DNA from: Pararcticibacter amylolyticus
GTDB lineage: Bacteria; Bacteroidota; Bacteroidia; Sphingobacteriales; Sphingobacteriaceae
DNA: 38,479 nucleotides
Assembly: GCF_003130405.1 (NCBI RefSeq)
Contig: NZ_QEAS01000001.1
Span: 405,281-443,759 of the forward strand
Reading direction: 5' to 3'
Within the stretch, counting starts at the first letter, position 1, and every line of letters starts with the position of its first letter. This document shows positions 1-38,479 of this stretch, in pieces. The translations under genes were made by a program, and so were the position numbers. The notes under the pieces are model-generated. The model did no database searches. It saw only the letters and a program-made list of their open reading frames with translations, and was not told the origin of the DNA.

Positions 1-46
1 CTGACGATTTTCTTTTGCAACCGACGGGCGCGAAAGGCAAGTTTTG

Positions 47-73
47 GTTCGGCCCCCAAGCCGAACAGTTTTT
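47..73 (+). terminator. Rho-independent terminator of a gene left of the window
   Basis: A 7-bp perfect stem (GTTCGGC at 47-53, GCCGAAC at 60-66) with a 6-base loop is followed by AG and five T on the plus strand. It faces the 3' end of the minus-strand integrase, so it probably ends a rightward transcript that begins outside the window and separates the two convergent units. Confidence 0.6.
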
Positions 74-110
74 GTATAGCAAAAACACAAACTTGCTCCC
101 CCACAAGCGA

Positions 111-1352
111 TCATGCTTGCTTCAGCCGGTCTCTTAGTATTTTCATATCTGAGCTGACCTTCTTCTTCTTCACTTTGGAATAGATCTGAGTGGTTCGAAT
201 ACTCGTATGACCCAGCATCTTAGATACACTTTCTATAGGCACCCCGTTCTCCAGGGTGACGGTAGTAGCAAAGGTGTGGCGGGCAACATGGAACGTTAAA
301 TCAAAGCCTAACTCTGCCTTCTTACTGATCGTCTTCAGATAGCGGTTAGTCGCCTGATTTGAAAACAAGGGAAATACAGTGCCTGTATTCGAAGCCATCG
401 GATCGTTGCGATACTTGTTAATCAATTCAATCGCCTCAGGCAATAGCAGTACATAGAACTTCCTTCCGGAAAAATTAGCTGTTTTTTTCCTGACCATTTC
501 AATCCATTTCTCACCTTCTATATCGGTTACCAGGTGCTCCTCACTGAGCTGGCTGACGTCAGCGAAAGCGAGACCGGTATAACAGCTAAAGACAAAGGTG
601 TCGCGCACAATCTCCTGCCCTCTTATATCAAAAGTCAGTGCCTTGATCGTTTCCAGTTCTTCCAGCTCCAGGCAACGCCGGTCGCGGTGGATCATGCGCC
701 TTTCGAAGCGCAGAAACGGGTCTTTAGCCAGCCAGTCATTCTTCAAGGCGATGTTAATCATCTTGCGAAGCCTCTCCATGTGCTTCATCACGGTGTTATT
801 GGTACAAGGGCGCTGACCTTTATCCGGCTCGCGTTGGCGCAGGTAAATCTCAAAGTCGATGATGAACTTGTAGTCCAGCTGCGATAGATAGATGTCGGTC
901 TTCTTCTTCCGTTTGAGGAGGAACTCTTTGATATAGCGCTCGGTACTGTAGTAGTTCTTCATGGTACCTGGCTCCAGCAGCTTTTTGATTTCGGTATTGT
1001 GATAGGTCATTAGAAACAGCAGGGTGATCTGCTCTTCTTCTCCCATGCCCTCCATCTTTGCCTTTATGGCTTCCGCGCTCACCACTTCCTTGCAGAAACG
1101 GAGCTCGTCATACGCGGCATTGATCTCCGTTCTCATCCGGCGGATCTTTTCCTGCACTTCTTTGGCTTCCTTCTCCGCGCCGTTCACTTTCTGAAGCTTG
1201 CTGTTCCATGCGCTTTCTCTAATGCGACGCTTCAGGGAGATGTCAACGAAATTCTTGTTCACGGTAATCCGAACATATAAAGGCGCAAAGCCTTTACTTC
1301 CCTTATCCTTTTTAAGAAAAAAAAGGATGCTGAACGAATTGGTTGTTTTCAT
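111..1352 (-). CDS. Tyrosine-type site-specific recombinase (integrase)
   Basis: This is a DNA integrase of the Bacteroidota type: N-terminal arm-binding domain, a SAM-like core-binding domain in the middle and a C-terminal catalytic domain. Numbering from a GTG at 1373, the second box shows H362-V-A-R365, followed by H389 (LGHTSIRTTQIYS) and the nucleophile Y398. The first catalytic Arg position is Ala (TGLAFADV, A269), a substitution reminiscent of IntDOT, which lacks the same Arg. I prefer the ATG at 1352 because the family usually begins close to KTTNSFSILFF and because GGAAC lies 7 bases upstream; the GTG at 1373 would add seven residues. The gene lies codirectionally behind the 3' end of tRNA-Pro, the usual position of an integrase next to its attachment site. 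Its element probably extends leftwards out of the window. Confidence 0.93.
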   Translation of the reverse strand: MKTTNSFSILFFLKKDKGSKGFAPLYVRITVNKNFVDISLKRRIRESAWNSKLQKVNGAEKEAKEVQEKIRRMRTEINAAYDELRFCKEVVSAEAIKAKMEGMGEEEQITLLFLMTYHNTEIKKLLEPGTMKNYYSTERYIKEFLLKRKKKTDIYLSQLDYKFIIDFEIYLRQREPDKGQRPCTNNTVMKHMERLRKMINIALKNDWLAKDPFLRFERRMIHRDRRCLELEELETIKALTFDIRGQEIVRDTFVFSCYTGLAFADVSQLSEEHLVTDIEGEKWIEMVRKKTANFSGRKFYVLLLPEAIELINKYRNDPMASNTGTVFPLFSNQATNRYLKTISKKAELGFDLTFHVARHTFATTVTLENGVPIESVSKMLGHTSIRTTQIYSKVKKKKVSSDMKILRDRLKQA

Positions 1353-1382
1353 ACGATTTGTTCCTTTCCACACTTTTTGTCA

Positions 1383-1419
1383 CTGCCCGCCTCAGCCCAT
1401 TCAAAGTCTTACCGGGCAG
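1383..1419. repeat. Inverted repeat upstream of the integrase
   Basis: CTGCCCG (1383-1389) and CGGGCAG (1413-1419) form a perfect 7-bp inverted repeat with 23 bases between. It lies 31 bases upstream of the integrase start, between the gene and tRNA-Pro. It could be a binding site for a regulator or an integrase/excisionase arm site; the sequence alone does not decide. Confidence 0.35.
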
Positions 1420-1570
1420 ATTAAATTTTTAAAACCTTTAAGGGCGACCAAGCGGATCGCCGGCAAAACGCATCGAACAATTGTACAGATTAAAAACAGG
1501 GTGCGAAATAGGGCATTGAGAAGTTGATAATTGTTTGGGTTTGTTTGGGGTATAATTTTTCAATTATCGC

Positions 1571-1602
1571 AAAAAAACCCTCTAAATCATACAATTTAGA
1601 GG
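1571..1602 (-). terminator. Terminator of tRNA-Pro
   Basis: A 9-bp perfect stem (CCTCTAAAT at 1579-1587, ATTTAGAGG at 1594-1602) with a 6-base loop is followed on the minus strand by seven T (1577-1571). It lies 30 bases past the 3' end of tRNA-Pro and well ahead of the integrase, so it should stop tRNA transcripts before they enter the integrase. Confidence 0.8.
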
Positions 1603-1631
1603 ATTTTGAACCCGTTTGAGGGTCTCTGATG

Positions 1632-1705
1632 TCGGGATGGCAGGATTCGAACCTGCGACCTCCAGCACCCCATGCTGACGCGATACCGGGCTACGCTACA
1701 TCCCG
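1632..1705 (-). tRNA. tRNA-Pro (anticodon GGG)
   Basis: The minus strand folds as a full 74-base tRNA. The acceptor stem is CGGGATG with CATCCCG and discriminator A. The D arm contains AGCCCGGTA. The anticodon stem TCAGC/GCTGG encloses the loop ATGGGGT, giving anticodon GGG, and the T arm is GCAGG-TTCGAAT-CCTGC. The final CCA is not encoded (the sequence reads ACA). Anticodon GGG reads CCC and CCU. The integrase next to its 3' end suggests that this tRNA is or was an attachment site. Confidence 0.96.
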
Positions 1706-1724
1706 AAATTGAGTGACTGTTATT

Positions 1725-1773
1725 CTTTAGACACTTACCTGAAAGTCTCAGGCTCTGCCTGGTTCATCTAAAG
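1725..1773 (-). ncRNA. Structured leader upstream of tRNA-Pro
   Basis: On the transcript leading into tRNA-Pro, CTTTAGA (complement of 1767-1773) and TCTAAAG (complement of 1725-1731) form a perfect closing stem. Inside it the TCAGG tract at 1748-1752 can pair either with CCTGA (1738-1742), or its CAGGC part (1749-1753) with GCCTG (1757-1761), so two inner hairpins exclude each other. I do not recognise a known RNA family. It may be only a precursor-processing structure. Confidence 0.4.
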
Positions 1774-1791
1774 CAGTACGCTCATTTCGTG

Positions 1792-1822
1792 CAAATATAT
1801 AACTTGGATAAAGAACAAACAA
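1792..1822 (-). promoter_or_regulatory. Bacteroidota promoter for tRNA-Pro
   Basis: Read on the minus strand, TTG (complement of 1820-1822), 20 bases, then TATATTTG (complement of 1792-1799) match the Bacteroidota -33/-7 pattern TTG-N19-21-TAnnTTTG. Transcription would begin near 1786, about 80 bases before the tRNA, so the structured leader at 1725-1773 would be part of the primary transcript. Confidence 0.65.
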
Positions 1823-1829
1823 CAAAGTA

Positions 1830-2139
1830 TTTTTATTTTCTGCTGCCTTGATCTTATAAAACTGAATACCAATGCACTCCAAATCCTTCACTCCTACTAC
1901 ACCCATCTCCGGCGTTCTCTGGAAACAACTAATCTGCTAACTTTTTGGCTAGCCTAAGCGATTTATAGGATAATGTAGCAAACGCCATAAAGGTCCACCA
2001 TCACCAGAGAATAAAATTTTTTTTGAAACATAATTCTGGCATACATGTATAAGAGGACTAGCAACTTCTTTTACCGCTCTCTTGTATAGTTTTCTATACG
2101 GAACTCTGTTAAAAGTTGTTAAAATAAGACAACAAACGC
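1830..2139. other. Intergenic stretch without a supported gene
   Basis: Between the divergent promoters of tRNA-Pro and the NlpC/P60 gene I see only AT-rich sequence. An 80-codon open frame on the minus strand (1949-2191) runs into the rightward promoter, has no domain-like composition and looks fortuitous. Confidence 0.6.
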
Positions 2140-2169
2140 TTGCATATGAATAATATTTATTTAGCTTTG
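2140..2169 (+). promoter_or_regulatory. Bacteroidota promoter for the NlpC/P60 gene
   Basis: TTG at 2140-2142, a 19-base spacer and TAGCTTTG at 2162-2169 fit the Bacteroidota promoter consensus exactly. Transcription would begin near 2175, leaving a leader of about 60 bases. Confidence 0.7.
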
Positions 2170-2234
2170 CACTGCTCGTATTTAAAAACAATACAAGAGG
2201 GCGTTTATAAGTCTTGTTGTTTAACTGATAAACG

Positions 2235-2777
2235 ATGTTTAGAATGGGGAAAAAATTAATAGTAGCATTACTAGTAGTGTTTACATGTGTGTCTACCCAG
2301 GCGCAAACAACTAAAAAATCTACCGAAGATCCGGATAATCTGGCTAAAGATTACTTCTCTCAGATAATGGGTGTGGCAGTTTCAGCTACTTCGAACGTTA
2401 AGTTATATCAATTCGTTTATGATTGGGTTGGTACCCCTTACCGTCTCGGTGGTGACACTAAACGAGGGATCGATTGCTCCGGTTTTGCTTTTGAGCTGTA
2501 TGAAAAAGTATTCAATACAGTAATCGGCAACAATTCAAGAAATATATTCAGCATGGTTAACCCTGTTAGCAAAGATGATCTTCAGGAAGGTGACCTTGTA
2601 TTTTTTAAGATCAGAAGCAGGGCTATTTCACATGTAGGTGTTTATCTCGGCAATAACAAATTTGCTCATGCGTCAAGCAGCAGAGGCGTTATGATCAGTA
2701 ACCTGAATGAGTCTTACTGGCAACGCTATTACTACAAAGGCGGACGCCTGATCGAATCACTAAGAGAGAAATTATAA
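2235..2777 (+). CDS. Secreted NlpC/P60 family cell-wall endopeptidase
   Basis: The product is a papain-like cysteine peptidase that should cleave stem-peptide bonds of peptidoglycan (typically D-gamma-glutamyl to diamino acid). Residues 1-24 form a signal peptide ending near TQAQ, so it acts in the periplasm. The NlpC/P60 domain follows from about residue 58: the nucleophile C81 lies in GIDCSGF, the base H133 in ISHVGVYLG, and the third polar residue H145 in FAHASS. At 180 residues it is a single-domain member without SH3 or LysM targeting domains. An ATG at 2244 (MGKKLIV) is an alternative start and would give an equally good signal peptide. It stands alone, with its own promoter and a strong terminator. 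Confidence 0.93.
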   Translation: MFRMGKKLIVALLVVFTCVSTQAQTTKKSTEDPDNLAKDYFSQIMGVAVSATSNVKLYQFVYDWVGTPYRLGGDTKRGIDCSGFAFELYEKVFNTVIGNNSRNIFSMVNPVSKDDLQEGDLVFFKIRSRAISHVGVYLGNNKFAHASSSRGVMISNLNESYWQRYYYKGGRLIESLREKL

Positions 2778-2805
2778 TTCAATCAATTATACCTTGCCAA
2801 GGTAC

Positions 2806-2838
2806 AAGGGCTGGTTTCACAACCAGCCCTTATTTTTT
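2806..2838 (+). terminator. Terminator of the NlpC/P60 gene
   Basis: An 11-bp perfect stem (AAGGGCTGGTT at 2806-2816, AACCAGCCCTT at 2821-2831) with loop TCAC is followed by ATTTTTT on the plus strand. It is the natural end of the upstream gene. Confidence 0.9.
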
Positions 2839-2923
2839 ATCTCTTCATTTCTAGCTGCCTCCCACAGGTATGGCAATAATGCAAATATTCCGATCCATAC
2901 CCGCAAAATGGCCATTTAACGTC

Positions 2924-3115
2924 TTAGAGCTTAGCAACGTCACTTGTGGTCTTTATCAATCCTACTCCGGTTGAGAAAAAGATAATGCCCAACAAGCCAT
3001 ATACAAGAAGCTCCCGCCAGGAACCTTCATTCTGAACAAACCCATAAGCCGCATATACAAGACCTACAACGCCTAAAATTGTTAATATCGTTCCAAATAT
3101 TCTTTTTAAATTCAT
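2924..3115 (-). CDS. Small two-helix membrane protein
   Basis: This 63-residue protein has two hydrophobic stretches, about residues 7-27 (ILTILGVVGLVYAAYGF) and 36-56 (LLVYGLLGIIFFSTGVGLI), joined by a short polar loop, so it should be an inner-membrane hairpin. Small proteins of this shape are common in Bacteroidota, but I know no function for this one. It begins with ATG and has its own space between terminators at 2806-2838 and 3187-3221, which supports it as an independent gene. No catalytic motif is visible. Confidence 0.7.
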   Translation of the reverse strand: MNLKRIFGTILTILGVVGLVYAAYGFVQNEGSWRELLVYGLLGIIFFSTGVGLIKTTSDVAKL

Positions 3116-3186
3116 AGATGATATATTTATAAAACGTCAGCAAATTAACTGCCAAAGCAGAAGGTATAACCTATTTAGAAATATCA

Positions 3187-3221
3187 AAAAAGGAGAACAG
3201 TTTCGCCCTGTTCTCCTTTTT
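3187..3221 (-). terminator. Terminator of the M13 peptidase gene
   Basis: A 14-bp perfect stem (AAAAAGGAGAACAG at 3187-3200, CTGTTCTCCTTTTT at 3208-3221) with a 7-base loop lies 25 bases past the stop codon of the minus-strand peptidase gene; the distal arm ends in a T run. It separates that gene from the small membrane protein downstream. Confidence 0.9.
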
Positions 3222-3245
3222 ATCACTGAATCTTTTTATACTCTA

Positions 3246-5279
3246 TTACCATACCTTCACCCTATCCGCTTCAGCCTTGTACATTTTATCACCCGGCTTT
3301 ATGTTGAAAGCCTTATAAAACTGTGGCATATTAGAAAGAGGCCCGTTAACACGGTACATTTCAGGTGAGTGAGGGTCATTACTAATACGCATCCTCAGCC
3401 TTTCGTCCCTGTCTTTAATACGCCAAACCTGGGCGAATGACAGGAAAAACCGCTGATCAGGCGTTAAGCCGTCGATCTTCTCTTCACCTTTTCCCTGGTC
3501 AGTCAGCTTGAAAGCATCGTAGGCAATGGCTATACCGCCGATATCCGCAAGGTTTTCGCCCAGAGTGAGCTTCCCATTTACATGCAAATTATTCAGGACT
3601 GTATACTGATCGTACTGCTTTACCACCATGTCCGCCTTCTTTACAAAGCGGTCGGCATCTTCTTTAGTCCACCAGTCTTTGAGGTTACCTTCCTTGTCAT
3701 ACTGCCTGCCCTGATCATCAAAGCCATGAGTCATTTCATGCCCGATAACAGCGCCAATCGCTCCATAGTTGATCGCGTCGTCAGCATTGAAATCAAAGAA
3801 AGGAAAACGCAGGATCCCGGCAGGGAAAACGATCTCATTAAATGCCGGGTTATAGTAAGCATTAACCGTTGGAGGTGTCATAAACCACTCCTGTTTGTCA
3901 ACAGGCTTTCCTAGTTTAGAAGCCATTTCCTTATAATCATGCTTCGCTATCGACTGCAGGTTCTCATAATATTTCGCCCTGTCAATACTTACATCATCAT
4001 AGTTTTTCCACTTATCGGGGTAACCAATCTTCTTTGTAAAGGCATTCAGCTTTTCGATAGCCTTCTTCTTTGTTTCGGCACCCATCCAGTCAAGATCTTC
4101 TATTCTTTTCTGGTACACCTTCTGAAGATTATCAACGAGTTTCAGCATTCTCTCTTTTGCGTCGGCAGGAAAATGCTTCTCAACATATACTTGTCCAAGT
4201 AATTCTCCGAGTCCGCCATCGGTTTTGCTGACCATCTGCTTCCAGCGCTCCTGCTCCTTCTGCTGACCATTGAGGATTTTACCATAAAATTCAAATCTGG
4301 CCTTCCTGAAAGGTGCACTCAAGGCAGAAGCCGAAGAATTGAGCGCTTCAAACTGCAGCTTATTCTTCCACAAATCAAGTGGCTGAGATTTAATCAGAGA
4401 AGCCAAAGCCTTGTAATAAGATGGCTGTCCTACCAGGACAGTGTCGGTCTTCAGATTAAATCTGCTGAGAAGGTCCTTTATATCAAAATCAGGATTCTGC
4501 TTCTGAAAATCGCTCACGGCAAACTTATTATAGTTCTTTACCGGGTCGCGAAGCTCTACAGGGGTTTTATGTGATTTTGCAATCTCTGTTTCCAGCTTCA
4601 GAATATCGGCAGCATTTTTCTTTGCCGTAACGGAATCCGTGCCCGAGAGCGTAAACAATTTGCTTATATATTTAACATATTCATTTCTGATCTTCTGATT
4701 TTCAGGATCGTTATTGAAATAATAGTCGCGATTCGGAAGCCCAAGCCCGGCCTGCTGAAAATTGACCGCATTTTTTGTGCTGATCTTGTCATCCGGTCCA
4801 ACGTAGAACGAGAAAAGAAAGCCCTCTCCGTCTTTAAAGCTGTCAGCGGCAAAATTCACAAGTTCCTTTGAACTTCCTATTGCCTTGATCCTGGCTAGCA
4901 ATGGCTTAACCGGCTCAAAGCCTCTTCTGTCTATCCCAGCCGTATCCATGCCGCTCGAATAAAAATCTCCAACCTTTTTAGAGTTTGCGTCACCGGAACC
5001 TTTGGTTGCTTCCTCCAGGATTGCTCTTAAATCCTTCAGGTTTTCATCATAAAGAGTATAGAAGGATCCCCATCCGCTTTCTGATTCAGGAATAGTGGTC
5101 TTTTTATACCAGCTGCCGTTGGCATACTGAAAGAAATTCTCCCCTGGACTAACAGTCGTGTCCATACCAGACTTATCAAAGAAAACTGTCCTCTTTGATT
5201 CTGAGGATTTGTTTTGCGAGCAGGCTCCAAGCAACAATACCGGAATACCTGCCAGAGGTAATAGATTCTTATATTTCAT
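3246..5279 (-). CDS. M13 family zinc metallopeptidase lipoprotein (PepO/neprilysin type)
   Basis: The product is an M13 peptidase, the oligopeptidase family of neprilysin and PepO, which hydrolyses short peptides. The zinc site is complete: H514-E515-M-T-H518 in IGHEMTHGFDDQG, with the third ligand E575 in ENLADIGG. The upstream NAYYNP motif that binds substrate backbone is also present. At 677 residues it has the full family length. Residues 1-20 are a lipoprotein signal (LLLGAC, lipid-bearing C20), so it is exported and membrane-anchored, with the catalytic chamber outside the cytoplasm. It is monocistronic. Likely jobs are peptide nutrition or turnover of misfolded exported peptides; the sequence does not show a specific substrate. 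Confidence 0.96.
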   Translation of the reverse strand: MKYKNLLPLAGIPVLLLGACSQNKSSESKRTVFFDKSGMDTTVSPGENFFQYANGSWYKKTTIPESESGWGSFYTLYDENLKDLRAILEEATKGSGDANSKKVGDFYSSGMDTAGIDRRGFEPVKPLLARIKAIGSSKELVNFAADSFKDGEGFLFSFYVGPDDKISTKNAVNFQQAGLGLPNRDYYFNNDPENQKIRNEYVKYISKLFTLSGTDSVTAKKNAADILKLETEIAKSHKTPVELRDPVKNYNKFAVSDFQKQNPDFDIKDLLSRFNLKTDTVLVGQPSYYKALASLIKSQPLDLWKNKLQFEALNSSASALSAPFRKARFEFYGKILNGQQKEQERWKQMVSKTDGGLGELLGQVYVEKHFPADAKERMLKLVDNLQKVYQKRIEDLDWMGAETKKKAIEKLNAFTKKIGYPDKWKNYDDVSIDRAKYYENLQSIAKHDYKEMASKLGKPVDKQEWFMTPPTVNAYYNPAFNEIVFPAGILRFPFFDFNADDAINYGAIGAVIGHEMTHGFDDQGRQYDKEGNLKDWWTKEDADRFVKKADMVVKQYDQYTVLNNLHVNGKLTLGENLADIGGIAIAYDAFKLTDQGKGEEKIDGLTPDQRFFLSFAQVWRIKDRDERLRMRISNDPHSPEMYRVNGPLSNMPQFYKAFNIKPGDKMYKAEADRVKVW

Positions 5280-5399
5280 AAATTATAATACTGTTTCGAA
5301 TAAACACATCCGTAAATGCAAATTACAGAATCTGCATATAAAAGCAAATTAAGCACATTCCTATTGCTTTGATATCACCGACCGGAAAATGTTACCGGA

Positions 5400-7946
5400 T
5401 TAAGAATAGAACAACTTCATTTTTGCAACCCGCGCCTCCAGCGATTCCGTCGTAAGCTTTTCACGCAGACGGTCTACCATTATAGGAAAGGCAAAAGGCG
5501 TAGGCCGTTCTGTTTTCCGGATCACCACCTTCAGTTGGTTTAACCGCCGTAAAGCCTCCCTCAGCCTGAACTCTTCCAGTTGGAATTGCAGGGCCTCATT
5601 ATATGCCTGCCGGATAAGCACATTGTCGGGTTCGTATTCTCGAAACACATCAAAAATCAAAGAAGTGGATGCCTGGAGGTGACGGTTTTTCATAGTTTTC
5701 CCCGGAAAGCCTGTAAAAATAAGTCCGGCAATATGAGCAATATCCCTGAACCGTCTCCTTGCCATTTCATTTGCATTTAAGCTGTTTTGTATATCATCCA
5801 GCAAGTGGTCTTCAGTAAACAAACTGGCATCAATCGCTTGTTCAAGAGGAATATCTTCATCCGTTAACAGCTCAAACCCATAATCATTCATCGCAATAGA
5901 ATAGCTCGCATCCTTTATTTGTGCCAGTCTCCAGGCAAACAAAGACGCCATCCCTTCATGTACCAGCCTACCTTCGAAGGGATAGAAAAAGAGATGATGA
6001 CCATCGCCTGAATCAAATTTTTCAATGAGAAATTCACCTGACCGGGGAAGATGAGAAAGCTGCGCCTGGAGATCAAAAAGCGGGCGCAATGTTTTTACCT
6101 CAATATCCACTTCTATATGCTGAGCCACTTCGTCCAATTTCTTTCTGAACATCGCCGACAGTTGGGACGAAAGAGGGATCCGCCCTCCCATCCAGCTGGG
6201 GATCTTTCCTGACGCCCTGGCAGACTTTTTTACAAATGCCGTCATTTCTTTCACCTTAATCAGTTCAAGACTTCTCCCGGCAAACCAAAAGTTATCCCCC
6301 GGCTTAAGCCGGGATATAAAATCTTCTTCAATAGTACCCAGATATCCGCCCGACAGAAACTTGATCCTCATGCTGACATCACTTACGATCGTCCCCATAG
6401 TCAACCGATGCCGCATTGCTACCCTTCTGCTCTTCACCTTATACAAACCTTCTTCTACTTCTACTTTTAGATATTCATCGTAGCGCGAAAGAGTTTTTCC
6501 TCCTTTTGTAATGAAATCAAGTATCTGCCCATAGTCCCGTTCTTCGAGATCTGCATAAGCATACGTAGTTTTCAGTTCCCTAAAGATCTCCTGGGGCCTG
6601 AAGCCGTCCGAAACCGCCAGCGTTACCAGGTATTGTGTTAAAACGTCCATTGCCAGGACAAAGGGATCCCTGCTCTCAAAAATCTCTTCTTTGAGAGCCT
6701 GCTTAATGGCGGCACCTTCCAAAAGCTCTAAAGAATGAGTCGGAACAAACCATGCCCGGGAAACAGCTCCCGGATGATGCCCGCTACGGCCCGCCCGCTG
6801 CATAAAACGGGCTACACCCTTGGGACTTCCAATCTGGATAACGGTGTCTACAGGCCGGAAGTCTACCCCCAGATCCAGACTGGAAGTACATACAACCAGC
6901 TTCAGCATTGCCTGGTGCAACGCTTCCTCAACCCAGTTTCTCAATTCGTTATCCAGCGACCCATGATGCATAGCCATTACTCCTGCGTATTCCGGGTATT
7001 TATCCAGTATTGCCTGATACCAGATCTCTGACTGGGACCGCGTGTTTGTAAAGATCAGGGTTGTTTTGCTCGCCGCTACAATCTCCATCACTTGTGGCAA
7101 AAGCTTTATGCCCAAATGTCCCGACCAGGAAAACTGTTCTATATTTTCAGGGATCACCGATTCTATAACGATCTTCTTGTCAAGCCGTGCCCTTATCAGC
7201 CGCACACGTTCGGGAGGGAAAGTATTTCCCAGCAACACATCCGCTGCCTGTGTTAAATTTCCAATAGTCGCGCTGATGCCCCAGATACGTAAAGATGAGG
7301 AAGAATTCGATCCTGCGGAGATATCTGCCGCTGAACCACCCGCAACATCAGGTGTCACATCGGACCTCCTGACGTCCGCGAGTCCTTTTCCTGTAATCGC
7401 TTTTAGCCTTGACAAACCCAGTTCAAGCTGTACGCCCCTTTTAGTACCCAGCAATTCATGCCATTCATCTGCCACTACAACCTTAAGGCCTTCAAACAGT
7501 TTAGGGTATTCCTTTTGCGCAAGCATCAAATGAAGGCTCTCAGGAGTAGTCAGCAGTACCTCAGGCTGTTTTCGCTTAAGAGCTTCCTTCTCTTTAGCAG
7601 ACGTATCTCCGGTTCTTGTGCCAATTGTCCATGGCAGGCCAATATCATCAACAGCCGTCTGCATCGCCCGCCTGATGTCGTTGGTCAACGCCCTCAAAGG
7701 TGTAATCCATAGCATCAGCAAGCCATTGCCTTTCCTTTCTGTATAATCAGTGGGATATGTGTTAATGTAATCAGCGAGGAACGGCAAAAAAAGGGCAAAG
7801 GTCTTACCGCTCCCCGTCGGGGCATTCAGCAAACCAGAATATCCCTGCAGGTATGCCCGCTGCATCTCTTTCTGAAAGGGAAACTGCTGCCACCCCTTTT
7901 TTTCAAACCATTCGTGGATCACCCGCTCTCCGGCAGTCAATTCCAT
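5400..7946 (-). CDS. Ligase-associated DEXH-box DNA helicase
   Basis: This is a superfamily 2 helicase of the Lhr-like group that accompanies bacterial ATP-dependent ligases. Walker A is APTGSGKT (GSGKT at 45-49), the DEXH box is the ligase-associated variant DEWH (160-163), motif III is ISATIG, and motif VI is QRAGRSGH. A winged-helix and C-terminal region follows, giving 848 residues. A low-complexity, Ser/Ala-rich insert lies just before motif III (about residues 190-218). The start is fixed by AGGAG at 7954-7958, seven bases before the ATG; such a clear Shine-Dalgarno is unusual here. The neighbours upstream are the ligase and exonuclease genes, but a 347-bp gap separates the helicase from them. 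It probably unwinds or remodels DNA at breaks or repair intermediates, which is inference from its partners. Confidence 0.95.
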   Translation of the reverse strand: MELTAGERVIHEWFEKKGWQQFPFQKEMQRAYLQGYSGLLNAPTGSGKTFALFLPFLADYINTYPTDYTERKGNGLLMLWITPLRALTNDIRRAMQTAVDDIGLPWTIGTRTGDTSAKEKEALKRKQPEVLLTTPESLHLMLAQKEYPKLFEGLKVVVADEWHELLGTKRGVQLELGLSRLKAITGKGLADVRRSDVTPDVAGGSAADISAGSNSSSSLRIWGISATIGNLTQAADVLLGNTFPPERVRLIRARLDKKIVIESVIPENIEQFSWSGHLGIKLLPQVMEIVAASKTTLIFTNTRSQSEIWYQAILDKYPEYAGVMAMHHGSLDNELRNWVEEALHQAMLKLVVCTSSLDLGVDFRPVDTVIQIGSPKGVARFMQRAGRSGHHPGAVSRAWFVPTHSLELLEGAAIKQALKEEIFESRDPFVLAMDVLTQYLVTLAVSDGFRPQEIFRELKTTYAYADLEERDYGQILDFITKGGKTLSRYDEYLKVEVEEGLYKVKSRRVAMRHRLTMGTIVSDVSMRIKFLSGGYLGTIEEDFISRLKPGDNFWFAGRSLELIKVKEMTAFVKKSARASGKIPSWMGGRIPLSSQLSAMFRKKLDEVAQHIEVDIEVKTLRPLFDLQAQLSHLPRSGEFLIEKFDSGDGHHLFFYPFEGRLVHEGMASLFAWRLAQIKDASYSIAMNDYGFELLTDEDIPLEQAIDASLFTEDHLLDDIQNSLNANEMARRRFRDIAHIAGLIFTGFPGKTMKNRHLQASTSLIFDVFREYEPDNVLIRQAYNEALQFQLEEFRLREALRRLNQLKVVIRKTERPTPFAFPIMVDRLREKLTTESLEARVAKMKLFYS

Positions 7947-7953
7947 ATTCTAA

Positions 7954-7958
7954 CTCCT
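7954..7958 (-). promoter_or_regulatory. Shine-Dalgarno sequence of the helicase gene
   Basis: The minus strand reads AAAGGAG, seven bases before the helicase ATG. Most genes of this window lack such a site, so it marks the start and may allow efficient independent translation after the long gap. Confidence 0.6.
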
Positions 7959-8085
7959 TTAAAAAGGTACCCGGTATTGTTACTAAAGTACGATTGTTTG
8001 TTGAATTACGCTTCGCATGGCATAAGTAGGATTCTAAGAATAAGAGAAAATTATCCAATCTGAGAAGCCTTTTATACGCTTTTTT

Positions 8086-8285
8086 CAGGTGGTGTTGGGG
8101 CCCTCGTGCAGAACGCGTGCAGACCGCTGGTGAGCTTGTTCGACACTCGGCCGCCCCCTGGTCGGGACACCTTCGGCAAAAGGCATAAAAACTAAGACTT
8201 TAGGCAGAAAAAGGGCTATACCGTTCTGCACTTTCAGCTATTTACCTTTATAAAACCATCGCCGCTTAAGGCTACCCGACACCAA
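8086..8285. repeat. GC-rich, repeat-bearing tract inside the repair cassette
   Basis: Within the gap between ligase and helicase, about 8086-8180 is clearly richer in G+C than its surroundings. CGTGCAGA is repeated 11 bases apart (8105-8112, 8116-8123). GTGCAGAACG (8106-8115) returns as its exact complement CGTTCTGCAC (8222-8231). An outer near-match pairs TGGTGTTGGG (8090-8099) with CCCGACACCA (8275-8284). A 38-codon open stretch exists on the minus strand without a start codon. It could be a dispersed non-coding repeat or a remnant of an inserted element; I see no transposase. Confidence 0.45.
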
Positions 8286-8293
8286 CATTTATT

Positions 8294-9910
8294 TCATTCA
8301 GGAAGCATTGCTTTCAATATTTCAATTGTATCTGCTTCCCCGATCTTTTTATCATGTCGCCAGCGCAAAATTCTTGGGAAGCGAAGTGCTACGCCCGATT
8401 TATGACGCGACGACCTGTTAATGCCCTCAAAACCTATTTCGAACACTAGTTCCGGCTTCACCGTCCTCACCGGACCAAATTTCTCAAGCGTATTGCGCTT
8501 CACATAATTATCTACTTTTCTGATTTCCTGATCGGTAAGGCCGGAATAAGCTTTCGCAAAAGGCACCAGTTTATCACCATCCCACACCGCAAACGTATAG
8601 TCCGTATACAGGTCAGCCCGGCGTCCATGGCCTTTCTGTGCATATATCATTACCGCATCAATGGAGAGGGGATCCACCTTCCATTTCCACCAGTCACCTC
8701 TTTTTCTGCCCGTTTGATACACAGAGTCCTTCCGCTTCAGCATAAAACCCTCTGCCTGGTTCTCCCTGGCCTTCAAACGGAGATCATAGAGCTCCTGCCA
8801 GTTTTCAAAAGGGACAACAGGCGACAAACGGAAGATGTCTTTGCGATCGCTTCGCTCATGCAGCATTTCCAATACCGACCGTCTGTGCTGCAACGGCATA
8901 GAACGGATATCATCGCCGGCAAATTCCAGGCAGTCATATGCGATAAACACCATAGGGCTTTCTGCCAGGATCTTTTTACTGAGATTTTTTCTCCCTATCC
9001 GGGTTTGAAGAATATTAAAAGGCATAGGGCGCCCATCTGTAAAACAGATGGCTTCGCCGTCCAGCACCGTCCCTGAAGGCAAGTTTGTTAGGAACGGATG
9101 CAGTTCAGGAAATTTATCGGTAGCCAGATCCTCTCCTCTCGTCCAGATAAATATTTGTCCATCCCTGTGAATAGCCTGCGCCCTGATCCCGTCCCATTTC
9201 CATTCTGCCTGCCATTGGCCCGGTTCTCCCAGAGCCTCTTCCATCTGCCCGGCATTTTTTGTCTGATCTGATGTTTCCTGGATAGCGTAAGCCAGGCAAA
9301 AGGGGTAAGGCCTTGAAATATCATCTGAAACGTCCTGCTCCTGGAGCAACTCATGGAAGCTAAAATGCTGTGGCTCCCAGTTTCCCATAATCCGGTGGGT
9401 TAGAGTTGCAGGCTCGAGTCCCGAAATTTCCGATAATGCTTTTACAATTAAGTTTTGAGAGACCCCGACGCGGAAACTGCCGGTGAGGATCTTATTAAAT
9501 ACAAACCGTTCCTGCGAATCCAAGACAGACCAGGAACTCTTCAACCATTCTCTTCGTTCTTCTTCACTTAACTTCCCGAGTTCATTTATCTCTATTATCC
9601 AGGCAGCCAGGGATCTGTCTTGCGTTCCTTCATTCGCCGGAAGAAGCAGAGCGATGGTCTCTCCCAAATCTCCCACCACCTGGTAACTTTCCTCGAATAA
9701 CCATTGAGGAATATCTGCCATCTCTATCGCCCATTGTTTAATTAGGGTCGAGTTGATCTGCCGCCTGGGTTTACGACCGGTAAATAAGGCGAGAGTATGG
9801 ATTTTATCTTCGTCGGCTACGGAAATAAAGTAGTCTTTTAGAATGCTGATCTTTTCATTGGTTTTATTAGTTTCATCCAGGTCCGAAAAAAGCTGAGCAA
9901 AATCTCTCAT
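8294..9910 (-). CDS. ATP-dependent DNA ligase of the bacterial repair cassette
   Basis: The enzyme seals DNA nicks with ATP. Motif I is EWKWDGIR, in which K238 should carry the AMP; motif IV lies in EGFMLKRKDS and motif V in WWKWKVD. An N-terminal DNA-binding domain occupies roughly residues 1-205 and an OB domain the last hundred, so the order and length (538 residues) fit the bacterial ligase found with an MBL exonuclease and a DEXH helicase. No polymerase or nuclease domain is fused, unlike LigD. Its ATG overlaps the end of the upstream exonuclease gene by four bases, so the two are translationally coupled. It is not the replicative ligase; Bacteroidota use an NAD-dependent LigA for that. 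Confidence 0.96.
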   Translation of the reverse strand: MRDFAQLFSDLDETNKTNEKISILKDYFISVADEDKIHTLALFTGRKPRRQINSTLIKQWAIEMADIPQWLFEESYQVVGDLGETIALLLPANEGTQDRSLAAWIIEINELGKLSEEERREWLKSSWSVLDSQERFVFNKILTGSFRVGVSQNLIVKALSEISGLEPATLTHRIMGNWEPQHFSFHELLQEQDVSDDISRPYPFCLAYAIQETSDQTKNAGQMEEALGEPGQWQAEWKWDGIRAQAIHRDGQIFIWTRGEDLATDKFPELHPFLTNLPSGTVLDGEAICFTDGRPMPFNILQTRIGRKNLSKKILAESPMVFIAYDCLEFAGDDIRSMPLQHRRSVLEMLHERSDRKDIFRLSPVVPFENWQELYDLRLKARENQAEGFMLKRKDSVYQTGRKRGDWWKWKVDPLSIDAVMIYAQKGHGRRADLYTDYTFAVWDGDKLVPFAKAYSGLTDQEIRKVDNYVKRNTLEKFGPVRTVKPELVFEIGFEGINRSSRHKSGVALRFPRILRWRHDKKIGEADTIEILKAMLPE

Positions 9911-10938
9911 ATCTCCCCCTCCTTTTTAGTTTCCCCGGGCAAAGCCTCGTCTTCTTCTTCTCCATAAAATGTATGAGCTTCATGTGCATTATACCCTTTC
10001 TCTCTCAGATACCTGGAAAAAGACGCCGTATATCCATGAGTAAGGCATACACATTCACAACCGGTCGCATCTATAGCCTTTATTAATCCCGGCCAGTCAG
10101 CATGATCCGACAGGATAAAACCGCGGTCAGCTGCAAGGCGTCTTTTAGCCCCCCTCAGCGCCATCCACCCCGAACAATAACCAAATGAATACGGCGAAAA
10201 CTTTCTCATCCAGGGCGACCCCGCTGCTGATGGGGGACAGAGAACGATACCCTTCCTTATTTCGTCACGCGGTGTCTCCACTGTTATTCTTTCTGCAGAC
10301 ATCAGTTCTATTCCGTTTTGAGCTAGCGCATCATGAGTATTGGCAATCACGCCATGCAGAAATATTTTCCCAACAGAAGGATCCAGGTGCTGCAGGATCC
10401 GTTGTGCCTTTCCCAGGGAATATCCTGCGATAAAAGTAGTCCTTCCCTCCCCGGAGTTCCTTTTCCACCAGTTATTAATATCTTCATGTATTTCTGCCGG
10501 ATCCCGCCATTTATAGACAGGCATACCAAAAGTGCATTCGGAAATAAAGGTATGGCACCTGACTGGCTCAAAGGGTATACAAACGCCATCATCTTCCAGT
10601 TTATAATCGCCCGAAACGACCCATACTTCTCCGCGGAATTCTACTCTCACCTGTGCCGAACCAATAACGTGACCCGCGGGATAGAATGAAATTTTAACTC
10701 CTTTATGAACAACCGTTTCTCCATACTCCAGTGTATCCAGCAGGATCTCTCCAAGCCGGTATCTCAAGACCCTCTCAGAGAGCTTGTGTGCCAGATAATG
10801 TTTGTGTCCCCATCTTGCATGATCAGAATGAGCATGAGTGATCACTGCATAATCTACAGGTTTCCACGGATCGATATAGAAATCACCGGCTTCACAATAA
10901 ATGCCTCTGTCGTTAAACTGTAGTAGTGGTTTCGCCAT
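9907..10938 (-). CDS. Ligase-associated metallo-beta-lactamase-fold DNA exonuclease
   Basis: The protein has the metallo-beta-lactamase fold of the CPSF/SNM1-like nucleases. The metal motif is H35-A-H37-S-D39-H40; further ligand positions are seen in PAGHVIGSAQ, SGDYKLEDDG and LSDHADWPG. At 343 residues it has the normal length of the exonuclease that precedes the ATP-dependent ligase in this cassette. It is the first gene of the unit and overlaps the ligase by four bases. The expected role is end-processing before ligation. The fourth family member that often completes the cassette, a calcineurin-like phosphoesterase, is not in the window. Confidence 0.94.
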   Translation of the reverse strand: MAKPLLQFNDRGIYCEAGDFYIDPWKPVDYAVITHAHSDHARWGHKHYLAHKLSERVLRYRLGEILLDTLEYGETVVHKGVKISFYPAGHVIGSAQVRVEFRGEVWVVSGDYKLEDDGVCIPFEPVRCHTFISECTFGMPVYKWRDPAEIHEDINNWWKRNSGEGRTTFIAGYSLGKAQRILQHLDPSVGKIFLHGVIANTHDALAQNGIELMSAERITVETPRDEIRKGIVLCPPSAAGSPWMRKFSPYSFGYCSGWMALRGAKRRLAADRGFILSDHADWPGLIKAIDATGCECVCLTHGYTASFSRYLREKGYNAHEAHTFYGEEEDEALPGETKKEGEI

Positions 10939-10981
10939 GTTTTAATTAACATGTAAACAGACAGGTTAGTTTGTAAATACG

Positions 10982-11005
10982 AAGGCCGGGCAATCGCCCG
11001 GCCTT
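10982..11005 (-). terminator. GC-rich hairpin after the S41 protease gene
   Basis: A 10-bp perfect stem (AAGGCCGGGC, GCCCGGCCTT) with loop AATC lies 58 bases past the S41 protease stop. The following T tract is poor on both strands, so it may terminate weakly or protect a 3' end, with some read-through into the repair cassette. Confidence 0.55.
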
Positions 11006-11062
11006 TGAAAATATATTCTACATACCGAAACTTACAATAGGAGCCGGCTGCCTCCCGGGCTG

Positions 11063-13213
11063 CTAGTACACCACCGTGAACTGCCCCGCTTGATTTAACT
11101 TGATGAAATCGGCCATTGTCTTAAGGCTCTCATCCTGAATAAAGTCGTTCTCCTCTTTAGGTTTCACTTCTCCCTTCTTTAACGGCGGCAAACCTCTCAG
11201 AGCTCTGCGCTGATTATCACGGACAAGATTTCTTGCTTCCTGCTCATCCCTTTCTTTCTTGAGCTGTGCTTCGTTGAGTGTAATAGTGCTTTCAGCTTCC
11301 CGTTTCTTAAATAAGTCGATATCCTCAAGCAGGAATTTATACTCAGAAGAGGCCTTCATTCTCTGCTCATGCTGCTTTACAAGCTCGGTCCTTACTGCGC
11401 TTAGATTAGCGACAGGAGTATATTTACTTGGTTTAATAGCATCAAAAGGCAAAGCTGAGGGCTCTGCACTTTCACCATATTTGTTTGCAGGGAATATCAT
11501 CGGAAACTGAATATCCGGAATAACTCCTTTATGCTGGGTACTGCTTCCATTAATTCTATAGAACTTCGCCATCGTCAGGTTGATCTGACCGAATTTGGGC
11601 AACTGCGTTGCAGATGCTTCTTCTTTATCGGAGCCCTTCATTTTGTTCAGGAACTCGTCTAATGTGGTGATCACCCTCGAAAGATCGATTGCAGACTGCA
11701 CTGTTCCTTTTCCATAAGTTTGCGTACCCATGATCACCCCCCTGTTGTAATCCTGTATTGCAGCAGCAAAGATCTCAGAAGCTGAAGCACTGAAACGGTC
11801 TACCATTACACCAAGCGGACCTGTCCAGGATATTGACGGATCATCATCATCATCTACTTCTGTACGGTTAGGATATCTAACCTGTACAACAGGACCTGTT
11901 TTAATGAAAAGACCCGTCAGCTCAATAGCTTCCATTAAAGAGCCTCCGCCATTAGCACGCAGGTCCATCACAATACCATCAACCTGCTGACGTTTGAGTG
12001 AATCTATTATCAGCCTTACATCCCTGGTTGTACTTTTATAATTCGGATCACCACTCTGATAGGCTTTAAAATCCATATAGAATGCAGGGACCTCGATGAC
12101 ACCGATCTTATATGTCTTTCCTCCTGAGGTTACCGTTTTGATCTTCTTTTTCGCTGACTGGTCTTCCAGGACTACTTTTTCGCGAACCAATGTAACGATC
12201 TTCGGCTGGGCAGACAGCTCCTGACCTGCAGGAATTATCTTCAACCTTACAGTTGTTCCACGTGGACCCTTTATCTTTTGAACAGTATTATCAAGTCTCC
12301 AGCCCCTCACATCAACGAACTCGCCATCGGCCCCCTGTGCAACTGCAATGATCTTATCGTTTACATTCAGTTTCTTTGATTTAAACGCAGGCCCTCCCGG
12401 AATAACCCCGGCTATCTTTACTACCTCATTTTCCAGTTGCAGGCTTGCACCTATACCCTCAAACGTCCTGGCCATATCTTCATTAAACCGCTGGGCATTT
12501 TCCGGATTGAAATAGTTCGTATGCGGATCAATAGATTCCGTGAATGCATCCATCATAATCTGAAACGCATCCTGGTTATTCAACTTTTTCGCCTGCGACA
12601 ACAGGTTCTGATAACGCTTCGTCAGGTTTTCTACATTTTTGACCTCTTCGGATCCTGATAAGCGAAGATTAAGCAGATCGTATTTTACTCTTTTGGTCCA
12701 TTCTTCATCAGCTTCCTTCTGAGACTTAAACCATGGAAGTTTCTCCCTGTTATATGAATAGGTCTCGTTCTTCGTGAAGTCAAATTTATTGCCTACCTGG
12801 GATAATGAATAACTTAAGCGCTCTTCATACCGCTTTTGAAAAACATTAAAGATTCGGAACAAGGTACTCAGGTCTCCCTTTCTGAGGTCATCGTCCATGG
12901 TGTTCCTGTACTTTTCAAATTCAGCGACATCGGGAGCAAGGAGATAATTGTGCCCCTCGTCTAATTGCTTAATATACCGGTCGAATATAACAGAGGAAAT
13001 TGAATCATCTATTTTGACCTTTTTAAAGTTTGCAGTCTCAATGATCTTCACTAACTCTGATGCAATCAGGCTCTGTTTGGCATCAGGCTGCAAATTATGC
13101 GTGCTGTCAACCACTGCTTCTACCCTCGGGTTGGCTTTACATGCAATTACTGCAACAATAAACAAAGCCAGAAATATTCTTTTAAGCATTTCTTTAAATG
13201 ATTTAAAATCCAT
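11063..13213 (-). CDS. Carboxy-terminal (tail-specific) S41 protease, lipoprotein
   Basis: This is a Prc-like C-terminal processing peptidase. An N-terminal helical domain is followed by a PDZ domain (about residues 245-335), the S41 protease domain (about 365-540) and a C-terminal extension typical of Prc. The catalytic serine is S477 in RFSASASEIFAAA and the general base is K502 in TYGKGTVQ, 25 residues apart as in E. coli Prc. The start of the protein carries a lipoprotein signal with a lipobox ending at C25 (AVIAC), so it should be anchored on the outer side of the inner membrane or on the outer membrane. MLKRIF (ATG at 13189) is an alternative start. Prc-type enzymes trim or degrade exported proteins and control peptidoglycan hydrolases. 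Confidence 0.95.
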   Translation of the reverse strand: MDFKSFKEMLKRIFLALFIVAVIACKANPRVEAVVDSTHNLQPDAKQSLIASELVKIIETANFKKVKIDDSISSVIFDRYIKQLDEGHNYLLAPDVAEFEKYRNTMDDDLRKGDLSTLFRIFNVFQKRYEERLSYSLSQVGNKFDFTKNETYSYNREKLPWFKSQKEADEEWTKRVKYDLLNLRLSGSEEVKNVENLTKRYQNLLSQAKKLNNQDAFQIMMDAFTESIDPHTNYFNPENAQRFNEDMARTFEGIGASLQLENEVVKIAGVIPGGPAFKSKKLNVNDKIIAVAQGADGEFVDVRGWRLDNTVQKIKGPRGTTVRLKIIPAGQELSAQPKIVTLVREKVVLEDQSAKKKIKTVTSGGKTYKIGVIEVPAFYMDFKAYQSGDPNYKSTTRDVRLIIDSLKRQQVDGIVMDLRANGGGSLMEAIELTGLFIKTGPVVQVRYPNRTEVDDDDDPSISWTGPLGVMVDRFSASASEIFAAAIQDYNRGVIMGTQTYGKGTVQSAIDLSRVITTLDEFLNKMKGSDKEEASATQLPKFGQINLTMAKFYRINGSSTQHKGVIPDIQFPMIFPANKYGESAEPSALPFDAIKPSKYTPVANLSAVRTELVKQHEQRMKASSEYKFLLEDIDLFKKREAESTITLNEAQLKKERDEQEARNLVRDNQRRALRGLPPLKKGEVKPKEENDFIQDESLKTMADFIKLNQAGQFTVVY

Positions 13214-13244
13214 TTTCTTTATATCAACTCTTCTCAGCTAATTC

Positions 13245-13265
13245 TGTACCATTTTGGTTGGTACA
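13245..13265 (-). promoter_or_regulatory. Hairpin in the leader of the S41 protease gene
   Basis: TGTACCA (13245-13251) and TGGTACA (13259-13265) form a perfect 7-bp inverted repeat about 30 bases upstream of the protease start. It could be an operator or an RNA hairpin; no T run follows. Confidence 0.35.
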
Positions 13266-13300
13266 AAAGAAAAGAGGCAGGAATAAATATCTGCCTCTTT
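13261..13300 (-). terminator. Terminator of the TPR gene
   Basis: A 10-bp perfect stem (AAAGAGGCAG at 13271-13280, CTGCCTCTTT at 13291-13300) is followed on the minus strand by TCTTTTG. It lies about 80 bases after the TPR stop codon and just ahead of the S41 protease. Confidence 0.75.
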
Positions 13301-13313
13301 AACTTCTTACGAC

Positions 13314-13342
13314 CAAAAATAGTATAAAATGTTACTTTGCAA
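13314..13342 (-). promoter_or_regulatory. Possible promoter ahead of the S41 protease
   Basis: On the minus strand TTG (complement of 13340-13342), 18 bases and TATTTTTG (complement of 13314-13321) resemble the Bacteroidota promoter. If used, its transcript would meet the terminator at 13261-13300 at once, so it would be attenuated or it is not a real promoter. Confidence 0.35.
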
Positions 13343-13382
13343 GTATAAAAATTACATTCTATACAAAAATCAGACAGCAATG

Positions 13383-14477
13383 CTATAGAGTCGCGCTTTT
13401 CAGTAAGTTTTCTCTTAAACGGCTGTATTCGTCGAGAACATTCCCTGCGGCAAGGTAATTTCCCATTTGGTTATATACCTCACCCACTTCAGCTTTTATC
13501 TCAATAAGCTTGAGGGGAAGATTATTTTTCACCGCCAGCATCTCCGCTTCCCGGTAATCGTCAAGAGCCATCTCAGGTTCTCCAAGAGCGTTTTTAACTT
13601 CTGCCAGGTGAATAAGACAAGATACTACTGCTTCCTTATTATCAAGCCTGGAAGCAAGTGCATGTCCCTGAATATAGAACCACTTTGCCTCCGACAGGCG
13701 TTTTTGTTTGTAATACAATCCAGCTAAAATCTGAAAACATTTTAACCTTCCGGGCTTGTTTCCTGTACGCGTGAACATGGGAAGTGCCTTTTTAAGCAAG
13801 CAGTACTCTGAGTCACTGTACTTATTCCCCAACATCTTATTCTCAGCCAGGCCAAGATATCCTTCTGCCGCCTGCGCAATCCTGTTTCCTGCTAAGTTTA
13901 GCCGGATAATATATTCTTTCTGAGCGGCAGCCTTTTCGTAATCACCGGCTATCCTGTATAGAGCAGATAAGTTTTCAGCAAGTTTGATCATGCCGGCCTT
14001 GTCTTTCAGTCGTTCCTGAAGGATGAGTGCCTCGCTGAAATACTGGATTGCCTTTGCATTCTCCCCTTTCTTCCCGTAATATACGCCATAAGTGTTCAGA
14101 ATAAGAGACTGCCCTTTAATATCCCTGCTTCGTTCATACTCCTCCAGAACGAGCCCGAGGGTACTCATTACTTTCTCATTAGGTTCCTCTGAAGTTTCAG
14201 TGTCATTAAGTAAGCTTCGTAAGAGAAGGATATTCTGGTATTCCGCCAGTTCCTTCACTTCTTTATTCTTCTTCTCCAGCCGTTCTTTTACCAGTAACTT
14301 CCTCAGTAACGCTGAATCCACAGGAGTAGCATCAAAATCCATCGGACCTATCTTAACCGGCCTGGTCTGGTCTTTAATCGCTAGTGAATCGGTTGTATTA
14401 GCAAAACTGGTTAGTCCCCCCAGCAAAAATACTGCTGTGAATAGTTTGTTTTTTAACCCCATGTTCTTTTCACTCAT
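13383..14477 (-). CDS. Exported TPR-repeat protein of unknown function
   Basis: Most of this 364-residue protein, from about residue 70 on, is made of TPR-like helical pairs (for instance NTYGVYYGKKGENAKAIQYFSEAL and NLSALYRIAGDYEKAAAQ segments), which serve as protein-binding scaffolds. Residues 7-28 form a signal peptide (KNKLFTAVFLLGGLTSFANT), so it is probably periplasmic. The repeat pattern is like the sensor part of Bacteroidota TPR-histidine kinases, but here no membrane anchor, kinase or DNA-binding domain follows. ATG at 14462 (MGLKNK) is a likely alternative start. It follows the isoaspartyl peptidase gene by 47 bases on the same strand, but a -7 box lies between them, so it can be expressed separately. 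Confidence 0.85.
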   Translation of the reverse strand: MSEKNMGLKNKLFTAVFLLGGLTSFANTTDSLAIKDQTRPVKIGPMDFDATPVDSALLRKLLVKERLEKKNKEVKELAEYQNILLLRSLLNDTETSEEPNEKVMSTLGLVLEEYERSRDIKGQSLILNTYGVYYGKKGENAKAIQYFSEALILQERLKDKAGMIKLAENLSALYRIAGDYEKAAAQKEYIIRLNLAGNRIAQAAEGYLGLAENKMLGNKYSDSEYCLLKKALPMFTRTGNKPGRLKCFQILAGLYYKQKRLSEAKWFYIQGHALASRLDNKEAVVSCLIHLAEVKNALGEPEMALDDYREAEMLAVKNNLPLKLIEIKAEVGEVYNQMGNYLAAGNVLDEYSRLRENLLKSATL

Positions 14478-14490
14478 CAGATAAACTCTG

Positions 14491-14498
14491 CAAAGATA
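14491..14498 (-). promoter_or_regulatory. -7 box for the TPR gene
   Basis: The minus strand reads TATCTTTG (complement of 14491-14498), a full match to TAnnTTTG, 13 bases before the first ATG. No TTG is visible at the expected -33 distance. It favours the downstream start at 14462. Confidence 0.45.
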
Positions 14499-14524
14499 CG
14501 TAAATATCTGATATTGAGTTACGT

Positions 14525-15379
14525 TTATTTTTCGCCAAACACTTCTGCTTTTTCGTCATACAAAGCCCAGACCATGTAGGGATGAGAATCAAGGTGACAG
14601 ATCTCACCAGCAGACGAGATTGCTATTATGCCAGCAAAGCCATCTGATTCTTTAAGTTCACCCATTGTTTTTACTGCCGCCTCGTTTAGCGTCCCCCCGT
14701 CGGTAACGCGGGTTACAATCCTGGCAGCCAGGGCGATGTTTACAATATCTTCCCCTACTCCGGTACATGAAACAGCAGCGTGCTTGTTTGCATAGTTGCC
14801 TGCAACGGTCGCAGAATCACTTACTCTTCCCGGGATTTCAAATCCTTTGCCACCCGTGGATGTGGCAGCGGCCAATGCGCCTTCTTTATCCAGAGCTACG
14901 CATCCTACCGTTCCGGTACGGATTGAATCGCTTAGCTTTTTACTATACTCTTCCTTTCTTTGCTTCGTTTCAGGATTATAGTATCCAAACCCTTCTTTTC
15001 TGGCAAACTCCTGCGATTCAGGACCACTCAATACCCTGTCTTCAAACTCCATTAACCTTTTCGCAACATAAACAGGGTTCTTCACCTCCTCTATATTGAT
15101 GACCCCCGAAAACTTCAGAGCCTTTCCGTCCATAACAGAGGCGCTTAATCTGATCTTTCCATCGCTCTGGATCTGAGATCCCAATCCCGCATTAAAGAGG
15201 TCACAATCTTCAAGTAATGAAACGGCATAGGCTACGGTTTCTGTTGCATTGTGATCCTGTAAAAACTTATAGGCCTTTGTAACTACCGACCTAAGTGCGT
15301 CCTGCTTGGACTTTTTCACTTCCTCGCTGGAAGATGACTCGCTGAAAAAACCTCCGTGAATAATTATTTTTGGTTTCAT
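14525..15379 (-). CDS. iaaA: Isoaspartyl peptidase / L-asparaginase (Ntn hydrolase)
   Basis: This is a plant-type asparaginase/isoaspartyl dipeptidase that matures by self-cleavage before a threonine. The cleavage site is visible as RTG/TVGCVALD, with T157 as the new N-terminal nucleophile. The other family landmarks are the NAGLGS loop near residue 63, the SASVMDG segment near residue 79, GRVSDSATVAGNYA in place of the usual GRVGD loop, and CTGVGED. At 284 residues it is near the family length. Its ATG overlaps the end of the cyanophycinase gene by four bases, so the pair is translationally coupled. In this setting it should hydrolyse beta-aspartyl-arginine released from cyanophycin into aspartate and arginine; that substrate is inferred from context. 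Confidence 0.93.
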   Translation of the reverse strand: MKPKIIIHGGFFSESSSSEEVKKSKQDALRSVVTKAYKFLQDHNATETVAYAVSLLEDCDLFNAGLGSQIQSDGKIRLSASVMDGKALKFSGVINIEEVKNPVYVAKRLMEFEDRVLSGPESQEFARKEGFGYYNPETKQRKEEYSKKLSDSIRTGTVGCVALDKEGALAAATSTGGKGFEIPGRVSDSATVAGNYANKHAAVSCTGVGEDIVNIALAARIVTRVTDGGTLNEAAVKTMGELKESDGFAGIIAISSAGEICHLDSHPYMVWALYDEKAEVFGEK

Positions 15380-16299
15380 TCGTCTTCGTCTCTCGCTTTC
15401 AGGTAAACATCTTCTTCTACCTTGATTGCTTTGTTTATGATCAGTTGGTGCCTGTGAAGATCGTACTTATCAAAGATAGACATTACATGAACTTTAAGAT
15501 TATCTATTGATACCGGCGATCCGATCTCAACATCGTATATACTTGTTTCATTGATATAACGTCCGTCAACGAGAATTGTTAGGCCCGAGCCTATCGCTTC
15601 CATGCAATCTCCTCCTGTAATCAGCAATCCGGCATCTTCCCCCAAGCCTATCCCCAGCATACCCGGGTTGCTCGCTACCGCGTAAAACAGTCTTCCAATA
15701 CGTCCCCTTTGTACAAAATGAGTGTCGATCACAACATCGTCGATAAATCCCAGTCCGCCTGTTATCTGGACTTCTCCCTTTATCAGGGCTTCACTGCTGC
15801 TCCCTCTATAGATCATATTTGCCGAAGCAGCGGCAGCACCGGCAGAAGTCCCGGCAACAATAAAATCTTCGTTTTGATAACGTTCTTTAAGGATATTCAG
15901 GAATTGTGTTCCGCCAAAGATCGCACTTAACCGAAGCTGATCACCTCCCGAAAACATCACGACATCTGCTTTCTTTACACGATCGATTACCTCTGAGGCC
16001 GCAGCCGATTCCCTTGTACGGATGTCCAGTACGCCAACATTCGCTACCTGAAGCTGATTAAAAGATTTAATGTACTCAGATCCTACAATCTCGGGTATTT
16101 TTGAGGCTGTAGTAATTACTTCAATCACAGAATCTGCCCCTTTAGCAGACTCTGTGATCATCCGTTTCAAAATCCCTCTTTCAAAAAACTTTATATAATG
16201 GGGATGACTGATATTCTCATTGTAACTTAAAGAACTCCCGAGATCAACAGCTCCTCCTATAATAACCAGTTTTCCTTTTGGCCGCATATATCTTTTCAA
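15376..16299 (-). CDS. cphB: Cyanophycinase (S51 serine peptidase)
   Basis: The enzyme cuts the storage polymer cyanophycin (arginine-decorated polyaspartate) into beta-Asp-Arg dipeptides. The S51 nucleophile motif GTSAGAAAAS holds S152. Other family features are the start KGKLVIIGGAVD, the MFSGGDQLRL segment, DTHFVQRGRIGRL and GIGLGEDAGLLI. At 307 residues it is slightly longer than the cyanobacterial enzymes of about 270. No signal peptide is seen, so it acts in the cytoplasm. It is the first gene of a two-gene unit with iaaA and lies divergent from cphA, which makes polymer breakdown and synthesis neighbours sharing one control region. Confidence 0.95.
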   Translation of the reverse strand: MKRYMRPKGKLVIIGGAVDLGSSLSYNENISHPHYIKFFERGILKRMITESAKGADSVIEVITTASKIPEIVGSEYIKSFNQLQVANVGVLDIRTRESAAASEVIDRVKKADVVMFSGGDQLRLSAIFGGTQFLNILKERYQNEDFIVAGTSAGAAAASANMIYRGSSSEALIKGEVQITGGLGFIDDVVIDTHFVQRGRIGRLFYAVASNPGMLGIGLGEDAGLLITGGDCMEAIGSGLTILVDGRYINETSIYDVEIGSPVSIDNLKVHVMSIFDKYDLHRHQLIINKAIKVEEDVYLKARDEDE

Positions 16300-16310
16300 T
16301 TACCTAATAA

Positions 16311-16451
16311 TCCCAAACTATACCCTATAGTCCCAAACTTACCCAATTTTTTATTTATGTACGAAAAGCCAGGCTATAATTTATCCGGGCAAAAACTTTA
16401 TTTGAGCTGTTTGGTTAAATAGACCAAAGTTTATCATTATCCCAAAATACC
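16311..16451. promoter_or_regulatory. Divergent cphB/cphA control region with repeated motif
   Basis: TCCCAAACT occurs at 16311-16319 and again at 16331-16339, exactly 20 bases apart (two helical turns), each followed by an A/T-ACCC tract. A weaker copy, TCCCAAAATACC, begins at 16440 near the cphA start. The minus strand of the second copy reads TAAGTTTG (complement of 16334-16341), a -7 match for cphB. The spacing suggests a regulator dimer covering the cphB promoter; no regulator gene is adjacent. Confidence 0.45.
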
Positions 16452-16476
16452 TCAAAATTCAACCTGAAAAAATACC

Positions 16477-19098
16477 ATGAAGATACAAAGCATCCAGGTG
16501 CTTAAGGGGCCCAATATCTGGTCTGTAAGAAGAGAAAAGCTCATACAGATGCGTCTTGATCTGGAAGACCTGGAATACAAGCCGAGCAATGAGATTTCCG
16601 GTTTTAAATCACGGCTGGAAGCACTCATTCCCAGTCTCTATACCCACAGGTGTTCGAAAGGGCATGAAGGTGGTTTCCTGGAACGGGTGGAAGAAGGCAC
16701 CTGGATGGGACATATCATTGAACATATCGCCCTTGAAATCCAGACACTGGCAGGGATGGATGCTGGTTTTGGACGCACAAGAAGTACCAAAACGACAGGC
16801 GTTTATAATGTCGTGTTTATCTACCAGGAAGAGAGTGTCGGGATATACGCGGCTCATGCATCCCTTAGGATAGCAGAAGCTCTGATAGCTGGTGAGGACT
16901 ATGACCTTTCCACTGATATTAACAGGATGAGGGAGATGAGAGACAAGGAAAGCCTGGGACCGAGCACGCGGTCAATTGTGGATGAAGCGAAACTCAGAGA
17001 TATTCCTTACATCCGGCTTAACAGCGGATCTTTCATTCAGCTTGGTTTTGGCAAAAATCAGGTAAGATTCCGGGCTACTCTTACAGATAAAACAAGCAGC
17101 ATCGCAGTAGATATTGCCGGAGACAAGGAAGAAACAAAGCGTATTTTGAGGGAACAAGCTATACCTGTAGCGGAGGGCACAACCATTTCGAATGAGAAAC
17201 AAATGGCTGAAGCGATCAGAAAAATAGGGTTTCCGCTCGTTTTCAAGCCTTTAAATGGAAACCATGGAAAGGGTGCTTCCATCAATGTTAAAACTGAAGA
17301 AGAGGCAGCCGAAGCACTGAAACATGCTCAGAAGTACTCCCTGAAAGTAATTGTTGAACGCTTCGTTAAAGGTTTTGATTTCCGCATCCTGGTGATCAAC
17401 AACAAGATGGTAGCAGCAGCATTACGAACACCGGCTCATGTAAAGGGTGACGGCAAGCATACAATTGCCGAACTTATCGACCTGGAAAACGAGGACCCGC
17501 GCCGCGGGTACGGGCACGAAAATGTACTGACTGAGATACGGGTTGATCGTGACACTGAGGAAATGCTCCGTAAATATGGCTATACACTGCAAACCATCCC
17601 GGCAGAGAAAGAAGTCGTCTTCCTGAAGTCAACGGCAAACCTGAGTACCGGGGGCACTTCGCTCGATGTTACGGATATGGTACATCCCCATAACATCTTT
17701 GTCTGTGAAAGAATCGCACGGGTGGTTGGACTGGATATTTGCGGAATCGACATTATGGCTGAAAATCTCTCACAACCGCTTTATGAAACAGGTGGTGTAG
17801 TGCTCGAGGTAAATGCAGCACCGGGGTTCAGAATGCATCTTGCTCCGAGTGAAGGCCAACCCAGAAATGTTGCAGCCCCCGTTATTGATATGTTGTATCC
17901 TCCGGGGAAGTCTGCCAGGATTCCTATTATCGCTATAACGGGGACAAACGGAAAGACTACCACAACGCGGCTCATCGCCCATATTATAAAGAATAACGGT
18001 TATAGGGTCGGATACACTACTTCTGATGGAATTTACATCCAGAACTCTATGATGATAGAGGGTGATACTACCGGCCCTAATAGCGCAGCATTCGTTCTGA
18101 AAGACCCTACAGTTGAGTTTGCAGTCCTGGAAACAGCACGTGGCGGGATTTTAAGATCCGGCCTTGGTTTCAGCCGCTGCGATATTGCTATTTTAACCAA
18201 TATTCAGGAAGATCACCTGGGGATCTCAGATATTCATACCCTGGAAGATCTCACCTCCGTGAAAAAAGTAGTGATCGAATCGGTGAAAAAAGATGGATGG
18301 GCAATTTTGAACGCGGATAACCCCTATTGCGTAAAGATTGGCAAAGAAACCACTCACTGTAACATAGCCTATTTCAGCATGAATGAGGGTAATCCCGTCA
18401 TTGAAGAACATTGCAGCCGGGGCGGCGTCGCTGCTTTTATTGATGGCGGTTATCTCACTGTGAAAAAGGGTAACTGGAAGATCAGAATGGCGAAAGTTAC
18501 ACATGTGCCGATCACTTTTAACGGAACAGTAAGCTTTATGACTCAAAATGCCATGGCTGCTGCCCTCGCAACTTTCCTCTGGGGATTTAAGATTGAAGAT
18601 ATCCGGACTTCTCTTGAAACTTTTGTTCCTTCCCCTGCACATACTCCGGGCAGGATGAACATTTTCGATTTCAGGGATTATAAAATCCTGGTTGATTATG
18701 CTCATAACCCGGATGGGCTTAAGGGAATTAAAGACTTCATTCTCCAAAGCGATGCATCTTACAGAACAGGAGTTATTTCAGGGACCGGAGACCGGCGTGA
18801 CGATGATATCAGGGAAATAGGAAGAATTACGGCTTCTATGTTTGATAATATCGTGATCTGTCAGGAAAAATATCTCAGAGGCAGAGACTATGAACAGTTG
18901 GTAGGCTTGCTCAGAGAAGGTATTGAGGAAGTAAAACCAGGTATGCCATGCAAAGTTATCGGGAACGGAAAAGAGGCGTGGAATTACATTATTGAGCAGG
19001 TAAGACCGGGAGAATTAATTACAATTATCAGTGATGCTATCAACAACGCCTATGAGACTGTTAAGAAGCACCAGGACAAAGTGATGGCTAATAAATAA
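16477..19098 (+). CDS. cphA: Cyanophycin synthetase
   Basis: CphA polymerises aspartate and adds arginine to each side chain, using ATP. Three regions are seen. The N-terminal domain (about 1-160) contains HIIEHIALEIQ (from H79), the segment that in studied CphA1 enzymes includes a metal-dependent primer-making site. The ATP-grasp domain (about 200-470) has the glycine-rich KPLNGNHGKGA near residue 255. The Mur-ligase-like domain has the P-loop GTNGKTTT near residue 488 and DYAHNPDG at 740-747. The 873 residues fit the family. It begins with ATG and ends before a strong terminator. It is divergent from cphB-iaaA, so the window holds a full synthesis and recovery cycle for nitrogen storage. 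CphA2, which works with dipeptides, is less likely because the full-length active P-loop is intact. Confidence 0.96.
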   Translation: MKIQSIQVLKGPNIWSVRREKLIQMRLDLEDLEYKPSNEISGFKSRLEALIPSLYTHRCSKGHEGGFLERVEEGTWMGHIIEHIALEIQTLAGMDAGFGRTRSTKTTGVYNVVFIYQEESVGIYAAHASLRIAEALIAGEDYDLSTDINRMREMRDKESLGPSTRSIVDEAKLRDIPYIRLNSGSFIQLGFGKNQVRFRATLTDKTSSIAVDIAGDKEETKRILREQAIPVAEGTTISNEKQMAEAIRKIGFPLVFKPLNGNHGKGASINVKTEEEAAEALKHAQKYSLKVIVERFVKGFDFRILVINNKMVAAALRTPAHVKGDGKHTIAELIDLENEDPRRGYGHENVLTEIRVDRDTEEMLRKYGYTLQTIPAEKEVVFLKSTANLSTGGTSLDVTDMVHPHNIFVCERIARVVGLDICGIDIMAENLSQPLYETGGVVLEVNAAPGFRMHLAPSEGQPRNVAAPVIDMLYPPGKSARIPIIAITGTNGKTTTTRLIAHIIKNNGYRVGYTTSDGIYIQNSMMIEGDTTGPNSAAFVLKDPTVEFAVLETARGGILRSGLGFSRCDIAILTNIQEDHLGISDIHTLEDLTSVKKVVIESVKKDGWAILNADNPYCVKIGKETTHCNIAYFSMNEGNPVIEEHCSRGGVAAFIDGGYLTVKKGNWKIRMAKVTHVPITFNGTVSFMTQNAMAAALATFLWGFKIEDIRTSLETFVPSPAHTPGRMNIFDFRDYKILVDYAHNPDGLKGIKDFILQSDASYRTGVISGTGDRRDDDIREIGRITASMFDNIVICQEKYLRGRDYEQLVGLLREGIEEVKPGMPCKVIGNGKEAWNYIIEQVRPGELITIISDAINNAYETVKKHQDKVMANK

Positions 19099-19193
19099 TA
19101 TTTTTTTAATTTTCTTAAAACATTTAAGCAACAACATCGTTCTTGATACAGAACCAATTGATATTTGGTTTAATTGTGATAAGGTTTAGGTTG

Positions 19194-19228
19194 AAGCGTC
19201 CTGCTCCATGCAGGACGCTTTATTTTTT
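19194..19228 (+). terminator. Terminator of cphA
   Basis: A 10-bp perfect stem (AAGCGTCCTG at 19194-19203, CAGGACGCTT at 19211-19220) with a 7-base loop is followed by TATTTTTT on the plus strand, about 95 bases after the cphA stop. Confidence 0.9.
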
Positions 19229-19410
19229 CAATGATGTTTCCCTTTAACAAAAACGTTCACATAAAATCCTGCACTTAGGAGACCCAGCAGGGCTCCCACA
19301 AATACCCATAATAATGACTGAGTTGCCGCCCAGCCTGTGAGAACTCCACAAATCATTGCAAGTATGTAATACAGTTCTTCTGGTTGCCTGTCTTTATTAT
19401 ACTGTTCCAT
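19228..19410 (-). CDS. Small two-helix membrane protein
   Basis: This 60-residue protein has a polar N-terminus (MEQYNKDRQPEE) and two hydrophobic helices (about 14-31 and 34-54), ending in KGKHH. I know no function. The reading frame ends exactly where the T run of the cphA terminator begins, and the gene fills the space between that terminator and the TetR operon, which is why I take it as real. It has no recognisable promoter box. Confidence 0.65.
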   Translation of the reverse strand: MEQYNKDRQPEELYYILAMICGVLTGWAATQSLLWVFVGALLGLLSAGFYVNVFVKGKHH

Positions 19411-19564
19411 ATCCTAAAAATTTAATCGTTAAAGACTTTCTATATTCAATAAGCACCAGCTGTAAATTGTTTTATTGTTTATTCTATATCATAGAGCGTA
19501 CCGAACCTGTCCTTAATCATCAAAAAGTCACATAAATAAGAATTATTAACGAAAATGATACAAT

Positions 19565-19588
19565 TAATCAATCGATTGATTAGTTTTG
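19565..19588 (+). promoter_or_regulatory. Palindromic operator overlapping the efflux operon promoter
   Basis: TAATCAATCGATTGATTA (19565-19582) is a perfect 18-bp palindrome. Its last two bases are the TA of TAGTTTTG (19581-19588), a TAnnTTTG -7 box. A TetR dimer bound here would block the promoter. Transcription would begin just before the ATG at 19597, which argues against the upstream ATG at 19555. Confidence 0.7.
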
Positions 19589-19596
19589 TTTCCGAA

Positions 19597-20211
19597 ATGA
19601 AAGAAGACAGAAAAGAGATCATACTGGATACCGCTGAGAGGCTTTTTTCAGAAAATGGATTTGATGGAGCATCTACCCGTGCTATTGCTAATGAGGCCGG
19701 AGTGAATATGGCTATGCTTAATTATTATTTCGGGTCAAAAGAGGGATTGTATAAGGCCGTCTTCGAAAGAAAGTTCAGTGGATTTCATCAAACCCTCATT
19801 AATCTGAATGAAGAGAATATTTCTTCCTGGGATAAGCTTCATAAATACATTGATCTCTATGTCGAGCGTGTAACCACTCAAAGTTGTTTTCAGCGACTGA
19901 TGCAACATGAGATTTCATTCCAGCAACGTTCGGGCGTCGGAGGATTTATTGTGGAATATATGAACAAAAATCTTAATGAAATAAGGAAGGTCCTCCAGGA
20001 AGGGATTAACAATGGAAGCTTCAGAGAAATCGATATCGATCTTACTATATCTACGATTTTTGGCACAAAATATTACTTAGTTCACCTTTCCGGCATCGCA
20101 TCGGCTTTATTTGGTAAGGACCTTGATAATGCTGAGGTCCTTAACCAGGAAATTAAACCCCGTTTAAAAAAGCATCTGCTGGAACTGCTCGATTCTTATC
20201 TGAAAAAATAG
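19597..20211 (+). CDS. TetR family transcriptional repressor
   Basis: This protein has the TetR helix-turn-helix in the first 50 residues (ILDTAERLFSENGFDGASTRAIANEAGVNMAMLNYYF split across helices 1-3) and a ligand-binding C-terminal domain with a TetR_C-like helical pattern, 204 residues in all. An ATG at 19555 would add 14 residues in front, but those codons contain the operator palindrome, so the ATG at 19597 is the better start. It is the first gene of an operon with tolC-, emrA- and emrB-like genes and should repress its own operon until a toxic ligand binds. No second copy of the palindrome lies in the 65 bases ahead of the tolC-like gene. Confidence 0.92.
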   Translation: MKEDRKEIILDTAERLFSENGFDGASTRAIANEAGVNMAMLNYYFGSKEGLYKAVFERKFSGFHQTLINLNEENISSWDKLHKYIDLYVERVTTQSCFQRLMQHEISFQQRSGVGGFIVEYMNKNLNEIRKVLQEGINNGSFREIDIDLTISTIFGTKYYLVHLSGIASALFGKDLDNAEVLNQEIKPRLKKHLLELLDSYLKK

Positions 20212-20276
20212 AGCTTCAGGTAAGAAGCTGTGAAGGATCACGGTAAAGAATAATTACATACTGCGCATATAGAATC

Positions 20277-21644
20277 ATGAACCACATATATACAAGTCTG
20301 AAAAGTGGTATTTTCAGAAAAATCAGAAAAGGATGGCGCCTTGCGCTCCTTATTGTGACCTTGGAGCCGGCAAGCGCACTTGCACAGGAAGTTCGGGTCA
20401 TCTCGGTCGGAGAAGCCGTTAAACTTGGCATTGACAACAGTAAGGTGCTCAAAGCCTCGCAATCGAAAATCGACGAAGCCATAGCCCGGTTCAACCAGGC
20501 AAAGGACAGGTCTTTACCAACAGCGAGTGCCAGCTATGCTTACAGCCATGCTAATTTCCTGAGCGGCAAATTCCAGGTCCCCGGAGAAGACGAGCCGATG
20601 ACCCTTCCCTCAAAGGCGGATGCTTTCATCGGCACTGTTTCAGTTGCAGAAGTCATATTCGCAGGGAACCAGTTGAAATATGCAAAGGAATCAACAGACC
20701 TTCTTACGAAAATTGCACGTCTTGATGCTGACAAACAAAAAGACGAAGTAGCTTATGCCATTATTAACGCTTGTTATAACCTGTACAAGGTTCAGCAAAG
20801 CAAAATGGTTGTTCAGCAAAATCTCCAGTCGGTAGACCAGCAACTCAAGCAGGCACAGCAATTTTTCAGCCAGGGATTGGTAACAAAGAATGATGTGCTC
20901 AGATTTCAGTTGCAGCGAAACAACATTGAGCTCACTGGCGTAGATCTGGAGACTAACGGCAAGATCGTCAACTACAATCTAGACATCCTGCTGGGACTGC
21001 CCGAAAGCACACAATTGCAAATCAGTAATTTCGGCTTATCCTCGGTAAGACCAGCATCATTGAGCAGTCTGATAGATACCGCACTGACAAACCGTGAAGA
21101 GATCAGGGAATATGATCTTAGAACAAAACTGGCAGAAACGAACATCAAGACGGTGAAAGCTGATCTTCTGCCTACCTTAAGTGCTACAGGAAGCATGTAT
21201 TATATTAATCCCACTTCCAGCTTCATTCCTAAAACCAATACCTTCCTGGCTCCGGTTTCCGTTGGGGCTACATTAGCCTGGCATATCGATAAGCTCTGGA
21301 CAAACAAGAATAAAGTCTCCGAAGCACAAATACAGCGCAATGAAGCAGAGATTGTGAAGAATATCAACGTCGATAATGTAAAAACGGAAGTCAACCAGGA
21401 TTATCAGAATTACAACCGCTCTGTTGAAAGAATCAAAATCCTCGAGAATTCTATTCAGCAGGCTGCTGAAAACGACAGGATCCTTGAGTCTAAATACCGC
21501 AATAATATTGCCTCTGTGACAGACCGTATTGATGCTCAGACTCAGCTGTTTCAATCACAAATCAATCTTGAACTGGCAAAAGCCGATGCCGGCCTTGCCT
21601 GGTACACTTTACTTAAAGCAACAGGAACAATTCAACAACAATAA
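20277..21644 (+). CDS. TolC-family outer membrane efflux protein
   Basis: The product is the outer membrane channel of a three-part pump. A signal peptide ends near SALAQ (about residue 36-37). Two repeated outer membrane efflux domains follow, each with long alpha-helical hairpins, for example QQNLQSVDQQLKQAQQFF and SIQQAAENDRILESKY regions. At 455 residues it is of normal size. It lies 65 bases behind the tetR gene and 12 bases ahead of the adaptor gene. The substrate cannot be told from sequence. Confidence 0.93.
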   Translation: MNHIYTSLKSGIFRKIRKGWRLALLIVTLEPASALAQEVRVISVGEAVKLGIDNSKVLKASQSKIDEAIARFNQAKDRSLPTASASYAYSHANFLSGKFQVPGEDEPMTLPSKADAFIGTVSVAEVIFAGNQLKYAKESTDLLTKIARLDADKQKDEVAYAIINACYNLYKVQQSKMVVQQNLQSVDQQLKQAQQFFSQGLVTKNDVLRFQLQRNNIELTGVDLETNGKIVNYNLDILLGLPESTQLQISNFGLSSVRPASLSSLIDTALTNREEIREYDLRTKLAETNIKTVKADLLPTLSATGSMYYINPTSSFIPKTNTFLAPVSVGATLAWHIDKLWTNKNKVSEAQIQRNEAEIVKNINVDNVKTEVNQDYQNYNRSVERIKILENSIQQAAENDRILESKYRNNIASVTDRIDAQTQLFQSQINLELAKADAGLAWYTLLKATGTIQQQ

Positions 21645-21656
21645 CGCATATTTATA

Positions 21657-22700
21657 ATGGAACCCACCCAAAAGAAAAAGAAATCCAACAAAGTCATCCC
21701 CATCATCCTGGGATTGATCATCATAATAGGAGGTGCTATCGGCATCAGGGAATATCTCTATTTTAAGAATCACGTTGATACAGATGACGCACAAATAGAC
21801 GGCGACATCAGCCCTGTAGTAGCCCGGGTTGGCGGCTACGTTGATACAATTTTGTTTGAAGAGAACCAGCATGTTAATGCCGGCCAGGTGCTGGTTAAGC
21901 TGGATGAGCGCGATTACAGGATCAAACTGGAGCAGAGCCTGGCAGCACAGCGGGGAGCGACAGCCAGCATTGGTGTATCACAAGCGCAAATAGGTGCAAC
22001 AACTGCCTCCTCTTCAACAGCGAAAGCAAATGCAGAAGCGGCGCGTGTTCGCCTTTGGAAAGCAAATCAGGATTTCACCCGCTATTCAAACCTTATTAAA
22101 GAGGGAGCAATAACTCAGCAGCAGTTTGATCAGGCTAAGGCTGAAAGAGATGCAGCAAAAGCTGCTTACCAGGCAGCATTAGATCAATACCGCTCAGCAG
22201 AAGGCCAGGTAGGTACTACCCGCTCTCAGCTGCAAGTGACAAATACAGGGGTTGACCAGCGCCAGGCAGATGTTGACTTTGCAAAACTGCAATTGTCTTA
22301 CACCACCATTAATGCGCCGGCATCGGGTATCGTTTCAAAGAAGAGCATTCAAAAAGGCCAATTGATTCAGGCTGGCCAGACCTTGTTTTCTGTTGTAAAC
22401 GATAACAGCCTTTATATCACTGCGAATTTCAAAGAGACTCAGCTGGAGAAACTCAGAACCGGTCAAAAGGTACATGTAGAAGTAGACGCCTTTCCCGACG
22501 AAAAAGTAGACGGTACTGTATATAACTTCTCTCCGGCAACGGGCGCCAAATTTTCTTTACTTCCTCCTGATAATGCGACAGGGAATTTTGTGAAGGTCGT
22601 TCAACGGGTTCCGGTAAAGATTAAAATGAAAGCAGATAAAGAACTAATGGATCGGTTGCGCCCCGGAATGAGCGTGAAAGTTTCCGTTATCACTGATTAG
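21657..22700 (+). CDS. HlyD/EmrA-type membrane fusion protein
   Basis: This periplasmic adaptor connects the inner membrane pump with the TolC channel. One membrane helix lies at about residues 14-35 (IPIILGLIIIIGGAIGI). It is followed by the first half of the biotinyl-lipoyl domain (DDAQIDGDISPVVARVGGYV), a coiled-coil hairpin rich in Ala and Gln (about 85-200), the second lipoyl half (INAPASGIVSKKSI) and beta-barrel segments. The 347 residues match EmrA. It ends five bases before the EmrB-like gene. Confidence 0.94.
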   Translation: MEPTQKKKKSNKVIPIILGLIIIIGGAIGIREYLYFKNHVDTDDAQIDGDISPVVARVGGYVDTILFEENQHVNAGQVLVKLDERDYRIKLEQSLAAQRGATASIGVSQAQIGATTASSSTAKANAEAARVRLWKANQDFTRYSNLIKEGAITQQQFDQAKAERDAAKAAYQAALDQYRSAEGQVGTTRSQLQVTNTGVDQRQADVDFAKLQLSYTTINAPASGIVSKKSIQKGQLIQAGQTLFSVVNDNSLYITANFKETQLEKLRTGQKVHVEVDAFPDEKVDGTVYNFSPATGAKFSLLPPDNATGNFVKVVQRVPVKIKMKADKELMDRLRPGMSVKVSVITD

Positions 22701-22705
22701 AAATA

Positions 22706-24253
22706 ATGGCTGAAAAAGGTTTAAAGAAGTGGGTAATTACAATTACTGTAATTGTTGCCGCACTTCTGGAGTTAATTGATACCACGATCGTAAACGTTTC
22801 TATTCCCCAGATACAAGGCAACCTGGGGGCTACACTTGAAGACGTTGCGTGGATATCTACAGGCTATGGGGTAGCCAATGTTATTATTCTTCCGATGTCG
22901 GGATGGCTGGGGAACAGGTTCGGAAGAAAAAACTATTTTCTCGCGTCGATCATTATATTTACGATCGCTTCTTTTCTCTGCGGAAACGCCGCAACACTAT
23001 CGGAGCTCGTGATTTTCCGTATCGTCCAGGGGCTGGCAGGCGGCGGGCTTATTTCAAATGCACAAGCTATTCTACTTGAAACCTGGCCACCTGAAGAGGT
23101 AGGGATTGCAACTGCACTTTTTGGACTTGGAGCTGTAGTAGGACCAACGGTGGGTCCTACAATCGGCGGATACATCACAGACCATTTTTCATGGCCCTGG
23201 ATCTTCTACGTAAATATCCCGGTCGGTATTCTGGCGGCCTATTGCACGTATATGTTTGTCAGGCCCACTGCAAAAGTCGGGAAAGACCAGCCGGTAGACT
23301 GGTGGGGCATTCTGCTACTCGCGATAGCTGTAGGAAGTTTGCAAACCGTCCTGGAAAAAGGAGAGAGTGAAGACTGGTTTGCTACAGGATATATCATTGT
23401 ACTTACAGCCAGTTCTGTAATCGGGTTCCTGCTATTCATTTGGCGTGAGCTTAGCACCAGCCATCCGATCGTGAACTTCAAAATCATGCGCCACCGGAGC
23501 TTTTCAATCGGGATGTTCACCTCGTTTATACTGGGATTGGGTTTGTATGGCTCGATGTTCATATTCCCTGTGTTCTGTCAGACTCTGCTGGGGTTCTCCG
23601 CACAGCAAACAGGTGAATTGCTTTTTCCCGGGGGACTTGTTACTATCGCGATGATGCCTTTTGTGGGCATCATGCTGAAAAAGGGAGTGCCTGCTCAGTT
23701 CATGGCTACGGCGGGGCTTACACTATTCTTTGTATTTTCATTTATGCTAAGTAAGTCAACCCTTTCATCAGGAACAAGCGATTTCTTCTGGCCACTGGTG
23801 GTAAGAGGACTGGGGATGTCGCTGCTTTTTGTTCCGCTGACTACCCTGGCGATCCAGGATCTTCGCGGCAATGAAATCGGACAAGGTACCGGATTAAACA
23901 ACATGATGAGGCAACTCGGGGGATCATTTGGTGTTGCTGCCATTACTACTTTCATTCATGTCAGACAGGGGGCCCATCGCAATATTCTCCTGGAAAATAT
24001 CAACGATTATAATCCCGCCTATGTTACCCGCTTTAACGCGATGGTACAAAATTTCATGGCTAAAGGCTATACTGCACTTGATGCTCAGCATGCTGCCATC
24101 AAAGCCATCGAAGGCACCGTTATGAAACAAACGATGCTTCTCACTTATACCGATGCATATTGGATTGTTGGTTTTATCCTTCTCTGTTCTATACCGATGA
24201 TCTACTTGCAGAAGTTTAAAAAGAATGTGCAGATGCCAGTAGATGCACACTAA
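22706..24253 (+). CDS. EmrB/QacA-type drug efflux transporter (MFS, DHA2)
   Basis: This is a 14-helix proton-driven antiporter of the major facilitator superfamily. The first helix includes LIDTTIVNVSIP, a signature of the DHA2 group. Motif A is GWLGNRFGRKNYF, and motif C, the antiporter motif, is GLGAVVGPTVGPTIGG. The 515 residues match EmrB. With the adaptor and TolC-like genes it should expel hydrophobic compounds across both membranes. It is the last gene of the tetR operon. Confidence 0.95.
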   Translation: MAEKGLKKWVITITVIVAALLELIDTTIVNVSIPQIQGNLGATLEDVAWISTGYGVANVIILPMSGWLGNRFGRKNYFLASIIIFTIASFLCGNAATLSELVIFRIVQGLAGGGLISNAQAILLETWPPEEVGIATALFGLGAVVGPTVGPTIGGYITDHFSWPWIFYVNIPVGILAAYCTYMFVRPTAKVGKDQPVDWWGILLLAIAVGSLQTVLEKGESEDWFATGYIIVLTASSVIGFLLFIWRELSTSHPIVNFKIMRHRSFSIGMFTSFILGLGLYGSMFIFPVFCQTLLGFSAQQTGELLFPGGLVTIAMMPFVGIMLKKGVPAQFMATAGLTLFFVFSFMLSKSTLSSGTSDFFWPLVVRGLGMSLLFVPLTTLAIQDLRGNEIGQGTGLNNMMRQLGGSFGVAAITTFIHVRQGAHRNILLENINDYNPAYVTRFNAMVQNFMAKGYTALDAQHAAIKAIEGTVMKQTMLLTYTDAYWIVGFILLCSIPMIYLQKFKKNVQMPVDAH

Positions 24254-24288
24254 AAAAAACCGTCGTATGAAGCCTATCATACGACGGT
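24251..24288 (-). terminator. Strong terminator on the minus strand behind the efflux operon
   Basis: A 12-bp perfect stem (ACCGTCGTATGA at 24259-24270, TCATACGACGGT at 24277-24288) is followed on the minus strand by a run of eight T. The plus strand lacks a T run, so it stops leftward transcription, 177 bases beyond the AhpD stop codon. It could also end a separate small RNA from 24289-24464. The T tract touches the stop codon of the transporter gene. Confidence 0.8.
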
Positions 24289-24400
24289 ATCCCAAATTAC
24301 AATTAAAAACCTTTGCCTCTTTTGCTGCACTTCTCACCAGAGACCGTGACGCCGGGAATTTGCTTCAGCTAAAGGGCGGTTAACCTTATAGCTAAGTTAC
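24289..24400 (-). ncRNA. Candidate small RNA or long 3' UTR between convergent genes
   Basis: Between convergent genes, 24289-24400 has a GC-richer core (about 24335-24385) set in AT-rich flanks and ends on the minus strand in a classic terminator. No open frame of note is present. TCAC/GTGA complementarity around CAGAGACC allows a small hairpin. I do not recognise a family and no good promoter box is seen, so a long 3' UTR of ahpD processed into a small RNA is as likely as an independent gene. Confidence 0.35.
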
Positions 24401-24464
24401 GAAAAACTTTCTTTTTATAAATACATACAAGAAGGTTTTTTTTAATTGTAAAGCAGGCTGTATA

Positions 24465-25049
24465 CTAATAAATTACTTTCCCGGTGGCAGTAATAAGTGA
24501 TGCTATCCTAACCGCATCAAATATCCGTTCTTCCCTTGTTCCCATCTTAATCAGCGAATCCTCATGTGCGTTTACACACATTTCGCATCCGTTTACGGCA
24601 GAAACAGCCAGGCTCATCAGTTCGAAAAATTCCTTCCCTGTTACCGGTCTGGCCATTATCTGCATACGGATCCTGGCTGGGATCTGGGTGTATTTTTCCT
24701 TCTGTGTAAAATGCCTGAACCTGTAGAAAACGTTATTAGACGAAAGCAAGGAGGCACATGCAGCGGCTTCCGCAATATCTTCTGCAGATGCACCGTTCTC
24801 TGAAGCAAAGCCACTATAAAAGTCAGTCAGCGGTTTATTTACATTGTTTATAGCTGTGCAAACTCCGATAAGTCCGATTTCCTTTGCACTTAAATGCTCT
24901 GATGTAAGGGTGCTCGTAAGATTGACCTTTAAATCTCTCAAATATCTGGATTCACCTTTTTCAAGGAGATTAAGGCTTTCATTCCGGTAAGTACCGTCAA
25001 TTTTGATACTTTCTAATAGTTCTTTTATCACTTCTGCTGTTTCGCTCAT
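24465..25049 (-). CDS. ahpD: AhpD-type alkylhydroperoxidase (carboxymuconolactone decarboxylase fold)
   Basis: This all-helical thiol protein carries the AhpD active site C155-E-M-C158 with H162 behind it (GCEMCVNAHED), which reduces oxidised AhpC or peroxides directly. Its length, 194 residues, is normal for the two-lobe AhpD. In mycobacteria AhpD is the adaptor that carries electrons from lipoylated dehydrogenase to AhpC; the same role is likely because an AhpC-type peroxiredoxin gene lies immediately upstream. It has no visible promoter of its own, so it probably depends on read-through past the terminator at 25070-25097. Confidence 0.93.
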   Translation of the reverse strand: MSETAEVIKELLESIKIDGTYRNESLNLLEKGESRYLRDLKVNLTSTLTSEHLSAKEIGLIGVCTAINNVNKPLTDFYSGFASENGASAEDIAEAAACASLLSSNNVFYRFRHFTQKEKYTQIPARIRMQIMARPVTGKEFFELMSLAVSAVNGCEMCVNAHEDSLIKMGTREERIFDAVRIASLITATGKVIY

Positions 25050-25069
25050 TTTTATAAAGTTAAAAGGTT

Positions 25070-25097
25070 AAAAAAAATCCCCTTATTAAGGGGATTT
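25070..25097 (-). terminator. Terminator between ahpC and ahpD
   Basis: A 10-bp perfect stem (AAATCCCCTT at 25075-25084, AAGGGGATTT at 25088-25097) with loop ATT is followed by a T run on the minus strand. It is 71 bases after the peroxiredoxin stop and 20 bases before the AhpD start, so it should make AhpD less abundant than AhpC. Confidence 0.8.
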
Positions 25098-25160
25098 CAG
25101 CATTCAGCTACAAGCGTATCAGCAAATAGTCTCCTTGCTGCTGACAGCCGGTTGCTGACA
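25098..25160. repeat. Degenerate CAGC/GCTG-rich intergenic tract
   Basis: The stretch has repeated words of the kind CAGCATTCAGCTACAAG, TATCAGCAA, GCTGCTGACAGC and GGTTGCTGACAAC. A related tract lies at 31140-31184. They look like copies of a loosely conserved dispersed intergenic repeat. Confidence 0.35.
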
Positions 25161-25168
25161 ACTTTCAA

Positions 25169-25714
25169 TTATGCTTTGATTGTTTCCTGTCCTTTTTCCC
25201 AGTTGCAAGGGCAAAGCTCATCTGTCTGTAAGCCGTCGAGAACGCGCAATACTTCTTTAACGTTACGGCCAACATTTAAATCATTTACAGAGACCCAACG
25301 AACGATTCCCTGGGGATCAACGATGAATGTTGCACGGTATGCGATCTTTTCGGTTGGCTCAAGAATACCTAAATCCTCAGCCAACGACTTTGAAGTATCC
25401 GCAAGCATTGGGAATTTAAGATCCTGAAGATCTTCATGATTATTCCTCCACGCAAGGTGAACAAACTCTGTATCTGTTGAAGCTCCGATCAGGCGTGCAT
25501 CTCTGTCTCGGAATTCGCCATATGACTTGTTAAACTCTGCAATTTCAGTAGGGCATACAAAAGTAAAATCCTTTGGCCACCAAAACATCACAGTCCAAAC
25601 GTTATCTTCGTTAGTAAGATAGTCTGAAGTGATAGTTTCAAACTCTTTACCTTTTTCTCTGCTTACAACTGCTTTTTTTTCGAAAGCCGGAAACTTTTGA
25701 CCGATTGTTATCAT
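25169..25714 (-). CDS. ahpC: AhpC/TSA-family peroxiredoxin
   Basis: A 2-Cys type peroxiredoxin of 181 residues. The peroxidatic cysteine is C54 in DFTFVCPTEI, with W and F residues of the family around it. Near the C-terminus is C168-P-C170 (ELCPCNW), the CxC arrangement of mycobacterial AhpC, which pairs with AhpD instead of the flavoprotein AhpF. The start is the ATG at 25714: an upstream in-frame ATG at 25741 would lie inside the promoter's -7 box. AhpD is encoded next. It should detoxify peroxides in the cytoplasm. Confidence 0.95.
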   Translation of the reverse strand: MITIGQKFPAFEKKAVVSREKGKEFETITSDYLTNEDNVWTVMFWWPKDFTFVCPTEIAEFNKSYGEFRDRDARLIGASTDTEFVHLAWRNNHEDLQDLKFPMLADTSKSLAEDLGILEPTEKIAYRATFIVDPQGIVRWVSVNDLNVGRNVKEVLRVLDGLQTDELCPCNWEKGQETIKA

Positions 25715-25738
25715 AACTAAATATTTTTTAATCTGGCG

Positions 25739-25769
25739 CAAAGATACCGCTACAGTGCCTCTAATTCAA
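25739..25769 (-). promoter_or_regulatory. Bacteroidota promoter for ahpC
   Basis: On the minus strand TTG (complement of 25767-25769), 20 bases and TATCTTTG (complement of 25739-25746) match the consensus. Transcription would begin near 25733, about 19 bases before the ATG at 25714. Confidence 0.7.
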
Positions 25770-25834
25770 TAAAAGGGGGCTGTTTCTCAATTCTTTTTAT
25801 CAATAGCACATAGACAAAATCTATAGCATCTGTA

Positions 25835-26641
25835 TTAATATTTCTTAATCAGATTATTAAGGATTCCTTTGTCTGCTTCAGAAAGGCGGGGACTAAGGTC
25901 TGTTTGTACAAAGTGCAATTTAAAAGCTTTGATTGCGGCAACTGAATCTTTTGTATCATATCCTATCATTCTTAGTGCATGCAAACTGTTGAAGCCTGCG
26001 GGAACCGTTTCAACTATCATATCAGGCCAGTAACCAAATCCCTTATCTGCAAGCACCTTCCAGGGGAAGAATGCGCTAGGATCAGGCTTCCTTCGGGGTG
26101 CTATATCAGCATGTCCAATGAAATTTGCGGTTGGAATAGAATAGTTCTTCTTGAGCCAGCCAAGAAGCTCAAGCAAACTCTTGATCTGAGCATCAGGAAA
26201 GGGCTCGTTCCCGTTATTATCCAGTTCAATTCCCAGAGAAGATGAATTAACATCTGTCAGGTTCCCCCATTTAGCTATGCCTGCATGCCATGCTCGCAAA
26301 TAATCGTTCAGCATATGGTGAACGGTTCCATCCTTACATATTACATAATGAGCACTGACCTGGGTACGCTGAAGGGTAAATGTCTTCAGGGTTTGTTCAC
26401 AGGAATTTTGTGCGGTATGATGAATAATCACGAAATTCGGCTTCCTGAGATTAAAATTGGTGGTGCCTACCGGGTATTCCGGCTTGATGCCCCCATAATT
26501 TTCGATTGAAGGCAGCTCCGTAAAAGGCTTGATCATTTGCTTTGCCTGCTTCCTGTAAAAACGATTGGTATGCTTATACGGGTTGGAAGAACAGGCAGAA
26601 AGTACGCCGGCAAACACAAAGGTATATACTAGATATCTCAT
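25835..26641 (-). CDS. N-acetylmuramoyl-L-alanine amidase, lipoprotein (Amidase_2)
   Basis: The enzyme removes the stem peptide from peptidoglycan or from anhydro-muropeptides. The zinc ligands are H74 (FVIIHHTAQ), H177 (FIGHADIAP) and D187 (KPDPSAFFPW), as in AmpD. Residues 1-17 form a lipoprotein signal (GVLSAC, lipid at C17), so it works in the periplasm at a membrane, unlike cytoplasmic AmpD. A C-terminal helical extension follows the catalytic domain (after about residue 205) and may bind cell wall. The 268 residues fit the AmiD-like group. It is divergent from the aldose-epimerase-like gene. Confidence 0.94.
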   Translation of the reverse strand: MRYLVYTFVFAGVLSACSSNPYKHTNRFYRKQAKQMIKPFTELPSIENYGGIKPEYPVGTTNFNLRKPNFVIIHHTAQNSCEQTLKTFTLQRTQVSAHYVICKDGTVHHMLNDYLRAWHAGIAKWGNLTDVNSSSLGIELDNNGNEPFPDAQIKSLLELLGWLKKNYSIPTANFIGHADIAPRRKPDPSAFFPWKVLADKGFGYWPDMIVETVPAGFNSLHALRMIGYDTKDSVAAIKAFKLHFVQTDLSPRLSEADKGILNNLIKKY

Positions 26642-26666
26642 AATATTTAAAAGTGCTAAATACGTT

Positions 26667-26674
26667 TAAATTTG
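26667..26674 (+). promoter_or_regulatory. -7 box for the aldose epimerase gene
   Basis: TAAATTTG matches TAnnTTTG and lies 47 bases before the start. A TTG at the -33 distance is missing. Confidence 0.4.
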
Positions 26675-26721
26675 TATCTCTTGAAACAATAAAGAGACAA
26701 TTACATTCATAAAAACATATT

Positions 26722-27585
26722 ATGATTATTTTAGAAAATGAAGGGTTTCGCGCCTCCATCAGTCCAAATGGCGCAGAGCTTCAAAGCTTTTACAGTAAAG
26801 CTTTTCAACTTGAATACCTGTGGAACGGCGATGCCCTTTACTGGCCCAGGCATAGCCCGGTACTGTTTCCGGTCGTTGGGGGGCTAAAAGATGACAGCTT
26901 CTTTTACGAAGGACAGGAATACCATCTCGTTAAACATGGATTTGCCCGCGATATGATATTCGAAGTGGAAAAAAGCACTCCTGCATCGGCAACATTCCTT
27001 TTAAAAAGCAACGACGAAACATTAAAGAGTTACCCCTTCCAGTTTGAATTAAGGCTGATCTATCAGCTCGGCGCAAACTCTATTACCCTCACTTACGAGG
27101 TTAAGAATCCTGCTGCCGGTCCCCTGTTTTTCTCGGTTGGAGCACATCCTGCATTTAACGTTCCACTGATTGAAGGCACTGTTTACGAAGATTATTACCT
27201 GGAATTTTCAAAAAAAGAGAATAGTGCCGCCTGGACAATCGATAAAAACCTGATAGCAACACCTGTGCCGTATCTGAAGGGGCAGGACAAGCTTCCGCTA
27301 CAACATGATTTGTTTTACAAGGATGCACTTGTCTTTAAGGACCTGGAATCGGACACGATATCTCTCAGGAGCGACAAGACTGAACATGGCTTAAGCTATC
27401 ATTTCGGGGACTTTCCATACATGGGGATATGGGCAGCGAAAGATGCTCCTTTTGTGTGCATAGAACCCTGGTATGGTATTGCAGACTCAGTTGCACATGA
27501 TAAAGATCTCAAAAAGAAAGAAGGCATTATAGAGCTTCCGCCCCTTGAAAAATGGAGCAGGAACTGGACTGTGGAATTTTTCTGA
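26722..27585 (+). CDS. Aldose 1-epimerase family protein
   Basis: This beta-sandwich protein of 287 residues belongs to the galactose mutarotase-like superfamily, in the subgroup often annotated as LacX-like. Motifs include KHGFARDM, VGAHPAFNVP with the conserved histidine, and CIEPWYGIAD with the probable catalytic glutamate. It should convert the anomers of a free or phosphorylated sugar; the exact sugar cannot be told. It has no signal peptide, so it acts in the cytoplasm. It stands alone. Confidence 0.9.
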   Translation: MIILENEGFRASISPNGAELQSFYSKAFQLEYLWNGDALYWPRHSPVLFPVVGGLKDDSFFYEGQEYHLVKHGFARDMIFEVEKSTPASATFLLKSNDETLKSYPFQFELRLIYQLGANSITLTYEVKNPAAGPLFFSVGAHPAFNVPLIEGTVYEDYYLEFSKKENSAAWTIDKNLIATPVPYLKGQDKLPLQHDLFYKDALVFKDLESDTISLRSDKTEHGLSYHFGDFPYMGIWAAKDAPFVCIEPWYGIADSVAHDKDLKKKEGIIELPPLEKWSRNWTVEFF

Positions 27586-27609
27586 TACTGACAGGACTTC
27601 AAACAATCA

Positions 27610-27650
27610 GGTGAATAGCCTGATATCTTCTGCATATCAGACTATTCACC
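27610..27650. terminator. Bidirectional terminator hairpin between convergent genes
   Basis: A stem of 16 pairs with one mismatch (GGTGAATAG-C-CTGATAT against ATATCAG-A-CTATTCACC) and a 7-base loop lies between the epimerase stop and the gltX stop. T tracts are weak on both sides. It can end transcripts from either direction. Confidence 0.65.
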
Positions 27651-27653
27651 CGT

Positions 27654-29174
27654 TTAATCTTTAGTAAATTCACCAAGAGCCTTTTTCACTCTGGTAACGG
27701 CTTCTTCCTCCCCTATCAGTTTTGTAATATCAAAAACAGCAGGACCAAATTTACCGCCAACAAGCATGACCCTGTAAGGCAGCATGACATCGCCGATTTT
27801 AAACCCTTTTTCCTGGGCCAGGGCTTTGAATTTCTCTTCCAGCTCCTGAGCAGTGAGAGATTGGTTATTGAGAAGAAAATCAGCAAAACCTTCGAAAAAC
27901 TCTTGTTTCGCTTCCGTCCACTTTGGCTTAACGGCATTCAGGTCGTAGTCAGCAGGGGACTTAAAGAAGTAAGAAGACTGAGCAACGAAATCCGTTAGTA
28001 GATGACAGCGGTCTTTCACTAACCCGATTACCGAACCGAGCTTTGAATCGTCAGAAATATCTATTCCCGCTTCACTCAGTTTTTCTGCAACTAATTGTTG
28101 CAGCTCCCCTTTATCCAGCTTTTTAATCCATTCAGAGTTGAACCATTTTGCCTTTTCATAATCGAATTTAGCACCTGCCTTATTCACCCTTTCCAACGAG
28201 AATTTAGAAGTTAATTGCTCTAAACTAAAGATTTCCTGGTCAGTACCATCGTTCCATCCAAGCATCACCAGCATATTGATAAATGCCTCGGGAAGAAAGC
28301 CAATCTCACGGAAACCAGGCGTCAGGTCGCCTGTATTAGGGTCTGTCCAGTTCATAGCATACACCGGAAATCCCAATCTTGCACCATCTCTCTTGCTCAA
28401 CTTACCATTACCATCAGGTTTTAGGATCAATGGCAAATGCGCCCACTGGGGCATCTCATCCTTCCAACCCAAATACTTCCATAAAAGAAGATGTACTGGT
28501 GCAGAAGGCAACCATTCCTCTCCTCTGAACGCATGAGTGATCTTCATCAGATAATCATCCACCACCACTGCAAGGTGATAAGTAGGCATTCCATCAGCTT
28601 TAAGCAGAACTTTATCATCTGACTGGGATGTTTGAAAATTCACTTCACCGCGTATCATATCAGTGAATGATACCGTTTCATCTTCAGGCATTTTTATGCG
28701 GATTACGTAAGGAAAACCACTTTCCAGCAACTTGCTTACTTCATCCTTGTCTAACGATAAGGAATTACGCATCTGACTACGATAAAAATAGCCATACTGA
28801 AAATTCGCTATATCTTTCCGTTTCTGTTCGAGCTCTTCAGGTGTATCAAAAGCATAGTAAGCATATCCCTGTTCAACCAGCTGCTCTGCATATTGCCGGT
28901 AAAGGGCTTTCCGCTCACTCTGGCGGTAGGGACCGTAAGGACCACCATTTTCCGGCCCCTCATCCGGATGAAGCCCGCACCACTTAAGACATTCCTGTAT
29001 ATATTCTTCAGCACCCGGCACATAGCGAGTCTGGTCGGTATCTTCTATACGTAGTATAAACTTGCCCCCGTTCTGACGGGCAAAGAGGTAATTAAACAAA
29101 ACAGTACGAACGCCACCGAGGTGTAAACCTCCTGTAGGGCTCGGTGCAAAACGCACCCGAACATTATCCTGCAT
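27654..29174 (-). CDS. gltX: Glutamyl-tRNA synthetase
   Basis: This class I synthetase charges tRNA-Glu. The HIGH motif is HLGG in FAPSPTGGLHLGGVRT and the KMSKS motif is K258-LSKR. The anticodon-binding domain follows from about residue 330. The 506 residues are the usual size. The open frame extends 56 codons further upstream, but MQDNVRVRFAPSPTG is the normal N-terminus, and a -7 box (complement of 29195-29202) lies inside the extension, so ATG at 29174 is chosen. Confidence 0.97.
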   Translation of the reverse strand: MQDNVRVRFAPSPTGGLHLGGVRTVLFNYLFARQNGGKFILRIEDTDQTRYVPGAEEYIQECLKWCGLHPDEGPENGGPYGPYRQSERKALYRQYAEQLVEQGYAYYAFDTPEELEQKRKDIANFQYGYFYRSQMRNSLSLDKDEVSKLLESGFPYVIRIKMPEDETVSFTDMIRGEVNFQTSQSDDKVLLKADGMPTYHLAVVVDDYLMKITHAFRGEEWLPSAPVHLLLWKYLGWKDEMPQWAHLPLILKPDGNGKLSKRDGARLGFPVYAMNWTDPNTGDLTPGFREIGFLPEAFINMLVMLGWNDGTDQEIFSLEQLTSKFSLERVNKAGAKFDYEKAKWFNSEWIKKLDKGELQQLVAEKLSEAGIDISDDSKLGSVIGLVKDRCHLLTDFVAQSSYFFKSPADYDLNAVKPKWTEAKQEFFEGFADFLLNNQSLTAQELEEKFKALAQEKGFKIGDVMLPYRVMLVGGKFGPAVFDITKLIGEEEAVTRVKKALGEFTKD

Positions 29175-29194
29175 ATCGAAATAAATTGAACAGA

Positions 29195-29202
29195 CAAAGA
29201 TA
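29195..29202 (-). promoter_or_regulatory. -7 box for gltX
   Basis: The minus strand reads TATCTTTG, 20 bases before the gltX ATG. The -33 TTG is not clear. Confidence 0.5.
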
Positions 29203-29357
29203 GTCACTTTGATTACATCTGCCCCAGTTTTATGTATTAAGTCAAAACCCGGCGGGCACCTATAGACGGAGCGGCATGTTGCCAGATATTGCTTTGTATT
29301 ATACTTGCTATTACGATGCTTTTTAAAATTAATAAGATACAATCATCTAATTATCTG

Positions 29358-29365
29358 TATATTTG
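29358..29365 (+). promoter_or_regulatory. -7 box for the cysHDN operon
   Basis: TATATTTG matches TAnnTTTG and is 99 bases ahead of the cysH start, giving a long leader that contains the hairpin at 29384-29404. No TTG is found at the -33 distance. Confidence 0.45.
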
Positions 29366-29383
29366 TCTACTTTATCTATAGAC

Positions 29384-29404
29384 TACACACTATCAGGGTG
29401 TGTA
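29384..29404 (+). promoter_or_regulatory. Hairpin in the cysH leader
   Basis: TACACAC and GTGTGTA form a perfect 7-bp stem with loop TATCAGG shortly after the likely transcription start. It is not followed by a T run and does not resemble a known riboswitch. It could also be a DNA-binding site. Confidence 0.4.
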
Positions 29405-29464
29405 TCCAGCCCGGAAATTATCCTTAATATTGTGCTGATATAGATCTAGAATACAGGGATTGAA

Positions 29465-30181
29465 ATGATTGAAACTCTAAATAGCAGATTAGGAGAGCTG
29501 TTACCGCGTATAGAAGGGCTTCTTCCACAAGATGCTCTCTCTTTACTGTCTAAAGAATTCGAAGGAAAAATTGTTTTTTCAACCAGCTTCAGCTGGGAAG
29601 ATCAGGTGATTGCTCACATGATACTTTCGCAGGCTCTTCCGGTTAGGATCTTTACGCTTGATACCGGCCGTTTGTTTGGTGAAACCTATTATGTATGGAG
29701 CCGGACTAATGAACAATATAATACGCACGTTGAAGCCTATTATCCCAATCAGGAACAGATAGAGAGATTTGTAACGGGTAAGGGACCTAATGCTTTTTAC
29801 GAATCGATCGAAAACAGGAAGAGTTGTTGTCATATCCGCAAAGTAGAACCTCTCCAAAGAGCCTTGTCTGGAAATCAGCTTTGGATAACAGGCTTACGAT
29901 CAGAACATTCTCCTGAACGGGGAGATCTCCCTCAGCTGGAGTGGGACGATACCAATAAGATTCTTAAATATCACCCCCTGCTGCACTGGTCAACAGAAGA
30001 TGTAAGATCATTCATAAATGAAAACGGAATTCCCTATAACACACTTCACGATAAAGGTTTTGTAAGCATAGGGTGCGCATGCTGCACCAGAGCTATAAGA
30101 CCGGGTGAGGATTTCCGTGCAGGAAGATGGTGGTGGGAAGACAAAACAACTAAAGAATGCGGATTACACGCACATTCCTGA
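29465..30181 (+). CDS. cysH: Adenylyl-sulfate reductase, iron-sulfur type (CysH family)
   Basis: The enzyme reduces activated sulfate to sulfite with thioredoxin. The PP-loop-like core begins around residue 38 (STSFSWEDQ). It carries C121-C122 (KSCCHIRK) and C204/C207 (GCACCTRA), the cysteine pattern of a [4Fe-4S] cluster, and the catalytic C232 in KECGLH. The cluster cysteines point to an APS reductase, which needs no APS kinase; indeed no cysC is seen here. The 238 residues fit. It is first in an operon with cysD, which begins 22 bases after its stop. Confidence 0.93.
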   Translation: MIETLNSRLGELLPRIEGLLPQDALSLLSKEFEGKIVFSTSFSWEDQVIAHMILSQALPVRIFTLDTGRLFGETYYVWSRTNEQYNTHVEAYYPNQEQIERFVTGKGPNAFYESIENRKSCCHIRKVEPLQRALSGNQLWITGLRSEHSPERGDLPQLEWDDTNKILKYHPLLHWSTEDVRSFINENGIPYNTLHDKGFVSIGCACCTRAIRPGEDFRAGRWWWEDKTTKECGLHAHS

Positions 30182-30203
30182 AAAAATACAATATCATTGC
30201 TTT

Positions 30204-31112
30204 ATGCCTCAACATAAATTAGATTACCTTGATCTGCTTGAAGCCGAATCGATCCATATAATGCGGGAAGTGGCAGGTCAGTTTGAACGGCCCGCCCTAT
30301 TATTTTCCGGCGGTAAAGATTCAATTACTTTAGTGCAACTGGCACTGAAAGCTTTTAAACCGGGGAAAATTCCTTTCCCTCTCGTTCATATCGACACAGG
30401 CCATAACTTCCCGGAAGCGCTGGAATATCGTGACCGGATCGCAGCTGAAACCGGAGCGAAACTGATTGTCAGAAAAGTAGAAGATACTATTAAAGCAAAG
30501 GGATTGAAGGAGCCGGCTGGAAAATTTGCCTCCAGAAATGCCCTTCAGTCATATACTCTCCTTGACACCATTGAAGAATTCGGATTTGATGCCTGCATCG
30601 GAGGGGCCAGGCGTGATGAAGAGAAGGCAAGAGCAAAAGAACGAATCTTCTCGGTGAGAGATGAATTCGGACAATGGGATCCCAAAAAACAAAGACCAGA
30701 ACTTTGGAACCTCTATAACGGCAAAATTGCTAAAGGCGAAAATGTCAGGGTATTTCCAATCAGTAACTGGGTAGAACTTGATGTTTGGAATTATATAAAA
30801 CGTGAAGGGATTGAATTGCCATCTATCTATTTCACTCATGAAAGGGAAGTGATAATTCACGGTGAACACCTGGTTGCACTATCTCCTTTTATCAGAATTG
30901 ACGAAGATGATGTCATCGTGAAAAAGAACGTCCGGTACCGGACCGTGGGAGATATGACCTGTACAGCTGCCGTTGAATCTTCTGCATCATCCATTGACGA
31001 TATCATTTCAGAGATTAACCGTACCAATATCAGTGAACGGGGTGAAACCAGGATCGACGACCAGGTTTCCGAAGCGGCAATGGAAGACAGGAAAAAGAAC
31101 GGATATTTTTAA
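30204..31112 (+). CDS. cysD: Sulfate adenylyltransferase subunit 2
   Basis: CysD forms adenylyl sulfate from ATP and sulfate together with the GTPase CysN. The PP-loop is S35-GGKDS in LLFSGGKDSITL, and the C-terminal end has the family's RGETRIDDQ, AAMEDRKKNGYF pattern. An earlier in-frame start at 30105 would overlap cysH by 77 bases; the ATG at 30204 gives MPQHKLDYLDLLEAESIHI, the standard N-terminus, and 302 residues. Confidence 0.96.
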   Translation: MPQHKLDYLDLLEAESIHIMREVAGQFERPALLFSGGKDSITLVQLALKAFKPGKIPFPLVHIDTGHNFPEALEYRDRIAAETGAKLIVRKVEDTIKAKGLKEPAGKFASRNALQSYTLLDTIEEFGFDACIGGARRDEEKARAKERIFSVRDEFGQWDPKKQRPELWNLYNGKIAKGENVRVFPISNWVELDVWNYIKREGIELPSIYFTHEREVIIHGEHLVALSPFIRIDEDDVIVKKNVRYRTVGDMTCTAAVESSASSIDDIISEINRTNISERGETRIDDQVSEAAMEDRKKNGYF

Positions 31113-31139
31113 TTTTCTTCTCTAGGAACAATTTATTAA

Positions 31140-31184
31140 AAAGCCGTAAGCCAGGTGCTGAAAGCTGAAAACCGATAGCTACAA
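31140..31184. repeat. Degenerate GCTGAAAGC-rich tract between cysD and cysN
   Basis: The spacer contains GCCGTAAGCC, GTGCTGAAAGCTGAAAACC and GATAGCTACAA. It resembles the tract at 25098-25160 in style and shares AGCTACAA. Confidence 0.35.
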
Positions 31185-32426
31185 ATGGATTTACTTCGAT
31201 TTATAACCGCAGGAAGTGTTGATGATGGAAAAAGTACATTAATCGGCCGGCTGCTATATGATACTGACTCTATAAAAGTAGACCAGCTTGAGACAATCCA
31301 AAGACAAAGTAAGAACAAGCAGGAAGGCGAAATCGATCTCGCATTGTTTACTGACGGCCTTCGTGCTGAAAGAGAACAAGGCATCACAATCGACGTGGCC
31401 TACAAATACTTCTCAACTGATAAAAGAAAATTCATTATTGCAGATGCCCCCGGACATATTCAGTATACCAGGAATATGGTCACAGGTGCTTCTAACTCTG
31501 ATTTGATTATTATCCTGATAGATGCAAGACAGGGAGTGGTAGAGCAGACCCGCCGTCATAGTATCATCGCTTCGCTTTTACAGATCCCTCATGTGGTTGT
31601 AACCATCAACAAAATGGATATGGTAGATTATTCGGAAGCTGCATATAATTCCATTGTTGATGAATATTCCCGCATGGCTCAGACCCTGAATATGAAAGAT
31701 ATCAGGTTTATCCCCGTGAGTGCACTTAATGGCGATAATATTGTCAACTCTTCTCCGAATACTCCCTGGTATACCGGTCAGACCCTGCTCGACCTGCTGG
31801 AGACTATAGATGTAGTAAGAGACCTGGATTTCTCGGAATCCCGGTTCCCCGTACAATATGTTATACGGCCGCAGTCTGATGATCTTCATGATTACAGGGG
31901 ATATGCAGGAAAAGTATTAAGCGGCTCCTATAAAAAGGGAGATAAGATCATTGTATTGCCTGATCATATTGAATCTGAGATTGAAGCTGTTGAAGTTCAC
32001 GGGATAGAGGTAGAAGAGGCTTTTGCACCACAAAGTGCAGTTCTCCGGTTAAAGGATGATATCGACATCAACAGAGGAGATGTAATCGTTACAGGAAGTT
32101 CTGCTCCGATAGTAAGCCAGGAAATTGAAGCAACTCTTTGCTGGATGGATAACAAACCCCTGACAGCAGGAGGCAAATACCTGTTGCAGGTACAGAGCCG
32201 GAGGGTTCGCTGCATTGTTAAACAGATCAATTTCAAACTGGATGTGAATACCCTCGAAAAACAGGAGGGCATTGAAAAAGCTTCATTGAACGATGTTGTA
32301 CATGTAACCATTAAAACGGCGTCTCCTATAGTATATGACACCTATACCTCTCTGAGAGCTAACGGTGGTGCAATACTAATTGATGAAACCGCAAATACTA
32401 CCGTTGCCGGCTTAATGCTGAGCTGA
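31185..32426 (+). CDS. cysN: Sulfate adenylyltransferase subunit 1 (GTPase)
   Basis: CysN is an EF-Tu-like GTPase whose hydrolysis drives APS formation by CysD. The P-loop is GSVDDGKST (residues 10-18), the G3 motif DAPGH and the G4 motif NKMD. Domains 2 and 3 follow. At 413 residues it ends without a fused APS kinase (CysC) domain, which agrees with the APS-type reductase upstream. It is the last gene of the cluster, 72 bases after cysD, with a terminator behind it. Confidence 0.96.
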   Translation: MDLLRFITAGSVDDGKSTLIGRLLYDTDSIKVDQLETIQRQSKNKQEGEIDLALFTDGLRAEREQGITIDVAYKYFSTDKRKFIIADAPGHIQYTRNMVTGASNSDLIIILIDARQGVVEQTRRHSIIASLLQIPHVVVTINKMDMVDYSEAAYNSIVDEYSRMAQTLNMKDIRFIPVSALNGDNIVNSSPNTPWYTGQTLLDLLETIDVVRDLDFSESRFPVQYVIRPQSDDLHDYRGYAGKVLSGSYKKGDKIIVLPDHIESEIEAVEVHGIEVEEAFAPQSAVLRLKDDIDINRGDVIVTGSSAPIVSQEIEATLCWMDNKPLTAGGKYLLQVQSRRVRCIVKQINFKLDVNTLEKQEGIEKASLNDVVHVTIKTASPIVYDTYTSLRANGGAILIDETANTTVAGLMLS

Positions 32427-32457
32427 CAGCATAACTCCTGAAATTGTGAGTTCGGTC

Positions 32458-32507
32458 AGGGCTTAATTGCTTCTGGTTAAATAATTAAGCCCTGCTTTTA
32501 TTTTTTC
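32458..32507 (+). terminator. Terminator of the cysHDN operon
   Basis: An 11-bp perfect stem (AGGGCTTAATT at 32458-32468, AATTAAGCCCT at 32483-32493) with a 14-base loop is followed by GCTTTTATTTTTT. It lies 32 bases after cysN. The remaining 216 bases to the next gene are AT-rich and hold no clear feature. Confidence 0.85.
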
Positions 32508-32723
32508 TAAAGAGCCCGTGCACCTATTGCACATTTCTTTACTAATAAGCGGAGAATTAAGCCGCCAGTTACGATAACACATTACTAATCAATGGATCTT
32601 TAAGCTACAAATACGTCTAAAATATACAGCAAATGAAATTAATGCAAAACATGCAATCGTTTGCGTACGTTATCAATGTTAGCGAATGGTAACAAGTCTT
32701 CGCATTTTTCGTTATTTTGGTAA

Positions 32724-35700
32724 GTGAAAAGAATGAGAACAGAGCACTCTGCCGGAAATTATTCTGCTCTTATAAAAAAAGTAGATGAGTTCATCCGGAA
32801 ATACTACCTGAATATGGTGGTGAGAGGAATTATTTACCTTGCTGCTGCCCTCTTTATAAGCTACATATTGGTTACTATAGCAGAATATTATGGCAACTTT
32901 GACCAGCTTGTAAGAAGTCTTCTTTTCTTCAGTTTTCTATTTCTGAATGTAAGTATTGCTATCAGAACCATAGCGGTACCTCTCCTTTCTTATTTCAAGC
33001 TGGGAAAGACAATCTCTCATGAACAGGCCTCAGAAATAATAGGAAAGCATTTTAGTCACATCGAAGATAAATTGATAAACACACTTCAATTGAAGAAACT
33101 TGCCGATGAAAATCAGCATCAGAGGGCATTGATTGAAGCGGGTATTAATCAAAAGATTGCAGATCTAAGTCCCATTCCTTTCACATCCGCAATTAATATC
33201 TCTGAAAACAGGAGATATCTCCGTTTTGTGATACCTCCTCTCACCGTAATTGTATTAATAGCTTTAACAGCGCCCTCAATACTCAGTGAAGGGACAGAAC
33301 GAATCATTCACTATAACAAGAAGTATGTTAAAAAGGCACCCTTTACGTTTCACCTTCTAAATGGAAAACTTCAAGCTGTTCAGGGTGAAGATCTTACTCT
33401 GAGGGTCAAAATAACGGGTAACGAAATTCCACAGGATGTTTATCTGGAAGATGGGATCAACAGCTTTAAGCTTGACCGTGAAAATATTATCCTCTTTAAT
33501 TATACTTTCCGGAATTTACAGCAAAACAAGACATTCCGGCTATCAGGAGGAGGCTTTCATTCAGCACCCTTTGAAATAGAAGTAAAAAAAAGACCTTCCC
33601 TCATAGATTTCAATGTCCGTCTTCATTATCCTTCTTATCTGGAGAGGAAAGCAGAATCTCTTCATAACGCCGGAGATCTTACCGTGCCTGAAGGAACAAG
33701 GATAACATGGACGTTCTCTACCGAGAATACCAATTTGATCCATTTTAAAACCGATAGCATCGTTTCAGAGCTGCGCCCCACTTCAGGAAATTCCTTTGTA
33801 CATACCCTTACTGCCAAAAAGAATGCCGGTATCGTAATAAGACCAGTAAACGATGAAGTAAAAAACAATCCCTCTGTTTCCTACAATCTAAATGTAATAC
33901 CCGATCTGCGGCCTTCTATTGAAGTCTCCGGACAAATTGATTCTATCAATCACAACTCGTTCTATTTTATCGGTAAAATTTCTGACGACCACGGTTTCTC
34001 TGATGTAAAATTCAATTACAAACTGTCAGATGGAAAAAGTGAAAAATATCAAAGTGAAAATATTCCGGTTAATAAGAACAGTACGGAAAGCAGCTTCTTT
34101 CATACATGGAACATAAAAGGAACCGGCCTAAAGCCGGGACAGGAAATAGAGTACTTCTTTGAAGTATTTGATAATGACGGATTCAACGGACCTAAATCAA
34201 CCAGGTCTGAAATAAAAACGTTCAAACTTGATACAGAAGAAGAAATTGTTCGTAAAAGTGAGAAATCGGCTGAAAGTATTAAGAATAAAATGGAGCAAGC
34301 CATCCGCCAGGCCAGGAGTATTGAAAAAGAAGCTGTAAAAATGAATAAAGACCTCCTTAGCAAAAGGAGTCTTTCTTTCGATGAAAAAAGTCAGATAGAA
34401 AATTTGCTTAACAAACAGGAGAAACTCGAAAAATTAGTAAATGAAATAAAAAAGGAAAATAAGGAGAACCTTTTGCGCCAGAATGAGCTGGATCAAAAAC
34501 AGGAAATAATTGCAAAACAGAAGCAAATTGAAAACCTGTTTAACAATGTTCTTGATGATAAAACAAAGGATTTATTGAAGAATATTCAGCAGCTGCTTGA
34601 ACAAAATAGTAAAATACAGACACAACAGGAATTGTCGAAGATGCAGATGGATGACAAATCATTACAGAAGGAACTCGACAGGATACTGGAGCTTTACAAG
34701 AAGCTGGAATTTGATCAGAAGCTTTCATCCACAATCAATAAGCTAAAAAACCTCTCGGAAAAACAGGAAGAATTGGGCCGGAAAACCAGCGAGGAAAAAA
34801 ACGATATACGAAAATCAGGCGAAACGCAGGATCAGCTTAAAGAAGAATTCAGTAGTATCAGAAAGGATCTGGACGAACTCGAAAAAAAGCATCAGAATCT
34901 CGAAACGATGAATGACTTCAAAAATGACCAGAGTGCTCAGCAGGAAATAGAGCAAAGCCAGGAAACTGTCACTAAAAGTCTTCGCAATAAAAACAAAGAA
35001 AAGGCATCGGAGAACATGCAGAAGGCTTCATCTCAAATGAAGAAGATGGCGAAGAAACTTGAGGATGCACAACAGGAAAATGAGACACAGGAGGCTGGGA
35101 TAAATCTTATGAATTTACGGCAGATTCTCGCTAATTTACTCAAATCATCTTTCAATCAGGAAGATGTACTATTACAGGTACGAAATACGTCTTATAGTGA
35201 ACCATCATTCAAAAATATAGTCCAGAAGCAAAAGGAAATACTGGATAATATGAAAATGATTCAGGATAGTCTCTATTCATTAAGCAGAAGAGTACCACAA
35301 ATAGAAAGCTTTGTAAATAAGGAAGTACAGTTGATAAACAGCAACGTGGACAAAGCCATTCAGAACCTGTCTGACAGAAAGATACCTGAAGCAGGAAGAG
35401 ATCAGCAGTATGCACTCACGTCGATCAACAACCTTGCGCTAATGCTTAGTGAAGTGGAAGATAAGGTGCAGAAGGCCATGAAAAGCGCCAGGCAGGGCGG
35501 AGAAGGTAAGCAAAAAAGCATTTCGGGACTAAGCAAGATGCAGGAGCAGCTTAACCAGAACATGCAGAAAGCCCGTGAACAAATGAGACAACAGGGATTG
35601 AAGGAGGGACAAGCTGCCGGAAAGGGGGAAATGAGTGAACAAATGGCAAAAATGGCCCGTCAGCAACAAATGATACGCGAAGCACTTCAACAGATAAATA

Positions 35701-36059
35701 AGGAGTTACAGAAAGATGCAAAGGGCGAACTGGAAAATTTCGGCAAAGTGAGCAAAGAAATGGAACAAACTGAAACTGATCTCGTAAACAAAAAATTAAA
35801 GCAGGAAACTCTGCTTCGCCAACAGCAAATTTTAACAAAACTGCTCGAGGCAGAGAAGGCCGAACGAGAAAGGGAAACGGATAATCAGAGGGAAAGTCGT
35901 GAAGGTACAGTTCATTCTCCTGTTTATAACTCCCTGTTAGAAAATTTTAAAAAAATTAAACACCGTGAAACAGAACTTCTTAAAACAGTTCCTGCTTCTT
36001 TAAGTTTATTTTACCAATTGAAAGTTGGTGATTATTTCAGAAATTTAGAATCAAAATAA
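32724..36059 (+). CDS. Large membrane-anchored coiled-coil protein (DUF4175-like)
   Basis: This 1111-residue protein begins with three hydrophobic segments (about 35-58, 68-90 and 170-190), then has a beta-rich, probably extracytoplasmic region (about 200-495), and from about residue 503 to the end is almost wholly charged, Gln/Lys/Glu-rich coiled coil (SEKSAESIKNKMEQAI and similar). It looks like the DUF4175 family of Bacteroidota, whose function I do not know; no catalytic motif is visible. The start is GTG at 32724, with an ATG three codons later. It is followed after four bases by the RsbW-like ATPase and ybeY, so it is the first gene of a compact operon. The C-terminal half would be suited to binding or spanning between partners. 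Confidence 0.85.
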   Translation: MKRMRTEHSAGNYSALIKKVDEFIRKYYLNMVVRGIIYLAAALFISYILVTIAEYYGNFDQLVRSLLFFSFLFLNVSIAIRTIAVPLLSYFKLGKTISHEQASEIIGKHFSHIEDKLINTLQLKKLADENQHQRALIEAGINQKIADLSPIPFTSAINISENRRYLRFVIPPLTVIVLIALTAPSILSEGTERIIHYNKKYVKKAPFTFHLLNGKLQAVQGEDLTLRVKITGNEIPQDVYLEDGINSFKLDRENIILFNYTFRNLQQNKTFRLSGGGFHSAPFEIEVKKRPSLIDFNVRLHYPSYLERKAESLHNAGDLTVPEGTRITWTFSTENTNLIHFKTDSIVSELRPTSGNSFVHTLTAKKNAGIVIRPVNDEVKNNPSVSYNLNVIPDLRPSIEVSGQIDSINHNSFYFIGKISDDHGFSDVKFNYKLSDGKSEKYQSENIPVNKNSTESSFFHTWNIKGTGLKPGQEIEYFFEVFDNDGFNGPKSTRSEIKTFKLDTEEEIVRKSEKSAESIKNKMEQAIRQARSIEKEAVKMNKDLLSKRSLSFDEKSQIENLLNKQEKLEKLVNEIKKENKENLLRQNELDQKQEIIAKQKQIENLFNNVLDDKTKDLLKNIQQLLEQNSKIQTQQELSKMQMDDKSLQKELDRILELYKKLEFDQKLSSTINKLKNLSEKQEELGRKTSEEKNDIRKSGETQDQLKEEFSSIRKDLDELEKKHQNLETMNDFKNDQSAQQEIEQSQETVTKSLRNKNKEKASENMQKASSQMKKMAKKLEDAQQENETQEAGINLMNLRQILANLLKSSFNQEDVLLQVRNTSYSEPSFKNIVQKQKEILDNMKMIQDSLYSLSRRVPQIESFVNKEVQLINSNVDKAIQNLSDRKIPEAGRDQQYALTSINNLALMLSEVEDKVQKAMKSARQGGEGKQKSISGLSKMQEQLNQNMQKAREQMRQQGLKEGQAAGKGEMSEQMAKMARQQQMIREALQQINKELQKDAKGELENFGKVSKEMEQTETDLVNKKLKQETLLRQQQILTKLLEAEKAERERETDNQRESREGTVHSPVYNSLLENFKKIKHRETELLKTVPASLSLFYQLKVGDYFRNLESK

Positions 36060-36063
36060 AAAT

Positions 36064-36498
36064 ATGACAACAAATAGGGTAGACATTTCAGACAATACGG
36101 TATTGTATACGTTACAACTTCCCTCTAAATTGGAAAGCATAACCATCGTTGAAAACTTCATAGATAACCTCAAAGAAGAATATCAGATCCCTCCTGATAC
36201 CTACGCGAATGTGCTCACCTGCATGAGCGAGGCAACTATCAATGCCATCATCCACGGAAACAAACAGGATGAGCATAAAAAGGTATATATCAATCTTGAG
36301 GTTTCAGACAGGAAGAGAATGCAGTTTACCGTTACCGACGAAGGTGATGGATTTGATTATAACAGGCTTCCCGATCCTACAGCACCAGAAAACCTTGAAA
36401 ATTTAACCGGACGGGGTATATTCATAATTAAACACCTTGCTGACCAGTGTATTTTCAACGTTAAAGGCAACGAAATAGAGTTACATTTTAAGATTTAA
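36064..36498 (+). CDS. RsbW/SpoIIAB-like ATP-binding protein
   Basis: A stand-alone GHKL ATPase of 144 residues resembling anti-sigma-factor kinases. The N box is E56-ATINAIIHGN with N60, the G1 box is D92-EGDGFD, and the G2 box is G116-RGIFIIKHLAD. Such proteins phosphorylate anti-anti-sigma factors or hold sigma factors. Neither a STAS partner nor a sigma factor is in the window. Its stop codon TAA shares one base with the ATG of ybeY. The placement between the coiled-coil protein and ybeY suggests a regulatory role tied to the envelope or RNA processing, which is a guess. Confidence 0.92.
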   Translation: MTTNRVDISDNTVLYTLQLPSKLESITIVENFIDNLKEEYQIPPDTYANVLTCMSEATINAIIHGNKQDEHKKVYINLEVSDRKRMQFTVTDEGDGFDYNRLPDPTAPENLENLTGRGIFIIKHLADQCIFNVKGNEIELHFKI

Positions 36499-36929
36499 TG
36501 AGCCGTTCAAAGATTTCTTTCTTTTCGGAAGACACCGACTTTACTTTAAAACAAAAGACTAATATAAGGACCTGGATAAATACAGTAATTACTACTGAAG
36601 GAAAAAATTCGGGTTACCTTAACCTTATTTTTTGTTCTGATAATTATTTGTTGAATATTAATCAACAATACCTGAATCACGATACGTATACAGATATCAT
36701 CACTTTCGACAGCAGTGAAGAAGAAGATCGCATAGAAGGTGATGTATTTATCAGTATCGATAGAGTAAGGGAGAATGCTTCGAATTTCGGCATATTGGAA
36801 AAAGATGAAATACACCGGGTAATTGTACACGGAATACTTCACCTTCTTGGTTACAAAGACAAAAGTAAGAACGATAAAGATTTAATGACTTCTAAGGAAG
36901 ATTATTACCTTAGCCATAGGCAATTCTGA
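36498..36929 (+). CDS. ybeY: rRNA maturation endoribonuclease YbeY
   Basis: YbeY is a metal-dependent RNase that helps to mature 16S rRNA and to control ribosome quality. The family motif reads H111-GILH115-LLGYK-D121. The third metal ligand, usually His in HGxLHLxGYDH, is Asp here; I believe this variation occurs in other Bacteroidota, but I could not check it. The 143 residues are the normal size. The gene overlaps the ATPase gene by one base. The gene often found next to ybeY in Bacteroidota (mnmG) does not follow; a 185-base AT-rich gap leads to an oxidoreductase. Confidence 0.94.
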   Translation: MSRSKISFFSEDTDFTLKQKTNIRTWINTVITTEGKNSGYLNLIFCSDNYLLNINQQYLNHDTYTDIITFDSSEEEDRIEGDVFISIDRVRENASNFGILEKDEIHRVIVHGILHLLGYKDKSKNDKDLMTSKEDYYLSHRQF

Positions 36930-37089
36930 ACATGTGGTCATTAATTTAAAGTTTCATACCTTCTTTGTTCTTAGCTAAAATATTAGCCATATTTATGTTA
37001 TTTTCTTAACATACTAATTAACAGTATTTTACAAACAAAACTCTTAGATAGTATTCAATACAATAAAGCAGGTATTAACTAATATTGCT

Positions 37090-37097
37090 TATTTTTG
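37090..37097 (+). promoter_or_regulatory. -7 box for the oxidoreductase gene
   Basis: TATTTTTG matches TAnnTTTG, 17 bases ahead of the TTG start, so the leader would be only about ten bases. Confidence 0.45.
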
Positions 37098-37114
37098 TAT
37101 TTGATTAAAAGGTT

Positions 37115-37768
37115 TTGAAAAAAGTAATCATTGCAGGAGCAAACGGGCTGGTTGGATCACATCTCCTTAATTTTCTATTGAGCGAAAATGAGGTAGAAAT
37201 GGTGGTGGCTCTTGTTCGAAAGCCTCTGGGAATAACACATCCAAAGCTTTTTCAAGAGATCATTGATTTTAATAAGATATGCTCTTATAGTGGATTGATT
37301 AATGGATCAGCTGTGTTTTGTTGCCTGGGTTCTACACGGGCGAAAACACCTGATTTAGATGATTACAGACGTGTAGACTATAATTACCCTCTCTCGTTGG
37401 CTCAAATTGCTTCCAAAAATAAAATTGAGCAATTTCACCTGGTATCGGCTATTGGAGCAAACCCGAAGTCAAAAAACTTCTACGTGAGAGTAAAAGGAGA
37501 AGTGGAGAGAGATATTAAACAATTGAATTTCAAATCATTACACATATATAAACCTTCTCTCTTAGTAGGGGAAAGAAAAGAAAAGCGCCTTTTGGAAAAC
37601 ACAGGACATTACATAATGAAGATGCTGAATCCCTTCCTGACAGGAAGGTTTGAAAAATACAGAAGCATAAAAGGAGAAGTAGTAGCAGGAGCAATGGCTC
37701 GTCAATTTTTAAAGGATCTTAATGGAACTTTTCTCTATTATTCTGATCAAATAAACAAACTGGCATGA
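37115..37768 (+). CDS. NAD(P)-binding Rossmann-fold oxidoreductase (atypical SDR)
   Basis: A short protein of 217 residues with the dinucleotide-binding motif GANGLVGSHLL at the very N-terminus, VFCCLGSTRAK, and YVRVK, the YxxxK pair of short-chain dehydrogenases, in FYVRVKGEVE. It is like the HTATIP2/NAD(P)H-binding group; its substrate is unknown. Translation must begin at TTG 37115, because an in-frame TAA lies at 37106-37108 and the first beta strand starts at once (KKVIIAGANG). It overlaps the following ABC-F gene by four bases (ATGA). Confidence 0.9.
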   Translation: MKKVIIAGANGLVGSHLLNFLLSENEVEMVVALVRKPLGITHPKLFQEIIDFNKICSYSGLINGSAVFCCLGSTRAKTPDLDDYRRVDYNYPLSLAQIASKNKIEQFHLVSAIGANPKSKNFYVRVKGEVERDIKQLNFKSLHIYKPSLLVGERKEKRLLENTGHYIMKMLNPFLTGRFEKYRSIKGEVVAGAMARQFLKDLNGTFLYYSDQINKLA

Positions 37769-38479
37769 GTATTTTATCAGGAGAACAATTAGGTCATTCA
37801 TTCAATGATTCATGGCTTTTTAAAGGCATTACATTTGGTATTGCAAAGGGTCAAAGAACTGCCCTGGTCGGAATAAATGGGTCCGGAAAATCAACATTAC
37901 TGCGTATCCTTTCAGGGAGACTACTACCGGTTGAGGGAAAAGTAGTAAAGGAAAAAGGATTAAGAACCGGATATCTCGAACAGGATCCGGATTTTGGAAC
38001 GCAAGAGACAGTTGGAGATTTCATCTTTAGTCTCGACAATAAGCAACAGCAGGTCATAAGGCGCTATGAGCAACTATTGGAGCAAACAGATCCGGATCAG
38101 GAAGAATTACAGCACCTGATTAATGAGTTAAGTGAGCTTAACGCATGGGAATATGAGCACCAGATTAAAACTATTCTTCAACGTCTTTCAATAGAAGATC
38201 AGCATCAAAAGATCAGCAATATGTCGGGCGGACAGCGAAAAAGACTCGCGCTTGCCAAACTCCTTATTGATGACCCTGATATATTCATACTGGACGAGCC
38301 AACGAATCACCTGGATATTGAGATGATAGAGTGGCTGGAGAGCTTTCTTACCACAGGTCAGAAAACGGTTTTAATGGTTACTCACGACAGGTACTTTCTG
38401 GATAATGTTTGTAACCAGATCATGGAGCTTGACAAGCAAACGTTGTTTATTTATAATGGCAAATACAGTTATTTCCTTG
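37765..38479 (+). CDS. ABC-F family ATPase, N-terminal part (runs off the window)
   Basis: The frame begins with MSILSGEQLGHSFNDSW and shows a complete first ABC domain: Walker A GINGSGKST, signature MSGGQRKR, Walker B IFILDEPTNHLD and the H-loop VTHDRYF. It has no membrane helices, and the run after the H-loop leads to the linker of ABC-F proteins (Uup/EttA-like), which act on the ribosome. About 238 codons are visible and no stop is reached, so the second ABC domain lies beyond the right edge. Its ATG overlaps the oxidoreductase stop by four bases, so it is translationally coupled. Confidence 0.93.
   Translation, partial: MSILSGEQLGHSFNDSWLFKGITFGIAKGQRTALVGINGSGKSTLLRILSGRLLPVEGKVVKEKGLRTGYLEQDPDFGTQETVGDFIFSLDNKQQQVIRRYEQLLEQTDPDQEELQHLINELSELNAWEYEHQIKTILQRLSIEDQHQKISNMSGGQRKRLALAKLLIDDPDIFILDEPTNHLDIEMIEWLESFLTTGQKTVLMVTHDRYFLDNVCNQIMELDKQTLFIYNGKYSYFL

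Follow-up and report, generated by a model that had tools for sequence, protein, structure and literature searches.

A Cyanophycin Gene Module in Pararcticibacter amylolyticus and a Linked Clade of Short IaaA-Like Proteins as Candidate Dipeptidases of Bacteroidota

Results

Organization of the cphA and cphB–iaaA Locus

The window analyzed in this study is a stretch of 38,479 nucleotides from Pararcticibacter amylolyticus (contig NZ_QEAS01000001.1), and the locus of interest occupies positions 14525–19098, where cphA is divergent from a pair of genes, cphB and an iaaA-like gene. The cphA gene (16477..19098, plus strand) matches TIGR02068, PF18921, and PF08245 and is predicted to encode a CphA1-type cyanophycin synthetase. 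On the minus strand, cphB (15376..16299; TIGR02069) would encode an intracellular-type cyanophycinase of peptidase family S51, and the iaaA-like gene (14525..15379) would encode a short, signal-less Asparaginase_2 (Ntn-hydrolase) protein, proposed here as a β-Asp-Arg dipeptidase on the basis of PF01112, phylogeny, gene linkage, and conserved residues. The stop codon of cphB and the start codon of the iaaA-like gene overlap by 4 bp (ATGA, 15376..15379, minus strand), an arrangement that makes translational coupling likely. The divergent genes cphB and cphA are separated by 177 bp (16300..16476), where both promoters are expected to lie. The start of cphB called by the ORF tool is TTG, and there is an in-frame ATG four codons downstream. 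A sequence-only reading of this DNA had claimed a complete cyanophycin gene set, with cphA divergent from overlapping cphB and iaaA genes and with all catalytic motifs intact; the scores of the three products exceed the PF/TIGR cut-offs, the intergenic distance and the overlap agree with the described arrangement, and the key residues are kept in all three proteins.

Two further minus-strand genes lie beyond the iaaA-like gene, encoding a TPR protein (13383..14477) and a tail-specific (S41) protease (11063..13213). The order of iaaA and then a TPR gene was also seen in several relatives. An S41 protease gene was present within the fetched stretch of 37 of the 80 named loci containing the short form described below, and it is a frequent neighbor that probably stands outside the cyanophycin pathway.

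Conserved Sites of CphA and CphB

CphA is 873 aa long and matched TIGR02068 with 1261 bits (cut-off 850) over residues 2–865, with a full-length architecture of N domain, ATP-grasp, and Mur-ligase (PF18921, PF08245). The primer-cutting site of the N domain, Cx19HxxEH, is present (C59/H79/E82/H83), and the G and M sites are kept (H263, D579/H580, and K493 of the Mur P-loop), unlike in the one-site CphA2. When 180 rows were aligned, with the window protein counted twice, H263, D579/H580, and K493 were kept in 173, 179, and 180 rows, respectively, and the seven rows with Q at the H263 position all belonged to other lineages. Of 179 CphA rows, 175 had the whole Cx19HxxEH motif, three were without it, and one was truncated. 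By motif, the window protein would be a CphA1 of the primer-independent type. The closest solved structure was PDB 7lg5, which we take to be Synechocystis SuCphA1, with 945 bits and a near full-length alignment (1–864).

CphB is 307 aa long and matched TIGR02069 with 213.5 bits (cut-off 126.6). In the alignment, its Ser, His, and Glu positions, which we assume to be the catalytic triad, match those of two cyanophycinases of known structure, 3en0 and 7uqv.

The Short IaaA-Like Protein Forms a Distinct Clade

The iaaA-like protein (284 aa) matched PF01112 with 265 bits (cut-off 27), but its score against NF007589, the β-aspartyl-peptidase equivalog, was 140 bits against a cut-off of 567, so we regard it as a divergent family member and not as a textbook IaaA. 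This equivalog was also missed by two other short forms (118 and 137) and by a long linked form (346). The window protein is signal-less, belongs to a short type of ∼280 aa, and is 37% identical to E. coli IaaA (EcIaaA). Its residues T157, T175, T206, R185, D188, and G207 align with EcIaaA T179, T197, T230, R207, D210, and G231, and none of these six catalytic or binding residues varies among the 44 short rows. Autocleavage before Thr157 is expected. In the phylogeny, which took 44 of the 110 short forms, these rows formed a single clade with a support of 100/100 and a long stem; the 20 unlinked Bacteroidota rows of the tree were hand-picked from the listed matches, and the partial row L076 was dropped. 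That the third gene belongs to a distinct, linked clade within the IaaA family was missed by the sequence-only reading.

With the numbering of a single MAFFT alignment, the gate loop of EcIaaA (residues 200–203, MTNK) is replaced by KGFE in all 44 short rows, and Lys at the EcAIII-200 position occurs in all of these rows and in none of the 32 others. Further changes relative to EcIaaA are G209 to S, T232 to V, V235 to D, and H119 mostly to R; the gate loop and its flanking positions are invariantly different from those of the non-short rows. The best matches of the predicted fold were class-2 asparaginases/isoaspartyl peptidases. The pLDDT of the gate loop was below 50 in this model, which permits no structural claim on Arg binding, and the structural argument was dropped because the loop is poorly modeled. 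The clade-wide substitutions in this loop might also be read as tuning to another product, i.e., CphA could make a different poly-isopeptide containing Lys or another amino acid, and some CphA1 enzymes do incorporate Lys (PMC10206079). We consider this very improbable, since the alignment of CphA with cyanophycin synthases of known structure spans almost the entire protein, as the score to 7lg5 illustrates.

Linkage and Co-occurrence With Cyanophycin Genes

Among the 80 named short-form loci, cphB was in the fetched stretch in 79, with cphA as well in 69, and in 78 loci cphB lay on the same strand at ≤ 724 bp from the short form. The 80th locus (L141), which had no cphB, starts 545 bp from the contig end. 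Ten of the 80 named loci had cphB without a cphA in the fetched stretch, and nine of these stretches span 4.5–7.1 kb upstream of cphB. In two locus sets, in which some loci share a genome (e.g., L091 and L110), the short form and cphB were on one strand in 104 of the 105 loci having both, separated by −50 to 724 bp (median, 58), with 20 overlapping pairs; the exception was L150, where cphB is ∼3.9 kb away on the opposite strand.

At the genome level, CphA was found in 23 of 26 short-form genomes against 46 of 395 overall in the phylum sample (Fisher 1.7e-21), and in 29 of 29 against 162 of 395 in the class sample (Fisher 1.2e-12); both values are uncorrected for relatedness, the two samples overlap in genomes and are not independent, and the 23/26 and 29/29 were matched by eye. 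At least 195 CphA-negative genomes of the phylum sample carried other family matches at E ≤ 1e-20, given 244 genomes with a match and 46 CphA-positive genomes in this sample. In five CphA-positive genomes (G022, G073, G262, G336, and G380), the short form was the sole PF01112 match at E ≤ 1e-20, and no IadA match reached this threshold.

These data bear on the view that the iaaA-like protein is a general isoaspartyl peptidase/L-asparaginase for damaged proteins with a dual use, as seems to be the case for RhIaaA, which would fit a role in the pathway but deny dedication to it. The family and the catalytic residues are shared with IaaA, and RhIaaA and LmIadA, both assayed from cyanophycin clusters, are promiscuous (PMC10206079), so linkage to cyanophycin genes is no proof of specificity. 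Moreover, Janicki et al. (2023) modeled “Lys200” orthologs of Mucilaginibacter, Pedobacter, and Myroides as L-asparaginases, but in their simulations the Pedobacter ortholog lost L-Asn by diffusion (PMC10204187). The invariant differences in and around the gate loop also speak against a general peptidase, as does the fact that nearly all short-form genomes are CphA-positive whereas many CphA-negative genomes have other members of the family. We regard a general peptidase as a serious alternative with a probability below one half.

CphA-Positive Genomes Without the Short Form

Among CphA-positive genomes, no more than 23 of 46 (phylum sample) and 29 of 162 (class sample) carry the short form; IadA (TIGR01975) was detected in 6 of the 46. 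From the 133 short-negative CphA-positive genomes of the class sample, 60 neighborhoods were hand-chosen with a maximum of five per family; a long IaaA was in the fetched stretch in 21, and neither a linked IaaA nor IadA was found there in 39. On these counts, the short form is rejected as a universal solution of Bacteroidota. A recurrent alternative dipeptidase beside cphA/cphB was likewise rejected: when 270 neighboring ORFs from 45 loci lacking a dipeptidase were clustered, no family occurred in more than four loci.

Other Candidate Enzymes in the Same Genome

Export signals were assessed by visual inspection together with an 11-residue hydropathy window. IadA (TIGR01975) was not found in the genome of P. 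amylolyticus, and PF04952, which we take to be the profile that would detect CphZ, gave no match there, with a positive E. coli control; an IadA or AstE-like enzyme was therefore rejected as the source of the final cleavage in P. amylolyticus. The two other PF01112 proteins of the genome carry export signals by eye, so that, within the dipeptidase families searched, only the iaaA-like protein lacks one. The genome also holds a separate set of S51, IaaA, and S51 proteins with export signals.

The module could alternatively serve to scavenge external cyanophycin and not to store it. Scavenging loci without cphA have been described (PMC10206079), and three short-form genomes without a CphA above the cut-off carry carrier or secreted S51 genes: L176 has a cyanophycinase next door (159 bits, above the cut-off), L174 has a T9SS-tagged S51 protein ∼5 kb away (103 of 126.6), and L175 has a DcuC-family carrier nearest to YfcC (370 of 500, below the cut-off). 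However, in the window cphA is intact, divergent from cphB, and retains all three active sites, its CphB and IaaA-like protein have no export signal by eye, and the separate exported set suits scavenging better. Scavenging thus seems very unlikely for this locus.

Discussion

As judged from sequence, the gene identities, the intact catalytic residues, the single clade, its near-exclusive linkage to cyanophycin genes, and the lack of an export signal are established. The earlier assignment of the three genes to polymerization, depolymerization, and dipeptide cleavage is supported at this level, and we consider it highly probable that they form a cytosolic cyanophycin storage module in which the short IaaA-like protein performs the last recycling step, a statement on pathway role and not on substrate specificity. 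In this scheme, CphA would join Asp and Arg with ATP into (β-Asp-Arg)n, and it should generate its own primers, since its N domain carries the Zn-peptidase motif found in primer-independent CphA1 enzymes. CphB would cut the chain into β-Asp-Arg dipeptides, and the short Ntn-hydrolase, after self-cleavage before Thr157, would split these into Asp and Arg. We infer the β-Asp-Arg activity, the dedication to the pathway, and the coupled expression.

That Bacteroidota carry cphA and cphB is in itself not new. In a 2023 survey, CphA1 was present in 86 complete genomes of Bacteroidota, each of which also had cyanophycinase, so the pair is ordinary in this phylum; only 22.1% of these genomes had IaaA or IadA, and for both Firmicutes and Bacteroidota the isoaspartyl dipeptidases were said to “remain undiscovered” (PMC10206079). 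All three genes are named in the description of a Dyadobacter (PMC11573002), cyanophycin granules were reported by electron microscopy together with a synthase gene in a genome note on Flavobacterium sp. TH167 (PMC5887021), and cphA co-expression in Flavobacterium psychrophilum and a cphA-bearing genus of Flavobacteriales from activated sludge have also been reported. Our own counts led us to reject rarity of the module among Bacteroidota, as 46 of 395 phylum-sample genomes and 162 of 395 class-sample genomes have CphA1. The earlier remark that cyanophycin use is little described in this phylum therefore holds only in part; no enzyme assay from Bacteroidota was found in the open-licence literature searched on cyanophycin.

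The short form would be a lineage-specific answer, for part of the phylum, to the dipeptidase described as undiscovered, and the linked clade is a concrete, assay-ready candidate. A stronger proposal is that the clade is a cytosolic, pathway-dedicated dipeptidase specific for β-Asp-Arg/Lys, derived from the IaaA scaffold with the gate loop changed from MTNK to KGFE, and that a second, exported degrading set exists in the same genome; we advance this tentatively, as its chance of being correct is not far below even. If true, the IaaA family would, to our knowledge, gain its first specific enzyme, the last step still missing from cyanophycin degradation would be supplied for Sphingobacteriaceae, Weeksellaceae, and some Flavobacterium, and, given the exported set, storage and scavenging would take place in different compartments. 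Proteins now modeled as L-asparaginases may be reclassified, and the clade offers a clean test of whether the IaaA scaffold can become Arg-specific.

Compared with CphA1 of known structure (7lg5), the window CphA is alike in the N, G, and M active sites, including Cx19HxxEH, and has counterparts of SuCphA1 H267, D585/H586, and the Mur P-loop; the host phylum differs, and no functional difference was detected. CphB shares the Ser, His, and Glu positions with the S51 cyanophycinases 7uqv and 3en0 and has no export signal by eye; its one notable difference is a C-terminus that extends ∼20 residues past the aligned stretch. The M14/AstE-like cyanophycin dipeptide hydrolase cited in PMC10206079, which we take to be CphZ, would act at the same pathway step but belongs to an unrelated family. 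The Ntn-hydrolase fold, the catalytic Thr residues, and equivalents of EcIaaA R207/D210 are common to the short form, E. coli IaaA/EcAIII, and the operon-borne R. halodurans IaaA (presumably PDB 8dqm); in contrast to EcIaaA, the Thr nucleophile of the short form is at position 157 and not 179, indicating a shorter linker, and the short forms make up a separate clade. Finally, the “M200K” class-2 L-asparaginase orthologs share with the short forms the Lys at EcAIII-200 and the host genera, and they probably belong to the short clade; that study models L-Asn binding, the parts consulted make no mention of gene neighborhood, and its compensating T232D, P118E, and H119D differ from the V, D, and mostly R that are characteristic of the short form (PMC10204187).

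Cyanophycin genes in the window and in Bacteroidota

The cyanophycin module proposed by the sequence-only reading was recovered in full: cphA (16477-19098, + strand; TIGR02068, 1261 bits, cut-off 850), cphB (15376-16299, - strand; TIGR02069, 213 bits, cut-off 126.6) and an iaaA-like gene (14525-15379, - strand; Pfam Asparaginase_2, 265 bits, cut-off 27). As that reading had described, cphA is divergent from the other two genes, which overlap each other, and each of the three proteins retains the catalytic residues that were checked. The overlap is 4 bases long. The window CphA also contains the Cx19HxxEH motif, which a 2022 study tied to primer-independent synthesis (PMC9262961). The pump genes on the other side of the module (TetR, TolC, HlyD and MFS) and the TPR/protease genes downstream of it look unrelated to the pathway. 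The point of interest of the module is the third gene, the product of which scored 140 bits on the curated beta-aspartyl-peptidase model, under the cut-off of 567.

CphA exceeded the cut-off in 46 of 395 genomes sampled from the phylum and in five of the six genomes of the genus, including the genome under study. In an overlapping sample of 395 genomes of the class, CphA was detected in 162 at E ≤ 1e-200 and in 156 over the cut-off. Published cases include a Dyadobacter strain in which all three genes are named (PMC11573002), Flavobacterium sp. TH167, whose genome note reports a synthase gene and cyanophycin granules by electron microscopy (PMC5887021), the co-expression of cphA with proteases in the Flavobacterium psychrophilum transcriptome (PMC9723704) and a cphA-bearing Flavobacteriales genus in an activated-sludge study (PMC10687191). 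Because of these counts and reports, the claim that cyanophycin is little described in this phylum holds for enzyme work, only partly for granules (the TH167 report), and not for the genes.

A separate, cphB-linked clade of short IaaA

The iaaA-like protein belongs to a short form of IaaA. A profile (A1) built from 16 short forms divided the phylum sample sharply: 26 of the 395 genomes scored ≥ 448 bits, and the next match scored 177. In a tree of 76 sequences, all 44 short forms fell in one clade (support 100/100), apart from the 21 sequences not linked to cyanophycin genes (20 from Bacteroidota and that of E. coli), and the 11 longer linked IaaA formed a second, separate clade (support 96/85). 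Identity to E. coli IaaA was 34-40% across 110 short forms (36.8% for the window protein), and the median was 51% for the other 33 family members, including the E. coli protein itself.

Among the 80 named loci found with the A1 profile, cphB was present in the fetched stretch in 79, on the same strand and within 724 bp of the short iaaA in 78; at L150, it lies ~3.9 kb away on the opposite strand, and the only locus without it starts 545 bp from a contig end. Both cphA and cphB occurred at 69 loci. Ten had cphB without cphA, nine of them with 4.5-7.1 kb upstream of cphB free of cphA and one with just 211 bp. The cphA gene can sit apart from the cphB-short iaaA pair, because in one CphA-positive genome (G262) it is on a different contig from them. 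At one locus (L164:212-2102), a tandem pair of cphB genes precedes the short iaaA. Two Bacteroidota-kind cyanophycin loci with a short iaaA, from records labeled Candidatus Nitrotoga (L161) and Bifidobacterium breve (L171), are probably wrongly binned contigs.

CphA was found in 23 of the 26 short-form genomes of the phylum sample and in all 29 of the class sample. The three genomes without it are all of family f13, and their short IaaA has RpiR regulators, DcuC-family carriers or S51 proteins as neighbors: L176 has an adjoining cyanophycinase over the cut-off; at L174, an S51 protein that bears a type IX secretion tag lies ~5 kb away (103 of 126.6 bits); and L175, which is close to the end of its contig, has a DcuC-family carrier. 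All three appear to be scavenging loci, although L174 may instead serve cell-wall recycling, given the MR/MLE-type enzyme near its short iaaA.

The last pathway step

In the phylum sample, every one of the 46 genomes with CphA had some PF01112 match. A short IaaA stood beside cphB in 23, a long IaaA lay near cphB in 12 (one partial, at a contig end), and IadA occurred in six, beside cphB in three; none of these was found in five. In the class sample, 29 of the 162 CphA-positive genomes had the short form. Among 60 of the 133 that were short-negative, 21 had a long IaaA within the fetched stretch, and the other 39 had neither a linked IaaA nor IadA, 16 of these 39 also lacking cphB there. The isoaspartyl dipeptidase described as 'undiscovered' in Bacteroidota (Sharon and Schmeing, 2023; PMC10206079) would thus be supplied by the short form in part only.

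CphA itself varied at some loci. At L080, L081, L082 and L087, a 561-636-aa protein consisting of the CphA-type Mur-ligase part alone, with P-loop and DH motif intact, lies in tandem with a full-length CphA that is itself intact. In three CphA of family f9 (L084, L085 and L086), the primer-cutting site of the N domain is without its Cys and Glu, and their fetched stretches contained no cphB; these CphA may be primer-dependent or have another function. The G-domain His (SuCphA1 H267 equivalent) is replaced by Gln in seven (L072, L074, L075, L076, L077, L079 and L088), all from loci with long linked IaaA.

Location of the short IaaA

Export signals were judged by a hydropathy window on the N-terminus and, for the proteins of the window's own genome, by eye. 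A hydrophobic N-terminus was found in 16 of 21 unlinked sequences, none of the 11 long linked forms and one of the 44 short forms (L100, an ORF called from an upstream start). The five unlinked sequences below the line were E. coli IaaA, one Bacteroidota sequence whose start is uncertain, and three sequences from genomes that have CphA but no linked PF01112 gene. In the own genome, the window protein is the only cytosolic candidate among the families searched, because the remaining two PF01112 proteins begin with export signals and neither IadA nor PF04952 gave a match. In five other genomes, the short form was the only PF01112 match and IadA was absent (both at E ≤ 1e-20). These patterns suggest that the short IaaA is probably cytosolic and dedicated to cyanophycin.

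The window's own genome appears to have a second, exported cyanophycin-degrading set on contig C106 (L266:5277-8254), where two S51/cyanophycinase-family genes flank an exported canonical IaaA. One encodes a 349-aa S51 protein (81.9 bits, under the cut-off), and the other, opposed, a cyanophycinase-family protein that by eye starts with an export signal (160.7 bits, over the cut-off). We infer that this is an envelope scavenging module, distinct from the storage module of the window. A further cyanophycinase on contig C12 (L267:6364-7260; 191.7 bits, over the TIGR02069 cut-off) had no cphA or iaaA beside it.

Proposed mechanism and comparison with known IaaA

By homology, CphA would polymerize Asp and Arg, and CphB would release beta-Asp-Arg. 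Its residues, fold and linkage suggest that the short Ntn-hydrolase would cleave itself before Thr157 and then hydrolyze beta-Asp-Arg; we hypothesize that it is specific for Arg/Lys. AlphaFold modeled the window protein with a pLDDT of 76.6 (below 50 in the gate loop) and a pTM of 0.83, and the top Foldseek matches were class-2 asparaginases/isoaspartyl peptidases (TM ~0.8, rmsd ~5 Å).

In EcIaaA numbering, T179, T197, T230, R207, D210, G231, G233 and E234 are invariant in the 44 short sequences. The gate segment (200-203), MTNK in E. coli, is KGFE in all 44, and K203 is present in all 32 non-short sequences. Further changes in the short clade are G209 to S, T232 to V (43/44), V235 to D and P118 to D, and H119 is mostly R (36/44). 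Met200 was described as a gate by Janicki et al. (2023; PMC10204187), who listed 'M200K' orthologs from Mucilaginibacter gossypiicola, a Pedobacter, Myroides guanonis, a Microcystis and a Chloroflexota and modeled L-Asn binding in such orthologs; L-Asn left the Pedobacter site in simulation. Matched by description rather than by sequence, the three Bacteroidota orthologs are probably members of the short clade, although the compensating changes named there for the 'M200K' orthologs differ from those of the short clade.
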